A DNA stretch of 64,000 nt from Thermoflexus hugenholtzii (lineage in GTDB: Bacteria > Chloroflexota > Anaerolineae > Thermoflexales > Thermoflexaceae): NCBI RefSeq assembly GCF_018771565.1, contig NZ_CP076326.1, forward strand, positions 2,542,001 through 2,606,000. The letters are read 5' to 3'. How positions within the stretch are numbered: the stretch's first letter is position 1; each line of letters begins with the position of its first letter. Position numbers and translations under genes: made by a program. The notes under the pieces were generated by a model, which had not been told where the DNA came from, did no database searches, and worked only from the letters and a program-made list of their open reading frames with translations. Shown in pieces: positions 1 through 64,000 of the stretch.

Positions 1-16
1 CCCCTCCTCCTTTCAT
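1..16 (-). promoter_or_regulatory. Ribosome binding site of a gene starting just off the left edge
   Basis: Read on the minus strand, this end carries AAAGGAGGAGGGG running to the window edge, a strong Shine-Dalgarno core with the start codon expected within a few bases outside. Because ylxR/rnpM lies just upstream and nusA further upstream, the off-window gene is probably infB; that identity is inferred from the usual nusA-ylxR-infB order, not seen. Confidence 0.55.
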
Positions 17-30
17 AAGCCCTGAATCGC

Positions 31-54
31 GCCCGGCCCCTTCGAGGGCCGGGC
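31..54 (-). other. GC hairpin between ylxR and the next gene
   Basis: GCCCGGCCC at 31-39 pairs perfectly with GGGCCGGGC at 46-54 around a 6-base loop. No T-run follows on the minus strand, so it is not a classical terminator; it may be a processing, stabilising or weak attenuation structure. Bases 55-208 hold nothing else that I recognise. Confidence 0.45.
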
Positions 55-208
55 CATGCGGTGATCTCCGTCATCCAGCCGGTCCGCTCCTCACGGAACA
101 CCGGCACGAAAACCGGCACGGTGGCCCAGGCCGACCGTGCCGGCGGATCCGGGAGGCCTCACAAGCCGGGGAGCGCCCGGCTCGCGCGATGCCCCGCTCC
201 GGGTCACA

Positions 209-493
209 TCAATCCTCTTCCTCCGGCAGGGTCGAGGCGTAGGCCACCAGGGCCATCCGATCCTCCTCCGGCATCGCCTCGATCCGCAGGGCATGCTCCA
301 GGCGCCCGTCCTTCAGAGCGCGCTCCCAGCAGGAACGACGGGGGTGCAGATACGCCCCCCGACCGGATTTCTTGCCGGTGGGATCGATCTGCACGCGGCC
401 CTCCGGCGTGCGGACGATGCGGATCATCTCCCGCTTCGCCTGCACCTGCCGGCAGCCCACGCATGTGCGCTGTGGGATGTGTTTCCGGACCAT
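209..493 (-). CDS. ylxR: YlxR/RnpM family RNA-binding protein
   Basis: A 94-residue basic protein of the YlxR (DUF448) family, which has been linked to RNase P modulation (RnpM) and sits in nusA-infB operons of many bacteria. Seen in the sequence: the signature RTCVGCRQ near residue 8 followed by an arginine-rich strand, and GRGAYLHP about residue 45 with the downstream CW pair. The length is normal for the family. It is the third gene of the nusA cluster, 36 bases after the Uma2-type gene, and is followed by a hairpin and the ribosome binding site of the next gene. The family call is firm; the exact role in this organism is not visible. Confidence 0.92.
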   Translation of the reverse strand: MVRKHIPQRTCVGCRQVQAKREMIRIVRTPEGRVQIDPTGKKSGRGAYLHPRRSCWERALKDGRLEHALRIEAMPEEDRMALVAYASTLPEEED

Positions 494-529
494 CGCGCTC
501 CGCTCCGGATCGCGCCGATCTCCATCCGC

Positions 530-1123
530 TCATGATGTGAAGATCCGATCCACCCCGATCTCAAACCCCTCCAGCAGCCGGGAGCGAGCCCGCTGGCCTG
601 ACCCCCACTTCCCAACGAGCTCATACGCGCCGCTTTCCAGCCCGTAGATCTCCACGGTTCGGGCCTCCGGGTCCACGATCCAGTATTCCCGCACCCCCGC
701 CCGGGCATACTCCACAAACTTCTCCACCCGATCCGTCCGACGGGTGGCCGGGGAGGTCACCTCCACTACGAGATCGGGAACCCCGCAGGCCTGCTCTCCG
801 ATGCGATCCATGTGCTCGCGAGCGATGAAAAAGACGTCCGGCTCCCGGATCTTGCCCGCCCACAATCGGACGGGGAGGGGAGCGAAGCGCACTACACCCA
901 ACCGGCGTTCCTGCACAAAGGCATGGAGGGCCAGGAAGATGTTCTGCAACGCCGTCTGATGGCTGTATGTCGGGTGCGGCGGCACCACCAGCCTCCCCTC
1001 CGAGAGCTCCACGATCCGATTGCGCTCCGGGAGCATGAAGTATTCCTCCTCCGTCCACTGTCCCGGAGGAGGATAAAGCTCCGCCACCTCAATCGTCCGC
1101 GCCCGCTTCCCCAGGCCTTTCAT
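530..1123 (-). CDS. Uma2 family (DUF820) PD-(D/E)XK nuclease-like protein
   Basis: A 197-residue protein of the Uma2 family, a restriction-endonuclease-like fold common as scattered paralogues in cyanobacteria and Chloroflexota; the biological role is not established. Seen: the N-terminal [10 protein letters not shown] start of the domain, the REPDVFFI strand, then [22 protein letters not shown] carrying the spaced acidic residues and lysine of the PD-(D/E)XK site, and the closing [14 protein letters not shown] motif. The length is typical. It sits between nusA and ylxR in the same orientation, an unusual place, so it was probably inserted into the operon. The 163 bases between it and nusA hold only a possible degraded small reading frame. 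Confidence 0.88.
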
Positions 1124-1286
1124 TCCGGCGCCTTCCCGGCCTTCTCGCGCTCACACCCCCGAAAGGATCCGCGTCAAGCACGCCGCCGCAGGCGGCAAGA
1201 GATCCGGCTCCCGCACCACGTCTAAGAGCCCCCGAAGAGGAGGATGAGCTCCTTCTGCGGACCCACCACCACAACCCGCATGGGCC

Positions 1287-3047
1287 TTACTCCTCCAGCC
1301 AGTCCCGCACCCGGCCGCCGCGCATGCGTCGCAACCAGGTCTCATCCTCGAAGTCCACCTCGTAGCGGACCCGCCGGCGCTCCTTCGCCTTCCCCGCCTT
1401 CTTCCGCCGGCGGCGTTCCTCTTCCTCTTTCTCCTCATCTTCGTCCGCATCCTCTCCCAGCACCGCTTCGGCTTCAACCTCCACTTCCACCCCACCCGGT
1501 TCGGGTTCGGGGACCCCGAAGGGCTCCGGGAGCGCCTCCGGGACGGAGAGCGCTTCGGCAGGCTCCGGGGTCGCCTCCCGGGCGTCCGGAGCGGGCTCCG
1601 GGAGGACGACCGGCTCCGGCTCTGAAGCGGAGGCCGCCTGCACCGCGACCGGTTCCGGCTCCGGGGACGGGGCGGCCTCTGCGACCGCCTCCGGGAGCTC
1701 CTCGGCGGCCGCGGGAGCGGGCTCCAGGGCCTCTGCCGCCGGCGGGGCCTCGACCCGGGCCTCCTTCTGGGCCTTGCGGCGAGCCCGTTCGGCCTCCCGC
1801 CGGGCCATATAGGCCTGGTAGGCGGCCTCCAGGAAGGTCCGGGCATCCCGGAGCTCCTCGGCCGTCCAGGTGAGGTTGGGCTGCGCTTTATGGCGGGCCA
1901 GCGCCTCCTGCATCGCCGGGATCAGGCGGGCCGCCTCGCCCATGCGCTCCCGCAGCTCGGGGTCTTCCACCCGCGGCAGCCACTGCTCCAGGGCCTCGGT
2001 GAGGCTATGGATGTCGATCCGCCAGCCGGTGAGGCGGGCCGCCAGACGGGCGTTCAAGCCCTCCCGTCCGATGGCCAGGGAGAGCTGATCGTCCGGCACC
2101 ACCACCTGGGCCGTCCGCTCCGATCGTTTCTCCTCAAAAAGGTGCACCGTCAACACCCGAGCCGGGCTCAGGGCCTTGGCGATGAAGACCGTCGGGTCGG
2201 GATGCCACTCAATGACATCGATCTTCTCGCCGCCCAGCTCGTGGACCAGGCTCTGGATCCGCATGCCGCGCTGGCCGATGCATGCGCCCACGGGGTCGAT
2301 GTTGGGCTGCGTGGCGGCCACTGCCACCTTGGTGCGCTGGCCGGGCTCCCGGGCGATGGCCTTGATCTCCACCAGACCGTTGTAGATCTCCGGCACCTCC
2401 GTCTCCAGCAGCCGCCGGATCATGTTCTTGTGGGTCCGGGAGAGGATGATCTGCGGCCCCCGCGGCGTCTGGCGCACCTCAGCCAGGTAGGCCCGAATGC
2501 GCTGATGAGGCTGGAGCCGCTCCCCGGGCACCATCTGGTTACGGGGCAGGATGGCCTCCGCCCGGCCCTGGGCGAGCAACACCGTGGCCCCCTGCGGGGT
2601 GACCGCCTGGACCACCCCGTGGACGATCTCCCCTTCCTGCTCGGAGAAATAGCGGTAGAGGTGCTCGCGCTCCGCCTCGCGGATGCGTTGCAGGATGATC
2701 TGGCGGACGTTCTGGGCGGCGATCCGCTGGGCGAAGTTCGCCGGCGTGACGTCCACCCGCAGGGTCTCCCCCACCCGGACGTCCGGACGGATCCGTCGCG
2801 CCTCCTCCAGAGAGATCTCCACGCGCGGATCCCGGACCTCCTCGACCACGGTTTTCTGGGTGAAGATCCGAACCTGGCCGTTCTCCAGGTCGATCTCCAC
2901 CTCGACGGCCTGGGTGCTCGCCGTTTCCGTCATGCGGCGGAACACCGTGGCCAGCGCGCCCTTGAGCACCTCCACCACCACCTCGCGGGGGAGGTTCCGC
3001 TCCGTTGCGATCTGGTTGACGGCAAGCAGCAGCTCGCTCTTGGCCAT
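1287..3047 (-). CDS. nusA: Transcription termination/antitermination factor NusA
   Basis: A 586-residue NusA. It binds RNA polymerase and nascent RNA to control pausing, termination and antitermination. Domains in order: N-terminal RNAP-binding domain (about 1-125), S1 domain (about 135-200, with GVVQAVTPQGATVLL), KH1 (GACIGQRGMRIQSLV near 290) and KH2 (LAIGREGLNARLAARLTG near 355). After residue 450 comes a long Ala/Pro/Glu-rich, probably disordered tail ending in a basic RRRRKK patch and a short folded-looking end; this makes it much longer than a minimal NusA. I place the start at the MAKSELLL methionine, after GAGAGG, rather than 50 codons upstream, because conservation begins there and a promoter lies between. 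No rimP precedes it; ftsK does. Confidence 0.95.
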   Translation of the reverse strand: MAKSELLLAVNQIATERNLPREVVVEVLKGALATVFRRMTETASTQAVEVEIDLENGQVRIFTQKTVVEEVRDPRVEISLEEARRIRPDVRVGETLRVDVTPANFAQRIAAQNVRQIILQRIREAEREHLYRYFSEQEGEIVHGVVQAVTPQGATVLLAQGRAEAILPRNQMVPGERLQPHQRIRAYLAEVRQTPRGPQIILSRTHKNMIRRLLETEVPEIYNGLVEIKAIAREPGQRTKVAVAATQPNIDPVGACIGQRGMRIQSLVHELGGEKIDVIEWHPDPTVFIAKALSPARVLTVHLFEEKRSERTAQVVVPDDQLSLAIGREGLNARLAARLTGWRIDIHSLTEALEQWLPRVEDPELRERMGEAARLIPAMQEALARHKAQPNLTWTAEELRDARTFLEAAYQAYMARREAERARRKAQKEARVEAPPAAEALEPAPAAAEELPEAVAEAAPSPEPEPVAVQAASASEPEPVVLPEPAPDAREATPEPAEALSVPEALPEPFGVPEPEPGGVEVEVEAEAVLGEDADEDEEKEEEERRRRKKAGKAKERRRVRYEVDFEDETWLRRMRGGRVRDWLEE

Positions 3048-3111
3048 CCTCTCGTTCTCCCTGACCACCCGGCTGGGAACAGGCTTGGACCCACCCGCCT
3101 TATCAACAACA

Positions 3112-3134
3112 CAGGGGCGCATCCCGCGCCCCTG
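3112..3134 (-). promoter_or_regulatory. Hairpin in the nusA 5' leader
   Basis: CAGGGGCGC at 3112-3120 and GCGCCCCTG at 3126-3134 form a 9-bp stem with a 5-base loop. It lies inside the roughly 115-base untranslated leader between the nusA promoter and start codon. No U-tract follows, so it is not a standard attenuator; NusA is often autoregulated through its leader, which makes a regulatory role reasonable but unproven. Confidence 0.45.
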
Positions 3135-3169
3135 GTTGCATTGGCTTCGTTTGATCAGACTGCAATTCC

Positions 3170-3197
3170 ATTTTAACACGGAATGGGGAAGCGTCAA
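3170..3197 (-). promoter_or_regulatory. Sigma-70-type promoter for nusA
   Basis: On the minus strand TTGACG (3197-3192) is followed after 16 bases by TAAAAT (3175-3170), directly between the ftsK stop and the nusA start. It would make nusA, the Uma2-type gene, ylxR and the following gene a transcription unit separate from ftsK. Confidence 0.75.
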
Positions 3198-3208
3198 GCC
3201 CGTCCCGC

Positions 3209-5473
3209 TTATCCGCGACGGAACCAGTCCGGGGGTGGCTCCCAGTTCTCCGGGATGAGGAGGGGTCGAAGCCGGCCGCTGGCCTCCGGGGGACCGATGA
3301 TCCCCAGCTCCTCCAGGCGGTCGATGAGGCGGGCCGCTTTGGGGTAGCCGATGCGCAGCTTCCGCTGGAGCAACGAAGTGGAAGCCCCGCGATGGCGCTT
3401 GATGACCTCCAGGGCCTCCCGCAGCAGGGCCTCCTCGTCCATCTCCTCGCCCTCGATGCGGCTGACGGCGCGCCCGCTGCCCACCTCCAACGGGGTGACC
3501 ATCCCCTCCCAGGGGGCGGGCTCCGGCCGCTCATCGGCGTAGCGCTCCTGCCAGAAGCGCACCACCCGCTCCACCTCGGCGTCGGAGACGTAGGCTCCCT
3601 GCACCCGCACCGGCTTCCCCTGGTCGGGCGGCAGGAAGAGCATATCGCCCCGCCCCAGCAACGTCTCCGCCCCCGGCATGTCCAGGATCACCCGCGAGTC
3701 CACCGACGAAGCCACCGCAAACGCAATCCGCGCCGGAAAGTTCGCCTTGATCAGCCCCGTCACCACGTCCACGCTCGGCCGCTGCGTGGCGATCACCAGA
3801 TGAATCCCCGTCGCCCGCGCCATCTGCGCCAGCCGCGTGATGGTCCGCTCCACATCCACCGGCGCCGCCATCATGAGATCGGCCAGCTCATCGATGAACA
3901 GCACGATATACGGGAGCCGGGGCTCCCCGGCCGCCTCCGCCCGGGCGTTGAAGTCGCTCAGGTTACGGGCGCCGACCGCCGCGAACTGCCGGTAGCGCTC
4001 CTCCATCTGTCGGGTCAGCCAGCGCAGCACCCCCACGATGCGCTCGATCTCGAACTCCACCTTCCCGTAAAGGTGCGGCAACCCGTTCCACCGCACCAGC
4101 TCCACCATCTTGGGATCGATGAGGACCAGCCGCAGCTCCTCCGGGGTGTTGTTGTAAACCAGGCAGGTGATCAGCGCGTTGATGCACACCGACTTGCCCG
4201 AGCCGGTGGTCCCGGCGATCAGCAGATGCGGCATCGCCGCCAGGTCGGCCACCACCGGCCGTCCGGCCACATCCCGCCCCAGGGCGATGGCCAGCGGGGA
4301 GCCCACCTTCCGGAACTCCGGGGAGGCGAGCAGCCCCCGCAGGCGCACCACGTGGATCTGCTGGTTCGGGACCTCGATGCCGATCAGGCCGCGGCCGGGG
4401 ACCGGCGCTTCGATGCGCAGGGAGGGCGCGGCCAGGGCGAGGGCGAGGTCGTTGGCCAGGGCGGCGATCTGGGCCACCCGAACCTTCTGGCGGCGCACCT
4501 CGCCTTCCGGCCCCGGCCGTTCGATGTAGCCCGGCAGCAATCCAAACTGGGTGACCGCGGGGCCCTGGGTGGCCTCCACCACCCGGGCCTCCAGCCCGAA
4601 CTGGCGAAGGGTCTCCTCGATGATGGCCGCTTTCTGCCGGATCTCCTCCGGGGAGACCGCCGCCGGCTCCTCTTCCTCCAGCAGGTCCAGCGGCGGCAGC
4701 CGCCGATCCCGCTTGACCCGGGCGGGGCGGGAGGGCGAGGCGGTGACGATCTTCAGGTCCGCCGGGGCCGGCCGGGAAGGCTTGGGCGCAGGGGGCTTCG
4801 CAGGCACCGGGGCCGGCTGAGGCGCCGGCGCGGCCGGCGCAGGGGCTTCCACCGGAGGCGGGGAAGGCAGTCCGGAGCGGGCCAGCGCGAGCCAGCCGCT
4901 CACCCCGGTCAGCCCGATCAGAAGGACCGTCCCCATCCCCGGTCCCAGCGGCGTGGAGACCGCCGTCCACACCAGCCAGCCCAGGGTTCCCCCACCCTCG
5001 CCTCGCTCGATGATCTCCCAGGGCGCCCCGCCGTCCAGCAAGGCCAGACCGTGGGCCAGGCCGAACAGCCCCAGGGAGGCGACCTCCAGGGCCAGGAGGC
5101 GCCAGCCGTTCGGGAGCGGAGCCCGCCCCATCGTCCGCAAGAGGATCCAGCCCCCCATTCCGACCCAGCTCAGGGCCACGGGGAGGCTGCCCCAACCGAA
5201 GAGGCGCCGCAGCAACCCGGCCCACAGATCGCTCCACCGGCCCGGGCTGAGCCCCAGCAAGGTCAGCCCCGAGAACAGCCCCAGGCCGATCAGCAGCCAG
5301 GCGACGATCTGCCGCTCCCGCCGCCCGAAGGACGGCGTGCCATACCAGCGGGGCGGGCCCAGACGGCGAACCCACTCCGGCAGCGTGGGCGAGGAGGAGT
5401 GTCCGTTCCGGCCCGCGCGGGGCAGGCGATCGCGAGCCGGTCGGGCGTGGATCGTCCGCGTGCGCCGTTTCAT
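3209..5473 (-). CDS. ftsK: DNA translocase FtsK/SpoIIIE family, copy 1
   Basis: A 754-residue membrane-anchored DNA pump that moves chromosomal DNA through the division septum. About four N-terminal membrane helices (residues about 55-225), a proline/alanine-rich linker (about 225-265), then the motor: Walker A GTTGSGKSVCINAL near 435, Walker B LRLVLIDPK near 462, and the RecA-fold segment IATQRPSVDVVTG near 590. A C-terminal winged-helix gamma domain (LLQRKLRIGYPKAARLIDRLEELG) recognises oriented DNA sequences in this family. A second complete copy lies at 7698-9989, and the two share an identical 224-bp tract. The start is the only one giving a full basic N-terminus; the ribosome site is weak. 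Confidence 0.95.
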   Translation of the reverse strand: MKRRTRTIHARPARDRLPRAGRNGHSSSPTLPEWVRRLGPPRWYGTPSFGRRERQIVAWLLIGLGLFSGLTLLGLSPGRWSDLWAGLLRRLFGWGSLPVALSWVGMGGWILLRTMGRAPLPNGWRLLALEVASLGLFGLAHGLALLDGGAPWEIIERGEGGGTLGWLVWTAVSTPLGPGMGTVLLIGLTGVSGWLALARSGLPSPPPVEAPAPAAPAPQPAPVPAKPPAPKPSRPAPADLKIVTASPSRPARVKRDRRLPPLDLLEEEEPAAVSPEEIRQKAAIIEETLRQFGLEARVVEATQGPAVTQFGLLPGYIERPGPEGEVRRQKVRVAQIAALANDLALALAAPSLRIEAPVPGRGLIGIEVPNQQIHVVRLRGLLASPEFRKVGSPLAIALGRDVAGRPVVADLAAMPHLLIAGTTGSGKSVCINALITCLVYNNTPEELRLVLIDPKMVELVRWNGLPHLYGKVEFEIERIVGVLRWLTRQMEERYRQFAAVGARNLSDFNARAEAAGEPRLPYIVLFIDELADLMMAAPVDVERTITRLAQMARATGIHLVIATQRPSVDVVTGLIKANFPARIAFAVASSVDSRVILDMPGAETLLGRGDMLFLPPDQGKPVRVQGAYVSDAEVERVVRFWQERYADERPEPAPWEGMVTPLEVGSGRAVSRIEGEEMDEEALLREALEVIKRHRGASTSLLQRKLRIGYPKAARLIDRLEELGIIGPPEASGRLRPLLIPENWEPPPDWFRRG
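3618..3841. repeat. 224-bp tract identical to 8116-8339 (in ftsK copy 1)
   Basis: Base-by-base comparison with offset 4498 shows no mismatch between 3618-3841 and 8116-8339, while the sequence just outside diverges. It encodes about 75 residues of the motor domain, from ITRLAQMARATG to LFLPPDQG. Identity also at silent positions points to recent gene conversion between the two ftsK genes. Confidence 0.9.
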
Positions 5474-5498
5474 CCTGACCGAGATCCTTCCGGATCCA

Positions 5499-6485
5499 TC
5501 AAACGTCGGCCTCCAGGCCGCGTCGGCTCAGCGCGATCCGCCGGGCCGCCGGGTCGATGCTCAGGATCCGAACCCGCACCCGCTGGCCCTCCCGCACCGC
5601 CTCCCGGGGATGATCCACCGTCGCCCCCAGCTCCGAAATATGCAGAAGCCCCTCCACGCCTTCTTCCAGACGGACGAAGGCCCCGAAATGCGTGACGGTG
5701 GTGACCACCCCCTCCACCACCTGGCCCACCCGATAACGTTGCGGGAGGGTCTCCCAGGGATCCGGCTGCAGGCGCTTGAGGGAGAGCTGGACCCGGCGCT
5801 CCTGAGGGTTGACCTCCAGGACCAGCACCTCGAGCTCCTGGCCTGCGCGGACCACCTCCCCGGGGTCGTTGACCCGACCCCAGGACATCTCCGAGAGATG
5901 CAACAGCCCCTCGAACCCGCCCAGATCCACAAAGGCCCCAAAGGAGGTCACCTTGGTTACCACCCCGCGGCGGACCTGGCCGGGCCGCAGCTCGGCGAAG
6001 AGGGCCTCGACGCGGCGGGGATCCTGATGGGCCAGCCGTTCCGAGAGGACGAAGCGGCCGCCCACCTCATCGACCTCGATGGCCCGAACCTGCAGGGTCT
6101 GGCCGATATACCGGGCGAGGGCGGAGGCGCGGGAGGGCCCGTCCAGGGCGTTGGGGAAGTGCAGGAGATGAGAGGCTGGGACGAACCCTCTGGGCAACCC
6201 TTCGGCCTGGACGATCAGCCCGCCGCGGTTGTAGCCCACCACGGTGACGGTAAGGGGCTGGCCCGACTCCAGACAGGCCCGGGCAGCCCGCCAGTCCGGC
6301 TCCCCGGCTCCCAGATCCCAGGGCCCCGGCATCGGGATCGGGCGTCCCTGCCCCATCCCCAGGCCCTCCCAGATCTCTTCCGGCTCGGCCTCCGGGGCCG
6401 GCCATCGCGCGAACTCCCCCTGCTCCATCAGAGCGGTCCAGTATTCCTCCGAGGGCGGCACGTAACCCGGCTCGGTGACGCGCAT
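5499..6485 (-). CDS. S1 RNA-binding domain protein (ribosomal protein S1-like)
   Basis: A 328-residue protein with three S1/OB-fold repeats: a divergent one at about 70-150, and two clear ones at about 165-235 (GVVTKVTSFGAFVDLGGFEG) and 250-325 (GVVTTVTHFGAFVRLEEGVEG), each followed by a LLH(L/I)SE motif. Such proteins bind mRNA and act as S1-like translation factors; it is shorter than the six-repeat proteobacterial S1 and resembles the forms of Firmicutes and Chloroflexota. I chose the second methionine (MRVTEPG) because AAGGAGGAGCG lies at proper spacing in front of it. It is 25 bases upstream of ftsK copy 1 on the same strand. Confidence 0.88.
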   Translation of the reverse strand: MRVTEPGYVPPSEEYWTALMEQGEFARWPAPEAEPEEIWEGLGMGQGRPIPMPGPWDLGAGEPDWRAARACLESGQPLTVTVVGYNRGGLIVQAEGLPRGFVPASHLLHFPNALDGPSRASALARYIGQTLQVRAIEVDEVGGRFVLSERLAHQDPRRVEALFAELRPGQVRRGVVTKVTSFGAFVDLGGFEGLLHLSEMSWGRVNDPGEVVRAGQELEVLVLEVNPQERRVQLSLKRLQPDPWETLPQRYRVGQVVEGVVTTVTHFGAFVRLEEGVEGLLHISELGATVDHPREAVREGQRVRVRILSIDPAARRIALSRRGLEADV

Positions 6486-6553
6486 TCGACGCTCCTCCTT
6501 CCCCAAGCCTGCGCTTCCTTACATCAGCCCATTATAGCGCGGAGCGGGGAGGT

Positions 6554-7663
6554 CTATCCGAGGGCCAGCAGGAGCAGGGGAACACCGAGGAAGGCGGCCA
6601 GGAAGAACCCGAGGAGCAGCGGATGCCTCAGCCCGCCCTCGAAGACGGCTGCGAGCAAGCGGCAATAAGATGCGTAGCCCAGGGCGAGGATCCCCAGGGA
6701 GATCCAGCCGACGCTCAGGATCTCCGTCAGCACCACACCCGCCGCGGCCGGGTTCCCCAGCATCAGGGCTGCGAAGAGGGTGTCTACGAAGGTGCTGATG
6801 TTGGCTCCCATCACGTAGGGGATCAGCCGCTCCCGACGGATCCATCCGCGGGCGACAGAGGGGACCAGCAGCCCGATGGAGACGGACACGGACATGGTGA
6901 GAGCGGTGACAGCCAGGCCGACGCGGAACATCGGCCACGGCGAATCGTCCGGGGGATCGTCGCCGGGGGATCGCAAAACGGGCAGCGGTATCGCGCGATC
7001 CAGCGCCTGCAACGCCAGGCCGATCAGGAAGAAACCCAGGAGGAACAGGCTGCCCCCCACCACCTCCTCCGGAACGGGACGGCCGGCCAGGCGCCCCAGC
7101 CCGCCTTGCAGGGCCTGCTCCACCGCCGCCGCCAGCGCGCGGACAGGGCTCAAGGGCGACGGAAGATCCATCGGCAGCCGGACGGGAACCCAGCGGATCG
7201 GCGTGTAGGCGAGCAGGAGAAGCCCCAGGGCGGTGGCAGGGAAATAGGTGGTCGCAGTCACCCAGAACGTCACGAAGCCGGCCGTCATGCTGTTCCGCCG
7301 ATGACCTCCTCGCAGGGCATAGCTCCAGCCGATGAGGAAGAGGACGAAGGAAGCACCCAGTCGGGATCCGGTGAGCATGGTGAGGGCGGCGGCTGGGGAG
7401 AGCAGATGAGCATCCTGCATGCTGACGGCCGCCGCCGCCACCGGCGACCCGCTGAGGGCCAGGCAGGCCATCAGCCATCCCAGCCCCAGGCTGCGTCCGG
7501 GCGAAAGCGGCCTGCCGGAGCTGAGCAGCGGAGGCGCCAGCCGGGAGGCTCCGTCCCGCATCATCACCAGGGCGAGCAGGAAGAAGAAGAGCCCCCCCGC
7601 TCCCCAGATCCCCCGCCGGATCCCGAGCCTGCGGAATCCCTCCCACCGCCTCACGCCGCCCAT
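6554..7663 (-). CDS. Na/Pi-cotransporter (SLC34/NptA)-like membrane protein
   Basis: A 369-residue integral membrane protein with about eight to ten hydrophobic segments. The arrangement of two inverted halves is visible: a first repeat near LSGSPVAAAAVSMQDA and a second near VPYVMGANISTFVDTLFAALMLGNPAAAG, where GANISTF matches the family's GANIGTT signature and the first repeat stands where QSSSAT is usual. Members move phosphate with sodium; the altered QSSSAT-equivalent makes the substrate uncertain. No PhoU-like tail is present. It lies between the two ftsK genes on the same strand, 34 bases after ftsK copy 2. Its own ribosome site is weak, so coupled translation is possible. Confidence 0.7.
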   Translation of the reverse strand: MGGVRRWEGFRRLGIRRGIWGAGGLFFFLLALVMMRDGASRLAPPLLSSGRPLSPGRSLGLGWLMACLALSGSPVAAAAVSMQDAHLLSPAAALTMLTGSRLGASFVLFLIGWSYALRGGHRRNSMTAGFVTFWVTATTYFPATALGLLLLAYTPIRWVPVRLPMDLPSPLSPVRALAAAVEQALQGGLGRLAGRPVPEEVVGGSLFLLGFFLIGLALQALDRAIPLPVLRSPGDDPPDDSPWPMFRVGLAVTALTMSVSVSIGLLVPSVARGWIRRERLIPYVMGANISTFVDTLFAALMLGNPAAAGVVLTEILSVGWISLGILALGYASYCRLLAAVFEGGLRHPLLLGFFLAAFLGVPLLLLALG

Positions 7664-7697
7664 CCCATCGGCCGGATCTTGAAGGGGAGGGCTCCCC

Positions 7698-9989
7698 TCA
7701 CGAGCCCTCGCCCGGATCCGAAGGAGGTTCCAGTCCCTCCAGGCCTCGCCAGCGGCTGCCCTCCTCCGGCGGGCCGATCCATCCGCGAGCTTCCATCAGG
7801 TCGATCAGGCGGGCTGCCCGGTTGTAGCCGATGCGCAGCTTGCGCTGGAGCAGCGAGATCGAGGCCCGCCGGTGAAGCCGCACGATCTCGATGGCCCGCT
7901 GCAACAGGACCTCATCGCTTTCGTGATCCCCTTCCTCATCCGGCTCGCGCACCGGGGGTTCGGGGACGGGCTCCGGGGCCGGTCGGGGGACGCGCACCGG
8001 GGACGCCCGACGCTCCGGGACCGGTCGGGCGAGGCCCCGGATGCCCTTCCAGTAAGTCACGACGCGTCGGATCTCCTCGTCGGAGACGAAGCATCCCTGG
8101 GCGCGGATGGGCTGGCCCTGGTCGGGCGGCAGGAAGAGCATATCGCCCCGCCCCAGCAACGTCTCCGCCCCCGGCATGTCCAGGATCACCCGCGAGTCCA
8201 CCGACGAAGCCACCGCAAACGCAATCCGCGCCGGAAAGTTCGCCTTGATCAGCCCCGTCACCACGTCCACGCTCGGCCGCTGCGTGGCGATCACCAGATG
8301 AATCCCCGTCGCCCGCGCCATCTGCGCCAGCCGCGTGATCCGCCGCTCGGTCTCCTCCGGCGCGGTGATCATGAGATCGGCCAGCTCGTCCACCACGATG
8401 ACCAGGTAGGGGATGCGGGGCTCGCCCCGCTCCGCCATCCGCCGGTTGTAGTCGGCGATGTGCCGGACGCCGACGGCGGCGAACTGGCGGTAGCGCCGCT
8501 CCATCTCCCGCATGGCCTCCTGGAGCACCCGGGGGACCTCCTCGATCTCCACCACCACCGGCGTCCACAGATGGGGGATGCCGTTATAGGGCGTCAGCTC
8601 CACGCGCTTCGGGTCGATGAGGATCAGCCGCAGGTCCTCGGGCGTGCAGGTGCACAGCAACGAAACCAGGATGGCGTTCAGGGCCACCGACTTCCCCGAG
8701 CCCGTCGCCCCGGCGATCAGCAGATGGGGCATCGCCGTGAGGTCGGCGACCAGAGGCTCCCCGGACACCGTCTGTCCCAGAGGGAGGCGCAGGGGAGAGG
8801 ACAGCGCGCGATACGCCTCGCTCTCCATCACGTCCCGCAGGCGGACGAGGGCGGGGCGCTCGTTGGGGATCTCGATGCCCACCAGGCCCCGCCCGGGGAT
8901 GGGCGCCAGCACGCGGACCGTGCGCGCGGACAGGGCCAGGGCGAGATCGTCGGCCAGGGCGGCGATCTGGGCCACTTTCACGCGGGTGGCCCGCCCGCCC
9001 CGGGAGATCTGGCCCGGCTCCAGGCCGAACAGGGTCACCGTCGGCCCACGCTGGACCTCCACCACCCGGGCCTCCACCCCCAGGCTGCGCAACGTCTCCT
9101 CGATGATCCGCGCCTTCTCCCGGAGCTCCCCTTCATCGATCTCCACCTCCTCCCCGGGATCCAGGATCTCCTCCAGCCGGGGGAGGGTCCACTTCGGCCC
9201 CACCGGGGCGATGGGCAGCGGCGCCTCGAGGCGCTCCTCCTCCGGCTCCTCCCGGGCTTCAGGCCCCACCGGGGGAAGGGCCTCCGGCGCGCCCTCCCCC
9301 AGGATCCGCGGCGGGGGGTTCGGCGGGGCGGGAGGTGAAGCCGGCGGGGGAGGCGCAGGGGTCGGGCGGTGGATCCGAACCGCGCGCGCCGATGGCCGGA
9401 TCGCCCGGAGGGAGCGAACTCCCCGGATCACCCACTCCAGCGGGCGCTCCGGCGGGAGACGGAAGGTCAGCATCAGGCCCGCCCAGAGCATGCCGAAGCC
9501 GACCAGCCAGGTCCCGGCGGGACCCAGGTTCTCTTGCAGGAGGCGGGCGAGGGTGGCTCCGGCCGCGCCCCCCGCCCCGCCGAGGAGATGAAACGTCAGC
9601 AGAAGCCATCCGTAGAGAATGAGCAAGCCCGGGACCAGGGAGCGATGGGGACGAGGAGCCTGTTCGAAGCGCCGGATCAGGAGCCACGCCCCGCTGGCCG
9701 TCATCCCGAGGGGGAGGACGAAGACCCCTCCGCCGAGGAGAGCGGTCAACGCGTCCACCACCGGCTTCGGACCCAGGCTCAGCAGGCCGAGGCCCAGGAG
9801 GATCCCCCCCAGGAAAAGGATCAGGCCCAGCAGGTCCAGCTGCTGATCCAGGGTGAGAGAGAACGGCCATGCGGGCCGGAACGGACGGGCGGACGCCGGC
9901 TTGCGGGCGCCACCGGCCTTCTCCCGGGTCTTCCCGCCAGCCTTCGCGCGTCGTCGTTCGGGGGCGGTCTGCTTTCGAAGACGGGCCAA
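7698..9989 (-). CDS. ftsK: DNA translocase FtsK/SpoIIIE family, copy 2
   Basis: A 763-residue FtsK paralogue with the same plan as copy 1: basic N-terminus, four membrane helices (about 45-175), Pro-rich linker, Walker A GATGSGKSVALNAI near 430, LRLILIDPK near 460, and a C-terminal gamma winged helix (LLQRKLRIGYNRAARLIDLMEARG). The start codon appears to be TTG at 9989, preceded by GGAGGAAGG; no ATG would include the basic N-terminus. Outside the identical tract at 8116-8339 the two copies differ strongly, so this is an old duplication with local homogenisation. Whether one copy has a specialised job, as SpoIIIE does, cannot be told from sequence. Confidence 0.94.
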   Translation of the reverse strand: MARLRKQTAPERRRAKAGGKTREKAGGARKPASARPFRPAWPFSLTLDQQLDLLGLILFLGGILLGLGLLSLGPKPVVDALTALLGGGVFVLPLGMTASGAWLLIRRFEQAPRPHRSLVPGLLILYGWLLLTFHLLGGAGGAAGATLARLLQENLGPAGTWLVGFGMLWAGLMLTFRLPPERPLEWVIRGVRSLRAIRPSARAVRIHRPTPAPPPPASPPAPPNPPPRILGEGAPEALPPVGPEAREEPEEERLEAPLPIAPVGPKWTLPRLEEILDPGEEVEIDEGELREKARIIEETLRSLGVEARVVEVQRGPTVTLFGLEPGQISRGGRATRVKVAQIAALADDLALALSARTVRVLAPIPGRGLVGIEIPNERPALVRLRDVMESEAYRALSSPLRLPLGQTVSGEPLVADLTAMPHLLIAGATGSGKSVALNAILVSLLCTCTPEDLRLILIDPKRVELTPYNGIPHLWTPVVVEIEEVPRVLQEAMREMERRYRQFAAVGVRHIADYNRRMAERGEPRIPYLVIVVDELADLMITAPEETERRITRLAQMARATGIHLVIATQRPSVDVVTGLIKANFPARIAFAVASSVDSRVILDMPGAETLLGRGDMLFLPPDQGQPIRAQGCFVSDEEIRRVVTYWKGIRGLARPVPERRASPVRVPRPAPEPVPEPPVREPDEEGDHESDEVLLQRAIEIVRLHRRASISLLQRKLRIGYNRAARLIDLMEARGWIGPPEEGSRWRGLEGLEPPSDPGEGS
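8116..8339. repeat. 224-bp tract identical to 3618-3841 (in ftsK copy 2)
   Basis: Partner of the tract in ftsK copy 1. The boundaries are sharp: identity stops at the first base outside on both sides, in sequence coding for still-homologous protein. Confidence 0.9.
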
Positions 9990-10089
9990 AACACCTTCCT
10001 CCCGCTCAGATCCAGGATCGGAATGCGGGTCTCACCCCTGGGGAGGGAATCCGCAACTCGCGGAACCGGCCGCTGGGGATCCGGGGCGC

Positions 10090-11148
10090 TCACTTCCAGA
10101 TCCCCGGGATGGGCGTCCCACAGCGATAGCAGGTCCCCCGCCCGCTGAGGTGATCCACCAGGATCCGGAAGCCGTGGCGGGCGATGAGCAGGGCGTCACA
10201 GTTCGGGCAATACGTGTTCTCGAAAGGCCCCACCCGGCCCGGCAGGTTGCCCGCGTAGACGTAGCGCAGGCCAGCGGCCTTCCCGATCTCCGCCGCCCGG
10301 ATCAACGTCTTCGCCGGCGTCCAGTCCCGGTCGGTCATCTTGTAATCCGGATGGAAGGCCGTCACATGCCATGGGATGTCCGGCGAGATGGAGGCCAGGA
10401 ACTCCGCCGCGTCCCGCAGCTCCTCGTCGGAGTCGTTGAAGCCCGGCACCACCAGGGTGACCACCTCCAGCCACAGGCCGCTCTCATAGACCATGCGGAT
10501 GCCTTCCAGGACGTTCTTCAAGGGCATCCCCAGGGCCCGGTAGTTTTTGTCGCGCATGCTCTTCAGGTCGATCTTGTAGCCGACCAGGTAAGGGCGGAGA
10601 TACTCCAGCACCTCCCGGGTGAGGTTGCCGTTGGAGACATAGACGCACCGCAGGCCCTGGGCGACCGCCTCCTTGAAGATGGCCACCGCCCACTCCGAGG
10701 TGATCAGCGGCTCGTTATACGAGCTCCCCACCAGCTGCGCGCCATACCGCTTCGCCAGGGCCACCAGCTGCTGGGGCGTGACCTCCTCCGGCATCACCCC
10801 CGCGGCCGGATCGCGAAGGGCCTGGGATGAAAGCCAATTTTGACAATAACTACAATGCAGATCGCAGCCTAACATCCCGAAAGTCAGCGTGTAAGAGCCG
10901 GGGAGGACATGAAAGAACGGCTTCTTCTCCGTGGGATCCACCTGGAGGGCGGCCACATATCCCCAGGGGACGTAGAGGGTGCCGTCCCGGTTGAAGCGGA
11001 CCTGGCAGATCCCCCGCCGGCCGGGACGGATCAAACAACGGTGGCCACAGGCGTAACAGCGCACCGAGCCGTCCGGGAGCCGCTCATAGAGCTCTCCGGG
11101 CCGGGTCAACGCATCCAGCACCTCCGCCAGCGTCCGAACCTCCGCCAT
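10090..11148 (-). CDS. amrS: AmmeMemoRadiSam system radical SAM enzyme (AmrS)
   Basis: A 352-residue radical SAM protein of the AmrS/PflA-like group. The cluster-binding motif is CDLHCSYC (about residues 95-102), spaced CX3CX2C; a cysteine set CYACGHRC lies near 31-38 and a second, zinc-ribbon-like set CPNC...CYRC lies near the C-terminus (about 318-345). AmrS belongs with Memo and AMMECR1-domain proteins in a conserved three-domain system whose substrate is not settled; those partners are not in this window. The start follows an AAAGGGG site. The stop is 100 bases before ftsK copy 2, so co-transcription with it is possible. Confidence 0.9.
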   Translation of the reverse strand: MAEVRTLAEVLDALTRPGELYERLPDGSVRCYACGHRCLIRPGRRGICQVRFNRDGTLYVPWGYVAALQVDPTEKKPFFHVLPGSYTLTFGMLGCDLHCSYCQNWLSSQALRDPAAGVMPEEVTPQQLVALAKRYGAQLVGSSYNEPLITSEWAVAIFKEAVAQGLRCVYVSNGNLTREVLEYLRPYLVGYKIDLKSMRDKNYRALGMPLKNVLEGIRMVYESGLWLEVVTLVVPGFNDSDEELRDAAEFLASISPDIPWHVTAFHPDYKMTDRDWTPAKTLIRAAEIGKAAGLRYVYAGNLPGRVGPFENTYCPNCDALLIARHGFRILVDHLSGRGTCYRCGTPIPGIWK

Positions 11149-11256
11149 CGCCCACCCCTTTCTCCGAGCGCCCCTTCCCTCGGGAGGAAAGGCTTCCAGG
11201 CCTGAGGGAAAGCATGAGAGAGACGCCCGCGCTCTCCCTTCATTTTAAACCCAAGC

Positions 11257-11299
11257 AGGACAACTGCGAGCAGTTGTCCTACAAGGCGGCGAGGCCCGG
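11257..11299. repeat. Palindromic interspersed repeat, copy A (partial)
   Basis: AGGACAACTG (11257-11266) and CAGTTGTCCT (11271-11280) form a perfect 10-bp inverted repeat around CGAG, followed by ACAAGGCGGCGAGGCCCGG. The same core with related flanks occurs near 36312 and 52959. This copy has lost both terminal repeats. It lies between amrS and the copper operon; 11149-11256 shows nothing else clear. Confidence 0.8.
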
Positions 11300-11310
11300 A
11301 AAGCGGGCGT

Positions 11311-11790
11311 TCACCACTGCATCCAGGGGTGAGCGGCCCCGTCCGGGGCGATGAGATAAATGGTCAGCGGCCCGGTCCGGGCGCCGCCCATCCCGGGGGA
11401 GCCCGGCGGCATGCCGGGGAGGGCGATCCCGAGGGCCGAGGGGCGTTCCGCCCACAGGCGGGCGATGGCCTCCACCGGCACATGGCCTTCCACGACATAA
11501 GGGCCGATCCGGGCCGTGTGGCAGCTCCACATCGCCTCCGGGATCCCCCACTGCCGCTTCAGGGGCGCCAGATCATCCCGGTCCACCACGTGGACCAGGA
11601 GGCCATGGCCACGGAGATACCGGACGTATTCCGCACAGCAGCCACAGGTGGGGGTCTTGTAGACGGTGATCACCTCCCCACCCAGCCCGCCCGGCGGGCG
11701 CGCCGGGGCGGAGGCGCCGCATCCGGTGAGGAGCAGGATCCCGAGGATCCCGATCGTCCGGCCGCGTCCGCCGATCCCCCGAATGGACAT
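11311..11790 (-). CDS. DUF411 metal-binding lipoprotein of the copper operon
   Basis: A 159-residue DUF411 protein, a family found with copper and mercury resistance genes. An N-terminal hydrophobic stretch ends in the lipobox LLLTGC, predicting an exported, lipid-anchored protein. The domain shows TPTCGCCAEYVRYLR and MWSCHTARIGPYVVEGHVP, whose cysteines and histidine are likely copper ligands. The start is the second methionine (MSIRGIGG), because GGAGGTGCACC stands directly before it. It is the last gene of the csoR-copZ-copA operon, 37 bases after copA. It probably receives or buffers copper outside the membrane; this is inferred from family and context. Confidence 0.9.
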   Translation of the reverse strand: MSIRGIGGRGRTIGILGILLLTGCGASAPARPPGGLGGEVITVYKTPTCGCCAEYVRYLRGHGLLVHVVDRDDLAPLKRQWGIPEAMWSCHTARIGPYVVEGHVPVEAIARLWAERPSALGIALPGMPPGSPGMGGARTGPLTIYLIAPDGAAHPWMQW

Positions 11791-11827
11791 GGTGCACCTC
11801 CGCAAGAGGTTCGCCATCCGCCGCCCC

Positions 11828-14263
11828 TCAGCTCCGAAATCCCCGCAAGCGCAGGGAGTTGGTCACCACGAAGATGAAGGAGAACGCCATGGCCCCTGCG
11901 GCCATCATCGGATGGAGCAAACCGAGGGCCGCCACCGGGATCAGGATCACGTTGTAGAAGAAAGCCCAGAACAGGTTCTGGCGGATAGTGCGCATGGTGG
12001 CCCGGGAGAGACGGACGGCCTGGGGCAGCAGGCGCAGGTCCCCTCGCATCAACGTGACGTCGGCCGTCTCCATCGCCACCGCCGTGCCGGTCCCCATGGC
12101 GATCCCCACATCGGCCTGGGCCAGAGCGGGAGCGTCGTTGATGCCGTCCCCCACCATGGCCACCCGATGTCCTTCCGCCTGCAGGCGGCGGACGATCTCC
12201 GCCTTGTCGCCGGGCAGGACCTCGGCGAAGACCCGGTCGATGCCGGCCTGCCGGGCGATGGCCTCCGCGGTGCGCCGGTTGTCGCCGGTGATCATCGCCG
12301 TCTGAACCCCCAGCCGGTGGAGGGCGGCGACGGCCTCCGCCGCCTCGGGCTTTAAGGCGTCGGCCAGGGCGATCACCCCGATGGCCTCCCCATCCCGGGC
12401 CACGAGCATCGTGGTCTGGCCCTGCTCCTGAAGCGCCCGGACCGCCTCCTCCAGCCCGTTGAGGCGCACCCCCTCCGCCTGCACCCAGGCGATCCCGCCC
12501 ACCCGGATGGTGGTGCCGTTCAGGTGGGCCAGCACGCCGCGACCGGGCAGGGCGGAGAAGCCGACCGGCTTCTCCAGCGGGAGCCCCTGGGACCGGGCCG
12601 CCTCCACCACGGCCTGGGCCAGCGGGTGCTCGCTCCCCTGCTCCACGCTGGCGGCCAGCCGCAGGACCTCCTCCACGGTCCATCCCGGGCCCGGGATCAC
12701 CCGGGTGACCATCGGGCGTCCCCGGGTGAGGGTGCCGGTCTTATCCAGGGCGATCAGGGTGATCTTCCCCAGCTGCTCCAGGGCCTGGGCGTTGCGGAAG
12801 AGGATCCCCATCGTCGCCCCCCGGCCGGTGCCCACCATGATCGCCGTGGGGGTGGCCAGGCCCATCGCGCACGGGCAGGCGACCACCAGCACGGCGATGG
12901 CGTTGACCATCGCCCGGGTGAAGCCGGCCCCGCCGATCAGCAGCCAGCCCAGGAAAGCCAGCGCGGCGATGGCGATGACCGTAGGGACGAAAACCGCCGA
13001 GACCTGGTCCGCCAGCCGCTGGATGGGCGCTTTGCTCCCCTGCGCCTCCCGGACCAGCCGGATGATCCCGGCCAGCACCGTGTCCCGCCCGACCCGGGTG
13101 GCCTCGATCTTCAGCAGGCCATATGTGTTGACCGTGCCCCCCAGCACCCGGTCCCCCGGCTTCTTCTCCACGGGGATGGACTCCCCGGTCATCATGGATT
13201 CATCCACCGCGGAGCGGCCCTCCAGGACGATCCCGTCGGCCGGGATGCGCTCGCCGGGGCGCACGAGGAGGAGATCCCCCACCCGGACCTCGGCGGCGGG
13301 GATCTCGATTTCCCGGCCGTCCCGCAGGACGCGGGCGCGTTCCGGTTGCAGGGCCATCAGGGCGCGGATGGCCTCGCCCGCCCGCCCCTTGGCCCGGGCC
13401 TCGAGATACTTCCCCAGGACGATCAGGGTGATGATGACCGCGGCGGTCTCGAAGTAGGTGTAGCGGCCGAGGGCGGTGCTCCCCAGAAGGAGGGCGACCG
13501 TCACGGCCAGGCTGTAGAAGTAGGCCGCGGAGGTGCCCAGGGCCACCAGCACGTCCATGTTGGCCGTGCCCATCCGCAACGCCCGGTAGGCCCCGCGGTA
13601 GAAATCCCATCCCACGCCGAACTGCACCGGGGTGCTGAGGAGCAGCAACAGCACATCCAGACCCATGGGCCGGGTCATCCCGGGCATGACGTTGTGGAGC
13701 AGGTCGAACTGCATGCTCAACCAGAAGGTGGGCAGGGTGAAGACGAGCCCCCAGAGGAGGCGGCGGCGCTGGCGGGCCATCTCCGCTTCCCGGGCCGCCT
13801 GCTCGGCGTCCTCGCCGGCTCCCTCCAGCGCCTCCGCCGCTTCCGTCACCTCATAACCGGCGTCCCGGACCGCCCGGATCAGGTCGCGGACCGAGGCCAC
13901 GCCGACGATCATGGTGACGCGGGCGCTTTCCGTCGCCAGGTTGACGGCCGCCTCCAGCACGCCGGGGATGCGGTGGAGGATCCGCTCGATGGCCCGGGCG
14001 TCGTTCGCGTCGGCCATCCCCCGGATGGGCAGCTCCACCGTGGCGGTGGCGACCTCGTAGCCGGCGGCCCGGACGCGCTCCACCGCCTGGCGGAGGTCCG
14101 CCGCGGAGGGGTCAAGGAGCACCACCGCCTGCTCGGCGGCGAAGTTCACCGAGGCCTCCACCACCCCGGGCGCCCGCTTCAGGGCCCGCTCCACCGTCCG
14201 GGCGCAGTTGGCGCAGGTCATGCCGATGATCGGGAGCACCACCTCCCGGGGCGCAGTCGTCAT
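11828..14263 (-). CDS. copA: Copper-translocating P1B-type ATPase CopA
   Basis: An 811-residue copper export ATPase. Two N-terminal heavy-metal-associated domains: the first has an intact GMTCANC site (about residues 14-20), while the second has GMADAND, so both metal-binding cysteines are missing. Then come eight membrane helices with the copper-channel motif CPC near 460, the actuator motif TGES, the phosphorylation site DKTGTLT near 505, SEHPLA (the P1B His-Pro loop) and [10 protein letters not shown] near 720. These define a Cu(+) exporter. It is preceded by GAGGAGG and lies in the copper operon behind the regulator csoR and chaperone copZ. Confidence 0.96.
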
Positions 14264-14511
14264 GGGTTCCTCCTCATTTCCTGCGGGATCCCTCGAAGGG
14301 AAATCTGGGCGAACCGCCGGGATGTAAGCCGGAATTCATCCCAACACGCCCGCGTCTCCCAATACCGGCGCGGGTCGTCGCGCGAAGCCCCCATCCGGGG
14401 GACAAGCGAAACGCCCCCCGCCCGCCGTGCCGGGCCTTGGTCCGAAGCCCCACCCTCCGGGAGCCGTCCCGGCGCCACGCCCTTCGATCCATCGAAAGCC
14501 ATCGATGGATT
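14264..14511 (-). other. 248-bp gap in the copper operon with one hairpin
   Basis: No gene is visible here on either strand. Immediately after the stop of the thioredoxin-like gene, ATCCATCGA (14487-14495) and TCGATGGAT (14502-14510) form a perfect 9-bp stem with a 6-base loop. No T-run follows in the minus direction, so it looks like an mRNA-stabilising or processing hairpin. The copA ribosome site GAGGAGG is at the other end. Confidence 0.55.
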
Positions 14512-15006
14512 TCAGCGGGTCGCCCGGCGCAGGATCTCCTCCACCTGCTCCGGTGTCGTGTCGTGCCCGAAGCTGCGCCAGATCACGGTCCCCTGGCGGT
14601 CGAGGACCACCAGGCCGTGGGTGCCGGGCATCCCGAAGCGGCGCAGCAACGCCTGGCCCTCCCGGGTGTCCGCCCGCACCTCGAAGAACTCCACGTCCCC
14701 TTCCCAATGCGGTCGCAGCGCCTGCACGAGGCGCGTGTTGCGGGCGCACACCGGTCAGCCGGGCAGGACGAAGTTGTAGAGCGCGGCCCGGGGGCGCGGC
14801 GTCGGCGTCCCCGTCGCCGTCGGGGTCGGGGCGGGCGCCGGCGTCTCCGTCAGCGCGGGCGTCGGCGTCCCCGTCGGGGCGGGGGCGGCGGTCGGCGTCT
14901 CCCGCGGGAGCGTGGGGACGGGAGTGGGCGATCCCGCCATCCCGCCCGCGCACCCGACCAGCCCCAACCCCCCGATCATCCACAGCCATCGCCAGATCCT
15001 TCGCAT
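14512..15006 (-). CDS. Candidate selenoprotein: thioredoxin-like lipoprotein with UPVC redox motif
   Basis: The frame runs 165 codons with one internal TGA at 14757-14755 (codon 84). Before it: signal peptide with lipobox LGLVGC and a Pro/Thr-rich linker up to YNFVLPG. After it: PVCARNTRLVQAL, then a thioredoxin-fold body (VEFFEVRADT, RRFGMPGTHGLVVLD, QGTVIWRSFG). The TGA stands exactly where the first cysteine of a CPxC redox site belongs, giving U-P-V-C, the usual arrangement in redox selenoproteins. The only restart codon after it (GTG at 14751) has no ribosome site. A stem-loop with GU in its loop lies 21-37 bases after the TGA. The gene sits between copZ and copA and would keep copper-binding thiols reduced outside the membrane. 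Alternatives are a TGC-to-TGA nonsense mutation or a sequence error. Confidence 0.7.
14718..14734 (-). promoter_or_regulatory. Possible bacterial SECIS stem-loop
   Basis: On the minus-strand RNA, GCGCCU (14734-14729) pairs with AGGCGC (14723-14718) around the loop CGUGC, starting 21 bases after the UGA. CGGU and ACCG further out could add a lower stem. Distance and a GU-containing apical loop fit SelB-dependent SECIS elements, but these are poorly conserved and GC-rich DNA forms such stems easily. Confidence 0.4.
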
Positions 15007-15046
15007 CCGGGTCCCCTCTTCCTTCCGCCTCCTGGCCTCAGCAGGC

Positions 15047-15256
15047 TCAGGCGCCGGCGGGCGGGTAGCCGATCTCGTGAAGGACGGCCACGATCCGGTC
15101 CCAGGTGGCCGGCGGCTCGAAGGACACCGTCACCTGTCGCGTGGCCACGTCCCCGTGCACCTCCCGCACGCCCTCCAGGGCCTTCAGCTCACGGGCGATG
15201 GTCTGGACGCAGTGATGGCAGGAGATGTTCGGCGCCACGAAGGTCCGGGTCTCCAT
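15047..15256 (-). CDS. copZ: Heavy-metal-associated copper chaperone CopZ
   Basis: A 69-residue single HMA (ferredoxin-like fold) domain. The metal site is SCHHC near residues 12-16, followed by the helix VQTIARELKALEGV and the typical VTVSFEP strand. Such proteins carry Cu(+) in the cytoplasm and hand it to CopA and CsoR. It starts 15 bases after csoR ends and is followed by the thioredoxin-like gene, so it is second in the copper operon. An arrangement with histidines between the cysteines is less common than MxCxxC but keeps both ligands. Confidence 0.92.
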   Translation of the reverse strand: METRTFVAPNISCHHCVQTIARELKALEGVREVHGDVATRQVTVSFEPPATWDRIVAVLHEIGYPPAGA

Positions 15257-15271
15257 CGTTCACCTCCGGGA

Positions 15272-15550
15272 TCAGATTTTCTGGGCGGCCTCGAAGACCT
15301 CCACGATCTCCTCCAGCACCCGCTCCCGCTCCTCGGGGTCCTCGCCGCGGATGGCGGTGGTGACGCAGGTGCGCAGGTGCTGGGCCAGCACCAGGTCGTT
15401 GACCTTCGCCAGGGCCCGCTGGACCGCCTGGATCTGGCGGATGATGTCGATGCAGTAGGCGTCCTCCTCCACCATCCGGGCGATCCCCTCCACATGCCCG
15501 GCGACGCTGCGCAGGCGCCGCAGGACCTCCGCCTTCGTCTTGGCCTCCAT
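15272..15550 (-). CDS. csoR: Copper-sensing repressor CsoR
   Basis: A 92-residue all-helical CsoR/RcnR-type regulator. The start is the methionine of MEAKTKAEVLRRLR, placed directly after GGAGGAGG; the open frame upstream covers the promoter. Seen: the DNA-facing RRLRSVAGHVEGI, the copper ligand cysteine in AYCIDIIRQIQAV, and the HLRTC pair, together the Cys-His-Cys trigonal site of copper sensors. Cu(+) binding should release it from its operator and turn on copZ, the thioredoxin-like gene, copA and the DUF411 gene. Confidence 0.94.
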   Translation of the reverse strand: MEAKTKAEVLRRLRSVAGHVEGIARMVEEDAYCIDIIRQIQAVQRALAKVNDLVLAQHLRTCVTTAIRGEDPEERERVLEEIVEVFEAAQKI

Positions 15551-15569
15551 GGCCTCCTCCGGGCCGGAT

Positions 15570-15590
15570 CCCCTCCCCCGGGGGGAGGGG
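15570..15590. promoter_or_regulatory. Probable CsoR operator
   Basis: CCCCTCCCCC (15570-15579) and GGGGGAGGGG (15581-15590) are perfect inverted repeats around one base, just downstream of the -10 box and before csoR. G/C-tract inverted repeats overlapping the promoter are the known CsoR target type. Not shown by experiment. Confidence 0.6.
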
Positions 15591-15599
15591 TCTAAGGGA

Positions 15600-15628
15600 A
15601 TCTTATCCCCGGGCGGCCTCCCTGTCAA
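15600..15628 (-). promoter_or_regulatory. Promoter of the copper operon
   Basis: Minus-strand TTGACA (15628-15623), a 17-base spacer and TAAGAT (15605-15600): an almost perfect sigma-70 promoter located about 50 bases before the csoR start and next to the inverted repeat. Confidence 0.88.
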
Positions 15629-15679
15629 ATCCGAAGGGGCCATGAAGGGGATCGGTTGGCGATGCAAGGGGCGAGGACA

Positions 15680-15856
15680 GCGCAGGAAATCCAATCGATC
15701 CCGACAGCGGGGTCGCCCTTCTTCCCACGCCAGGGATCTACCAAATGCAGGTCGTTTATGTGTTCGATCCAGAAACGGGGAGTTCGCACTTCCTTAGTAT
15801 TCCTTTCGGATTTTGACTCACAGTGGATTGCGGTCCGCGTGCAATATCCGCGCTCA
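15680..15856 (+). pseudogene. 3' remnant of a paralogue of the lipoprotein gene at 21450-22493
   Basis: From about 15690 to 15855 the plus strand matches the end of the 21450-22493 gene: GGGATCTACCA(A/G)ATGCAGGTC is followed by the same TTTATGTGTTCGATCC, then a 12-base gap and a weaker match through the codons for the FVFGSQRIAIR-like end. Reading needs at least one frame change. The fragment stops where the transposase fragment begins, so a second lipoprotein gene once stood here and was deleted up to its tail. Confidence 0.72.
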
Positions 15857-16600
15857 ATCGGCGATACTTCCCCAACCAGGCGAAGGTGCGTTCAACAATC
15901 CAGCGATAAGGAAGCACATGGAACCCTTTACTTTTCCCCTGGCGCCGCACAATTTCCAGCGAACCGCCGGCGTGTGGCTGGACCCATCTTACCAGCGAGC
16001 CGGCGTAGCCCCCATCGGCCCATATCCGGCGCAACCGGGGCCACGCCGCCCAGGCCTTCTTCAGAACCCACCGAGCACCCTCCCGATCGGGAATATCCGC
16101 CGCATGCACCACCGCCACCAGGACCAGGCCCAGGGTGTCCACCAGCAAATGCCGCTTCCGTCCTTTCACCTTCTTGCCGGCGTCATCGCCTCGAGGCCCC
16201 TTTTTCCGTCGTCTTGACCGATTGGCTATCCACAATGGCAGCTTCCGGCTCTTCCTGGCGACCTGATGCCACCCGAACCTGACGCCGCAGGGCGTCATGA
16301 ATCCGTTGCCAGGTGCCATCCCGCCGCCACTGCCGAAAATCGTGATAAACCGTTTGCCAGGGGGGGAAGTCGTGGGGGAGCATCCGCCACGCGCCGCCGG
16401 TGCGCAGGACGTAGAAGATGGCATTCAGAATCTCGCGGTAGGAATGCACCCGAGGCCTTCCCCGCCGGGTGGAGGGCCTGGGCAGGAGCGGCTCGATGAT
16501 CCGCCACTCCGCATCCGAGAGATCCGTGGGATAGGGTTTGCGTGTCCTTTGGGCCATCATAATTGAAAGTTCAACAGATGCCTTCGCTTCAGTCAAATAT
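15857..16600 (-). mobile_element. Truncated IS5-family transposase (two frames)
   Basis: The first frame (start at 16557 or 16596, stop at 16183) gives the N-terminal half with PYPTDLSDAEWRIIEPLLP and IVDSQSVKTTEKG. The second frame, entered near the run GAAAAAGGGG at about 16200, continues with KKVKGRKRHLLVDTLG, WADGGYAGSLV and WIVERTFAWLGKYRRLSAD. This is a DDE transposase of the IS5 family (IS427-like layout with an A/G slippery run). After RRLSAD the reading frame passes into the unrelated remnant at 15680-15856, so about 30 C-terminal codons and the left end of the element are lost. No inverted terminal repeat pair could be matched. It is most likely dead. Confidence 0.85.
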
Positions 16601-16601
16601 T

Positions 16602-16891
16602 AAGACACTCTCTTAAGTCCGCTCCTCGGAGCTGCCATCGCTGCTTTCACTCCCATCCAGGCCGGGATATGGGTGGGAGGGGGACTCGTGCTCCTGGGAT
16701 ATGGAAGTCTGCTCATCGTAGGGTGGATGAAGCAATCCTCTGGCCCCCTGGAGCCCATAGCGGTCATCGCCGTGCAAGTCCTCTGCGCCGGTTGGATATG
16801 GGCCGAGCCCGGCGGTGGCGCGCACCGTAGCCCGGGAGGTGAAAGCCCGCTGCGCTGGGCAGCTGGGAGCACGGAGTTTGCACGATCCTGA
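16602..16891 (+). pseudogene. Fragment with two membrane segments, cut by the IS
   Basis: An open frame without a good start begins right at the IS border (in-frame stop at 16601) and encodes hydrophobic stretches around GIWVGGGLVLLGYGSLLIVG and LEPIAVIAVQVLCAGWIWA, ending at 16891. It overlaps the next reading frame by about 77 bases in a different phase. It may be the 5' part of the same original gene as 16815-17780, now frameshifted, or a separate truncated gene. I do not recognise the family. Confidence 0.4.
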
Positions 16892-17780
16892 GATCCAGGC
16901 CCGGCTGGACCGCGTCCGCCCCGGCTGGCGCTGGGAGCCGATGCTCCTGGAGGTCGAGAGGGAGCGGGTGCGGGTCTTCGCGGGCCTTGGGATGCGGGCG
17001 CGCCTGGTGCAGGTTCTGGGCCCGGTGCGGGCGTTACGGGTGGCCCAGGCCGTCGCCCGGCACGGCGGGCCGGTGCTGGGCGTGGATTGGGGGAGACGCG
17101 ATTTCCTCCGTCGCGCCACAGGCGCCCTGGCCGGATGGATCGCCCTCCGGGGCCTGGGCCGGCCCGTCCCAGCGGCCGCGGCTTCCCCCACACCCCCCAC
17201 GGATAGCGAGGGGGAGCTGTGGGAAGGCTTCCTGCTGCTGCCCCCCGGCACCCCCATTCCTCGATGGGTCCAGCACACGCCAGCGCCGATCTTGTGCCAG
17301 ACCGCAGACCCCCAGGCGGAGGCTGAACTGCGCGGCGATACCCACCCAATGGAGCCCCTGGAGGCCTGGCTCCCCCGCCCGAATTTCCCCCTCTATTCTC
17401 ATTGGCCCACGCCGCCTCCCCCGGGCCTGGAGTTCCAGGGGGCCTGGGCTACGGTGTTCCGGAAATCAGGTGCCATCTTTTCGGTCTCGCTGGCTTTCGG
17501 GGAGCCGGGCGGCGAACCCAGGGTGCGTCTGGTGGCGCAGCCGTTTTATCCCCGTCCGTATCCGGTGTGGCCGGTCTATCGACCGGAGCGGCCGGAGGAG
17601 CCCATCTTTCCGGAGAAGGTGTCCTTCACCCCCCGGCCAGGGCTGCGGCTCCCCAGCGCCCAGGGACACCTAGTGCTCTGGATTCAACAAAATGTCCTAT
17701 ACCTTCTTATCGGCGAGCATGATTCCAAACTAGAATCTATCATTAAACTGTCAAAATCATTGAATGTTATTAATCCATGA
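16815..17780 (+). CDS. Unknown protein with internal twin-arginine/membrane segment
   Basis: A 321-residue frame starting at GTG without a convincing ribosome site. The first about 90 residues are basic and soluble-looking (LDRVRPGWRWEPMLLEVERERVRVF). Then RRDFLRRATGALAGWIAL resembles a Tat signal or single membrane anchor, followed by a Pro/Ala-rich linker and an exported-type domain of about 200 residues. The position of the anchor suggests the true N-terminus is lost or lies in the neighbouring fragment. The last 30 residues are coded by AT-rich DNA unlike the rest. A piece of a paralogue (the EPMLLE segment) recurs at 25858-25921. No family is recognised. Confidence 0.5.
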   Translation: MARTVAREVKARCAGQLGARSLHDPEIQARLDRVRPGWRWEPMLLEVERERVRVFAGLGMRARLVQVLGPVRALRVAQAVARHGGPVLGVDWGRRDFLRRATGALAGWIALRGLGRPVPAAAASPTPPTDSEGELWEGFLLLPPGTPIPRWVQHTPAPILCQTADPQAEAELRGDTHPMEPLEAWLPRPNFPLYSHWPTPPPPGLEFQGAWATVFRKSGAIFSVSLAFGEPGGEPRVRLVAQPFYPRPYPVWPVYRPERPEEPIFPEKVSFTPRPGLRLPSAQGHLVLWIQQNVLYLLIGEHDSKLESIIKLSKSLNVINP

Positions 17781-17793
17781 AATGGAGGGGGCC

Positions 17794-18456
17794 ATGCCTA
17801 CTGTATATGTCTATGCACCGTTTACTGGACGAATCACGGGTCTTGATAATTACTGTAATGGAAGCCCTCACTATCCATGTCGAAACGCCCAACCTTATCA
17901 GGTATCACCCGTCGATATTGCGACATCTGGGAGTGTGCTAAAGATATATCTTTACCCAAGCCGAGTATCTGGAGTATATGTTTATATTCAAAGTCGCTGT
18001 TGCTGCTCTTACGCTAGTTCTTATGGAAGAACAATAATTGTTGATCTTTACTCAATAGAAGGGTGTTACGTGGGATCAGTCTGGTATGGGCATGTGGACC
18101 CCCTCCCATATGATGATCCAGACAAGCCCAAAGAGGTTCGGGAAGGCTGGAACCCCATCAATGGCCCTCTTCCGTTGGGTCGAACCACCCTGGGACAGTG
18201 TTGCGCTCCATGTGGCTGCTCATCCGGTTGCTGTTATACAGGTCCTCATGTGCACATGGAAAGAACAGGTGGAGCTCGCCTTTCTCTTTACTGTGGGCAA
18301 ATTGTCAGCGGCGGTCAGACTCCTATTTATTCGATTATTCGACACCCTGCCATGCACAAAGGGCCCCATAGGAGGAGAAGATACAGCGATGCGCAGGATG
18401 TGGAATATGCTTCTCGGGCTCATTGGGATCGGTATATGGGGGATCGCTGCCTGTGA
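17794..18456 (+). CDS. Cys-rich M23-peptidase-like protein
   Basis: A 220-residue protein, start chosen at MPTVYVYAP after GGAGGGG. It has the plan of a LytM/M23 beta-barrel: SPVDIATSG, then GRTIIVDLYS, YGHVDPL and GPHVHME. The last gives the HxH zinc pair; in active enzymes the SPVD position is usually HxGxD or HxxD, and here the first histidine is replaced, so hydrolase activity is doubtful. It has no signal peptide and an unusual number of cysteines (RCCCS, QCCAPCGCSSGCCY). The DNA is AT-rich compared with its neighbours. The 3' end overlaps the next gene by 68 bases, and the last 40 residues look non-native, so the original stop may be lost. Confidence 0.55.
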   Translation: MPTVYVYAPFTGRITGLDNYCNGSPHYPCRNAQPYQVSPVDIATSGSVLKIYLYPSRVSGVYVYIQSRCCCSYASSYGRTIIVDLYSIEGCYVGSVWYGHVDPLPYDDPDKPKEVREGWNPINGPLPLGRTTLGQCCAPCGCSSGCCYTGPHVHMERTGGARLSLYCGQIVSGGQTPIYSIIRHPAMHKGPHRRRRYSDAQDVEYASRAHWDRYMGDRCL

Positions 18457-20393
18457 ATACCGCGCTATCCCCCCGGTCGTGCCTTCTCCTTCCCTACCGG
18501 CCCAGGGAGGAGTCCGGACTCCCGAGCTGGGGAAGAGCCCCCTGCCTCCTCCTTCCCCGACCCGGGAGGCCCTCACGGTATTTCCGGGGTTCGGCCTGGA
18601 ACAGGTGATCGGAAAGGGCATCCTGCGGGAGATCGCCTGGAGCTCCAGGGGATCCCCGCTGATCGTGGGGACTACCGTTAGCCTGGAGGGCATCGCTCCC
18701 CAGACCGGAGCCGTGATATGGCGACAGACCCTCCCGGCTCGGCTGAAGGCCCTGGCCATTTCTCCGGATGGCCACTGGCTGGCCGCCCTGGTGGGAGGAG
18801 ATCTGTGGCTGTGGGCCCACCTGGAAGAAAACCCCCAGCGAATCCGGGTCCTCCCCAGGACGATCGATCCCGGCTTCGAATCCCCACCCTGGCCTTCTCA
18901 CCGGACGGCCGCCAGCTGGCCTGGATTCCCTCGAAATCTGAAGTGCGCCGGATCCGCCTCCCCGAAGGTGAAGAGCTCGAGCCGATCCCCTCATATGAGG
19001 CCGGATGGCTCGCCTTCGCTCCGGATGGGAAGACACTGATCCTGGCAGGTCCCACCCGGGGAGAATGGCGGCGGATCCAGGACGGCTCCCTGATTCACCA
19101 GACGGAATGGCCTCTCCCGCCCGGAGAGATTGCCCGGACCTTCGCCCTTTCCCCGGACGGCGCGTGGCTCGCGGTTGGGATCGCCAAGGAGGTATATCTC
19201 TATTCCGGGGGCGAGGGATCGCTTGGGCGGCAGCTTTCCATCAGCGGTCGAGGAGCCATCCGCCATCTGATCTTCTCGCCGGACAGCCGGTGGCTGGCCG
19301 TGGGCACCGACGGGGGAACCGTGCAGGTCTGGGAGCAGGTTGGGATGCGTTTCCACCTCCGATGGCAAAGTGAGGTGTCCGAAAGCGCTATCGTCGGGCT
19401 AACCTTCGATCCGGAGGGCTTGCGGCTGGCCATCGCTTCCTCGGGGGGCACTGTGGAGATCCGACGCCTCCCAGAAGGGACGCAGGAGGGTCGCTGGGAG
19501 GGATATCTGGAGCCAGTGCTGGACCTGGCCTTTGGGAAGGATCAGCTGTGGATCGCCACCTACAGCCAGCGACCCATCGATACCCCTCAGTGGATTGTAT
19601 CCCTCTGGAGGGTCACCGGCCATGGGGTCCAACGCGTGCAGCGCCTGAATCTATCTGCGGAGCCTATGGCCGCTCTGTCCCTCTCTCCCGATGGCCGCTG
19701 GGCGCTGGCCCCCGATCCCCACCCAACGGGAGCGGCTGGATGGGGGATCTGGCGGACGGCGGATGGAACGCGCACGCTCTGGATCCCCGGGGGAGGAGGT
19801 GGGGCTGCCTTCTCGCCAGATGGGAAGATCCTCGCCCTGAGCGATTCGGGGGCGGCTTCCGGCTGATCCGCCACAACGATGAACAGATCATCCGTCATCT
19901 GGGATGGCTTTCCGACCCCCCTGTTTTGGTGACTTTCTCACCGGATGGAACCTGGGTGGCTGCCTCCGATGGCCGGGAGATTGGGATCTGGCAGGTCTCC
20001 ACGGGAGCCAGGCGGCCGCCCGTGAGGTCGACGACCGGGATGGCCGTTGAAGCCCTCGCGCTGTCAGACGGGGGTGAATGGCTGGCGGTGGCGGAGCGCG
20101 GGCTTCCTGGCACCTGGATCGCTTTATATGCAACCGCCACCGGACAGCCGGTTGCCTGCTGGCCAGCGGGCTCCGAGGCGGTGCTTCGCCTGACTTTCGG
20201 GCCGGGGAACACCTGGCTGGCCTCCGGCACCGGGGATGGAGGGATACGGATCTGGCGGGTGCCGGATGGAGCGCTCCTTCAGTCTCTGAACGGACACACA
20301 GATGCCATCGTGGCCCTGAAGCTTTCACCGGATGGACAGACCCTGGCTTCCGGCTCCATCGATGGAACCGTGCGCTTATGGTCCCTGCGTTGA
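18389..20393 (+). pseudogene. WD40/beta-propeller lipoprotein, broken by two frameshifts
   Basis: The start is ATG after AGGAGGAGAAG. The N-terminus has a hydrophobic segment ending in IAACEY (possible lipobox) and a Pro-rich linker, followed by many WD-type blades recognisable by the recurring (L/F)SPDG(R/K)WLA pattern, ending in LASGSIDGTVRLWSLR. To read it whole the frame must change near 18880 (after LPRTIDPGF, into RIPTLAFSPDG) and near 19850, inside a GGGGG run (after ILALSDSG, into GFRLIRHND). Intact length would be about 668 residues. Similar lipoproteins at 32413-33858 and 33953-36169 are intact. Either the gene is decaying or the assembly has indels at homopolymers. Confidence 0.8.
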
Positions 20394-20768
20394 ATTCGCC
20401 AGAGATACTTGTCCGTAATGCAGAGGCCCGAGAACCAGCTCCGGCGGAACCGGGTGAAGCGGTGCCCCGCCCCTGGGCACCTTGCACCCTGTGGATCCGG
20501 GGGTTCCATCTGTCTTTGCCCCTCCTTAGGGGAACCCCAGCCCGCGCCGGCGGGACAGAATCGAAATCGATTCTCAAAGGAAAGGGAGAATCGCCGGAAG
20601 GTTTGCCCCTTCCACCGGCCCCATCCACCGCTGGCTCCAATCTATCCGGGCCACCGACCCCTGTCCCCCCACGATCGGGACAGACCGATCCCTCATCGAT
20701 GGGGACCATGAGAACGACGCAATGGGATAAGCTTCAAATAGAGACAGATCTCCCGCAGGCGGCGAGCA
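20394..20768 (+). other. 375-bp stretch without a gene
   Basis: No convincing coding frame or RNA gene. It contains nested inverted repeats around 20502-20538 (GGGGTTCC against GGAACCCC, with CCCC-TCCTTA-GGGG inside), possibly a folded 3' end of the WD40 transcript, and a second small hairpin (GATCGGGACAGACCGATC near 20653-20670). No clear promoter for the next gene was found. Confidence 0.4.
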
Positions 20769-21386
20769 ATGCGGATCCAGGAGATACTTGGACGAATCGT
20801 TCTGGCTGTTCTCTTGAGTGCGTCCACCGGAAAGTGGACGGAGATTGTCTATGCACAAACAGAGCCCCCCTCTGCTGAAGCCACGCCCCAATCCGAATCC
20901 AATACAACAACCGTACTGGATCCTCAACTGGGCCCATCATTTCCCGGCATGGTTCCCGGAGCAGGTGGATATAAGGTGTTCGAACCGGGAGCAATCCGGC
21001 GAATGCCGATTCGGGCGCTTAGGGCGTCCGAAGCAGCCTCACTCTCGATCGACCCCATGGCCCTTTATCGTAGTGGATATACGGACGCCTGGATTCACTG
21101 GGAACCCGCGGGATTCGGGCATTATGGCTCACATACAAGCGATTCCGATCTCTTCGAGCAGCAAATTTGGGTGGATGGCTTCCTCCGACCGCTCTCCCAG
21201 CCGTCCAGCTGGTGGTCGCAGTGCCAGGATCATCGTTCAGGGCATCGCGCCACCTGCACCACGTATTTCTGGTATCCGGTTTTTTGTCGCAACATCTACG
21301 CCGAATCTTTCCATCATTTCCATACAGATGGTTACGCCGATGATGATTTCAAAACCAGCGACACGGCGACTGGATGCGGCTTTTAG
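20769..21386 (+). CDS. Secreted protein of unknown function
   Basis: A 205-residue protein with an N-terminal export signal (ILGRIVLAVLLSASTG, likely cleaved after VYAQ). The mature part is rich in Ser, Thr, Trp, Tyr and His (WIHWEPAGFGHYGSHTSDSD, TTYFWYPVF) and has four to five cysteines, as in small extracellular proteins. No domain is recognised. The ribosome site is weak. It precedes the lipoprotein gene at 21450 by 63 bases on the same strand, so they may form one transcript. Confidence 0.6.
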   Translation: MRIQEILGRIVLAVLLSASTGKWTEIVYAQTEPPSAEATPQSESNTTTVLDPQLGPSFPGMVPGAGGYKVFEPGAIRRMPIRALRASEAASLSIDPMALYRSGYTDAWIHWEPAGFGHYGSHTSDSDLFEQQIWVDGFLRPLSQPSSWWSQCQDHRSGHRATCTTYFWYPVFCRNIYAESFHHFHTDGYADDDFKTSDTATGCGF

Positions 21387-21449
21387 CGGCTTTTTCCATC
21401 AGCCCGGCGACTGGTAAGAAAGCCCGGATTCTGCATAAGAGGATCCGAG

Positions 21450-22493
21450 ATGAAGATGCGCTTGAAGCAGCAAGTGGCTATCCTGGTGGGAAGCGTCATA
21501 TTTATATTTATAAGCCTCGGATGTCGCCATTCGCCAGCGGATCGGCCGCTTCCTCCGGGTGAGATCCCGGGTATGATTGTCCACGAAACGCAGCGGCCGA
21601 TTGTGGATTGGGGGATCCCGACTCGTGGAGCTGGTTTGGGGTTCGTCTGGCCGGAGCATCGGCATCTGCCCCCGCTTCAAAGGCCGCAGACCGAGGAGAT
21701 CTTTCTATCCCCTGGTCAGCCCTTCGCCCCGTATCTGATCCTCCATGCGGGGCAACCCATCACCATGCTGGTAACCGCCATCCTGGACTATCAGCAGATT
21801 CCCTTTGAGCTCAATGGAAAATATGGGGCGCTTCATCTGATTCCCTTGCTGCCGGGGGGAGATGTGGAGCTGCCCATGCATATCGATGTTCCCGGGGAAG
21901 GATTGCATGATCTGATCGTCATCGCCTTCCTGGATCCCCTGGATTTCTCCACCGATCCGGTCGAGCGCCTTTCTATGTATGCGAGGCTGGTCGGCCGGCG
22001 AGCTCGAATCCGTGTGGGCTCGAGCAACCGCCCTGCACGGGAGATGCGCCCCATCCTCCACGGGGCCCCCGTCCCTCGAGAAGTGACCCTTAGCCTCGGC
22101 GTCGCGCTCGTTCGCCCCCCTCGATGGCCCTGGGATCATCCCTCTCGACCTGGAGGACAACTGACTGTGGTCGATGGAAAAACGGGCAAGCCGCTGCCGA
22201 TCGCCATCTGGGCATCTAACCTGAAAGGAGAGAAGGGGGCGGACTACGCCATGATCCTTTTCTTCAATTTCCGGCAAATTCCCTTTCGTGGCCTCCAGGC
22301 GTGGACGATCCATCTGGATCCGGATACCGAAGCGATCCTGACCGGGGAGGTCATCCTTCCCTCCACCCCTGGGATCTACCAGATGCAGGTCGTTTATGTG
22401 TTCGATCCCTACCGTTCGATCCGGGAACGGGAAGTTCGTGCCCCCTTCGTATTCGGCTCGCAGCGGATCGCGATCCGGGCGCAGGATCCGTGA
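21450..22493 (+). CDS. Lipoprotein of unknown function
   Basis: A 347-residue protein with signal peptide and lipobox FISLGC, predicted to be anchored outside the membrane. The body is beta-rich and contains two similar blocks (PFAPYLILHAGQPITMLVTAILDYQQIPF and ADYAMILFFNFRQIPFRGL), suggesting a duplicated beta-sandwich domain. The start follows AAGAGGATCCGAG. The 3' end of a second, destroyed copy is found at 15680-15856, so the family was once duplicated in this island. No enzymatic motif is seen. Confidence 0.7.
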   Translation: MKMRLKQQVAILVGSVIFIFISLGCRHSPADRPLPPGEIPGMIVHETQRPIVDWGIPTRGAGLGFVWPEHRHLPPLQRPQTEEIFLSPGQPFAPYLILHAGQPITMLVTAILDYQQIPFELNGKYGALHLIPLLPGGDVELPMHIDVPGEGLHDLIVIAFLDPLDFSTDPVERLSMYARLVGRRARIRVGSSNRPAREMRPILHGAPVPREVTLSLGVALVRPPRWPWDHPSRPGGQLTVVDGKTGKPLPIAIWASNLKGEKGADYAMILFFNFRQIPFRGLQAWTIHLDPDTEAILTGEVILPSTPGIYQMQVVYVFDPYRSIREREVRAPFVFGSQRIAIRAQDP

Positions 22494-22871
22494 ACCGGCA
22501 ATCCCCCCCTGGTTGTGTCTTTCGCAACGTTCCCCCTCGCGGCTTCGCCCCGATCTGCCCGGATGCCCCCCAACCCCAGGGCGAGTTGGCGGGTATATCT
22601 ATACGGAGACAAAACGCGCCGAGGATTCCCCACGGCCTGGCGCCCACAGGCCGTCGCTCAACGGCTTGACCCTCCGACCTCCAGGCCGGGGGTCCGCTGG
22701 CCAGCGGCTGTCTCACCCATCCCCCTGTGGAAATCCACAGGGTGGGGACCGGGAATTTCCACAGTGACAAGGTCCTCCAAGGCGGCTATCCTGAAAGCGA
22801 GGGGCGAAGCGGGCAGGCTCCCCCCTGGATCTGTGAGAATGGATCGCACGGCATCCACGGGAGATGCAGAG
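22494..22871 (+). other. 378-bp gap with a hairpin and a weak promoter candidate
   Basis: CCCTGTGG-AAAT-CCACAGGG (about 22722-22741) forms a perfect 8-bp stem. Downstream, GTGACA (22764-22769), 17 bases, TATCCT (22787-22792) could be the promoter of the LuxR-type gene. No coding frame in this gap looks real. Confidence 0.4.
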
Positions 22872-23603
22872 ATGATCGGTCTGGTGGATCCAGACCCCCT
22901 TCATCAGATGGCCTGGCGGTCATGGTTCGCCGCCCATGGCTTCCCCCTCGCCTGGATCGCCTCTACCGCTGCCGATGCCCGGCGCGCCCTGAACGGCCAT
23001 CCCACCGCTTTCCTGCTGATCCGCTTCGACCTCCCCGACGAGAGCGGCGCCCGCCTCCTCCATTCGATCCGACCTGCCCTTCCGAGCCTCCGCGCTCTCC
23101 TTCTCGTCCACACCGCTCATCCTGCCGTTGAAGCCCTGGCATACCGCGCCGGGGCGCTTGGCTGTCTGGGTTGGGCATCGTCCTGCGATCAGATGCTCCA
23201 CGCCCTTCCCCATGCCCTGAAGGGCCGCCCCCTCTGGACGCTGGAGACTGTCTACCGTGTTGAAGACTGGTGGCGCACATGGGGAGCTCCCTGGGCCGCT
23301 CTCAGCCCACGTCAGCGTCGGATCGCCTGGGCGGCCGCCCACGGGTTGAGCGATAAGGAAATCGCTCGCTGGCTGGGATGCTCGAAGGAAACCGTGCGCA
23401 CCCACCTGAGCCGGGCCCTTGAGCGCTTGGGGCGAGCCGACCGGGTAGATCTGGCCCGCTGGCTGTTCCGGGGCGGTCTGCGGGACCCGCGCTGCGCCGC
23501 CCTGCTGGATCTGGAGCCAATGCCCGATGAGCGCACCCTTCTGGAAGCCATCGAGCCGGACTGGATTGAATCACCCCCCATCCTCAGCCCAACCGCAGGA
23601 TGA
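22872..23603 (+). CDS. LuxR-type response regulator with degenerate receiver
   Basis: A 243-residue two-domain regulator. Residues 1-120 follow a receiver fold (GLVDPDPLHQ, LLIRFDLPDESG, LLLVHTAHP), but the phosphoacceptor aspartate position before DLP is arginine and the conserved lysine near AGALGCLGW is absent, so it is unlikely to be phosphorylated. Residues 150-215 form a GerE/LuxR helix-turn-helix (LSPRQRRIAWAAAHGLSDKEIARWLGCSKETVRTHLSRALERLG). It is the only transcription factor in the island and stands before the M23-peptidase/lipoprotein genes, which it may control. No sensor kinase is nearby. Confidence 0.8.
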   Translation: MIGLVDPDPLHQMAWRSWFAAHGFPLAWIASTAADARRALNGHPTAFLLIRFDLPDESGARLLHSIRPALPSLRALLLVHTAHPAVEALAYRAGALGCLGWASSCDQMLHALPHALKGRPLWTLETVYRVEDWWRTWGAPWAALSPRQRRIAWAAAHGLSDKEIARWLGCSKETVRTHLSRALERLGRADRVDLARWLFRGGLRDPRCAALLDLEPMPDERTLLEAIEPDWIESPPILSPTAG

Positions 23604-23783
23604 ACTTCATAAGAAACTTTACGGCTCACCCCCCATTCATACCTGTCGCATGGCGCCCTTCGGGCTATTTCATCTCATCCCTCTATGATGGGGACAGATT
23701 GGTCCCCCATCGCAGGGAACCACAGAGTGAATAAGACGTGGCAAACTTTTCCCAGCCCTAAGGATTTCCCACAGGAGGTTCTC

Positions 23784-25059
23784 ATGCGAAGCACTCAACT
23801 GTTATGCGCCCTACTGATCATCGCGCTCAACGCTGGAGTGAGCAGGGCGATGGCTCAGGACGCGAAGCCCCTTGTGGGGAGCAAGGAGAACCCTGCCTAT
23901 CAGAATGAGGTGCTCGGCGTCTCCCTGCGGGCCCTTCCGCCGGAAACGCGCGTCGTGGAAGATCAGTATCTCTCTGACGCCTTCGGCTTCACCCTCGTGG
24001 CTCCGGATGGACGGATGGTCCTGCGGGTGGCATGGCGCCATCGCGATCCACCGGACCGGATGGAGCAGCGAGCTCAGGAACTGGCCCGAGGATTCCCAGG
24101 CCTGAATCTGCACCCACAGCCAGTCTCTGTGGATTCCTAACCGGGGAGTAATGGTTGCCAATGCGCCAGGCATGGATCCCAGCCTTTATGTCTACCTGGC
24201 CGCCTACGGCAGGCTCTACGAAATCATTTGCCCCCAGCCGGACGGGAATCGCCAGGGGTGTGAAACCCTGCTGTCCCTGATCGCCTTTGGTCCAGCCAGC
24301 CGCTCGCTGGAAGAACTTCACCGGATCCGGGCTGAGGATGCCCTCTACGAGAAGCCGCCGGTTCTGGGATCTCCTCGACCGAAGAGTCCGATAGGGATTG
24401 AGATCCTGAAGGAAAAGGAAAAAGTCCTCCACTCCGGAGGAAATGGGGCCTTCTCCGTGGAACCTCTGGCCGCACCGGGTTGCGCCGATTGGCCGACCTG
24501 GAAATTCCTCCAAACGCCCTGGGCTTCCACGGCTAACGGGCCCGGCACGCCCTGGCCTCAGGGATGGTCCCAGGCAGGCCCCTCCTACTACGGGGAGGGC
24601 TTACATCAATACTGCAATCGGACAAATGGCCTGAATGACTACCACGCCCTGGATTTTCCTTTGAAGGAATGGGATATTGTTTATCCCCCCGCACCGGGAC
24701 GCGTCCTCTATGCGGGCTGGGCCGGGGGTGGCTGGGCCCCGTTAGGGCGTGTGGTCATTGTGGATTTGGGGAACGGCTACTGGAGTATGGCGGCCCACCT
24801 GCGCAGCATCAACGTATCCGCTGGGCAGGATGTGGGGATCAGCACGGTGATCGGTTTTGCCGGCCGCAGTGGTAATTATCAGGACGGCTACTGGCCCTCC
24901 AATCACCTCCATCAAGGCCTTTACCTGAACGCTCAACTATATCGGCCGTATGGCGGCATCTACGGCGGCCAGAGCGTAGAACCCCGCCACATGCGATACT
25001 TCGGCAACGGAGGAGGGTATTACGAGACCATCGGGCGATACCAGTGGATGAGCTGGTAG
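23784..25059 (+). pseudogene. Secreted M23-family peptidase, split by a frameshift
   Basis: The first part (23784-24140) starts after AGGAGG with a signal peptide ending in SRAMAQ and a domain of about 90 residues. The second (from 24151) continues in another phase with VANAPGMDPSLYVYLAAYGRLYEI. The second frame opens only after a stop at 24103, so the shift lies between 24106 and 24140. The C-terminal part is a clear M23/LytM domain: YHALDFPL (H and D ligands), GRVLYAGW, GRVVIVDLGNGYWSMAAHL and NHLHQGLYL (HxH). Intact, it would be a secreted cell-wall or protein endopeptidase of about 420 residues. The catalytic part still has all metal ligands. Confidence 0.75.
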
Positions 25060-25068
25060 GAGGAGAGG

Positions 25069-25815
25069 ATGATGAGGCCTCCTATATGGGGTGTTGCAAC
25101 CCTGTTGCTGGTCATCGGTGCGAGTGGGTGCGCGCCAGGGAGGGGAATTACCCCCTCCCCGTCCTTCTCTCCAGGCGCCGAAACCCGATGGGCCCCGCAG
25201 GCCATAACGCCCTCTTCGTCTGCCACAACGACTTCAGAGGCCGTAGAAGGGACACCCACTCCGCCTTTTACCTTTACGCCTCCTGTGGCCGTTGAGGGGA
25301 AGCCCACTCCACCGGGAGGGAAGAAGCCCTGGACGCCGCCTCCCACCTTCACGCTTCCCCCTCCACGGACCTCGTGGCAGGTTTACGAGTTACCGGAGGC
25401 GGGGATCCGCCTTCAGGTTCCAAGCGAATGGAAAGTTTTTCGGCAGCCGGGCGCCTACCGGGTCGTGGTCACCGGCGAAGGCGAGTATTATGAAGAACGG
25501 GTTATGGTGACTTTCTGCTGCGTGGAGTTACCCCGGACGTTGCCGGAGTTCCAGGAGGCCATCGGTCCTTACTGGCGAACCCTCCATGCCGAGAACTTTG
25601 TGGTGAAGCCTCTTCAAGGGAAAGGATGGCAGGGGGTGGCCGTCTGGCATCTCCCCAACACCTGTCTGGATGTATACATCCCCTCGCCGGAAATCGTGCG
25701 GCAGATCACATTCTGGCCCATTCTCTGCGAGCCGGACGGGGAACACCTGGTGCCCCTGGGACAGAAAATCCTGGATTCGATAGAGATTTTCCCGCCCAGC
25801 GGGGAGTGGAAATAA
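25069..25815 (+). CDS. Lipoprotein with C-terminal PsbP-like beta domain (unknown)
   Basis: A 248-residue protein; the start follows TAGGAGGAGAGG, which includes the stop of the previous gene, so translation is probably coupled. Signal peptide with lipobox GASGC, then a Thr/Pro-rich linker to about residue 100, then a compact domain (YELPEAGIRLQVPSEWKVF ... ILDSIEIFPPSG) that resembles the PsbP/Mog1-like proteins with a recurrent PxxW motif. That resemblance is weak and the function unknown. Confidence 0.65.
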   Translation: MMRPPIWGVATLLLVIGASGCAPGRGITPSPSFSPGAETRWAPQAITPSSSATTTSEAVEGTPTPPFTFTPPVAVEGKPTPPGGKKPWTPPPTFTLPPPRTSWQVYELPEAGIRLQVPSEWKVFRQPGAYRVVVTGEGEYYEERVMVTFCCVELPRTLPEFQEAIGPYWRTLHAENFVVKPLQGKGWQGVAVWHLPNTCLDVYIPSPEIVRQITFWPILCEPDGEHLVPLGQKILDSIEIFPPSGEWK

Positions 25816-25857
25816 CTTCCCGGAAGTGGGACCAGGCCCAATCCCACCGGGCGCTAA

Positions 25858-25921
25858 GAGCCGATGCTCCTGGAGATCGAGAAGGAACAGGTGCATGTCT
25901 TCACCGGGCTCGCGATTCTGC
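25858..25921 (+). pseudogene. Fragment homologous to 16935-16998
   Basis: The 64 bases starting GAGCCGATGCTCCTGGA match the corresponding part of the 16815-17780 gene with scattered differences, giving EPMLLEIEKEQVHVFTGL against EPMLLEVERERVRVFAGL. Weaker similarity extends upstream to about 25830. It ends abruptly where the AT-rich frame begins, so it is a leftover of a second copy of that gene. Confidence 0.65.
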
Positions 25922-25925
25922 AACA

Positions 25926-26807
25926 TCTTCTAATTTCATTCAATGGAGTTATTTTTATGATTTAGGTTGTCAAAGAGGTCGCTCCATCTTTTCTAATCAA
26001 GATTTGATTGTTATTATTGATTATGGATATCCAGTTTATTTGCAAGGAGTTTATGGGGTTTGTTTACTAATTAGTCACGAATTTATATCTATTTCTCAGA
26101 TTTATGAAACATTTAAGGGTTTTCTAACCGGCTTCTATATTTGTGCGCCTGATAATGCACATTTGACGCTTGCAATCGGTATTAATAATTCCGGTTCAGG
26201 AGTTACGAGAGAGCATGGTTCTCAATGGGCACAACTGATCAACGAACTAAATAATTGGATTCAGAGCCCTCCAAGCTGGGCCTCTAAATTGATAGTGTGG
26301 GGATCGATCGATGCTGAACCCGCCTTTGGAGATCCCTCCTCAACACGGGCATGGGTAGAGGGTTATGATGCAATGAATGCTCCTAACTCTTTGTTGTTGA
26401 ATTTTGGCTCATGCGATGGCTGCCCTTATGCAGGTTGCCCTGCATGTACTCCATCCAATGGATGGACATTGGAGGATATCTGGTATATCTCATGGGGAGC
26501 ACCGCCTGCTTATCCTATGCCAGAGATCTATCGGTCGGACGGAGTGAACGCCGATCAATGGCATCGCATCGCGCTCCACGGCCTCCAAGCGCATGGGGTT
26601 TTAATCCGATTTCGAGGCACCCTTACTCAATGGAACGCCTGTGAGGAGAACCGCCGCTGGGATCCTGAGGCCTGTATTCTCCCGAATGGAGTTCGAACCG
26701 ATAACCGCCCGGAGGTAGGATACTTACAACTCTATCAAGCCCTGAATCAGGATACCCGAACGGCCCAAACCATGCCATGGTCTTCAGATATTAGTTGGGA
26801 GAAGTGA
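25926..26807 (+). pseudogene. AT-rich protein lacking its start; glycoside-hydrolase-like barrel possible
   Basis: An open frame of about 290 codons begins inside or just after the 25858 fragment and has no plausible start codon or ribosome site, so the N-terminus is probably lost. The protein begins SYFYDLGCQRGR and contains IVIIDYGYPVYLQGVYG, LTLAIGINNSG, LIVWGSIDAEPAFGD and NGWTLEDIWYISWG; the pattern of beta strands ending in acidic residues suggests a TIM-barrel hydrolase of the DUF1906/GH25-like type, but I cannot assign it. GC content falls sharply at 25926 and recovers after about 26530, a sign of foreign or unusually biased DNA. Confidence 0.45.
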
Positions 26808-27479
26808 ATGAATCGCATAAAATTCCGGTTTTATCGCGGTATTTTTGTGTTTATAGTTGCTTGCTATGGGCTTTCTTCTTGTATTCTATGGGAAGGGGTT
26901 CGTGAGTCACCGTTGCCCTTTCCACAGACTGCCACCTTTGAGACGGCACGAGAAGCCGCATGGCATCAATTCCTGACCAAGGAAGCAGGCAATCGGCATG
27001 GGACGCTTCCGCCCTCTGAGCAAACCCCTCCGTGGCAGCGTCCGACCCCCTCCCCGGGGCCTCTGCGATTCCCAACTCCAGAGGGAACCCCAGCGGGGGC
27101 CGGTCGTATTCTCCCCTATATCCCCCAACCTCCGGTGAAGGACATGGTGGTGGTGAACGGATGGTCGGAATGGTTAGAGGGAGGACGGGTGCGAATGGAC
27201 GTCCTGGCCGGAGCGCTCCCCGGCCCGGGAGGCGAGCCCACTGCGCAGGGGGTGCTGGAGGTCTGGGTTTGGGAAAGCACACCGGAGGGCATTCGACCAC
27301 GCGAGGCGCAGCGCTTCCTGGCCCCAATTCCAGCAGGACCTTTGCGAATCCGGACCGCCGTGGGCGAACGCTTGATCCTGGACACGCCGTCCGGCATCGT
27401 GTTCTATTTCGACGTACCAACACGTCGCTTCGTCCCCTCCTCTCTGACCCTCAGCCCTCTGCCCTCACCCACCCCGTAG
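26808..27479 (+). CDS. Lipoprotein of unknown function
   Basis: A 223-residue protein whose ATG directly follows the stop of the previous frame. The signal peptide ends in the lipobox GLSSC. A Pro-rich linker (TPPWQRPTPSPGPLRFPTPEGTP) leads to a small beta-rich domain (MVVVNGWSEWLEGGRVRMDVLAG ... GIVFYFDVPTRRFVP). The first 30 codons are AT-rich, the rest GC-rich. It is the last gene of the island. No known domain. Confidence 0.6.
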   Translation: MNRIKFRFYRGIFVFIVACYGLSSCILWEGVRESPLPFPQTATFETAREAAWHQFLTKEAGNRHGTLPPSEQTPPWQRPTPSPGPLRFPTPEGTPAGAGRILPYIPQPPVKDMVVVNGWSEWLEGGRVRMDVLAGALPGPGGEPTAQGVLEVWVWESTPEGIRPREAQRFLAPIPAGPLRIRTAVGERLILDTPSGIVFYFDVPTRRFVPSSLTLSPLPSPTP

Positions 27480-27588
27480 TACAGGCAGGTCAGAGCTTCC
27501 CGGTTTTTCGAAGGCGAGACGGACACAGGGGACGAGGATCGGTCCCTCACCGATGGGTTCCGGAGGATCCACGCCGAGCTCGGGGCTC

Positions 27589-27617
27589 TTGTGAGTGGGG
27601 AGAGTTCCTGCTATAAT
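27589..27617 (+). promoter_or_regulatory. Promoter of tRNA-Val
   Basis: TTGTGA (27589-27594), a 17-base spacer and a consensus TATAAT (27612-27617) stand 12 bases before the tRNA 5' end. Confidence 0.85.
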
Positions 27618-27629
27618 TTGGGCAGGCGT

Positions 27630-27703
27630 GGGCGGTTAGCTCAGGTGGTGAGAGCGCCGTGTTGACAACGCGGAGGTCAGAGGTTCGAGTCCTCTACCGC
27701 CCA
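27630..27703 (+). tRNA. tRNA-Val (anticodon GAC)
   Basis: A 74-base cloverleaf: acceptor GGGCGGT (27630-27636) pairs with ACCGCCC (27696-27702), discriminator A at 27703. The D-loop contains TTAGCTCAGGTGGTGAGAGC, the anticodon arm is CCGTG-TTGACAA-CGCGG with anticodon GAC, and the T-arm is AGAGGTTCGAGTCCTCT. CCA is not encoded. It lies at the border between the accessory island and the thrS operon, a usual integration target. Confidence 0.97.
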
Positions 27704-27713
27704 TCCGCCGGGC

Positions 27714-27740
27714 GCCCGCCCCTTCGGGGGCGGGCCTTTG
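27714..27740 (+). terminator. Hairpin after tRNA-Val
   Basis: GCCCGCCCC (27714-27722), a UUCG tetraloop and GGGGCGGGC (27727-27735) form a very stable 9-bp stem, followed by CTTTG. The T-run is short, so termination may be partial or the structure may be a tRNA processing boundary. Confidence 0.55.
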
Positions 27741-27789
27741 CCTTCTCCGAGGCGGGGAGGCTCGGGTGGCCCCCCGCTCGACCAACCCG

Positions 27790-28045
27790 ACGAAGGGGAC
27801 ACGTCCTTCCGATCCCGTCACGCCAGAGCGCGGGCCCCGCCGGCTGAGAGGGCCCGTCGTGGCGGCCGGGAGGATACCACCCCGGAGGGGCCGCCCCGAT
27901 CCGGCGCGGCCGGGGTAGGGGCGGACGGCTGGCCCCCGTTAACGGGCCCGGAGGGCGGCCGCGCCGGGGGCGCGGCCGAAATGGGGTGGAACCGCGGGAG
28001 GCCCGCGCCTCTCGTCCCGATGGGGCGGGAGGCGCGTTTTGTTTC
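27790..28045 (+). promoter_or_regulatory. T-box riboswitch (threonine) with terminator
   Basis: The T-box core TGGAACCGCGG is at 27987-27997. It is followed by a terminator: CGCGCCTC starting at 28004 pairs with GAGGCGCG ending at 28036, with an inner stem, about 15 bp in all, then TTTTGTTT. Upstream, GATACCA near 27875 offers an ACC threonine specifier codon in a suitable context. Uncharged tRNA-Thr binding should stabilise the antiterminator and let thrS be read. The T-box UGGA predicts a U discriminator on tRNA-Thr. The 5' boundary is approximate; no separate promoter was found, so reading from the tRNA-Val promoter is possible. Confidence 0.88.
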
Positions 28046-28096
28046 CAGACCCTCCGCCCTTCGCGCTGCGCCAGGCGGAGAAGAGAGGAGGACCGG

Positions 28097-29887
28097 ATGC
28101 CGCAGAAGAAGATCGTGCCCTATCAGGACACATGGCTGTATCGGATCCGCCACTCCTGCGCCCACATCATGGCCCAGGCGGTCCTGGAGATGTTCCCCGA
28201 GGGCAAGCTGGGGATCGGGCCGCCCATCGAGGACGGCTTCTACTACGATTTCGATCTGCCCCGCCCCCTGACGCCGGAGGACCTGGAGCGGATCGAGGCG
28301 CGGATGCGGGAGATCATCGCCGGGGACCACCCCTTCATCCGCCGGGAGGTCACCCCGGAGGAGGCCCGCGCGCTGTTCCAGGATCAGCCCTACAAGCTGG
28401 AGCTCATCGAGGACATCCTGCAGCGCGGCACCGACGAATACGGCAACCCGCTCCCGCCCGGCCAGCGGCCCGTCCTCACCACCTACCGGCACGACACCTT
28501 TGAGGACCTGTGCCGGGGGCCGCACGTGGAGCGCACCGGCCAGATCCACCCCGGCGCCTTCAAGCTGCTCCACGTGGCCGGGGCCTACTGGCGGGGCGAC
28601 GAGCGCCGGCCCATGCTCCAGCGCATCTACGGGACGGCCTGGGAGACGCCGGAGCAGCTGGAGCAGTATCTCTGGCGGCTGGAGGAGGCGAAAAAGCGCG
28701 ACCACCGGCGCCTGGGCCGGGAGCTGGATCTCTTCTCCTTCCACGAGATCGCGCCGGGCGCCCCCTTCTGGCACCCGAAGGGGATGGTGATCTTCCGCGA
28801 GCTGGAGCGCCTCTGGCGGGAGGAGCACGACCGCCGGGGCTACCAGGAGATCTCCACCCCCATCCTGGTCCACCGCAAGCTCTGGGAGCAGTCCGGCCAC
28901 TGGGAGCACTACAAGGAGAACATGTTCCTGCTGGAGGTGGAGGGGCAGGAGTTCTCCCTCAAGCCCATGAACTGCCCGGAGTCCACGATCATCTATCGTT
29001 CCCGCCTGCGCTCCTACCGGGACCTGCCGCTGCGGCTGAACGAGATCGGGCGGCTGCACCGCTTCGAGCGCTCGGGGACCCTCCACGGGATGCTGCGGGT
29101 GCGGCAGATCACCATGGACGACGCCCACATCTACTGCCGGCCCGATCAGATCCTGGAGGAGATCGACGGCGTCCTGGACCTGATCTACAGCTTCTACCGC
29201 ATCTTCGACTTCGAGCCGGAGTTCTTCCTGAGCACGAAGCCCCCCAAGGCCATGGGGGATCCGAAGCTGTGGGAGATCGCCGAGGAGGCCCTGCGCCAGG
29301 CCCTGGAGCGCCGGGGCATCGAATACGGCCTGAAGGAAGGCGAGGGCGCCTTCTACGGGCCCAAGATCGACGTCCAGGTGAAGGACGCCATCGGCCGCGA
29401 CTGGCAGCTGGCCACGGTGCAGCTGGACTTCCAGATGCCGGAGCGGTTCGGGCTGGAGTATATGGATCGGGACGGGACGCCCAAGCGGCCGGTGATGATC
29501 CATCGGGCCATCTTCGGCTCCTTCGAGCGCTTCATCGGCATCCTCACCGAGCACTACGCCGGCGCCTTCCCGGTCTGGCTGGCCCCGGTCCAGGCCGTGG
29601 TCATCCCCATCACCGACCGCCACGTCCCTTACGCCCAGGAGGTCGGGGCGAAGCTGCGGGCGGCCGGCCTGCGGGTCGAGGTGGACGACCGGAGCGAGCG
29701 GATGCAGGCCAAGATCCGCGACGCCCAGCTTCAGAAGGTCCCCTACATGCTGATCGTGGGGGATCGGGAGCAGGCAGCGGGCACGGTGGCCGTGCGCCTG
29801 CGGACCGGGGAGGATCTGGGGGCGATGGGCCTGGAGGCCTTCCTGGGCCGGGCCATGGAGGTCATCCGCAGCCGGCGCGGGCTGTGA
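28097..29887 (+). CDS. thrS: Threonyl-tRNA synthetase lacking the TGS domain
   Basis: A 596-residue class II synthetase that charges tRNA-Thr. The start MPQKKIVPYQD follows GAGAGGAGGACCGG. The usual N-terminal TGS domain of about 60 residues is absent; the protein begins with the editing domain (HSCAHIMAQAVLEMFP, with CRGPHVE near 140). The catalytic core has motif 2 around FERSGTLHGMLRVRQ, the zinc ligands in MNCPE and DAHIYC, and MIHRAIFGSFERFIGIL near the end, followed by the anticodon-binding domain (VVIPITDRHVPYA). The frame is open upstream but that DNA is the T-box terminator, so the short start is right. It is regulated by the T-box. Confidence 0.96.
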   Translation: MPQKKIVPYQDTWLYRIRHSCAHIMAQAVLEMFPEGKLGIGPPIEDGFYYDFDLPRPLTPEDLERIEARMREIIAGDHPFIRREVTPEEARALFQDQPYKLELIEDILQRGTDEYGNPLPPGQRPVLTTYRHDTFEDLCRGPHVERTGQIHPGAFKLLHVAGAYWRGDERRPMLQRIYGTAWETPEQLEQYLWRLEEAKKRDHRRLGRELDLFSFHEIAPGAPFWHPKGMVIFRELERLWREEHDRRGYQEISTPILVHRKLWEQSGHWEHYKENMFLLEVEGQEFSLKPMNCPESTIIYRSRLRSYRDLPLRLNEIGRLHRFERSGTLHGMLRVRQITMDDAHIYCRPDQILEEIDGVLDLIYSFYRIFDFEPEFFLSTKPPKAMGDPKLWEIAEEALRQALERRGIEYGLKEGEGAFYGPKIDVQVKDAIGRDWQLATVQLDFQMPERFGLEYMDRDGTPKRPVMIHRAIFGSFERFIGILTEHYAGAFPVWLAPVQAVVIPITDRHVPYAQEVGAKLRAAGLRVEVDDRSERMQAKIRDAQLQKVPYMLIVGDREQAAGTVAVRLRTGEDLGAMGLEAFLGRAMEVIRSRRGL

Positions 29888-29909
29888 GCGCTCGGGGAGG
29901 GTCGCGGCG

Positions 29910-31061
29910 ATGCGCACCCGCAGGGATCTGGAAGCGCTGGAGGATCAGATCCTCGCCCCCTACGGCCAGCGCAGTCGGCTCAGCCGGGGGCGCCGCTACC
30001 CGGAGCCCGAGCACGCCTACCGCACCGCCTTCCAGCGGGATCGCGACCGTATCCTTCACACCACCGCCTTCCGCCGGCTGAAGCACAAAACCCAGGTCTT
30101 CATCGTCACCGAGGGCGACTACTACCGCACCCGCCTCACCCACACCCTGGAGGTGGCCCAGATCGGCCGCACCATCGCCCGGGCCCTGGGGGTCAACGAG
30201 GACCTGGTGGAGGCCATCTGCCTGGCCCACGATCTGGGCCACCCTCCCTTCGGCCACGCCGGGGAGCAGACCCTGGACCGCCTGATGCGGGAGCACGGGG
30301 GCTTCGAGCACAACGCCCAGTCCTACCGCATCGTGACCCACCTCGAACGGCGCTACCCCGAGTTCCGCGGCCTGAACCTCACTTATGAGGTGCTGGAGGG
30401 GCTGGTCAAGCACGAGACGGAATACGATCATCCCATGATCCGCGACTTCGAGCCCCACCGCCGCCCCACCCTGGAGGGCCAGATCGCCAACGTCGCCGAC
30501 GAGCTGGCCTACACCGCCCACGACCTGGACGACGGGCTGCGGGCGGCGCTGATCCGGCCCGAGGACCTGGAGGGCCTGGCCTTCTGGGAGGAGCTCAAGC
30601 GATCCATCGGCTGGGACGGCCGGGGGTTCAGCGACCTGATCCGCTACCGGCTGGTGCGCCGCCTCATCGGCCTGATGGTCACCGACGTGATCACCGCCAC
30701 CGACCAGCGCCTGCAGGCCGTTCAACCCCGCTCCCCGGACGAGGTCCGCGATCACCCGCATCCCCTCGTCGGCTTCTCCGACGAGATGGCCGCGAAGGTC
30801 CGGGAGCTCAAGGCGTTCCTCTACCGTCGCCTCTACCGGCATCCCCACGTGGTGCGCATGCAGGCCAAGGCGGAGCGGATCCTCGAAGCCCTCTTCCGGG
30901 CGTATATCCAGGAGCCCGAACAGCTCCCCTACTGGGTCCAGGAGCGCATCCGGGAGGAAGGGGATCTGCACCGCGTGGTCTGCGACTACATCGCCGGGAT
31001 GACGGACCGCTTCGCCCTGGAGGAATACCGCCGCCTGTATGAGGTGACGGATGTGCTGTAA
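29910..31061 (+). CDS. dgt: dGTP triphosphohydrolase-like HD-domain protein
   Basis: A 383-residue HD-superfamily phosphohydrolase of the Dgt type, which hydrolyses dGTP (or other dNTPs) to nucleoside and triphosphate. Seen: TAFRRLKHKTQVF near 50, the metal ligands in RLTHTLEVAQI and LAHDLGHPPFGHAGE (about 70-120), and NVADELAYTAHDLDDG near 200 with the final aspartate. The length matches the short bacterial forms that hydrolyse several dNTPs. It begins 22 bases after thrS, and its end overlaps the next gene by 11 bases. Confidence 0.9.
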   Translation: MRTRRDLEALEDQILAPYGQRSRLSRGRRYPEPEHAYRTAFQRDRDRILHTTAFRRLKHKTQVFIVTEGDYYRTRLTHTLEVAQIGRTIARALGVNEDLVEAICLAHDLGHPPFGHAGEQTLDRLMREHGGFEHNAQSYRIVTHLERRYPEFRGLNLTYEVLEGLVKHETEYDHPMIRDFEPHRRPTLEGQIANVADELAYTAHDLDDGLRAALIRPEDLEGLAFWEELKRSIGWDGRGFSDLIRYRLVRRLIGLMVTDVITATDQRLQAVQPRSPDEVRDHPHPLVGFSDEMAAKVRELKAFLYRRLYRHPHVVRMQAKAERILEALFRAYIQEPEQLPYWVQERIREEGDLHRVVCDYIAGMTDRFALEEYRRLYEVTDVL

Positions 31062-32397
31062 CCGGCATGGCCGCGCCGGCTTCCTTCTCGCCCTTCTCCT
31101 GCTGGCCGCCGCGCCGCCGGATCCCCGGTTCGGGGTGGTGGAGTCGCCGGAGGCGCCGGAGCGGGCCGCGGAGCTGGGCGTCGCCTGGACCCGGGTGCGC
31201 TTCGCCTGGCATGAGATCCAGCCGAACGGCCCGCAGGACTGGAACCCACCGTGGCCGGCGGAGCGCCTGGAGGCGGAGCGTCGGGCCGGGCGGGAGATCG
31301 TCGCCCTGGTGCTGGGGACCCCCCGGTGGGCCCAGGCCGACCCGAAGATCCCGGGCGTCCCGAGAGGCCTCTACGAAGAGGAGAGCCGCCCGGAGAACCT
31401 GTGGGCTGCCTTCCTGCGGCGCCTGGCCACTACGTATCCCTACATCCGCACCTGGATCATCTGGAACGAGCCGGACATCTGGGATCCCGCTTATCCTGGC
31501 TACACCTGGGGCGGCAGCGAGGCGGACTTCGTCCGCCTGGTGCGGGTGGCCTACCGCACCCTTAAGGGGCTGAACCGGGAGAACCGGGTGCTGCTCGGCG
31601 CCTTCACCTACTGGTGGGACGCGGTCTACGGCCGCCGGCCTTACTTCGAGCGGTTCCTGGAGGCCCTGGCTCAGGATCCGGAGGCGCCCCGCTACAACCG
31701 GTATTTCGATGGGCTGTGCGTGAACCTTTACTTCAACCCGGACAGCATCTACGACCTGATCCGCTGGCATCACGAGCGGATGCAGGCCCACGGCTTCGAC
31801 AAGCCCATCTGGCTCACCGAGACCAACGCCGCGCCCTCGGAGGACCCGACGTGGCCGGTGACCCGCCCGATGTTCCGGGTCACCCTGGAGGAGCAGGCCG
31901 CCTTCATCGGCCAGGCCGTCGCCCTGGCCTTCGCCGCCGGGGCCGAACGGGTGGCGGTCTACAAGCTGATCGACAACCCCACGGATCACTTCGCCAACCC
32001 CGAGCCCTTCGGGCTGGTCCGGGAGGATGGCACGCCCCGGCCCGCCTTCCAGGCTTACCGCGTGGCCATCCGACTCCTGGGCCGGCTCCGCGATGCGGCG
32101 CGGGTCCGCCACGACACGGTGGCCGTGGTGGAGGTGGAGCGGGCCGACGCTTCAGTCCGCGTCGCCTGGTCCCGCGTCCCGGCTCCCCAAACGGTGATCT
32201 TAGCGCGGCGGGGGAGCCTCCGCCTGGCCGTCGACGGCCTGGGGCGCCCGGTTCCGGTCGAGGGGCTCCCGACAGGCTACCGGGTTCTCCTGCCGGGGGC
32301 CCGATGCGCCCAGCGCCTGGGAGGCGCCTGCATGATCGGCGGGATGCCCGTTTACATCGTGGAGTCGGTTCCTCCCTCCGCCCGCCTGCCCCGCTGA
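31051..32397 (+). CDS. Secreted glycoside hydrolase-like (beta/alpha)8 protein
   Basis: A 448-residue protein with an N-terminal export signal (GFLLALLLLAAAPP). The barrel begins RFGVVESPEAPERAAELGVAWTRVRFAWHEIQ and contains WNEPDIW near 145, the acid/base glutamate of clan GH-A, and IWLTETNAAP near 255, the likely nucleophile. It resembles GH39/GH5-like proteins, but substrate and family number cannot be fixed. After about residue 345 a small beta domain (VAVVEVERADASVRVAW) follows. Its ATG lies inside the end of dgt, so the two are translated in a coupled manner. Confidence 0.78.
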   Translation: MCCNRHGRAGFLLALLLLAAAPPDPRFGVVESPEAPERAAELGVAWTRVRFAWHEIQPNGPQDWNPPWPAERLEAERRAGREIVALVLGTPRWAQADPKIPGVPRGLYEEESRPENLWAAFLRRLATTYPYIRTWIIWNEPDIWDPAYPGYTWGGSEADFVRLVRVAYRTLKGLNRENRVLLGAFTYWWDAVYGRRPYFERFLEALAQDPEAPRYNRYFDGLCVNLYFNPDSIYDLIRWHHERMQAHGFDKPIWLTETNAAPSEDPTWPVTRPMFRVTLEEQAAFIGQAVALAFAAGAERVAVYKLIDNPTDHFANPEPFGLVREDGTPRPAFQAYRVAIRLLGRLRDAARVRHDTVAVVEVERADASVRVAWSRVPAPQTVILARRGSLRLAVDGLGRPVPVEGLPTGYRVLLPGARCAQRLGGACMIGGMPVYIVESVPPSARLPR

Positions 32398-32412
32398 GCG
32401 CCCCCGCCGCCC

Positions 32413-33858
32413 TCATCGGCCGGAGGCGGGCGGGGACCACACGTCCAGGAAGTTCCCCCAGTCCAGATGGCCGTAATACCCGAACCAGTCCCCGCGGGGA
32501 TCCAGCGCCTCCACGACCCCGCACGGGGTTCCGCCCGCCGCGGGGATCGCCCACAGCGAGGCTCGATCCCAGCGGTCCAGGCGGACGAACAGGATCCACT
32601 CGCCGGCCCAGCGGGGATATTCGTCCCGATAAGCTGGGTCGTCGGTCAGCTGCCGCCACTGCGGCTCATCGGCGACATCCACCACAAATAGACGTCGCTG
32701 GAGCAGCCCCTGGCGGGCATCCTCGCCGCCCATCAGATCCCCCCGGTCCGGCATGGCCACGAACGCGATCCGCGTTCCATCCGCCGACCAGGCGGGGGAA
32801 GAGACGGCGAGGAGCGGGGGGGACAGCGCCTGGCCCTCCCCGGTGCGGGCGGAGAGCAGGTGGAGCCGCTTGTTGGTCCACGCGCCCCGATATCCTCCCA
32901 CCACCACCGCGATGCGATCCCCGCCTGTGGGCGAGGGCGCGAGGAAATCCTCATAAGCCAGCATGGGTTCCACCGTCAGCGAGCGGGAGGGCCCTCCTCG
33001 CGCCGGGAGGAGACGCAAGGGAACGCCATCCGCGAGGATTGAGCCGGAGAACATGGGATCCACCCAATAGAGCAGGGCCTGGCCGTCGGGCGTCCATCCG
33101 GCCAGGAGGAGGCCATAGGCGGAAGGACGGCCGGCGTGGAGGAGCTCCTGAGGAGGTCCTCCCTCCGCTCGGACGCGGCCCAGGAAAGCGTAACGCGCCC
33201 CGGGCTGCCCGGTGTAGAGATCTTTCTCCCCTTCCAGAACCCTCAACCCCGAATAGGCGATCCACCGGCCGTCCGGGCTCCAGGCGATCCGGCTCACCCC
33301 CGTTCCCGCGGGGAGCAGCGTTCGCGGCGTCCCCCCGGGGGAGAGCCCCATCAGGGCCCCGTCCGCCGTCCGCACGGCCAGCCGATCCTCCTTCGGGGAC
33401 CAGCGGAAATCGGTGCCGGGAAGGCGCTGGAGGAGGCGTCCCTGCGCATCGAAGATCTGGATCTCGGCTTCCTGGGCCAGAGCGGCCAGCCAGCGACCGG
33501 AGGGGGACCAGCGGGGCATGCGCATCCCGCCGCCGGCGGTCAGCCGGAGGGGAGCGCCCTCCGGGAGCTCCCGGATCCATAGATCCCCGTCCCGGACGAA
33601 GGCGAGCCGGCCGGCCGGCCCCTCGGTCCCCCGGCAGGCCCATCCCGCCGGCAAGGGGGGCGGGGTCGGGGTGGACGTTGCCGTCGGGGTAGGCGCTCGA
33701 TGCCGTTGCAGCTCAGGCTCCGGCGAAGCCACCGCCGCCGGCGTTTGTGGAACGCTTGGGGAAGGAGAAGGGGAAGGCGGAGGCGTCTCCGCCCTCCCCC
33801 GGCAGGCCCAGGTGATCAGGGTCACCAGCAGGATGAAAAAGCCCCGCTTCGCCCACAT
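32413..33858 (-). CDS. TolB-like beta-propeller lipoprotein
   Basis: A 481-residue protein. The start MWAKRGFF is preceded by GAGGAGGACCTCG, 24 codons inside the longest frame. The signal peptide ends at ITWACRG (lipobox-like), followed by a Ser/Pro/Thr linker to about residue 75. The remainder is made of propeller blades with the TolB/WD-type repeats RWSPSGRWLAAL, RIAWSPDGRWIAYSG, GWTPDGQALLY and PAWSADGTRIAFVA. It may be a surface binding or scaffold protein; no enzyme motif is visible. It is convergent with the glycoside hydrolase gene and 95 bases downstream of a second propeller lipoprotein gene. Confidence 0.75.
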   Translation of the reverse strand: MWAKRGFFILLVTLITWACRGRAETPPPSPSPSPSVPQTPAAVASPEPELQRHRAPTPTATSTPTPPPLPAGWACRGTEGPAGRLAFVRDGDLWIRELPEGAPLRLTAGGGMRMPRWSPSGRWLAALAQEAEIQIFDAQGRLLQRLPGTDFRWSPKEDRLAVRTADGALMGLSPGGTPRTLLPAGTGVSRIAWSPDGRWIAYSGLRVLEGEKDLYTGQPGARYAFLGRVRAEGGPPQELLHAGRPSAYGLLLAGWTPDGQALLYWVDPMFSGSILADGVPLRLLPARGGPSRSLTVEPMLAYEDFLAPSPTGGDRIAVVVGGYRGAWTNKRLHLLSARTGEGQALSPPLLAVSSPAWSADGTRIAFVAMPDRGDLMGGEDARQGLLQRRLFVVDVADEPQWRQLTDDPAYRDEYPRWAGEWILFVRLDRWDRASLWAIPAAGGTPCGVVEALDPRGDWFGYYGHLDWGNFLDVWSPPASGR

Positions 33859-33952
33859 CGAGGTCCTCCTCTCATCGTTCAACCCATCGACTCGCTTCCT
33901 GGCCGCCCGGCATTGGAAGCGTGCCGTCACCTCGGGGCGCCACGCGCCCCCA

Positions 33953-36169
33953 TCATCCGCCCGGTCGTCCGGCGGGCTCCATCACCGGCCAAGCCCGGAG
34001 GGCACCATCGCTTCCCAGCAAGAGCAACCATCGGCCGTCCGGGGACCACAGGATCTCGGCGATGTCGCTGCCGTGATGAAGGTGTGCGAGGCGCTCCCCG
34101 GTCCTTCCATCGATCACCTCCACCGCGCGTCCGATGTCAGGCTCGCCTCGCGCTCCTGAGGTCTGGACGATGAGCATGCGGCTCAGATCGAAGACCTCCG
34201 AGCCGGTCCGGGGGAAGCGACGGGAGCTTCGCTCCCCGGTTTCGACGTCCCGGATCGACAGCTCGGAGGTCCCGGGCAGGACGGTCACCAGGCGCCGGGC
34301 GTCAAGCCATCCCACCAGCTCGTGCTCGGCCAGGCGGAGCGTCTCGGCACCGCTGCGCCGATCGATCACCCGCACCGCGCTGGCCCCTGCCTCTAGGGAC
34401 GGCATCTCCTCCACCGCCACCCGTTCTCCATCCGGGCTGAAGGCGACGAGCGGCCGGGCGTAGGTCGTGCGAACGGAAACGCTCCGGCCCACGGGTTCCC
34501 AGCGTCCCTCAGATCCCCGGCGCCAGATCTGGATCAGACCGGGCTCCAGGCTCGAGCTTCCGCTGGCGACCCCGCTGGCAGCGGCCAGGGCCTGGCCGTC
34601 CGGGGCCCAGACCACGAGATGGATCTCCTGCCCCGATGGGAAGCCTTCCAGCACCGCCTCCTCCGTGCCCTCCGGGAGGCGCACGACGCGCACCCGTGCC
34701 CCGTCCCCATAAGCGAGCATCCGCCCGTCCGCAGAGAAGGCGGCCCCTTGCGGACCCCGTCGGCCGCCCGGCAGGACACGCCGGAGCTGGCCGGTCTCGA
34801 GCTCCAGCAGATGGCTGATGTCCTCCTCCGGGTTGGCGACCAGGACCAGGGCGCCATCCGGGCTGAGGACCGGGTGACGCCACGGCGGGTTCAGGCGACG
34901 GACCGGCGTGGCGGAGGGGGCTACTGCCCAGATCGCCGCGCCACCGTGGCGCAAATTCGCCGCCACATAGCGCCCATCCAGGGACATCATCAGCGGCGGC
35001 ATCCCATCCTCCGTGGACAGCCGTCCCAGGGTTTCCTCCGCTCCCTGCGCGTAGCGCCATGCCGTGAGGATCCCGTCTTCATACAGGATGCGCAGCGTAT
35101 CGTCTGCGAAGGCCCCGGCGAGGGGCTCTGGATCCCCGGGGCCCACCGGCCGCGCCCCCAGGCGACGACCGGAGCCCAGCGCCCAAACCTGAGTGGGCAT
35201 CGGCGGCGGGGGCGCGCCGCTTCCCAACCCGTGGGAGCCCAGAGCAGCCAGCCGCTCTCCCGAGGCGTCATAGAAGAGGGCCTCGCGGGGGACGTCCAGG
35301 GCCGGAAAGCCGCTCACCGGATCCCCTCGCAGGCGAGCCACCACCTGCCCGCTGGAGCCATCCAGAAGTAGCACCCCCTGAGAGGCTGGAACCGCCAGCT
35401 GTCGCCCGTCCGGGGACCAGGCGAGGGTCCAGGCGGAGAGGCATTGCTCGCCGACCCTCAGGGCCCAGCGGACCGCGCCGCTCTGAACGTCGAGGAAGCG
35501 TGGGCAGGGGGGCTGTAGTGCGGCGAGCAACACGCCCCGTCCATCTCCGGACCAGTAGGGTGAAGGGAGGATGCTGGGGGAGATCCGGGAATCCGGCACC
35601 TCCCGGACCGTCCCGGTCTCCCAGTGGATCAGGGTGATGGGATCCCCTCGATAGGGCCCGATGCACTGGACTGCGGTCCACTCTCCGTCCGGCGACCAGT
35701 CCAGGCCGCACCACTGAGCGTTCGGCGCCAGAGGGGTGAGGAAGCGGGCGCTCCCATCGGCCAGGGAAAGCCGGACGACGGCTCCGCTCTCCAGCACCGC
35801 AGCCGCCCACCGCCCGCGCGGATCGATCCCCATGGCCCGCAGCGGGGCGGGGAGGGGCGCGAACCATTCCTCCCGAAGATCCGGGATGTGGACGCGGGAG
35901 ACGCCCACGCTCCAGCCCAGGATCAGAGACTGAGCGTCGGGGGTGAAGCGCGCGGCCCGCAATCCGCCGCGTCCGATCCACACAGGTTCCCCGAACCGGA
36001 TCCGAACCGTAGGAGCAGGAGAGGGAACCGGAGAAGGAGTGTGGGACGGCTCAGGCGTCCGGGTCTCCGTCAGGGATGGGGAAGGAGGCGAAGGCGGCGC
36101 CCTGCAACCGGAAAGCAGGATGAGGATGAAGAGAAAGCGCCCCCACCACGCGGTCCGGAAGCTCGCCAT
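33953..36169 (-). CDS. WD40 beta-propeller lipoprotein
   Basis: A 738-residue lipoprotein. The start MASFRTAWW follows GGGAGGAGGG; the open frame extends 200 codons further upstream, but that DNA carries a mobile repeat and the gene on the other strand. The signal peptide ends with LILLSGC. After a Thr/Pro linker there are about 12-14 blade-like repeats (ARFTPDAQSLILG, LDWSPDGEWTAVQC, LAWSPDGRQLAVPA, VAFSPDGERVAVEE, ILWSPDGRWLLLLG), enough for two propellers. It is related to the broken gene at 18389-20393. Its function is not apparent. Confidence 0.78.
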   Translation of the reverse strand: MASFRTAWWGRFLFILILLSGCRAPPSPPSPSLTETRTPEPSHTPSPVPSPAPTVRIRFGEPVWIGRGGLRAARFTPDAQSLILGWSVGVSRVHIPDLREEWFAPLPAPLRAMGIDPRGRWAAAVLESGAVVRLSLADGSARFLTPLAPNAQWCGLDWSPDGEWTAVQCIGPYRGDPITLIHWETGTVREVPDSRISPSILPSPYWSGDGRGVLLAALQPPCPRFLDVQSGAVRWALRVGEQCLSAWTLAWSPDGRQLAVPASQGVLLLDGSSGQVVARLRGDPVSGFPALDVPREALFYDASGERLAALGSHGLGSGAPPPPMPTQVWALGSGRRLGARPVGPGDPEPLAGAFADDTLRILYEDGILTAWRYAQGAEETLGRLSTEDGMPPLMMSLDGRYVAANLRHGGAAIWAVAPSATPVRRLNPPWRHPVLSPDGALVLVANPEEDISHLLELETGQLRRVLPGGRRGPQGAAFSADGRMLAYGDGARVRVVRLPEGTEEAVLEGFPSGQEIHLVVWAPDGQALAAASGVASGSSSLEPGLIQIWRRGSEGRWEPVGRSVSVRTTYARPLVAFSPDGERVAVEEMPSLEAGASAVRVIDRRSGAETLRLAEHELVGWLDARRLVTVLPGTSELSIRDVETGERSSRRFPRTGSEVFDLSRMLIVQTSGARGEPDIGRAVEVIDGRTGERLAHLHHGSDIAEILWSPDGRWLLLLGSDGALRAWPVMEPAGRPGG

Positions 36170-36275
36170 CTTGGCCCTCCTCCCGTGAAACAGGCTTTCC
36201 ACACGGTTTGCTGGCTCTATTTTAGCGTTTATGGAAGTTTCGGTCTCTCCGCATCCATGGATCCGGGCGAGGCCG

Positions 36276-36349
36276 GGTGTGTCCCAATCTGGTCGGGCCT
36301 GGCCGCTTTGCAGGACAACTGCGAGCAGTTGTCCTACGATTTTGTGGGC
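36276..36349. repeat. Palindromic interspersed repeat, copy B
   Basis: A left end GGTGTGTCCCAAT (36276-36288) is followed by a GTCGGGCCT segment, the core AGGACAACTG-CGAG-CAGTTGTCCT (36312-36335) and a degenerate right end ACGATTTTGTGGGCCC. It is copy C in the opposite orientation with a decayed right terminal repeat. It lies in the 255-bp gap between the WD40 lipoprotein gene and 36425; the rest of the gap shows nothing clear. Confidence 0.85.
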
Positions 36350-36424
36350 CCGGGAGAGTTGGCTGCTTGCGCGGATCAGGACAAAATGGAAGGGACCTTT
36401 CGATCCGCTTGAGGAGGAGATGCG

Positions 36425-36733
36425 GTGAGCGAATCCGGATCCTCCCTTTCGCCGGAGGAGCTCCGGCGTCTGGCGGAGCGGTTGAGAGAGCTCTCGGAGG
36501 ACGAGCGGGCGCTGTTGCTGGCCCTGGCGGAGCTGGATCAGGAGACGGGCGTCCCGCTGTCCCCGGAGATGCGGGAGCTCCTCCAGGCCCTGGCGGCCTC
36601 CCTCCGAAGCTATGATCCCGAGGAGATCCGCGCCGCCATCCGCCGCGTGGTCCGAAGCCCATCCCAGCACCCCTCCGGATCGTGGCCCGGCGAGCTGCGC
36701 CGCCTTCTGCGCCATCACCTGAAAGGACGTTAG
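36425..36733 (+). CDS. Small helical protein of unknown function
   Basis: A 102-residue protein starting with GTG after GAGGAGGAGATGCG. It is strongly alpha-helical and charged (SPEELRRLAERLRELSEDERALLLALAEL), with two Ser/Leu-Ser-Pro-Glu helix caps and a basic C-terminus, like small regulatory or adaptor proteins. I do not recognise a family. It stands alone between a mobile repeat and the glyA promoter. Confidence 0.6.
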   Translation: MSESGSSLSPEELRRLAERLRELSEDERALLLALAELDQETGVPLSPEMRELLQALAASLRSYDPEEIRAAIRRVVRSPSQHPSGSWPGELRRLLRHHLKGR

Positions 36734-36896
36734 TTGCGCTTCCCCGGACGGAGCGGGGGCGGCCCCGGAGCCATCGCCCACTCACGAGCCCGCTGAGCCG
36801 TTCCGGCATGGGGCGCCTCCCGGGAAAGTTTTTTCCCATTCGATATACCCGCTCATCCCCCAAAAGGTGGGGGGGCCAGTCCTCTGTCCGCCCGCC

Positions 36897-36925
36897 TTGA
36901 CGCGCCCTTTTCCCCTCACTAAGAT
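36897..36925 (+). promoter_or_regulatory. Promoter of glyA-gcvT
   Basis: TTGACG (36897-36902), a 17-base spacer and TAAGAT (36920-36925), about 43 bases before the start codon. The preceding 160 bases hold only G/C runs that can fold (near 36858-36876). Confidence 0.82.
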
Positions 36926-36967
36926 AAAAGCGAACCACCCCTTGTGAGATCAGCGAAGGAGAAGCCC

Positions 36968-39900
36968 ATGTCGGATTTCCTGTTCCGGGGTTCACTGGCG
37001 GAAGTGGATCCGGACGTGGCCGCCCTGATCCGCTACGAGCATGAGCGCCAGATCCGCAAGCTCATCCTCATCCCCTCCGAGTCCTATGCTCCGGCGGCCG
37101 TCCGCGAGGCCCTGGGCTCCGTGTTCCAGAACCTCTACGCCGAAGGCTACCCCCACGAGCGCACTCGGACCCAGACGGAAGCCGAGCTGCTGGATTACGA
37201 GGACCAGCTGGGGTTCTACCGGCGATACAGCGACCAGCGGTATTACAAGGGCGTGGAATACGCGGACATCGTGGAGGCCCTGGCCCGGCGGCGCTGCGCC
37301 GAAGCCTTCGCCACCCCGGAGATCCCTCCCGAGCGCATCTTCGTCAACGTCCAGCCCCTCTCCGGCGCCCCGGCCAACAACGCCGTCTACGAAGCCCTCC
37401 TCCAGCCAGGGGATACGGTGATGGGCATGTCCCTCGTCCACGGCGGCCACCTCACCCACGGCTCGCCGGTCAACCGCTCGGGCAAGCACTACCGCATCGT
37501 CTGGTATACGGTGGACCCCCAGACGGAGCGCCTGGATTACGATCAGATCCGTGAGCTGGCCCGGCAACACCGGCCGAAGATGATCATCGCCGGCTACACC
37601 TCCTACCCCTGGGCGCCGGACTGGAAGCGCTTCCGGGAGATCGCCGATGAGGTGGGGGCGTATCTGCTGGCCGACATCGCCCACACCGCCGGGATGGTCA
37701 TCGCCGGGGCCTATCCGAACCCCCTGGGTTATGCCCACGTGATCACCTTCACCACCCACAAGACCATCATGGGCCCCCGCGGGGCCTGCATCCTGACCAC
37801 GGACCCGGACCTGGCGAAGAAGATCGATCGCGCGGTCTTCCCGGGGGAGCAGGGCGGACCCCATGTGAACGTCTTCGCCGCCCTGGCGGTGGCCTTCAAG
37901 CTGGCCCGCACCCCTCAGTTCCGCGAGCTGCAGCATCAGATCGTGCGCAACGCCCAGGCCATGGCCCGGCGCCTGGCTGAGCGCGGCCTCCGCATCCCCT
38001 ACGGCGGCACCAACACCCACCTGCTCCTGGTGGACTGCAAGTCGGTGCGCGGCCCGGATGGGACGCCGCTCATGGGCGACCCGGCGGCCCGGGTGCTGGA
38101 CCTGGCCGGGATCGTGGTCAACCGCAACACCATCCCCGGCGACACGGGGGCGGGGGCCGCCAGCGGCATTCGCCTGGGGACCCCCTGGATCACCCAGCGG
38201 GGGTTCCGGGAGCCGGAGGTCGAGGCCCTGGCGGACATCATCGCCGACGTGCTGTGGGCCTGCAAGCCCCACCGCTACTACGTGGGCCGGGACCTGGTCT
38301 ACCGGACCAAGGTAGAGTTCGACGTCCTGGAGGAGGCGAAACTGCGAGTCGCCGAGCTCGCCGCCCGGGCCGGGGCGGATGTGGAGCTCCCCCGAAGCGG
38401 CTACCCTCATTACTGGTTCATCACCGATCGCCTCCCTGCCGCGGATGGGATGGCGGTGCTGGAGATCCGGGGCGACCGGGCGGCCGAGTTCCTGGACGCG
38501 GCCCTCACCCAGCGGGCGGTCGGGCTCCCGGTCGGCGAGGGAGCGCCCACTTTCCTGATGGAGGCCGACGGCCGGATCATGAGCCCGGCCTACGTGATCC
38601 GCGACGCGCCCGACGATTTCCGGCTGGTGGTGCCCGAGGAGCGGGCCGGGCGCGTTGCCGCATGGCTGCGGGATCTTTCGGACGGCTACGTCCGTTTCGA
38701 TGAGGACATCTGGGCCAAGCTCCCCGGCCCTCTGCGGGTGCGGGAGATCCCGGCGGAGGACCCCCGGGCCGTCTCAGCCCGGGCCCAGGCCCGGTTCCCG
38801 ACGGACCTGAGCGACGAGGCCGCCGTGGCCATCCACAAGCCCTTCTTCATCGGCCATCGGGCCGTCGATGCGGCCCACCGCCATCGCCTGACGCCGTTGC
38901 CGGTGTTCTCCTACACCGAGCCCGAGGGGGCGCCCCTCAAGCGAACGACCCTCTATGAGCTCCATCGGGAGCTGGGCGCGAAGATGATCCCCTTCGCCGG
39001 CTGGGAGATGCCGGTCTGGTATACCAGCGTGAGCGAGGAACACCGGGCGGTCCGCACCGCCGCCGGCCTCTTCGACGTCTCCCACATGGGCGTGCTGGAG
39101 GTCCAGGGGCCCGGCGCCCGGGCTTTCCTGGAGCGGGTGACCACCAACGACGTGATGGCCCTGCGGGTCGGGGAATCCCAGTATACCTACCTGCTGGACC
39201 CCGAGGGCCGCGTGCTGGACGATCTGATCATCTACGCTCTGGCGCCGGACCGCTACATGCTGGTGGTCAACGCGGCCAACAACGATCGAGACTGGGCCTG
39301 GCTGAACGCCGTGGCGCGAGGGGAGGTTCAGATCGATCGGGAGCGCCCCTGGGCGATGCTCACCGATGAGGTGATCCTGCGGGATCTCCGGGATCGCCGC
39401 TGGGGCGAGGATTGTCGCGTGGACATCGCCCTTCAGGGCCCCCAGTCCCTGAAGATCCTCCAGTCCCTGGCCGATGGCCGGACCGGGGAGCGCCTGGCGG
39501 CGCTGCAGCGGGGGCAGGTCCTGCGCGCGGAGATCCAGGGCTTCGACCTCATCATCTCCCGCACCGGCTACACCGGTGAGCGCATCGGTTATGAGCTGTT
39601 CGTCCATCCGGACCGGGCGCCGGCCCTCTTCGAGCGCTTGCTGGACGCCGGCAAGCCCTTCGGTCTTCGGCCGTGCGGCCTGGGGGCTCGCGACAGCACT
39701 CGCACCGAGGCCGGCCTCCCGCTCTACGGGCACGAGCTGGCCGGCCCCTTCGATCTCACCCCCGGCGACGCCGGCTTCGCCTCCTTCGTCAAGCTCTACA
39801 AGCCGTTCTTCATCGGGCGGAAGGCCTACATGGCCCGTGAGGCGAAGCGGACGATGGAGGTGGTGCGCTTCCGGATCTCCGAGAAGGGGGTCCGGCTGCC

Positions 39901-40141
39901 GAAGCTGGGAGACGCGGTGGTGGATCGGCGGGGGCGGGTGATCGGCTACGTCACCAGCTGCGCGATGGACTCGGAGGGCCTCCTCACCGGCATGGCCTGG
40001 ATCGAGCGGAGCCATCAGGCGGAGGGGACATCCATCGGGATCATTGTGGGAAGCGGGAGCCTGCCCGAGCGGCCGAAGATCGGCGATCGGTTGACCGTGC
40101 CGATCCCCGCTCAGGTGGTGAGCCGTTTCATGAGCCGCTGA
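36968..40141 (+). CDS. glyA: Serine hydroxymethyltransferase fused to aminomethyltransferase (GlyA-GcvT)
   Basis: A 1057-residue fusion. Residues 1 to about 465 are SHMT (serine + THF to glycine + methylene-THF), with the PLP lysine in FTTHKTIMGPRGA near 265. Residues 660-1057 are a complete glycine-cleavage T protein (MPVWYTSVSEEHRAVRTAAGLFDVSHMGVLEVQG). Between them, about 480-640, lies a GcvT-like partial domain (VLEIRGDRAAEFLDAALTQ, and HKPFFIGHRA resembling the later YKPFFIGRKA). The fusion would channel methylene-THF between glycine cleavage and serine synthesis; fusions of this kind are known from Chloroflexota. The start follows AAGGAGAAGCCC. No gcvP or gcvH is nearby. Confidence 0.93.
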   Translation: MSDFLFRGSLAEVDPDVAALIRYEHERQIRKLILIPSESYAPAAVREALGSVFQNLYAEGYPHERTRTQTEAELLDYEDQLGFYRRYSDQRYYKGVEYADIVEALARRRCAEAFATPEIPPERIFVNVQPLSGAPANNAVYEALLQPGDTVMGMSLVHGGHLTHGSPVNRSGKHYRIVWYTVDPQTERLDYDQIRELARQHRPKMIIAGYTSYPWAPDWKRFREIADEVGAYLLADIAHTAGMVIAGAYPNPLGYAHVITFTTHKTIMGPRGACILTTDPDLAKKIDRAVFPGEQGGPHVNVFAALAVAFKLARTPQFRELQHQIVRNAQAMARRLAERGLRIPYGGTNTHLLLVDCKSVRGPDGTPLMGDPAARVLDLAGIVVNRNTIPGDTGAGAASGIRLGTPWITQRGFREPEVEALADIIADVLWACKPHRYYVGRDLVYRTKVEFDVLEEAKLRVAELAARAGADVELPRSGYPHYWFITDRLPAADGMAVLEIRGDRAAEFLDAALTQRAVGLPVGEGAPTFLMEADGRIMSPAYVIRDAPDDFRLVVPEERAGRVAAWLRDLSDGYVRFDEDIWAKLPGPLRVREIPAEDPRAVSARAQARFPTDLSDEAAVAIHKPFFIGHRAVDAAHRHRLTPLPVFSYTEPEGAPLKRTTLYELHRELGAKMIPFAGWEMPVWYTSVSEEHRAVRTAAGLFDVSHMGVLEVQGPGARAFLERVTTNDVMALRVGESQYTYLLDPEGRVLDDLIIYALAPDRYMLVVNAANNDRDWAWLNAVARGEVQIDRERPWAMLTDEVILRDLRDRRWGEDCRVDIALQGPQSLKILQSLADGRTGERLAALQRGQVLRAEIQGFDLIISRTGYTGERIGYELFVHPDRAPALFERLLDAGKPFGLRPCGLGARDSTRTEAGLPLYGHELAGPFDLTPGDAGFASFVKLYKPFFIGRKAYMAREAKRTMEVVRFRISEKGVRLPKLGDAVVDRRGRVIGYVTSCAMDSEGLLTGMAWIERSHQAEGTSIGIIVGSGSLPERPKIGDRLTVPIPAQVVSRFMSR

Positions 40142-40153
40142 GGAGACGGTCGG

Positions 40154-40942
40154 ATGCCTTCGCCGTTCCCGGGCATGGACCCGTATCTCGAGCATCCGGC
40201 CCTGTGGCCGGGGCTTCACAGCCGGCTGATCGTGGGGCTGGCCGATGATCTGGGGCCGATCCTGCGCCCCCGTTACTACGTGGAGGTGGAGGAGCGGGTG
40301 TATCTCCTCACCCCGGAAGGCGGCGCCCACCCCTTCTCGGCCCGGCCTGATGTGGCGGTTGCGGCCCCCTCGGGTTTACCGTCCTCCCCCGGGTCGATCC
40401 CCATCCCGGCCGGCGGGGCCCGCGTGGTGGAGCTCCCGATGCCGGAGGAAGTGCGCGAACGCTACCTCGTGGTGCGGGAGACGGGAACCCATCAGGTGGT
40501 GACCTGGGTGGAGATCCTCTCCCCGGCCAACAAGGCCCCCGGGGAGGGCCGACGGGTTTACCTCCAAAAGCGGGAGGAAATCCTTCGCAGCCGGACCCAC
40601 CTGGTGGAGATCGATTTGCTGCGGGCGGGGGAGCCGATGCCGGTGATGGGGGACGGACGGGACGGCCATTACCGCATCCTGATCAGCCGCTGGGAGCAGC
40701 GCCCCCGCGCCCTCCTCTACGTCTTCACCGTCCGCGACCCCATCCCCACCTTCCGCCTCCCCCTCCTCCCCGGCGACGAGGAGCCGGAGGTGGACCTAGG
40801 GCGCCTGCTTCAAACCATCTATGAACGGGCGGCTTACGATCTGCGGGTTCGCTATGAAGAGGAGCCCGTCCCGCCCCTCGACCCCCCCTTCGCCGAATGG
40901 GCCGCCGCCCTGCTCCGGGAGAGGGGACTGCGGACCCGCTGA
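40154..40942 (+). CDS. DUF4058 family protein, copy 1
   Basis: A 262-residue protein of the DUF4058 family, found as multiple paralogues in cyanobacteria and Chloroflexota with no known function. It begins with the family hallmark MPSPFPGMDPYLEHP and contains VEILSPANKAPGEGR, EIDLLRAGE and YRILISRW; the E/D/K pattern resembles nuclease-like folds but this is only an impression. It starts 12 bases after glyA-gcvT. Its first 58 and last 336 bases are almost identical to copy 2, while the middle differs. Confidence 0.88.
   Translation: MPSPFPGMDPYLEHPALWPGLHSRLIVGLADDLGPILRPRYYVEVEERVYLLTPEGGAHPFSARPDVAVAAPSGLPSSPGSIPIPAGGARVVELPMPEEVRERYLVVRETGTHQVVTWVEILSPANKAPGEGRRVYLQKREEILRSRTHLVEIDLLRAGEPMPVMGDGRDGHYRILISRWEQRPRALLYVFTVRDPIPTFRLPLLPGDEEPEVDLGRLLQTIYERAAYDLRVRYEEEPVPPLDPPFAEWAAALLRERGLRTR
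40587..40922. repeat. 336-bp tract nearly identical to 41402-41737
   Basis: With offset 815 the tract in DUF4058 copy 1 matches copy 2 with only three differences. The middle of the genes just upstream is clearly diverged, so this end has been homogenised recently. Confidence 0.9.
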
Positions 40943-40974
40943 CCGCCGGGAAACGCCTGAAGGGGGATGGAACG

Positions 40975-41757
40975 ATGCCTTCGCCGTTCCCGGGCATGGA
41001 CCCGTATCTCGAGCATCCGGCCCTGTGGCCGGACGTGCACAACAGCCTGATCGCAGCGCTGCGGGATGAGTTGGCCCCGCGGCTGCGCCCGCGCTACATT
41101 GTGGCCATCGAGGAGCGCCTCTACCTCATCACCCCGGAGGGAGCAGGATGGCCGATTCGGGCCGACGTCGCCGTCGCCCCCACGTCGGAAGCCCTCCCGG
41201 AGGCCGGACGGCCTGGCCCCCTCGTCCGGGGAGCGCGGGTGGTGGAAGTCCCCCTCCCGGAGACCCTGCGGGAGACCTATCTGGAGGTGCGGGCGGCCGG
41301 CACCGGGGAGGTCATCACCGTGGTGGAGATCCTCTCGCCCACCAACAAGCGACCGGGGGAGCCCCGCCGGCTCTATGAGCAGAAGCGAACGCTCCTGCTG
41401 GGCAGCCGGACCCACCTGGTGGAGATCGATTTGCTGCGGGCGGGGGAGCCGATGCCGGTGATGGGGGACGGACGGGATGGCCATTACCGCATCCTGATCA
41501 GCCGCTGGGAGCAGCGCCCCCGCGCCCTCCTCTACGTCTTCACCGTCCGCGACCCCATCCCCACCTTCCGCCTCCCCCTCCTCCCCGGCGACAAGGAGCC
41601 GGAGGTGGACCTGGGGCGCCTGCTTCAAACCATCTATGAACGGGCGGCTTACGATCTGCGGGTTCGCTATGAAGAGGAGCCCGTCCCGCCCCTCGACCCC
41701 CCCTTCGCCGAATGGGCCGCCGCCCTGCTCCGGGAGAAAGGATATCGGAGGCGATAG
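40975..41757 (+). CDS. DUF4058 family protein, copy 2
   Basis: A 260-residue tandem paralogue of the previous gene, starting with the same MPSPFPGMDPYLEHP after AAGGGGGATGGAACG, 32 bases behind it. It keeps VEILSPTNKRPGEPR, EIDLLRAGEPMPVMGDGRDGHYRILISRW and the C-terminal AEWAAALLRE. The central part (about residues 20-140) differs from copy 1 and would carry any specificity difference. Its function is unknown. Confidence 0.88.
   Translation: MPSPFPGMDPYLEHPALWPDVHNSLIAALRDELAPRLRPRYIVAIEERLYLITPEGAGWPIRADVAVAPTSEALPEAGRPGPLVRGARVVEVPLPETLRETYLEVRAAGTGEVITVVEILSPTNKRPGEPRRLYEQKRTLLLGSRTHLVEIDLLRAGEPMPVMGDGRDGHYRILISRWEQRPRALLYVFTVRDPIPTFRLPLLPGDKEPEVDLGRLLQTIYERAAYDLRVRYEEEPVPPLDPPFAEWAAALLREKGYRRR
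41402..41737. repeat. 336-bp tract nearly identical to 40587-40922
   Basis: Partner tract in DUF4058 copy 2; three single-base differences seen. Confidence 0.9.
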
Positions 41758-41825
41758 CCCCGGGGACGCAGGCGGCCGCCTGCGGGCCCCGATGGGTTCC
41801 TTAACATTTCAACAGGGGGTGCGCG

Positions 41826-42977
41826 ATGAGCCAGGAGATCACGATCAGCGTGATCAAGGCCGATATCGGGGGCATGGTGGGCCACTCGGGGATCCACACG
41901 GACCTGGTGGCCCTGGCCCGACAGCATCTGGAGGAGGCCCAGCGCCGGGGTGTGATCATCGATTACTACGTGACCTGGTGCGGGGACGACCTGCAGCTCA
42001 TCATGACCCACCGCCACGGGACCGACAGCCCCATCGTCCACGGCCTGGCCTGGGAGACCTTCGAGCGCTGCACCGTCAAGGCCAAGGAGATGAAGCTTTA
42101 CGGCGCCGGCCAGGATCTTATCGCCGACGCCTTCTCGGGGAACGTGCGGGGGATGGGGCCGGGGGTGGCGGAGATGTCCTTCATCGAGCGCCCCTCGGAG
42201 CCGATCATCATCTTCATGGCCGACAAGACCTCGGCCGGCGCCTGGAACCTCCCCTTGTTCCGCATGTTCGCGGATCCCTTCAACACGGCCGGCCTGGTGA
42301 TCTCCCCCGCCCTGCACGAGGGCTTCCGTTTCGAGGTCCACGATGTGAAAGGCCACAAGCGCATCTTCTTCAACTGCCCCGAGGAGATGTATGACCTGCT
42401 GGTCTTCATCGGGGCGCCGGGCCGCTACATGATCAAGGCCGTCTACACCAAGAAAGGGGAGATCGCCGCGGTCTCCTCCACCGAGCGGCTCTCCCTGATC
42501 GCCGGGCATTACGTGGGGAAGGACGATCCGGTGTGCATCGTGCGGGCCCAGGGGATCTTCCCGGCGGTGGGGGAGATCCTGGAGCCCTTCACCATGCCCC
42601 ACATCGTAGAAGGCTGGATGCGGGGCTCCCACTACGGGCCGCTGATGCCGGTGCCCCTGCAATACGCCAAGTGCACCCGTTTCGACGGCCCGCCGCGGGT
42701 GGTGGCCCTGGGCTTCCAGCTGGCCGATGGCCGGCTGGTCGGGCCGCGGGACATGTTCGACGATCCGGCCTTCGATGAGGCCCGGCGGCTGTGCAACGTG
42801 ATCGCGGACCACTTCCGCCGCCACGGCCCCTTCGAGCCCCATCGGCTGCCGATGGAGGAGATGGAATACACCACCCTGCCGGAAGTGGCCGAGCGCTTGG
42901 CCGGGCGCTGGGAACCCCTCCCGGAGCCCCACCCCGCCATCGCCGGGGGCGACGGCAGCGCGGTGGAGGCGGACTGA
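41826..42977 (+). CDS. fbp: Fructose-1,6-bisphosphate aldolase/phosphatase (bifunctional)
   Basis: A 383-residue archaeal-type FBP aldolase/phosphatase. It condenses triose phosphates and dephosphorylates the product to fructose 6-phosphate in one site, making gluconeogenesis one-way. Seen: the start ISVIKADIGGMVGHSGIH, the metal-binding TWCGDDLQLIMTHRHGTDS, MADKTSAGAWNLPLFRMFADPFNTAGL and the VYTKKGEIAAVSS region that holds the Schiff-base lysine/tyrosine switch. The enzyme is typical of archaea and deep-branching thermophilic bacteria. AGGGGGT precedes the start; a 16-base perfect palindrome GCAGGCGGCCGCCTGC lies just upstream at about 41769-41784. Confidence 0.94.
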   Translation: MSQEITISVIKADIGGMVGHSGIHTDLVALARQHLEEAQRRGVIIDYYVTWCGDDLQLIMTHRHGTDSPIVHGLAWETFERCTVKAKEMKLYGAGQDLIADAFSGNVRGMGPGVAEMSFIERPSEPIIIFMADKTSAGAWNLPLFRMFADPFNTAGLVISPALHEGFRFEVHDVKGHKRIFFNCPEEMYDLLVFIGAPGRYMIKAVYTKKGEIAAVSSTERLSLIAGHYVGKDDPVCIVRAQGIFPAVGEILEPFTMPHIVEGWMRGSHYGPLMPVPLQYAKCTRFDGPPRVVALGFQLADGRLVGPRDMFDDPAFDEARRLCNVIADHFRRHGPFEPHRLPMEEMEYTTLPEVAERLAGRWEPLPEPHPAIAGGDGSAVEAD

Positions 42978-42996
42978 GGGGAGGCCTCAGGAGGAT

Positions 42997-43025
42997 TTGT
43001 TCCCTCCCGTTCGGGCGGGTATAAT
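42997..43025 (+). promoter_or_regulatory. Promoter of greA
   Basis: TTGTTC (42997-43002), 17 bases and a consensus TATAAT (43020-43025), starting 20 bases after the fbp stop. Confidence 0.85.
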
Positions 43026-43036
43026 TCAAGGCGCAG

Positions 43037-43070
43037 GGGCAGGAAGTGCCCCGCACTTCCTGCCCTTTTT
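43037..43070 (+). terminator. Intrinsic terminator inside the greA leader
   Basis: GGGCAGGAAGTGC (43037-43049) pairs perfectly with GCACTTCCTGCCC (43053-43065), a 13-bp stem with a 3-base loop, followed by TTTTTGTT. It begins only about five bases after the expected start site of the greA promoter and about 70 bases before the greA ATG, so a transcript must read through it to make GreA. It would also stop reading from fbp. Confidence 0.9.
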
Positions 43071-43136
43071 GTTCCCGCTCGCCCCTGAGTCCACCCGGGG
43101 CGAGGGAGGAGCCTGAAGGCTGCAGGAGGGAACCCG

Positions 43137-43610
43137 ATGGCGACGGTGGGGCCGACGTATCTGACCCCCGAGGGCAAGCGCCAGTTAGAGCAGGAACTGG
43201 AGTATCTGCGCACGGTCAAGCGCCGGGAGATCGCCGAGCGTCTGCGCTTCGCCATCCAGCAGGGCGATCTCTCGGAGAACGCGGACTATCACGCGGCCAA
43301 GGAGGAGCAGGCCTTCATCGAGGGCCGGATCCGCGTCCTGGAGGCCATCCTCAACAACGCGATCCTCATCGAGCCCCAGCCTTCCGAGGATGGCCGGGTG
43401 CGTCTGGGCTCCCGGGTGACCATCGCGGAGGACGGCGGCACGCCGGAGGTGTACGTGCTGGTGGGGCCCGCGGAGGCGGATCCCACCCAGGGCAAGATCT
43501 CTTACGAGTCCCCTCTGGGTCAGGCGTTGCTCGGCCGGGCGCCCGGCGATGTCGTGACTGTAGAGGCGCCGGCGGGCACCCTGACCTTCCGCATCCTCTC
43601 CGTCGAGTGA
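43137..43610 (+). CDS. greA: Transcription elongation factor GreA, copy 1
   Basis: A 157-residue GreA: N-terminal coiled coil with the acidic tip (about 45-60, GDLSENADYHAAKEEQAFIEGRI) that reaches into the RNA polymerase secondary channel and triggers cleavage of backtracked RNA, then the FKBP-like C-terminal domain (SYESPLGQALLGRAPGDVV). The tip residues D and E are present. It is preceded by AGGAGGG and by its own promoter plus leader terminator. A second greA at 52241-52714 is about half identical. Confidence 0.95.
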   Translation: MATVGPTYLTPEGKRQLEQELEYLRTVKRREIAERLRFAIQQGDLSENADYHAAKEEQAFIEGRIRVLEAILNNAILIEPQPSEDGRVRLGSRVTIAEDGGTPEVYVLVGPAEADPTQGKISYESPLGQALLGRAPGDVVTVEAPAGTLTFRILSVE

Positions 43611-43802
43611 AGGCCCCCGCTCCCGCGGGATCCCCTTTTTCCGCCCAACCTGTTGAGGACAAGATCCCGGCTCCCACCGTGGGGGCTTCTCTTTGTCGCT
43701 GCGGCACCGGACGCCAGCCCATGGCGTATCATGGGGGGTGGCCATATCGATCGTTGCGGCGCCGCCGGATTGGACCGAGCCCGGCCCAGGAGGATTCTCC
43801 CG

Positions 43803-44678
43803 ATGAGCATGTTGCGCTTCGGCACGGTGGGCAATCCCCTCTCCACCCCGCCCCGGCCGGGGGGCACGGTGGGAGGGATCCAGCGGATCCACGAGCTGGG
43901 GCTGGGGGCTCTGGAGCTGGCCTGGGTGCGCAGCGTGCGGGTCTCCGAGGAGACCTGCCAGCGCATCCGGGAGGCCGCCGCTGCCCTGGGGATCGCCCTC
44001 AGCGTCCATGCTCCCTATTTCATCAACCTGAACGCCAGGGATCGAGCGGGCTATCGGGCCAGCAAGGAGCGCCTGATGGCCGCGGCCCGGGCCGGCTTCC
44101 GGGCGGGAGCGCGGGACATCGTGTTCCATCCCGGCGCATATCAGGGAGCGCGGCCGGAGCGGGCCTACGAGACGGTTCGCCGCCGCCTGCAGGAGATCGT
44201 GGAGGAACTTCGGGCGGAGGGAGTGGACGTCACCCTGCGCCCCGAGACCATGGGTAAGTCCGCCCTTTTCGGCACCCTGGATGAAGTGATCCAGCTCTCC
44301 CGGGAGGTGCCCGGCGTGCTCCCGTGCGTGGACTTCGCCCATCTGCACGCCCGGGCCGGGGACGGATCCTTCAACTCCTACGCGGAGTTCGTGGAGGCGC
44401 TGAAGCGGGTGGCCGCCGGTCTGGGCCCGCGGGGCCTCCAGGACCTCCACATCCATGTCTCCGGCATCGCCTACACCCGCAAGGGCGAGCGCCATCACCT
44501 GAACCTGAAGGAGGCGGACCTGCGGTATGAGGAGCTGCTGCAGGCCTTGATCGACCTGGGGGCGCAGGGCCGGGTGCTCTGCGAAAGCCCTAACCTGGAG
44601 GAAGACGCCCTTCTGCTACAGGCCACCTACCGGCGGCTCCTGGAGAAAGCTTCCGCTTCCAGGGAGGAAGTCGGCTGA
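43803..44678 (+). CDS. Endonuclease IV-like (AP endonuclease family 2) TIM barrel
   Basis: A 291-residue protein of the xylose-isomerase-like/endonuclease IV family. The start MSMLRFGTVG follows AGGAGGATTCTCCCG. Metal-ligand motifs are visible: LSVHAPYFINLNA near 75, IVFHPGAYQG near 110, LRPETMGKSALFGTLDEV near 150, CVDFAHLHARAGD near 180, HIHVSGIAY near 220 and LCESPNLEEDAL near 265, together the zinc site of Nfo-type AP endonucleases. It probably nicks DNA at abasic sites; archaeal and thermophile members look the same. Confidence 0.88.
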   Translation: MSMLRFGTVGNPLSTPPRPGGTVGGIQRIHELGLGALELAWVRSVRVSEETCQRIREAAAALGIALSVHAPYFINLNARDRAGYRASKERLMAAARAGFRAGARDIVFHPGAYQGARPERAYETVRRRLQEIVEELRAEGVDVTLRPETMGKSALFGTLDEVIQLSREVPGVLPCVDFAHLHARAGDGSFNSYAEFVEALKRVAAGLGPRGLQDLHIHVSGIAYTRKGERHHLNLKEADLRYEELLQALIDLGAQGRVLCESPNLEEDALLLQATYRRLLEKASASREEVG

Positions 44679-44701
44679 AGCGCACGCTCCGGATCCCGGG
44701 G

Positions 44702-44744
44702 AAAAAGCCGGGCGGGACCCTCTCAGAGGCCCGCCCGGCTTTTT
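44702..44744. terminator. Bidirectional intrinsic terminator
   Basis: AAAAAGCCGGGCGGG (44702-44716) and CCCGCCCGGCTTTTT (44730-44744) form a perfect 15-bp stem with a 13-base loop and a T-run on either strand, between two converging genes. Confidence 0.93.
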
Positions 44745-44755
44745 CACGACGGCCC

Positions 44756-45637
44756 TCACTTCAGGGTCATCAGGAAGGCGATCAGGTCGGCCAGGTCCTG
44801 GGCGGACATCTGGTTGCCCAGAGTGGCCGGCATCTTGGAGACGCCGGGGGCGGCGGCGTATTTGTCCGGCTCCACGATGTAGGCGCTGGGCTGCTGGATG
44901 GACTCGCGGATGTATTCCTCGGGAGTCTTCGCCTGTCCCTTGTAATCCGGCGCCCGGATCCGCTCCGCGGCCCGGGTGGCGATGCCCGCCAGGGAGGGGC
45001 CGACCAGGACCTCGCCCGGCTTCAGGCTGTGGCACGCCTTGCAGGAGGCGGCTATGCCGCTGGCCTGCTTGACCTCCTGGTTCCACAGCGCCTCACCCCG
45101 CTTCGGGTCCCCGGGCGGCAACGGCTGGGTGAGGTCCGAGCCCACGGCCGTGAAGGACGGCGTGGGGGCGGGCGCAGCCCCGGCCGCCTGCCAGTTCAGG
45201 ATGAACTCCACCAGGTTTTCGATCTGGTCCGGCCGCATCGGCCCCCCGAAGTCCTGGGACCAGGTGGGCATGGGCTCCGCATATACCTCCTCGGCGCGAT
45301 AGGTGCTCCGGATGGGGCGGCCGGCGGCGATGGTCAGCTTGATGAAGTTGCGCAGGGAGTTGGCGTAGCCCTGGGCCTTGAGCTGCTCATAATGCTGGAA
45401 CACTCCCGGGTTGAGGCTGGGGCCCTTCCCGGGGACGCCCTCCCCATCCGGGCCGTGGCAGGTGGCGCAGTATTGCTCGTAGAGCAGCGCCCCGTTCTCG
45501 ATGGCCTTGGCTTTGTGCATGGCCTCGAACCGGGCCATGCGCTGCTCCTCGGTGAGCCACACCATGCCGATGGTGATCACCGTAGCCAGCATCAAGACCG
45601 TCGCACCGATGATCCGACGGGTGGCCAGATCGAACAT
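44756..45637 (-). CDS. Membrane-anchored diheme cytochrome c
   Basis: A 293-residue cytochrome with one N-terminal membrane helix (GATVLMLATVITIGMVWL) and two c-type heme sites: CATCHG near 57 and CKACHS near 198. Methionine ligands are plausible in MPTWSQDFGG and KMPATLGNQM. It is the last gene of the Rieske-cytochrome b operon and would pass electrons from the complex to a terminal oxidase or a mobile carrier. A Pro/Ala linker near 155-165 joins the two domains, which look like a duplication. Confidence 0.92.
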   Translation of the reverse strand: MFDLATRRIIGATVLMLATVITIGMVWLTEEQRMARFEAMHKAKAIENGALLYEQYCATCHGPDGEGVPGKGPSLNPGVFQHYEQLKAQGYANSLRNFIKLTIAAGRPIRSTYRAEEVYAEPMPTWSQDFGGPMRPDQIENLVEFILNWQAAGAAPAPTPSFTAVGSDLTQPLPPGDPKRGEALWNQEVKQASGIAASCKACHSLKPGEVLVGPSLAGIATRAAERIRAPDYKGQAKTPEEYIRESIQQPSAYIVEPDKYAAAPGVSKMPATLGNQMSAQDLADLIAFLMTLK

Positions 45638-45693
45638 CGAGTCCCCTCCGGTGGGTCAGCTGCGCATCGGGATCGAACTCCCTGGTCGGACGC

Positions 45694-47385
45694 TTACTCT
45701 CCCCCGTGACCGCTATCTCGGTGGAGATAGATCGCCCGTTTGGACTCTTCGATGACCGGCTTGCCCTCGGGATCCAGGACCGGCTGGCCGTTCTTCGTCT
45801 TGGTCCAGTAGATCGCGATCTCGAACCGCTTCAGCCCCGACTGGACCTCCTGGATGCGGACGATGGCGTAGCCCTGGGGGAGCTGGGGATCCCCCTCGAT
45901 GCGATGCTTCAGCTCCTCCAGAACCTGAGCCAGCTTCGGGGCGTCCGCCGGCGGCTGGAGATTGCGGGTGTCGTAGGTGCCCGGGATCAGCTGCTCATAA
46001 GGGATGGTCCGCACCCGCCCTTCGCCGAACAGGGGGTCCGGGTTCAGAGGCATGAACTCCTGGAGGACCTCCACGTCCGCGGAAGAGGTGACCGCGAAGG
46101 CCGGCGTGCCCATGTAGGTGAGCAGGGTCCAGGCCGCCACCCCGACCAGCCCGGCCACCAGAGCCTTGCGCCGGTCCCGGTAACGCCGGCTGATGTTGAA
46201 GTCCAGGTAGGGCATGATCAGCAGGAACAACAGGATCAACCCGGGGAGGATCACCCCCATGAACGTCTTGCTGTTGTAGATCGTGGCGGGCGGCCGGGGG
46301 AGCCCCAGCCGGTCCAGCGCCAGCAGGAAGGGATCCTTCAGCAGGCCCTGGAGCCACAGGAAATACCACGGGGCGGTGGTGTGCAGAGGGGTGTTCAACG
46401 GATCGGCGTGCTGCTCCAGGGGCGCGTCGTAGAAGAAAGCCGACCCGATCACCAGGAAGGCGATCAGGGCGATGCCCCAGAGGGCCTCCTGGATGGCGAT
46501 GTCCGGGATGTAGGGCACCCGCTTCTCCGGCGGGACCTTCCGGGCGGTGTCATCGCCCACCGCCTCCATCTCCGGCGGGAGGGAGAGGCCGTGCCGCACC
46601 ACCTTGTAGTAGTGCACGAAGAAAACGAAGAACAACAGCAGCGGGAGGAAGATCACGTGGAGCAGGTAGAAACGCAACAATCCCGCCGCCCCGATGTCCG
46701 GCGCCCCGCGCAGGATGAGGTTGACGATGCGGCCCAGGGCGGGCGGCGGCGTGGCCTCCGCCATGCTCGTCCCGATGGTCACCGCCCAGTAAGAGAGCTG
46801 GTCCCATGGCAGCAGATATCCGCTGAAGGAAAGGAAGAGCGTGAAGACCAGCAGGATCACCCCCGTCGCCCATGTGAACTGACGGGGCCGCTTGTAGGAG
46901 GCGGTGAAGAACGTCCGCAGCATGTGGAGCATCACCGCCACCACCATCGCCTCCGCCCCCAGCCGATGGATGTCCCGCATCAGCTGGCCGAAGGGGACGT
47001 TGTTCAGGATGCGGAGCATGTTTTCATAGGCCACGAGGGGCGAGGGGGTGTAGAAGATCATCAGGAAGATGCCGGTGATGGTCTCGATGAGGAAGAGATA
47101 GAAGCTCAGCAGCCCCAGGCGGAAAGTGGGGTAGAGCCGGGTCACCGCCTCGTGGTAGAAGGACGGCTTGATGTGCAGGATGAAGCCCTCCGTGTGGGGC
47201 TTCACCCGCGGGTTAGGCCGGGGCGGGGGCTCGCCCCGGATGATGTTCCGCACCTCCGTCAGGGGAATCCCCGCCGTGACCCGGGTCACCAGCTCGTCCA
47301 GGTGCATGAAGATGACCCGGCGCCACCCGTATTGCTGGACCTCCTTCTGCAACGTGGGGATCGGCTCCGGCCAGCGCAACGCCAT
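45694..47385 (-). CDS. Cytochrome b of a bc1/b6f-type complex
   Basis: A 563-residue membrane protein combining cytochrome b and subunit IV regions. Heme histidines are visible in MRDIHRLGAEAMVVAVMLHMLRTF (near 145-160) and LRFYLLHVIFLPLLLFFVFFVHYY (near 240-260). The quinol-site motif normally PEWY reads APWYFLW here, so the conserved glutamate is missing. After the last membrane helix (about 420) comes a soluble C-terminal extension of about 140 residues (EVLQEFMPLNPDPLFGEGRVR ...), unusual for this family. The gene lies between the Rieske and the cytochrome c genes. Confidence 0.93.
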   Translation of the reverse strand: MALRWPEPIPTLQKEVQQYGWRRVIFMHLDELVTRVTAGIPLTEVRNIIRGEPPPRPNPRVKPHTEGFILHIKPSFYHEAVTRLYPTFRLGLLSFYLFLIETITGIFLMIFYTPSPLVAYENMLRILNNVPFGQLMRDIHRLGAEAMVVAVMLHMLRTFFTASYKRPRQFTWATGVILLVFTLFLSFSGYLLPWDQLSYWAVTIGTSMAEATPPPALGRIVNLILRGAPDIGAAGLLRFYLLHVIFLPLLLFFVFFVHYYKVVRHGLSLPPEMEAVGDDTARKVPPEKRVPYIPDIAIQEALWGIALIAFLVIGSAFFYDAPLEQHADPLNTPLHTTAPWYFLWLQGLLKDPFLLALDRLGLPRPPATIYNSKTFMGVILPGLILLFLLIMPYLDFNISRRYRDRRKALVAGLVGVAAWTLLTYMGTPAFAVTSSADVEVLQEFMPLNPDPLFGEGRVRTIPYEQLIPGTYDTRNLQPPADAPKLAQVLEELKHRIEGDPQLPQGYAIVRIQEVQSGLKRFEIAIYWTKTKNGQPVLDPEGKPVIEESKRAIYLHRDSGHGGE

Positions 47386-47434
47386 CGTGTTCCTCCTTCA
47401 ACCCGAACTTCGTGGATCTCCCCGCGCCACCCTT

Positions 47435-48004
47435 TTATGCCCGGCCCTTCACAGCCGGCTTCCCGAGGATCTTCCGGCCGGTGTCCACTTCGATGGTCAG
47501 GTTCGGATCCGGCACCGGCAGGGGGTTCCCCTCGGGATCCGTCTGGGCCACAACCCGGCCGCTGGCGTCCTTCAGGTAGATCACGAAGCGATCCAAGTTC
47601 CGCGGAGCGGGCCCCTCGATATAGGTTCCGTCCAGCTGGAACTTGGAGCCGTGGCACGGGCACTCGAAGCGGAAGTTGCTCGGCACCCACTTGTAGAGGC
47701 AGCCCAGATGGGTGCAGACCTTGTAGATGGCCAGGATCCCCTTCTCGGTGTTCACCAGCCAGATCTTGGCCTCGGGGAACTCCTTGGGGCCCTCACCGAC
47801 CTTCGGCAACACCTCCCCTGCCCGCCCGAAGGGGAAGACGCCGCCGAACTCGCCGACCTTGAAGCGGGGCAGGGCGAAGAGGACGCTGACGCCGCCCAGC
47901 TCGGCCATAAAGAGGGCCATCGAGGCCGCCCACACGTAGGTCAAAAACTCCCGCCGGGTGATGCCCGGCGCCGCCGCCGTCGGGATCGCCTGCGCCTCCG
48001 CCAT
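47435..48004 (-). CDS. Rieske iron-sulfur protein of the cytochrome b complex
   Basis: A 189-residue protein. The start MAEAQAIPT follows GAGGAGGCGCGT; the longer frame overlaps the promoter. A Tat signal TRREFLTYVWAASMALF (near 16-32) anchors it after folding. The [2Fe-2S] site is CTHLGC near 103 and CPCHGS near 121. It takes electrons from quinol at the cytochrome b subunit. It is the first gene of the operon Rieske-cytochrome b-cytochrome c. Confidence 0.95.
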   Translation of the reverse strand: MAEAQAIPTAAAPGITRREFLTYVWAASMALFMAELGGVSVLFALPRFKVGEFGGVFPFGRAGEVLPKVGEGPKEFPEAKIWLVNTEKGILAIYKVCTHLGCLYKWVPSNFRFECPCHGSKFQLDGTYIEGPAPRNLDRFVIYLKDASGRVVAQTDPEGNPLPVPDPNLTIEVDTGRKILGKPAVKGRA

Positions 48005-48104
48005 ACGCGCCTCCTCACGCGGAAAGCCTGCCGGATTCGCACGGTTGCCACAGCCGGAACGAACAATCCGGGCTGTCTTCACCAGAAGGGGCATGTGCCT
48101 TAAA

Positions 48105-48134
48105 ACTATAACACAGCGCAACACCGCCGGTCAA
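48105..48134 (-). promoter_or_regulatory. Promoter of the Rieske-cytochrome operon
   Basis: Minus-strand TTGACC (48134-48129), 18-base spacer, TATAGT (48110-48105), about 100 bases before the Rieske start. Confidence 0.78.
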
Positions 48135-48183
48135 CCGCTCTGATGTGAAAATCCGAAGTTCATCTCCACAAAGAGGACCCTGG

Positions 48184-49326
48184 TCACCGTTGACAGGGGC
48201 TCAGGCGCGCCGCCAGGGCTTTGAGCAGGAGGGTGCCATAGCTGCCGGGCGGCAGCTCAAAGCACAGGATCGCCTCGCCGGCCTCCGGCGCTTCACGCCG
48301 GAGCTCCAGGAAGACGGGGCGGCACCAGATGGGGCGCCGGGTCGGCGGAGGCACCTCCTCCAGCAACGGCCCCCGTCGAAAATCCGCCAGGGAAAGCCCT
48401 TCCTCCTCCAGTACCCGGGCCATGGCCTCCGCCCAGGGCGGGGCATCGCGCGCCCGCCGGTGCGGAAGCGCGAAAAGGCCCTGGGCTTCAGGAGGCGCGC
48501 GATCGGGAAGCGGGAATTCCTCCCCACGGATGAGAACCCGATGGCGGGCCTCCGGGCCCAGCCCATAACCGACCGCCCGGTTCCAGAGCCATGCGCGATA
48601 CGCATCCACCCACAGGAGCCGCAGCCGCAGAGGGATCCGCCGCACCGCCCCGCGCAGGTCCGTCGGATGATCTTTCAGGAACGTGAGCAGGCTCCGCTGC
48701 ATAGAAGGACGCGGGGCGTGGGCGAACAACGCCGCCCAATCCCCCCAGCGCGCCCGGGCCTCCGCTTTGAAGGCCCGTATCGCCGGAGGATCCCCCGCCA
48801 TCGGAACCGCGAGCACCATTCGGAGGACATCCTCGGCCTGGCCTCGGAGCAGCGCCCGTCCGACGAACCCCATCTCCGGGCTCCAGGAGCCAAACCGCTG
48901 GTCATCGAAGTAATTGGGGAAGCCCTCCGCGGCCAGTTCCGCAGCCACTTGGGGAAGCCCCTCGAGCTCCTCCCGGGTCAGCGCCCGCAACCGAACCCAG
49001 AAGCGGTTCCCTCGAAGGTCCTGCGGTCGGGGAGGACGGGACGCATAGCCGATGCGCACCGCTTCAAAGCCGGGGCCCCGGATCCGCTCCGGCCCCTGAC
49101 CCCGGATCGCGGCGATCTGAACAGCGATCGCCCATCGGTCCTTGAGAGCGGGGAAGATCACTGCGCGCTGAGGCACCCCAAGCCGCGCCGCCAGCTCCGC
49201 CTGAACCTCCAGGGTGGTCCGTCCCCACTTGCGAACCCGGTAGAGGGTGTAGGGGCCGCTGGGCTCGATCGGCAGCGCCACCCGCTCCTCCACCCGGAAA
49301 TCCTCCGGCCGGATCTTCCAGCGCAT
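48184..49326 (-). CDS. truD: tRNA pseudouridine(13) synthase TruD
   Basis: A 380-residue TruD, converting U13 of certain tRNAs to pseudouridine. Seen: PEDFRVEE at the N-terminus, the catalytic aspartate in FPALKDRWAIAVQ near 78, LRGNRFWVRLR near 125 and the signature GFPNYFDDQRFGSW near 155. The insertion domain (about 190-310) is shorter and more divergent than in E. coli. It is the last gene of a minus-strand group with the membrane protein and Mut7-C genes, starting 22 bases after the former. Confidence 0.9.
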   Translation of the reverse strand: MRWKIRPEDFRVEERVALPIEPSGPYTLYRVRKWGRTTLEVQAELAARLGVPQRAVIFPALKDRWAIAVQIAAIRGQGPERIRGPGFEAVRIGYASRPPRPQDLRGNRFWVRLRALTREELEGLPQVAAELAAEGFPNYFDDQRFGSWSPEMGFVGRALLRGQAEDVLRMVLAVPMAGDPPAIRAFKAEARARWGDWAALFAHAPRPSMQRSLLTFLKDHPTDLRGAVRRIPLRLRLLWVDAYRAWLWNRAVGYGLGPEARHRVLIRGEEFPLPDRAPPEAQGLFALPHRRARDAPPWAEAMARVLEEEGLSLADFRRGPLLEEVPPPTRRPIWCRPVFLELRREAPEAGEAILCFELPPGSYGTLLLKALAARLSPCQR

Positions 49327-49347
49327 CCCGCCTCCATTGGGGAAAGC

Positions 49348-50127
49348 TCAGGCGGCGCGCAACACCCAGGCCGCCAGGGCGAGGGCGAGGATCCAGAGGA
49401 GCCGGCGGGCGGGAGGGGACCACGCCCCTTGTCGCTCCTCCAGAAGCAGGCCGACCAGGGCCAGGCCATAGGCGCCGGGCGCGTGTCCGAGAGCCACGGC
49501 CCATGCCACCCAAAGGGCCCATGCGCCCCACCGCGCGAGGGAGGTCCTCAGGTCTGCGGCCAGCAGGCCGATGGGGAGCCCCACCAGCCACGCGGGGAGC
49601 GTTGAATGGCCCCCGGCCATCCCCAGCCACCAGGGGAAGGTTCCCCGCACCAGCCCTTCGAAGCCTCCCCGGAAGCGGGGGAGACGTCGGGCCATGGCCA
49701 GCGCGGCGCCCGTGCCGAGGGTCAACCAGCCTCCCGGCCATCCGGTCAGGAGGAGCCCAAGCCCTCCTGTGACCAGGGCGGTGATCAGGGCCGCTGGGAG
49801 CTCGGGCGCCTCCTGCGCGCGCCCGACGACCCCCCAGGCCAGCCGGGCTACCTCCCGGATCACGACTTCGGCCGGGCTCCCCGGCTGCATATAGGGCAGA
49901 GAGATCGAAAGCGATTCCGGAGGGCGACGCGGCAGACGCTCCCAGGGAGCGGCGAGGAACAGCCAGCGCAGCGCCTGCCAGCTCCCTTCGGCGAGCAGCC
50001 AGGCCCCCAGGATCCAGGGGAGGGGGGCGGTCCCTCCGCTCCCGATCCAGGCCGCGGCCAGCACCGGCGTCATCTCCCACTCCCCGAACCGGAGCCACAT
50101 GGGAAAGCCCGGCCGGATCGCGCGCAT
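49348..50127 (-). CDS. Multi-pass membrane protein of unknown function
   Basis: A 259-residue protein; the start MRAIRPGFPMW follows GAGGGG just after the Mut7-C stop. About five to six membrane segments (PVLAAAWIGSG, LPAALITALVTGGLGLLLTGW, AWLVGLPIGLLAADL, WALWVAWAVALGHAPGAYGLALVGLL, LLWILALALAAWVL) separated by short loops. No family motif is recognised. Spacing suggests it is translated together with its neighbours. Confidence 0.6.
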   Translation of the reverse strand: MRAIRPGFPMWLRFGEWEMTPVLAAAWIGSGGTAPLPWILGAWLLAEGSWQALRWLFLAAPWERLPRRPPESLSISLPYMQPGSPAEVVIREVARLAWGVVGRAQEAPELPAALITALVTGGLGLLLTGWPGGWLTLGTGAALAMARRLPRFRGGFEGLVRGTFPWWLGMAGGHSTLPAWLVGLPIGLLAADLRTSLARWGAWALWVAWAVALGHAPGAYGLALVGLLLEERQGAWSPPARRLLWILALALAAWVLRAA

Positions 50128-50134
50128 CGGCCCC

Positions 50135-50653
50135 TCAGGGGGAGGATCTGAGGCCCTCATGGTCCTCCAGGGGAGCGCAGCGGATCTGCAGCGCCCGCAG
50201 GACAGCCTGCATTCGCTCGAAGTGCGTGCCCGGCCAGTAGATCCGGTCGCAACTGGGACAGCGGTGGAAGCGCTCGTGCTGCTGCCAGACGAAGGCCGGG
50301 ACATAGGCGGCCACCGCCTCCCGGGGCACGGGGACCAGCCGCGCGTTGCAGACCGGGCAGCGGGAGAAGGGCGCATCCGGGGGATCCCCGAAGCGCTGGC
50401 GGATGGCCTGGAGCTGGGCCAGCAGGTCATCGTGATCGATCAGGAAGGCCGAGGGGCCTCCCCGACGGGCCAGGGCGTGATCCCGGGTGAGCAGGATCCG
50501 ATCCTCCGCCTGGGCGATGCGCAGCAGCGCGTCGTCGTCCAGAGCGGGGTCATAATGGGTGTCATACCCCAGGATCCGCAGCCAGCGGGCCAGGCGGCCG
50601 AGCATCGTGTCGGCCACGAAGCGGGCGGAACCGCTGTTTCCGTGGGCATGCAT
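50135..50653 (-). CDS. Mut7-C RNase domain protein with zinc ribbon
   Basis: A 172-residue protein of the Mut7-C (DUF82) family: an N-terminal PIN-like fold (FVADTMLGRLARWLRILGYDTHY, DRILLTRDHALARR) followed by a zinc ribbon with two cysteine pairs, CPVCNARL and CPSCDRIYWPGTHF. Members are predicted ribonucleases; the acidic residues D15 and D58 could form the active site. The family call is clear, the target RNA unknown. It sits 39 bases downstream of lysS. Confidence 0.88.
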   Translation of the reverse strand: MHAHGNSGSARFVADTMLGRLARWLRILGYDTHYDPALDDDALLRIAQAEDRILLTRDHALARRGGPSAFLIDHDDLLAQLQAIRQRFGDPPDAPFSRCPVCNARLVPVPREAVAAYVPAFVWQQHERFHRCPSCDRIYWPGTHFERMQAVLRALQIRCAPLEDHEGLRSSP

Positions 50654-50692
50654 CGCGTCCCCCTTGCCGGGTCAGCGAAGGCGCCCGGATCC

Positions 50693-52231
50693 CTATTGGC
50701 CGCCTCCGGTTTCCGGCGCGGCCGTGAGCTCCTCCAGCTCCGCCTCATCCAGGCGGCGCTCCCGAGGTCGGAGATGGGGGAAGAGGATGACCTCACGGAT
50801 GGAGCGGCGATCGGTGAAAAGCATGGTCAGGCGATCGATCCCCAGCCCCAACCCACCGTTCGGCGGCATCCCATAGCGCATGGCATCCAGGTAATCCTCA
50901 TCCAGGGGATGGGCCTCCTCGTCCCCGGCCTCCCGGGCCCGCCCCTGCTCCAGGAACCGTTGTTCCTGGTCCAGGGGATCGTTCAGCTCCGTGAAGGCGT
51001 TGCAGATCTCCATCCCTCCGATGAACCCCTCGAACCGCTCCACCGTCTCCGGGTCGTCCGGGCGGGCCTTGGCCAGGGGCGAGATGTCCCGCGGGTAATC
51101 GTAGACGAAGGTGGGCTGGATGAGGTTGGGCTCGACGAACTTCGAGATCAGGTCGTCGATCAGCTTGCCCCGGCTGGCCCGGGGATCCACCTCGATGCCC
51201 CGGGCGGCCATGGCCTCCGCCAGGGATTCGCGGGTGGGATGCTGCGCGATGTCGATCCCGGCGAACTCCAGCAGGGCGTCCCGCAGGGGGATGCGGCGCC
51301 ATGGCGGGGAGAGATCAATCTCATGGCCCTGGTAGGTCAGGGTGCGACGGCCCAGGACCTGATCGGCGGCGAAGGCGATCATCTCCTCGGCCAGCCGCAT
51401 CATGTCCTGGTAATCGGCGTAGGCCATATAGCACTCCATCTGGGTGAACTCGGGGTTATGTTTGAAGGAAATCCCCTCGTTGCGGAAATCGCGGCCGATC
51501 TCATAAACTCGCTCGAACATCCCCACCAGCAGGCGCTTGAGATACAGCTCGAAGCTGATGCGCAGATAGAGCTGCTGCTTCAGCTCATTGTGATAAGTTA
51601 CGAAAGGCCGCGCCGAGGCCCCGCCGTAGATCGGCTGCAACACCGGGGTCTCCACCTCCAGGAACCCCCGCTGGTCCAGGAACGTCCGGATAGCCCGGAT
51701 CAGCGCCGCCCGGGTCCGGAAGATCTCCCGGACCTCCGGGTTCATCATCAGGTCCAGGTAACGCCGCCGGTAACGGGTCTCCACATCCTTGAGGCCGTGC
51801 CAGCGGGAAGGCGGAGGATAGACGGCCTTGGCCAGCATCCGGAAGTCCCGGACCCGCAGGGAGATCTCTCCGGTCCGGGTGCGCATCATCGTCCCCTCCG
51901 CCTCGATGAAGTCGCCCAGGTCGAACATCTCCTGGAAGAAACGATAACGCTCCTCTCCCAGGTCATCGTAGCGGAGGAACAGCTGGAGGCGCCCCGCCCC
52001 ATCCTGGATGTCGGCGAAGGTGATCTTCCCCATAACCCGCATGGCGGTGAGGCGGCCGGCCACCACCACCGCCACCGCGTCCTCCTGCCCCCCTGCGGCC
52101 AGGAAGGCCTGGATGGCCTGGGCGCTGGTATGGGTGCGCCGGCAGCGGGGCGGATAAGGGTCGATGCCCTGGGCGCGCAACCGGGCGACCTTCTCCAGAC
52201 GGCGGCGGACGATATCCCGGAAGAGGGCCAT
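50693..52231 (-). CDS. lysS: Lysyl-tRNA synthetase (class II)
   Basis: A 512-residue class II LysRS. N-terminal OB-fold anticodon-binding domain (about 55-165, VVAGRLTAMRVMGKITFADIQD), then the catalytic domain with motif 1 (RYLDLMMNPEVREIFRTRA), motif 2 (YEIGRDFRNEGISFKHNPEFTQMECYMAYADY) and motif 3 (NGGLGLGIDRLTMLF). The length is normal. It starts nine bases after the greA copy 2 stop, so greA and lysS form an operon read from the promoter near 52900. Confidence 0.96.
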   Translation of the reverse strand: MALFRDIVRRRLEKVARLRAQGIDPYPPRCRRTHTSAQAIQAFLAAGGQEDAVAVVVAGRLTAMRVMGKITFADIQDGAGRLQLFLRYDDLGEERYRFFQEMFDLGDFIEAEGTMMRTRTGEISLRVRDFRMLAKAVYPPPSRWHGLKDVETRYRRRYLDLMMNPEVREIFRTRAALIRAIRTFLDQRGFLEVETPVLQPIYGGASARPFVTYHNELKQQLYLRISFELYLKRLLVGMFERVYEIGRDFRNEGISFKHNPEFTQMECYMAYADYQDMMRLAEEMIAFAADQVLGRRTLTYQGHEIDLSPPWRRIPLRDALLEFAGIDIAQHPTRESLAEAMAARGIEVDPRASRGKLIDDLISKFVEPNLIQPTFVYDYPRDISPLAKARPDDPETVERFEGFIGGMEICNAFTELNDPLDQEQRFLEQGRAREAGDEEAHPLDEDYLDAMRYGMPPNGGLGLGIDRLTMLFTDRRSIREVILFPHLRPRERRLDEAELEELTAAPETGGGQ

Positions 52232-52240
52232 GGCGGGCGC

Positions 52241-52714
52241 CTACTCGATGCGGAGGATGCGGAAGCGGAGAACGCCGTCCGGGGCGTTCACGGTGATCAC
52301 ATCGCCCACGCGGTGGCCCAGGAGCGCCTGCCCCAGCGGGGACTCGTTGGAGATCCGCCCCTGGGAGGGATCGGCTTCGGCGGAGCCCACCACCTGATAA
52401 CGCTCCGGCGTGGATCCCCCTTCCTCCTGGATGGTCACCCAGCTCCCCAGGGTGACGAAGGTTTTGGGCCCGGTGGTCTCCTCGATGATCACCGCGCGCC
52501 GGAGCATGGATTCCAGCATCATGATGCGGCCTTCCACAAAGGCCTGCTCGTTCTTGGCCGCCTCATATTCCGCGTTCTCGTCGTAGTTGCCCTCATCCAT
52601 CGCCAGGTTCAGCCGCCGGGCCACTTCCTGACGACGAACGGTGCGCAGGTACTCCAGCTCCTCCAGCAACTTCTGATAGCCTTCACGAGTCAGATAGATG
52701 GGCTGCTCGCTCAT
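52241..52714 (-). CDS. greA: Transcription elongation factor GreA, copy 2
   Basis: A 157-residue GreA paralogue of the gene at 43137. It starts at MSEQPIYLTREGYQ, after a 175-base leader. The coiled-coil tip reads GNYDENAEYEAAKNEQAFVEGRI, still with acidic residues but D/E placement different from copy 1, and the C-terminal domain ends SNESPLGQALLGHRVGDVITV. Two Gre factors with different tips may divide cleavage and anti-pausing duties; this is inference. Operon with lysS. Confidence 0.94.
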   Translation of the reverse strand: MSEQPIYLTREGYQKLLEELEYLRTVRRQEVARRLNLAMDEGNYDENAEYEAAKNEQAFVEGRIMMLESMLRRAVIIEETTGPKTFVTLGSWVTIQEEGGSTPERYQVVGSAEADPSQGRISNESPLGQALLGHRVGDVITVNAPDGVLRFRILRIE

Positions 52715-52777
52715 AGATCCTCTCTGATCTGCGAAATCAATGGGGTGAAAGGGGGCCTCCCTCTCCAGAGACAAGAA

Positions 52778-52797
52778 GAGCGCCGTTCCAGGCGCTC
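52778..52797 (-). promoter_or_regulatory. Terminator-like hairpin in the leader of greA copy 2
   Basis: GAGCGCC (52797-52791 on the minus strand) pairs with GGCGCTC (52784-52778) around a 6-base loop, followed by TTCTTGT. It lies about 65 bases before the start codon, downstream of the promoter, and could be a weak attenuator. Confidence 0.5.
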
Positions 52798-52894
52798 CCG
52801 GTTGCTTTCGCTCCAGGCGAGCCCATATCCATGTCCCTTTGGATCCGATGGGAACCATCGTTCCGGGCCCGGCAGTTTCTCGCCAGGCGCTTCC

Positions 52895-52923
52895 ATTATA
52901 GCATGGGGCCATGGCTTCTACAA
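52895..52923 (-). promoter_or_regulatory. Promoter of greA copy 2-lysS
   Basis: Minus-strand TTGTAG (52923-52918), 17-base spacer and TATAAT (52900-52895). The mobile palindrome ends only 17 bases upstream of the -35 box. Confidence 0.75.
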
Positions 52924-52939
52924 GGCCGCCGATGGGGCA

Positions 52940-53019
52940 GGGTGTGTCCCAAAATCGTAGGACAACTGCGAGCAGTTGTCCTACAACGCGGCGAGGCCCG
53001 ACAAAATTGGGACACACCT
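52940..53019. mobile_element. 80-bp palindromic MITE-like element, copy C, with 9-bp direct repeats
   Basis: Ends GGGTGTGTCCCAA (from 52940) and TTGGGACACACCT (to 53019) are inverted repeats; the core AGGACAACTG-CGAG-CAGTTGTCCT is at 52959-52982. GATGGGGCA stands directly on both sides (52931-52939 and 53020-53028), as expected for a target-site duplication. It is the only complete copy here; copies A (11257) and B (36276) are damaged. It carries no gene, so it must move with a transposase coded elsewhere. Confidence 0.82.
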
Positions 53020-53050
53020 GATGGGGCATCCACACCGGAGCGAACCGGAT

Positions 53051-53707
53051 ATGCCGTTCTGGACCCTCTTTTTGATCCTCGCATGGCCCCTCGGGATGCT
53101 GGCCAACGGGCTGGCCGATGCCCTGCCGGCCCGCCGGGTTCTTCCCCATCGGCTGCGGTCCGCCTGGGCCGCGTGGATTCGCTTCGGGCGGCGGCCGCGG
53201 GCCCGGGAGCTGGCCCTGGAGGCGGGGGTGCCGCTGCTGTGGGCGCTGGCCCTGGGACGCTTCGGCCTCTCCCCCCGGGGGATCCTCTGCGCCCTGTATC
53301 TGACGATCCTGGCCCTCGTGGTCGTCACCGATCTGGAGCATCGGCGGATCTACGACGCGGTGATGCTGCCGGCCATCGCCCTGGCGGCCCTGGCGGCCCC
53401 GGTCTCCCCATGGCTGGAGGGGGGCGCCATCGGGGCCTGGGGAATGGGCGTCGGCGCCTTCATCTTCTTTTTCGGGCTGGCGGTCATCAGCCGGGGCGGG
53501 ATCGGGGGCGGAGATGCGACGCTGGCGGCCTTCATCGGGCTGATCACCGGCTTCCCTCAGGGTCTGCGGGCGCTGTCGTGGGGGGTTCTGCTGGCCGGGG
53601 CCTTCAGCCTGGGGCTGCTGCTGTCCCGGCGGGGGACGCTGAAGACGGCCTTTCCATACGGCCCCTTCCTGGCCCTGGGAGGCGCCCTCGTCCTGTTCGG
53701 AAGCTGA
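53051..53707 (+). CDS. A24-family prepilin peptidase-like membrane protein
   Basis: A 218-residue protein with about six to seven membrane helices. The two catalytic aspartates of type IV prepilin peptidases are seen in VVTDLEHRRIYDAV (near 95) and GGGDATLAAFIGL (near 155). The N-terminal cysteine-bearing methylation domain of full PilD is absent, so it would be a peptidase-only form. No pilin genes are in the window. The start is the first ATG after the mobile palindrome; no strong ribosome site is visible. Confidence 0.85.
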   Translation: MPFWTLFLILAWPLGMLANGLADALPARRVLPHRLRSAWAAWIRFGRRPRARELALEAGVPLLWALALGRFGLSPRGILCALYLTILALVVVTDLEHRRIYDAVMLPAIALAALAAPVSPWLEGGAIGAWGMGVGAFIFFFGLAVISRGGIGGGDATLAAFIGLITGFPQGLRALSWGVLLAGAFSLGLLLSRRGTLKTAFPYGPFLALGGALVLFGS

Positions 53708-53731
53708 CCCGGAGAGCCCCGTGTGTGTCCC

Positions 53732-54313
53732 TCACCCGGTCATCCACACCCACTGGGTGGGAAAGAGACGGTCGAGGCCCACCTCGGCGAAATGACGCAC
53801 CAGGAGGCTGGGATCCTCCCGGGCGGCCATCAGGGCCGGGAGGCTGCGGGGGGAGGCGATCCGGGCGAGGGCGCGGGCGGCGAGGATGCGGACCTGGGGG
53901 TTCGGGTGGCGCAGGCCCTCGATCAGGGGATCCAGCGCCGCTTCCCCGTAACGGGCCAGGGCCTCCGCGGCCACCCAGGCCACCCAGGGGAGATCCTGGA
54001 GCCGGGCGCAGAGAGCCTGCGCGATGCGAGGGGCTTCCGCCTCCCGCGGTCGCGCGCCCAGGGCCCAGGCGGCGGCCGCCCGCACCTCGGGCTCCGGATC
54101 CTCAAGGGCCCGCAACAGGGCCTCCTCCCCGCGCGCATCCGGGAGCTCCACGCTGAGCCGGCAGGCCCAGGCCCGAGCCTCCGGATCCGGATCGCGGAGC
54201 AGATCCTCTACCCACGCCGCCAGGACCTCCGGGTCCTCCCGGAGGGTGGACAGCTGGGCCTCCGCGCCCTGAGGGTCCTCCTGCCATCGCCGGCGCCAGG
54301 CGCGAAGGTCCAT
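53732..54313 (-). CDS. HEAT-repeat protein
   Basis: A 193-residue alpha-solenoid protein. At least four HEAT/PBS-lyase-type repeats can be read: ALEDPEPEVRAAAAWALG, LPWVAWVAAEALARYG, GLRHPNPQVRILAARALARI and REDPSLLVRHFAEVGLDRL. Such proteins act as scaffolds; no partner can be named. The start MDLRAWRRRW lacks a strong ribosome site. It follows the Trm112-like gene by 14 bases. Confidence 0.8.
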   Translation of the reverse strand: MDLRAWRRRWQEDPQGAEAQLSTLREDPEVLAAWVEDLLRDPDPEARAWACRLSVELPDARGEEALLRALEDPEPEVRAAAAWALGARPREAEAPRIAQALCARLQDLPWVAWVAAEALARYGEAALDPLIEGLRHPNPQVRILAARALARIASPRSLPALMAAREDPSLLVRHFAEVGLDRLFPTQWVWMTG

Positions 54314-54327
54314 CGGCGGCTTCCGCC

Positions 54328-54573
54328 TCAGGCCGCAGGGGGAGGGACCGGGAGGGCGTCGACGGGGGTGTCGCGCCACTTATCGCCTTCCTCGATCAGC
54401 ATCACCGGGATGCCGTCGCGGATGGGATACTTGCGCCCGCAATCCGGCTCCAGGCACACCAGCCACGCATCCCGCACCAGCTGCAGCCGCCCGGGATCGG
54501 GCCCCTCCTTCCGGGTTGGGCCGGACACGCAGTGAGGGCAACGCAGGATCTCCAGGAGCTCCGGGCTGATCAT
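54328..54573 (-). CDS. Trm112-like zinc-ribbon protein
   Basis: An 81-residue Trm112/UPF0434 family protein. The start MISPELLEILRCPHC follows AAGGAGG. It has the typical LEILRCPxC, the second pair in CLEPDCGRKYPIRDGIPVML, and a short tail. In other organisms Trm112-type proteins stabilise methyltransferases; here the partner is unknown, although a DNA methylase gene stands divergently 120 bases away. Confidence 0.88.
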   Translation of the reverse strand: MISPELLEILRCPHCVSGPTRKEGPDPGRLQLVRDAWLVCLEPDCGRKYPIRDGIPVMLIEEGDKWRDTPVDALPVPPPAA

Positions 54574-54692
54574 CGATCTCGCCTCCTTGAAAAAGCATCC
54601 CCACCGCCACGGGCTATAATAGCACAGGAGGCCCATTCCGCGCTTTCCTCGGAAGAGAGACCCGGACGGCGCCTTCTTCAGGAGAGGATCGG

Positions 54693-56114
54693 ATGCAACC
54701 GTTACCCTGGCGATGGGAGCCCGTGGATACGCAGCGCGACCGGCACTTCCGCCGCCGGGAGAAGGTCCTTGGGCAGTTTTTCACCCCGCCGCGGCTGGCG
54801 GCGTGGATGGTGGAGATGGCCCTCGACTGGCTTCCCCACCCGGTCTCCATGCTGGATCCCGCATGCGGCGATGGAGCCTTCCTGGAGCCGGCGGCCCGTC
54901 TTGGGTTCTCGGAGGTGATCGGCATCGAGGTGGATCCGGAGGTCCTGGCGACGGCGAGGGAGCGGCTCCGGGCTTTCCCTCAGGTTTCCCTGCACGGGGC
55001 CAACGCCCTGGAGCGGGCGCGCGAGCTGGAGGACCGCTTTGATCTGGTGGCCACCAACCCGCCGTTCTCTGCGAAGTACGGCCGCGTGCAGGACCCCTGG
55101 TTGCTGGGACGGTTTGCGCTGGCGGCGGGGCGGCGAAGCGAAGCGATCGAGGTGCTGTTTCTGGAGCTCAGCGTGCGGGCGCTTCGGGAGGGAGGTGTCT
55201 TAGCCATCGTGTTGCCGGAAGGCCTCTTCGCCAATCTGCCGTGCCGACGGGTCCGGGAATGGCTGCTCCATCACGTTCGCCCGCTGGCCATCATCAGCCT
55301 CTCCCGAAGGTTCTTCCCGGCGAAAACCTGCATCCTGTTCGCCCGCAAGGGCGGCATTCCATCGGCGGTGTGGCTGGCCCATGCGGAGGATGAGGAGGAC
55401 CTGGACCACATCTCCGAGGAGATCCGTCAGGGGAAAGGGTTCCGTCAGCCCCTTGAAGCGATGGGGGATACCTGGGTCCCGCTGCATCATCTGACGCCTC
55501 CCGCGCCTTCCGCAGCGTTCCCGCTGCTCCCCCTCGGCGAGCTGCTGCATGAGATGCGGGGAGGGCACGCGAAGTACGGGCCCCGACGGGTCTTCTCGGA
55601 GTCCGGAATCCCCTTCCTCTCTGCGAAGACCGTGACACCATGGGGGATCGACCTCCGCCGGGATGGGCGGAGGGTTCGACCGGGAAGCCCGATGGATCAC
55701 CCCGGGGCGCGGGCCCGAAAAGGAGATGTGCTGTTCGTCCGCGTCGGCGTGGGATGCATCGGGCGGGCCGCCGTGGTGCTGGAGGACGATGAGGAGGGAA
55801 TTGCGGACGACTACCTCTATATCCTCCGGTTCCGAACAGACCGGATGCGGCCGGAGTTCTTCGCCCTGCTGACGCAGACGGGCTTCTTCCGACGGGCGCT
55901 GCAGCGGATCTGGCGAGGGACCGGGACGGTCACAGTGCCGCAGCGCCTGCTGCGGGAGCTTCCGGTCCCGGTCCCTCCGCTCTCCGCGCAGGAGCCTTTC
56001 GCGGCGGCGTATCGCGACCTTCACCGGCGCGCCCGGGAGGGCCACATGCGCATTGAGGAGTTGGGAAGACAGGTGCTCCAGCTGGAGCACCTGTTTGAAG
56101 GCCGGGGGTTATAA
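54693..56114 (+). CDS. Orphan N6-adenine DNA methylase with fused specificity domain
   Basis: A 473-residue protein. The N-terminal methylase domain carries KVLGQFFTPPRLAAWMV, the SAM-binding MLDPACGDGAFLEPA (near 52) and the catalytic NPPF (near 118), as in gamma-class/HsdM-type adenine methylases. After about residue 270 an HsdS-like target-recognition region follows, with GHAKYGPRRVFSESGIPFLSAKTV and the closing PVPPLSAQEPFAAAYRDL and a helix. This methylase-plus-recognition layout is that of type IIG enzymes without the nuclease part, or of BREX-like methylases. No restriction gene is adjacent. TATAAT at 54615-54620 may belong to its promoter. Confidence 0.86.
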   Translation: MQPLPWRWEPVDTQRDRHFRRREKVLGQFFTPPRLAAWMVEMALDWLPHPVSMLDPACGDGAFLEPAARLGFSEVIGIEVDPEVLATARERLRAFPQVSLHGANALERARELEDRFDLVATNPPFSAKYGRVQDPWLLGRFALAAGRRSEAIEVLFLELSVRALREGGVLAIVLPEGLFANLPCRRVREWLLHHVRPLAIISLSRRFFPAKTCILFARKGGIPSAVWLAHAEDEEDLDHISEEIRQGKGFRQPLEAMGDTWVPLHHLTPPAPSAAFPLLPLGELLHEMRGGHAKYGPRRVFSESGIPFLSAKTVTPWGIDLRRDGRRVRPGSPMDHPGARARKGDVLFVRVGVGCIGRAAVVLEDDEEGIADDYLYILRFRTDRMRPEFFALLTQTGFFRRALQRIWRGTGTVTVPQRLLRELPVPVPPLSAQEPFAAAYRDLHRRAREGHMRIEELGRQVLQLEHLFEGRGL

Positions 56115-56151
56115 GCCGAAATGAATTTCGGCCTACCACATCAGGGGAGCC

Positions 56152-57336
56152 ATGACGGTAGTGTCCCCAACCTGGGCGGAAGTGGATCTGGAGGCCATTG
56201 CGGCGAACACGCGGGCGGTGAAGCGCTGGGTGGGGGATCGGGTGGAGGTGATCGCGGTGGTGAAGGCCAACGCCTATGGCCACGGCGCCGTCCCGGTCGC
56301 CCGGGCCGCCCTCTCCGCCGGCGCCTCCCGCCTGGCCGTCCACCGGATCGCGGAAGGGATCGCCCTGCGCCGGGCCGGCATCGAGGCCCCCATCCTGGTG
56401 ATGGCCCCGCTGCTCCCGGAGGAAGCGCCGGAGGTCGTCCGCTGGGGGTTGACTCCCACGCTCTCCACACCGGAGGCCGCCCAGGCCCTCAGCGCGGCCG
56501 CCCGCGCCGCCGGGCGCATCCTCCCCGTCCACGTCGAAGTGGACACCGGGATGGGGCGGGCCGGGTTGCTGCCCGCCGAGGTGCTGCCCTTCCTGCGCGC
56601 GCTCCAGGGGATGGAGGGCCTTTCGCTCGAGGGGCTCTACACCCACTTCGCCACCGCGGACGAAAGCGACCCCTCGTTCGCCATGCGCCAGCTGCGCCGC
56701 TTCGAGGAGGTGATCGGGACCCTGGAGGCGGCGGGGATCCGGATCCCGCTCCGCCACGCCGCCAACAGCGCGGCGACGATGCGCTTCCGCGCCACGCACT
56801 TTGAGGCGGTGCGCCCCGGCCTCGCTCTCTACGGGATGCGCCCCTCTCCGGAGTGGGAACCCCCCTTCCCCTTGCGCCCCGCCCTGACCCTCAAAAGCCG
56901 GGTGATCCGGGTGTGGACCCTGGCGCCCGGAGAATCGGTGGGCTACGGACGGACGTTCGTCGCGCACCGGGAAGCCCGCATGGCGCTGGTCCCCATCGGC
57001 TACGGCGACGGCTACCTGCGCGCGCTCTCCAACCGCGGGGCCGTCCTCATCCGGGGGCAACGCGCCCCGATCCGCGGCCGGGTGAGCATGGACCAGATCG
57101 TGGTGGAGGTGACCGGGATCCCCGAGGTGCGCGTGGGGGATGAGGTGGTGATCCTCGGACGACAGGGGAGCGAGGAGATCCGGGCGGAGGATCTGGCGGA
57201 ATGGGCGGGCACGATCAACTATGAGATCACGACCCTGATCTCCCCTCGCGTCCCTCGCCTGTATCGATCCGGCGAAACCCTGGCGACGGAGGGCGCCCCC
57301 GCGGAGGCCGCCCCCTCGCCGTTCGCGATCCCCTGA
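56152..57336 (+). CDS. alr: Alanine racemase
   Basis: A 394-residue PLP enzyme that makes D-alanine for peptidoglycan. The PLP lysine is in VIAVVKANAYGHGA near 40; HVEVDTGMGRAGLLP near 127, GLYTHFATADES near 163, the RPGLALYG motif near 222 and the catalytic tyrosine in SVGYGRTF near 264 are all present, as is RVSMDQIVV. Between the methylase stop and this gene, GCCGAAAT-GA-ATTTCGGC (56115-56132) forms a perfect hairpin. It is followed 15 bases later by aroB. Confidence 0.96.
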   Translation: MTVVSPTWAEVDLEAIAANTRAVKRWVGDRVEVIAVVKANAYGHGAVPVARAALSAGASRLAVHRIAEGIALRRAGIEAPILVMAPLLPEEAPEVVRWGLTPTLSTPEAAQALSAAARAAGRILPVHVEVDTGMGRAGLLPAEVLPFLRALQGMEGLSLEGLYTHFATADESDPSFAMRQLRRFEEVIGTLEAAGIRIPLRHAANSAATMRFRATHFEAVRPGLALYGMRPSPEWEPPFPLRPALTLKSRVIRVWTLAPGESVGYGRTFVAHREARMALVPIGYGDGYLRALSNRGAVLIRGQRAPIRGRVSMDQIVVEVTGIPEVRVGDEVVILGRQGSEEIRAEDLAEWAGTINYEITTLISPRVPRLYRSGETLATEGAPAEAAPSPFAIP

Positions 57337-57351
57337 AGGCCCAGGCTCCCC

Positions 57352-58470
57352 ATGCGGACGCTTCACCTGCGCTTCCCGGAAGCCGATCGCTCGCATCCGA
57401 TCCTCATCGACTCAGGCCTCCTGGATCGATGCGGAGAGCTCCTGGTGAGGGCCGGGCTGGGAGGGCCGGTCGCCCTGATCAGCGATGCGATGGTGATGGC
57501 GCATCAGGGGGAGCGGGTGCGACAGGCCCTCCATCAAGCCGGGATCCCCTTCGTGGAGCTCGTCCTGCCGCCGGGGGAAGGGACCAAAACCCTCTCCACC
57601 GCCGCCGATCTCTACCGCCAGCTCGTCCGGGCCGGCCTGGGGCGGGATGGAACGCTCCTCGCCGCAGGCGGCGGCGTGATCCTGGACCTGGCGGGCTTCG
57701 TCGCCGCCACATATATGCGGGGGATCCCTTTCGTCAGCGCGCCCACCACCCTCCTGGCGATGGTGGACGCGGCCATCGGGGGCAAGGTGGGAGTGGATCT
57801 CCCGGAGGGGAAGAACCTGGTGGGGGCCTTCTACCCGCCCCGGCTGCTCCTGATTGACCCCACCGCGCTGGACACCCTCCCGACATCGGAGTGGCGCCAC
57901 GGGATGGCGGAGGTGGTGAAAGCCGCCCTCATCGGGGATCCCGAGCTGTGGGAGCAATTGCGCGCGGCGCCTGCGCGCTGGGCGCAACCGCCGGAAGGCC
58001 CGGAGCGGCTGGAGCTGTTGGAGCGGGCCATCGCCGTGAAGGCGCGGATCGTGGAGCGGGATCCGTGGGAGACGCAGGGGGAGCGCGAGCAGCTGAACCT
58101 GGGGCACACCTTCGGGCACGCCTTCGAGCGCCTGAGCGGCTACCGCGTGCCCCACGGGGAGGCGGTGGCCACCGGCATGCGAGCGGCCGCCGCCCTCTCG
58201 GCGCGGCTGGGCCTGCTGGAGACGCCGGATCTCCCGCAGGAGCTGGAGAAGCTCCTCCAGGGACTGGGATTGCCGACCCGCTGGCAAGCCTGGCTGTCCG
58301 GCTACGGGATCCAGGCGACACCCGAGGAAGTGATCGAGGCGATGGGGACTGACAAGAAGCGCCGGGCGGGGCGCTTGCGCTTCGTGCTCCTTCACCGGCC
58401 CGGCCTCGTGCGCACCTATGGGGATGTGCCGGCGGAAGCGGTGCGCCAGGCCCTGATGGAGACCGCGTAA
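57352..58470 (+). CDS. aroB: 3-dehydroquinate synthase
   Basis: A 372-residue AroB, second step of the shikimate pathway (DAHP to 3-dehydroquinate, NAD and zinc dependent). Seen: PPGEGTKTL near 78, GGGVILDLAGFVAATYMRGIPFVSAPTTLLAMVDAAIGGKVGVD near 105-148, GMAEVVKAALI near 187 with the metal-binding glutamate, and NLGHTFGHAFE near 247 with the histidines. Normal length. It lies between alr and a methyltransferase gene, probably one operon. Confidence 0.96.
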   Translation: MRTLHLRFPEADRSHPILIDSGLLDRCGELLVRAGLGGPVALISDAMVMAHQGERVRQALHQAGIPFVELVLPPGEGTKTLSTAADLYRQLVRAGLGRDGTLLAAGGGVILDLAGFVAATYMRGIPFVSAPTTLLAMVDAAIGGKVGVDLPEGKNLVGAFYPPRLLLIDPTALDTLPTSEWRHGMAEVVKAALIGDPELWEQLRAAPARWAQPPEGPERLELLERAIAVKARIVERDPWETQGEREQLNLGHTFGHAFERLSGYRVPHGEAVATGMRAAAALSARLGLLETPDLPQELEKLLQGLGLPTRWQAWLSGYGIQATPEEVIEAMGTDKKRRAGRLRFVLLHRPGLVRTYGDVPAEAVRQALMETA

Positions 58471-58496
58471 GGCCTGCTCCCGAGGAGACGGAAGCG

Positions 58497-59246
58497 GTGA
58501 ACTACGAAGCCTTCGCCGAGTTCTACGATCGGTTCTTCGGGGATTTCCTGGACGATCTCGCGTTCTATCAGGGCTACGCGGAGCGGGCCGGATCCCCGTT
58601 GCTGGAGGTGGGCTGCGGCACCGGCCGGCTCACCGTGCCCCTGGCCGCCGCCGGCTTCCACCTGACGGGGCTGGAGGCCGCGGGGGCGATGCTGGAGCGG
58701 GCCCGGGCGCGGGCGGAGGCCGCCGGCGTGGCCGACCGCATCCGCTGGGTCCAGGGCGACGCGGTCCGGGGCGTCCCGGACGGCCCTTATCCGATGGCCT
58801 TCATTCCCCTCAACACCTTTCTCCACTTCGATTCCCTGGAGGCCCAGCAGGCGGTCCTGCGCCATCTGCACCGCGCCCTGGAGCCGGGAGGGTTCCTGCT
58901 CCTGGACTGCCTGAACCCGGACGCGGCGTTCCTGGCCGAGCACGGCCAGGTGGTCCTGCGCGGGTGGCAGGAGGAAGGCTCCTCCCTCCTGCTCTGGTTC
59001 GAAGCGCGGCGGGTGGACGCAGCCGCCCAGCGCCTGGAGCTGGTGATCCTGGTGGAGATCCTGAACCCCGATGGGACATGGCGACGCTGGGCCTTCCCCA
59101 GCTCGATGCGCTTCGTATGGCCCGGGGAGCTGCGGCTTCTGCTGGAAGGATGCGGCTTCACGGTGGAGGCGATGTTCGGGAGCTACGACCTGAGCCCCTA
59201 CCGCGAGGACAGCCCCCAGATGCTGGTGGTGGCCCGACGGCGCTGA
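58497..59246 (+). CDS. Class I SAM-dependent methyltransferase
   Basis: A 249-residue protein starting with GTG after GAGGAGACGGAAGCG. Motif I is LLEVGCGTGRLTVPLAAAG near 34, followed by LTGLEAAGAML, RIRWVQGDAV and LEPGGFLLLDCLNPD, the usual Rossmann methyltransferase order. A C-terminal beta part (LVILVEILNPDGTWRRWAFPSSMRF) resembles glycine/sarcosine-type or ubiquinone-type methyltransferases, but the substrate is open. It is 26 bases after aroB. Confidence 0.85.
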   Translation: MNYEAFAEFYDRFFGDFLDDLAFYQGYAERAGSPLLEVGCGTGRLTVPLAAAGFHLTGLEAAGAMLERARARAEAAGVADRIRWVQGDAVRGVPDGPYPMAFIPLNTFLHFDSLEAQQAVLRHLHRALEPGGFLLLDCLNPDAAFLAEHGQVVLRGWQEEGSSLLLWFEARRVDAAAQRLELVILVEILNPDGTWRRWAFPSSMRFVWPGELRLLLEGCGFTVEAMFGSYDLSPYREDSPQMLVVARRR

Positions 59247-59285
59247 GCGGAGCCCTCCGGCAGGCGGCTCTCCTGTTTCCCATCA

Positions 59286-59314
59286 TTGAGAGCCCGTGGG
59301 ATCCGTGTTACACT
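59286..59314 (+). promoter_or_regulatory. Promoter of the DtxR-type regulator gene
   Basis: TTGAGA (59286-59291), 17 bases and TACACT (59309-59314), 43 bases before the start codon. The region after the -10 box is A/C-rich but shows no clean DtxR palindrome. Confidence 0.6.
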
Positions 59315-59356
59315 TCCTCTGAAACTTCCGAAAGCCAGGCAGGTCACCGCCGTTCG

Positions 59357-60064
59357 ATGGAGGATGCGCTGAACCGCCACCATCCGCCCCCGTCGCCCAC
59401 CCCGGCGATGCGGGCTTATCTGGCCGAGATCTACCGGCTCGGCGAGGGGGAGCCGGTGCGGGCCACCCAGCTGGCCCGCCGGCTGGACGTCACCCTCACC
59501 GCGGCCGTCCGCATGCTCAACCGCCTGGAGTCCCACGGCTGGATCCAGCGGACCCGCCACGGGATCCGGTTGACGGAGACGGGGGAACGGGAGGCGCTGC
59601 GAAGCATCCGCCGGCATCGCATCCTGGAAGCCTTCCTGAGCCGGGTGCTGGGGATCGGATGGGAGGAAGTGCACGCCCTGGCGGATCGCCTGGACCCGGC
59701 GGTGGACGAGGCGCTGTGCGAGCGGATGTATGAAGTGGCCGGCCGCCCGTCCCACTGCCCCCACGGGGATCCTATTCCCACGCCGGAGGGATGGATCCCG
59801 CCCCTCGGGGACGTCCCCTTGAGCGAGATCCCCATCGGCGCCCGAGGGCGCATCACGCGGGTCAAAACCGAAGATGCCGAACAGCTACGCTATCTGGGGT
59901 CCCTCGGGCTGGTCCCTGGCGTTCCCTTCGAGCTGGTCGCCCGGGCGCCGTTCAACGGCCCCCTGCGGCTCCGGCTTCCGCAACACGATGTGATCATCGG
60001 GCCCGAGCTGGCCCAGCACCTGCGGGTGATCCTGGAGCCGGAGCCCTCCGGGGCCTCCTCCTGA
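59357..60064 (+). CDS. DtxR/MntR-family metal-dependent repressor
   Basis: A 235-residue regulator: winged helix (about 15-75, MRAYLAEIYRLGEGEPVRATQLARRLDVT), dimerisation domain with metal-ligand residues (HRILEAFLSRVLGIGWEEVHALADRLDPAVDEALCERM, and CPHGDPIP near 135), and a C-terminal FeoA/SH3-like domain (IGARGRITRVKTEDAEQLRYLGSLGLVPGVPFE). It should sense Fe(2+) or Mn(2+). No metal transporter is adjacent, so its targets lie elsewhere or are the downstream genes. Confidence 0.9.
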   Translation: MEDALNRHHPPPSPTPAMRAYLAEIYRLGEGEPVRATQLARRLDVTLTAAVRMLNRLESHGWIQRTRHGIRLTETGEREALRSIRRHRILEAFLSRVLGIGWEEVHALADRLDPAVDEALCERMYEVAGRPSHCPHGDPIPTPEGWIPPLGDVPLSEIPIGARGRITRVKTEDAEQLRYLGSLGLVPGVPFELVARAPFNGPLRLRLPQHDVIIGPELAQHLRVILEPEPSGASS

Positions 60065-60085
60065 ATCTCCTCGCCGGAGGCTGCG

Positions 60086-60952
60086 ATGATCGCCCCTCGC
60101 CGGCTCTTCATCGAGGATCGGGGGCTTCCCCTGCACCTCACCCTCTACGAGGCGGAGCCGGGGGCGCCGACCCTGATCTTCATCCACGGGATGACCGCCC
60201 ACGCCGGTTTCTACACAGAGATGATCCCGGGGCGCGATTACCTGCGCGCCCTGGCGGAGGCCGGCTTCCACGTCATCGGCCTGGATCTCCAGGGCCACGG
60301 CCGGAGCGGAGGGCGACGCGGGGATTTCACCTACGCGGACGCCATCCGCAACATCCGTCGCGCGGTGGACTTCGCGCTCATGCATTTCGGCGGGCCGGTG
60401 GGGATCACCGGCTCGAGCATGGGCGGTATCCTGGCCTTCTACGCCGCCCTGGAGGAGCCTCGCATCCGCGCCGCCGTGTGTCACAACGTGCTGGACCTGC
60501 GGGACATCCGCCCTGCCCTTTACCTGCGCCGCCATTTCGTCCTGGTGCCTCTGGCCCGAGCGGCGCGGCCGCTGCGGGGGATCCTGGGTGGGCTGCCGGT
60601 GCCGGTGCGCGCGTTCCTGGAGCCCTCCCACGTCTTCGAGCGGCCGGAGAACCTCCGGCGCTGGCAGGCGGACCCCCTCTGCGTGTGGGCTTACCGGCTA
60701 CGGACGTGGCTTTCGGTTTTCCTGGATCCTTCGGACAAGCCTCCCATCGAGGCCATGGCCACGCCGGTCCGCATCCTGGTCGGGGAGCGGGATCGGATCC
60801 TTTCCGCCGATCTCCATCGGGATTTCGCCGCACGGCTGCGATGTCGTAAAGATCTGGTGATCCTGCCAGGAGCAGGACACATGCTCCCGCTGGAGTATCT
60901 CGAGCAAACCGTCCCGCTGGTGGCCGAGTGGTTCCGGGAACATCTGCGCTGA
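60086..60952 (+). CDS. Alpha/beta hydrolase, monoacylglycerol-lipase-like
   Basis: A 288-residue serine hydrolase. It has the oxyanion segment FIHGMTAHAGFYTEM, the GLDLQGHGRSGGRRGDF motif characteristic of the lysophospholipase/monoglyceride lipase group, the nucleophile elbow GSSMGG near 112, an acidic residue in VGERDRIL near 232 and the histidine in LPGAGHML near 262. Probably hydrolyses an ester; the substrate is unknown. It starts 22 bases after the DtxR-type gene. Confidence 0.87.
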   Translation: MIAPRRLFIEDRGLPLHLTLYEAEPGAPTLIFIHGMTAHAGFYTEMIPGRDYLRALAEAGFHVIGLDLQGHGRSGGRRGDFTYADAIRNIRRAVDFALMHFGGPVGITGSSMGGILAFYAALEEPRIRAAVCHNVLDLRDIRPALYLRRHFVLVPLARAARPLRGILGGLPVPVRAFLEPSHVFERPENLRRWQADPLCVWAYRLRTWLSVFLDPSDKPPIEAMATPVRILVGERDRILSADLHRDFAARLRCRKDLVILPGAGHMLPLEYLEQTVPLVAEWFREHLR

Positions 60953-60966
60953 GGGGCAACCCTTCG

Positions 60967-61779
60967 ATGGAGATCCGGGTGGCGGTCAAAGGGGGAGGCG
61001 ATCTGGGGACGGGGGCCATCCTGCGGCTCCACCGGGCCGGCTTCCGGGTCTGGGTCACGGAGCTCCCGCAACCCCTGGCCATCCGCCGGGCGGTGGCGGT
61101 GGCCAGCGCGGTCTATGAGGGTGCCATTTCCATTGAGGGCCACACCGCCCGGCGCGTGGAAGATCCCGAGATGTTCCCCCTCCTCTGGGCCCGGGGGGAG
61201 ATCCCCGTCCTGGTGGATCCGCTGGGGGACAGCATCCGGCGGCTTCGGCCGGAGGTGGTGGTGGACGCGATCATGGCCAAGCGCAACACCGGCACCGCCA
61301 TCACCGATGCGCCGGTGGTGGTGGCCCTGGGGCCGGGCTTCACCGCCGGGGTGGATTGCCACGCTGTGGTCGAGACGGCCCGCGGCCACGACCTGGGACG
61401 GGTTTACTACCAGGGGAGCGCCCTCCCCAACACCGGGATCCCCGGCCTCATCGGCGGCCACGATGTCCTGCGGGTCCTGCGAGCCCCCCGGGCCGGGCGC
61501 TTCCGGGCGGTCCGTCGCATCGGAGACCGCGTGGAGGCGGGGGAGATCGTGGCCTATGTGGAGGAAGAACCCGTCCGGACGGCCATCGCCGGGGTGCTGC
61601 GGGGGATCCTGGCCGACGGCCTGGAGGTGGTCCCTGGGATGAAAGTGGGGGACGTCGACCCCCGGGCGGAGGTTCGGCATTGCTTCACCGTATCCGACAA
61701 GGCGTGGGCGGTCGGGGGCGGGGTGCTGGAGGCGGTGCTCTGCCTTCTGCGGGCGCGGGGCATGTTGCCGTGGGCGTGA
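60967..61779 (+). CDS. yqeB: YqeB/EF2563: selenium-dependent molybdenum hydroxylase system protein
   Basis: A 270-residue protein of the YqeB (EF2563) family, found with selenium-dependent molybdenum hydroxylases and the genes for their labile selenium cofactor. The hallmark N-terminus is VAVKGGGDLGTGAILRLHRAGFRVWVTELPQPLAIRR, followed by AVYEGAISIEGHTARRV, VDAIMAKRNTGTAI and VVALGPGFTAGVDCHAVVET. The start MEIRVAVKG is the first in a good position; the longer frame overlaps the upstream gene. It suggests that this organism handles selenium, relevant to the UGA-containing gene at 14512-15006. No hydroxylase subunits are in the window. Confidence 0.88.
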   Translation: MEIRVAVKGGGDLGTGAILRLHRAGFRVWVTELPQPLAIRRAVAVASAVYEGAISIEGHTARRVEDPEMFPLLWARGEIPVLVDPLGDSIRRLRPEVVVDAIMAKRNTGTAITDAPVVVALGPGFTAGVDCHAVVETARGHDLGRVYYQGSALPNTGIPGLIGGHDVLRVLRAPRAGRFRAVRRIGDRVEAGEIVAYVEEEPVRTAIAGVLRGILADGLEVVPGMKVGDVDPRAEVRHCFTVSDKAWAVGGGVLEAVLCLLRARGMLPWA

Positions 61780-61805
61780 GCGATCCTCGTATCCGGAGGC
61801 ACGCG

Positions 61806-62126
61806 ATGTGGATCCGTGTGGCCGCTCTGGAGGAGATCCCGGTGGGCACGGCGAGGGTGTTCACGGTGGAGGGTCGGCGGATCGCCCTGACCCGGGTGGG
61901 AGATCAAGTGTTCGCGTTCGGGGATGTGTGCACGCATGATGACGGACCCCTGGCGGAGGGGAAGCTGGAAGGCTATGTCATCCAGTGCCCGCGCCACGGG
62001 GCCCGCTTTGACATCCGGACCGGTCGGGTCCTCCGGCTGCCCGCTGTGGTTCCCATCCCGGTCTATGAGGTTCGGGTGGACGCTGAGGGCGTGTGGGTGA
62101 ACCCGGAGCCGATGCGAGGTCGTTGA
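61806..62126 (+). CDS. Rieske-type [2Fe-2S] ferredoxin
   Basis: A 106-residue small Rieske protein. The cluster site is CTHDDGPL near 45 and CPRHGARFDIRTG near 63, as in nitrite reductase small subunit-like and dioxygenase ferredoxins. No membrane anchor. It lies between yqeB and nagA with one base between its stop and the next start, so it is co-translated; its redox partner is not visible. It could serve a molybdenum hydroxylase or an oxygenase coded elsewhere. Confidence 0.9.
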   Translation: MWIRVAALEEIPVGTARVFTVEGRRIALTRVGDQVFAFGDVCTHDDGPLAEGKLEGYVIQCPRHGARFDIRTGRVLRLPAVVPIPVYEVRVDAEGVWVNPEPMRGR

Positions 62127-62127
62127 G

Positions 62128-63279
62128 ATGGACGGGACGGTGGTGGCCATCCTGCACGCGGATCTTTACACCCCCACCCGGCGCATCCCGGATGGGGCGA
62201 TCGTGTTCGGGGATGGGCGGATCCTGGCCCTGGGCCCCACGCGGGAGGTGGAGATCCCGACGGGGGCCCGCCGCATCGACGCCGGGGGTCGGCCGGTCAC
62301 GCCCGGTCTGATCGATCTCCACGTGCACGGCGTGGAGGGCCGGGACATGTTCGGGCCGGAGCTGGCGGAGGCCGCGCGGCGGCTCCCCCGCTACGGCGTC
62401 ACCGCCTTCGTCCCCACCACCCTGACCCTCCCCGAAGCGGAGGTTCTGGAGCGGCTGCAGGCCATGGCCCGGGTGATCCAGGCCCCGCCGCCCGGGGCCC
62501 GCATCCTCGGGATCCACATCGAGGGCCCGCACCTTTCGCCGAAGCGCCCGGGGATGGCCAACCCGGCCTGGTTTCGGCCGCTGACCCCGGAGGCGGTGGC
62601 CCGCTATCAGGAGGCGGCCGGCGGGCATATCCTCCTCTGGACCTTCGCGCCGGAGGAGGGGGAAGCGATGGCCGCCATCCCGGCCCTGCTCGCCCGGGGG
62701 ATCGTCCCGGTGATCGGGCACAGCGACGCCACCTACGAGCAGGCGATGGAGGCCATCCGCCGGGGCGTCCGGCAGGTGACTCATTTCTTTAATGCCATGC
62801 GACCCTTCCATCATCGGGAGCCGGGCCTGTTCGCGGCCGCTCTCCTGGAGCCCGGAGTGATCGCCCAGGTGATCGCCGATGGGCACCATGTGCATCCGGC
62901 GGCCCTCCGGCTGCTGTTCCGGGTCAAGGGGGCCGCGGGGGTGGCCCTGATCAGCGACGCCGCCCCCTTAGCCGGCCTGCCGCCGGGGCGTTACACCTGG
63001 CTGGGCTACGAGGTGATCGTGGCCGACGGGCGCTGCCAGACCCCGGAGGGCACCCTGGCGGGCTCGGCCGCCCTGATGAACGAGGGCCTGCGGGTGCTGA
63101 TCGAGGAGGCGGGCATCGATCCCCTCGATGCGGTGCGCAGCGCCACCCTCACCCCCGCCCGCGCCCTGGGGCTGCGAGGGCTGGGCCAGCTCCGCCGCGG
63201 CGCCTTCGCCGACCTGGTCCTGTGGGAGCGCTGGGGAACGCCCGGGGCCGTCTGGATCCACGGGGAGCAGGTGGTGTAA
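62128..63279 (+). CDS. nagA: N-acetylglucosamine-6-phosphate deacetylase
   Basis: A 383-residue amidohydrolase that removes acetate from GlcNAc-6-P in amino-sugar and cell-wall recycling. Seen: PGLIDLHVHGVEGRDMF near 59 (metal-binding HxH), ILGIHIEGPHLSPKRPGM near 127 (catalytic-site glutamate), IGHSDATYEQAMEA near 193, VTHFFNAMRPFHHREPG near 216, and LISDAAPLAGLPPGRY near 273 with the catalytic aspartate. Normal length. No nagB is adjacent. Confidence 0.93.
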   Translation: MDGTVVAILHADLYTPTRRIPDGAIVFGDGRILALGPTREVEIPTGARRIDAGGRPVTPGLIDLHVHGVEGRDMFGPELAEAARRLPRYGVTAFVPTTLTLPEAEVLERLQAMARVIQAPPPGARILGIHIEGPHLSPKRPGMANPAWFRPLTPEAVARYQEAAGGHILLWTFAPEEGEAMAAIPALLARGIVPVIGHSDATYEQAMEAIRRGVRQVTHFFNAMRPFHHREPGLFAAALLEPGVIAQVIADGHHVHPAALRLLFRVKGAAGVALISDAAPLAGLPPGRYTWLGYEVIVADGRCQTPEGTLAGSAALMNEGLRVLIEEAGIDPLDAVRSATLTPARALGLRGLGQLRRGAFADLVLWERWGTPGAVWIHGEQVV

Positions 63280-63330
63280 GATGGGCGTCGCCTCCATCCC
63301 CGGACGAGATCCTCAAGCGGGGAGGGGACC

Positions 63331-64000
63331 GTGACCGCTCGCGCAGCGATCCATGACCTCGACCTGGATCGCTGGGAGGAATACGAGGACATCCTCACAG
63401 ACAGCCTGTGGCTGCTGGGGCCCCGGGCGAACCACGGCATGCACACCCCAGAATACTGGGGGAATTTCGTCCCGCAGATCCCCTATCAGGCCATGCGCCG
63501 CTTCACCCGGCGGGGGGAGCTGGTCCTGGATCCCTTCATGGGCCTGGGCACCACCCTCATCGAGGCCAAGCGCCTGGGCCGCCACGCCATCGGGGTGGAG
63601 CTGGTCCCCGGGGTGGCGGAACGGGCCCGCTGGCTGATCAGCCTGGAGAGCAACCCTTACGGGGTCCAGACCGAGATCCTGATTGGGGACAGTGCGGATC
63701 CCGCCACGGCTGAGCGGGTGCGGGAGATAATGGCGCGCTGGGGGTTCTCAGGGGCTCAACTCCTGATCCTGCATCCGCCCTACCACGACATCATCCGGTT
63801 CAGCGAGGACCCGCGGGATCTCTCCAACGCCCCCACGGAGGAGGCGTTCTACGCGGCCTTCGAACGGGTGGTGGCGAACTTCGCCCCCCTGCTGGAACCG
63901 GGTCGCTTCCTGGTGCTGGTGATCGGGGACAAATACGCCCGGGGGGAGTGGATCCCCCTGGGCTTCCGGACGATGGAGCGCGTGCTGCGCCACGGGTTCC
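63331..64000 (+). CDS. DNA methyltransferase (N4-cytosine/N6-adenine type), cut by the window end
   Basis: The first 223 residues are visible, starting with GTG after GGAGGGGACC. The SAM motif is LVLDPFMGLGTTLIEAKRLGRHAIGVEL near 70, and the catalytic motif reads HPPYHDIIRFSED near 145, the form common in beta-class methylases of the DNA-modification N6_N4_Mtase family; SPEDLS is replaced by SEDPRDLSNAPTEE. The C-terminus lies beyond 64000. The partner nuclease, if any, is not visible. Confidence 0.85.
   Translation, partial: MTARAAIHDLDLDRWEEYEDILTDSLWLLGPRANHGMHTPEYWGNFVPQIPYQAMRRFTRRGELVLDPFMGLGTTLIEAKRLGRHAIGVELVPGVAERARWLISLESNPYGVQTEILIGDSADPATAERVREIMARWGFSGAQLLILHPPYHDIIRFSEDPRDLSNAPTEEAFYAAFERVVANFAPLLEPGRFLVLVIGDKYARGEWIPLGFRTMERVLRHGF

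Follow-up and report, generated by a model that had tools for sequence, protein, structure and literature searches.

The window analysed here, a stretch of 64,000 nucleotides from the hot-spring bacterium Thermoflexus hugenholtzii (source genome 3.3 Mb, in a single contig), carries on its minus strand a copper operon that includes a gene with an in-frame TGA codon. The features of this gene and its neighbours are as follows.

15272..15550, minus strand: CsoR copper repressor (PF02583)
15047..15256, minus strand: CopZ-like copper chaperone with an HMA domain (PF00403)
14512..15006, minus strand: predicted selenothioredoxin lipoprotein gene, 164 residues with Sec84, the terminal stop TGA included in the coordinates; kept in six Thermoflexus genomes
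14950..14952, minus strand: lipobox Cys19 (LVG-C), lipid anchor predicted from the sequence; a lipobox-type Cys is also present in translated congeneric copies
14755..14757, minus strand: in-frame TGA at codon 84, read as Sec84 and opening the motif U-P-V-C
14718..14734, minus strand: putative bSECIS apical hairpin GCGCCU-CGUGC-AGGCGC, loop beginning 26 nt after the UGA
14617..14619, minus strand: His130 at the thioredoxin cis-proline position; His in 6/6 Thermoflexus, Pro in 57/58 relatives outside the genus
14563..14565, minus strand: His148, directly after the conserved Gly147 in the neighbouring loop; invariant in the genus
11828..14263, minus strand: CopA-like Cu(I)-exporting P-type ATPase with two HMA domains
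11311..11817, minus strand: CopG-like DUF411 lipoprotein with a CGCC copper-cluster motif (PF04214; 6WIS, E = 5.3e-20)

The gene and the copper operon

Read from 15006 to 14512, the gene comprises 165 codons [MRRIWRW...LVGC...TPTPRPRAALYNFVLPG-TGA-PVCARNTRLV...LRRATR-stop] and ends on TGA; the TGA at 14757-14755 is its only internal stop. A first-pass annotation of this DNA had described a lone in-frame TGA at the first cysteine position of a redox motif, with PVC following, and the minus strand bears this out. The start codon is preceded by a purine-rich ribosome site (AGGAGGCGGAAGGAAGAGGGGACCCGG-ATG). The N-terminal half consists of a signal peptide up to the lipobox LVGC (Cys19) and a Pro/Thr linker. 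According to the predicted secondary structure the TGA splits a thioredoxin fold, with the conserved strand AALYNFVLPG on its 5' side and helix α1 on its 3' side. Both halves are thus needed for one protein, as had been proposed; the signal, linker and strand lie before the TGA and the rest of the fold after it. The claim that the downstream half lacks a ribosome site of its own also holds, since the sole start-like codon soon 3' of the TGA, GTG 14751, has no purine-rich ribosome site before it.

The order csoR, copZ, the TGA gene, copA, DUF411 and a radical-SAM gene is found in five Thermoflexus genomes; the contig of a sixth starts at the TGA gene and has the same order from there onward, so the copper context of the earlier annotation (csoR, copZ, copA, DUF411) is a real and conserved operon. 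The DUF411 protein aligns with CopG (6WIS) at the motifs CGCC and GMPPGSPGM; CopG is a thioredoxin-like protein that holds a Cu4 cluster (PMC7558416). A TTGACA/TAAGAT-like promoter lies 5' of csoR and in relatives a C/G-rich palindrome stands next to it, plausibly, by inference, the CsoR operator. Directly upstream of csoR there is also an IS4/5-family transposase in two overlapping frames (window 15756-16596, minus strand), perhaps made by frameshifting.

The TGA gene is not in every copy of the operon. One congener (G003:C219, L166) has csoR-copZ-copA-DUF411 without it, and the approximately 200 nt between copZ and copA contain no remnant of it; the gene is therefore accessory, and dispensable for copper export in that genome. 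For two other genomes, G006 and G007, the search recovered no more than pieces of the closest copA, and absence of the gene there is not shown. We also considered the protein as a stand-in for a missing Sco, and rejected this because the T. hugenholtzii genome has a separate Sco gene. The genome also encodes a candidate electron donor, a CcdA-like protein identified by a weak match. With both in the genome, the TGA gene is no simple replacement for either.

Inferred recoding of codon 84

The gene was found in 6/9 Thermoflexus genomes, with TGA at codon 84 in all six. The congeners compared, which are separate assemblies, include Candidatus Thermoflexus tengchongensis, T. japonica and T. sinensis. 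The six copies have 80-98% protein identity over the domain, high on both sides of the TGA, and the terminal stop drifts between species (TGA, TAG or TAA) while the TGA at codon 84 is invariant. In the homologue alignment that the first-pass annotation had proposed as a check, codon 84 is either TGA or Cys (TGY), and the random stops elsewhere in relatives that would have counted against recoding are absent from the homologues.

The source genome contains the complete set selA, selB, tRNA-Sec and selD, as the selenoprotein proposal demands: a tRNA-Sec with anticodon UCA, SelB [325.8 bits including neighbouring pieces (cut-off 242)], SelA [562.9 bits (cut-off 268)] and SelD [377 bits (cut-off 125)]. 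An in-frame TGA also interrupts the SelD gene (G000:C1:2801258-2802193, L142), in the motif U-A-S-K; SelD can therefore be produced only if the Sec machinery is active. The same genome has a second membrane-anchored thioredoxin-like gene with a TGA, in the context FSNY-TGA-LGC (G000:C1:2257495-2257743, L163; relatives L159, L164 and L165); it is present in six other Thermoflexus genomes too, and its protein falls below the cut-off of every NCBIfam model.

The hairpin starts twenty bases 3' of the UGA and has a predicted energy of -9.0 kcal/mol. The bSECIS rules, as given in a 2026 selenoprotein catalogue (PMC13188914), are a loop of 3-9 nt, a stem of 4-16 bp, a G in the first two loop positions, a distance of 16-37 nt from the UGA and an MFE <= -7.5. 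The hairpin meets them with a loop of 5 nt, a stem of 6 bp, a G in the second loop position with a U after it, and a spacing of 26 nt. Taken alone, the window sequence does not make it exceptional (fold z-score -0.3 to -0.4; synonymous-shuffle p 0.41) because the gene is GC-rich, and an Rfam scan at gathering thresholds returned only a tRNA-Val. Since folding and shuffling of the single sequence did not single out the hairpin, comparison was used, and the case for a SECIS rests on it.

Within the genus, synonymous variation is seen at 1/13 testable codons after the UGA versus 34/57 elsewhere (Fisher p = 0.0013); the putative SECIS footprint (40 bases after the TGA) is frozen at synonymous sites. 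In 47 distinct TGA homologues from Chloroflexota the hairpin stands at this distance from the UGA and its arms change in a compensatory way; five core pairs are formed in 96-100% of them. One pair is A-U in 30, G-C in 10, C-G in 6 and U-A in 1, with no mispairs; the same pair is formed in only 8/25 Cys homologues, in which most core pairs are at 32-52%, the exception being one pair at 92%. In a counted alignment of 20 sequences the covariation is 0.350 versus 0.125 ± 0.023 after shuffling, a value reached by 0/500 shuffles, and the hairpin is 83% paired versus <=43% when slid. Several compensations match a synonymous third base (GAU/GAC) with an Ile/Val codon change, a pattern that protein constraint alone does not explain. 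The synonymous shuffle applied to 40 TGA and 15 Cys sequences gave p <= 0.05 for 19/40 and 1/15, a trend only. The proposed SECIS downstream of the TGA has thus passed the comparative tests, with an unexceptional single-sequence fold. Two Cys-containing thioredoxin lipoproteins (L057 and L071) still have a SECIS-like hairpin in the position typical of the TGA genes, possibly as recent Sec-to-Cys converts or possibly by chance.

Could the TGA be something other than a selenocysteine codon? Read without recoding, the frame breaks into a fragment of 83 residues and another of 79 residues that starts on GTG, as would suit a genuine stop, or a mutation in a pseudogene, with the halves separate or dead. 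This is very unlikely, as both halves form one thioredoxin domain, protein conservation is 80-98% on either side, the TGA is invariant though synonymous sites elsewhere vary, the SECIS covaries, further stops are absent and GTG 14751 has no ribosome site. Assignment of UGA to another amino acid (Trp or Cys in a changed code), or non-specific readthrough, would likewise give a full-length protein, but is scarcely credible in a genome where TGA terminates both this gene and copZ and where a dedicated tRNA-Sec, SelA, SelB and SelD are present; moreover, collected homologues without TGA have Cys at the aligned position. A sequencing or assembly error needs only one base, TGC to TGA, yet can practically be discounted, the same codon being TGA in six independently assembled congeners and dozens of relatives, which is not chance. 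The TGA at codon 84 almost certainly encodes selenocysteine, although this is deduced from sequence, without protein evidence, and has not been shown biochemically. We are highly confident that this gene of the copper operon specifies a lipoprotein with a thioredoxin fold and a selenocysteine; machinery, TGA conservation, SECIS and operon together support what the first-pass annotation had called a probable new selenoprotein.

Fold, histidines and relatives

The AlphaFold2 model (64 homologues) is a canonical thioredoxin fold with a pLDDT of 93.6. It matches thiol-disulphide oxidoreductases and thioredoxins in the PDB with a TM of about 0.8, the closest being Bacillus thiol-disulphide oxidoreductase and thioredoxins. 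The protein scores below the cut-off of every Pfam and NCBIfam model. Criteria for a canonical thioredoxin are not met, with no match to PF00085 or TIGR01068 at E <= 1 and His130 in place of the cis-proline; there is no match at E <= 1 to SaoT (NF040730, cut-off 65 bits), and none to Sco/SenC (PF02630), the motif being UxxC rather than CxxxC. The Rcas_1661 family (NF041057) scored just 12.2 bits (cut-off 190), over residues 14-73 only; this match lies on the low-complexity signal and P/T linker, not on the thioredoxin domain, and the identity was rejected.

The protein has three histidines, of which His130 and His148 are invariant in the genus. Among the aligned sequences the cis-proline is replaced by His only in the Thermoflexus clade. 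The cis-proline may normally keep metal off the thioredoxin active site.

Profile searches of 400 genomes from the phylum and 396 from the class recovered many membrane-anchored thioredoxin-like genes with TGA at the same codon, as well as homologues with Cys at codon 84 (e.g. CPFC in L048 and L139). Ten selenothioredoxins from relatives and from the same genome fall below every NCBIfam cut-off. In a tree of 64 rows there are 9 Sec/Cys changes, and at least 6 switches are forced by supported branches. Thermoflexus branches off among the Sec lipoproteins on a long stem, at 2.02 changes per column, and support for this position is modest; the tree has too few columns for firm placement of the clade. 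The copper-operon protein is one clade in a large unnamed set of Chloroflexota membrane-anchored thioredoxin-like selenoproteins. This wider set is apparently not generally found in copper operons; contigs of the distant relatives L077 and L078 have no match to the copper-operon genes, and the L076 contig has a piece of a related P-type ATPase several kb from the homologue. A peptide-pattern scan of the genome contigs returned Thermoflexus matches only, and sets no bound on the family since one of its two patterns cannot match a TGA codon.

Two further gene types were seen among the relatives. Seven lipoproteins (L062, L063, L066, L128, L129, L130 and L137) have two in-frame TGAs in the thioredoxin active site (U-x-x-U), followed by a SECIS hairpin. 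On another contig (L015 1128 and 1516, G025:C42) tandem genes for TGA thioredoxin lipoproteins precede a HypC-like gene and a ResB gene, the latter of cytochrome c biogenesis.

Possible function and comparison with known systems

In the mechanism that we propose, SelB and Sec-tRNA would decode UGA84 under the in-gene SECIS hairpin, recoding being inferred from comparison. Judging by the operon layout, the gene would be co-expressed with the CsoR-controlled copper export genes and induced by copper. From its inferred location the protein would act on the membrane's outer face beside the CopG-like protein, with a putative active site of Sec84-Pro-Val-Cys87, His130 at the cis-proline place and His148 in the neighbouring loop. 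It may be a thiol/selenol redox protein that responds to copper and either binds Cu(I) by means of Sec84, Cys87 and His130, much as Sco does, or keeps the copper-cluster cysteines of CopG reduced, or does both. A copper-linked redox role of this kind is the likeliest one, by inference; Cu(I) binding and the partner are likewise inferred, not shown, and His130 could serve another purpose.

Two readings of this role differ in the part given to copper. In one, selenocysteine is inserted and the protein is an ordinary extracytoplasmic ResA/TlpA-like reductase of copper-protein cysteines that binds no copper, His130 tuning its redox potential or substrate choice. The thioredoxin fold and its closest structures are in accordance with this, as are the candidate CcdA-like donor, the cis-proline kept by Chloroflexota relatives, and the precedent of Bradyrhizobium TlpA, which acts in copper-site assembly as the reductant of ScoI and CoxB (PMC7558416). 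We regard it as a serious contender at somewhat under even chances; against it stand the very long stem of the clade and the genus-invariant histidines at the cis-proline position and after Gly147, which are specific to the copper-operon clade. In the other, put forward more tentatively, a selenolipoprotein oxidoreductase would have exchanged its cis-proline for His130 and so become a copper-binding selenothioredoxin; its Sco-like Cu(I) site would use the selenolate of Sec84 together with Cys87 and His130, and it would work with CopG at the cell surface under CsoR control. The change from cis-proline to His favours metal binding; whether the protein reduces or binds copper is undecided.

If this is confirmed, copper defence would include a selenium protein that has not been described before. 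It likely represents a new selenoprotein family whose physiological setting, copper stress, is clear; many predicted selenoproteins have no such setting. Selenocysteine as a natural copper ligand becomes testable; were the Cu(I) reading true, the site would be a natural selenocysteine-copper centre. The 47 TGA genes, including the U-x-x-U double-Sec lipoproteins, suggest that extracytoplasmic selenothioredoxins are common in Chloroflexota, which may explain the Anaerolineae genome reported with a selenocysteine elongation factor and no Sec-annotated dehydrogenases (PMC4959059).

The family NF041057 (DsbG-like) is also one of thioredoxin-like (seleno)lipoproteins; its name, Rcas_1661, presumably points to the Chloroflexota species Roseiflexus castenholzii. 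Thioredoxin-fold UxxC selenoproteins listed in the catalogue are thioredoxin (PF00085), the thiol:disulphide interchange protein (PF13098), SaoT (NF040730) and HUIPC (NF047660) (Table 1, PMC13188914). The protein shares with these the thioredoxin fold, the placement of Sec at the head of UxxC and a bSECIS right after the UGA; it differs in reaching no family cut-off, in the change from cis-proline to His, in the copper operon and in its long P/T-rich lipoprotein linker. The first-pass annotation knew of no selenoprotein in a copper setting. This stands for a selenothioredoxin with a copper operon and a cis-proline to His change, which was not found in NCBIfam release 20, the parts consulted of the 2026 catalogue (PMC13188914) or the open-access literature searched, although an earlier mention elsewhere is possible. 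It does not stand for selenoproteins in general, as the catalogue lists CopZ-family 2Fe-2S proteins (GxUC/CU) and the SO_0444 Cu/Zn efflux protein (UxC); these place Sec in a copper-handling gene, as here, with different folds and genes.

Two copper proteins come close without selenium in the comparison. CopG/DUF411 (6WIS) is thioredoxin-like, exported and encoded in copper operons, and one such protein is the next-but-one gene here; it holds its Cu4 cluster through CxCC and Met, has no Sec and belongs to a different family. Sco proteins use two Cys and a distal His to hold Cu(I) (PMC7558416). Sco/SenC (PF02630) is likewise a membrane-anchored thioredoxin fold with two chalcogen ligands and a His in a copper context, but has CxxxC and extra insertions where the Thermoflexus protein has UxxC.
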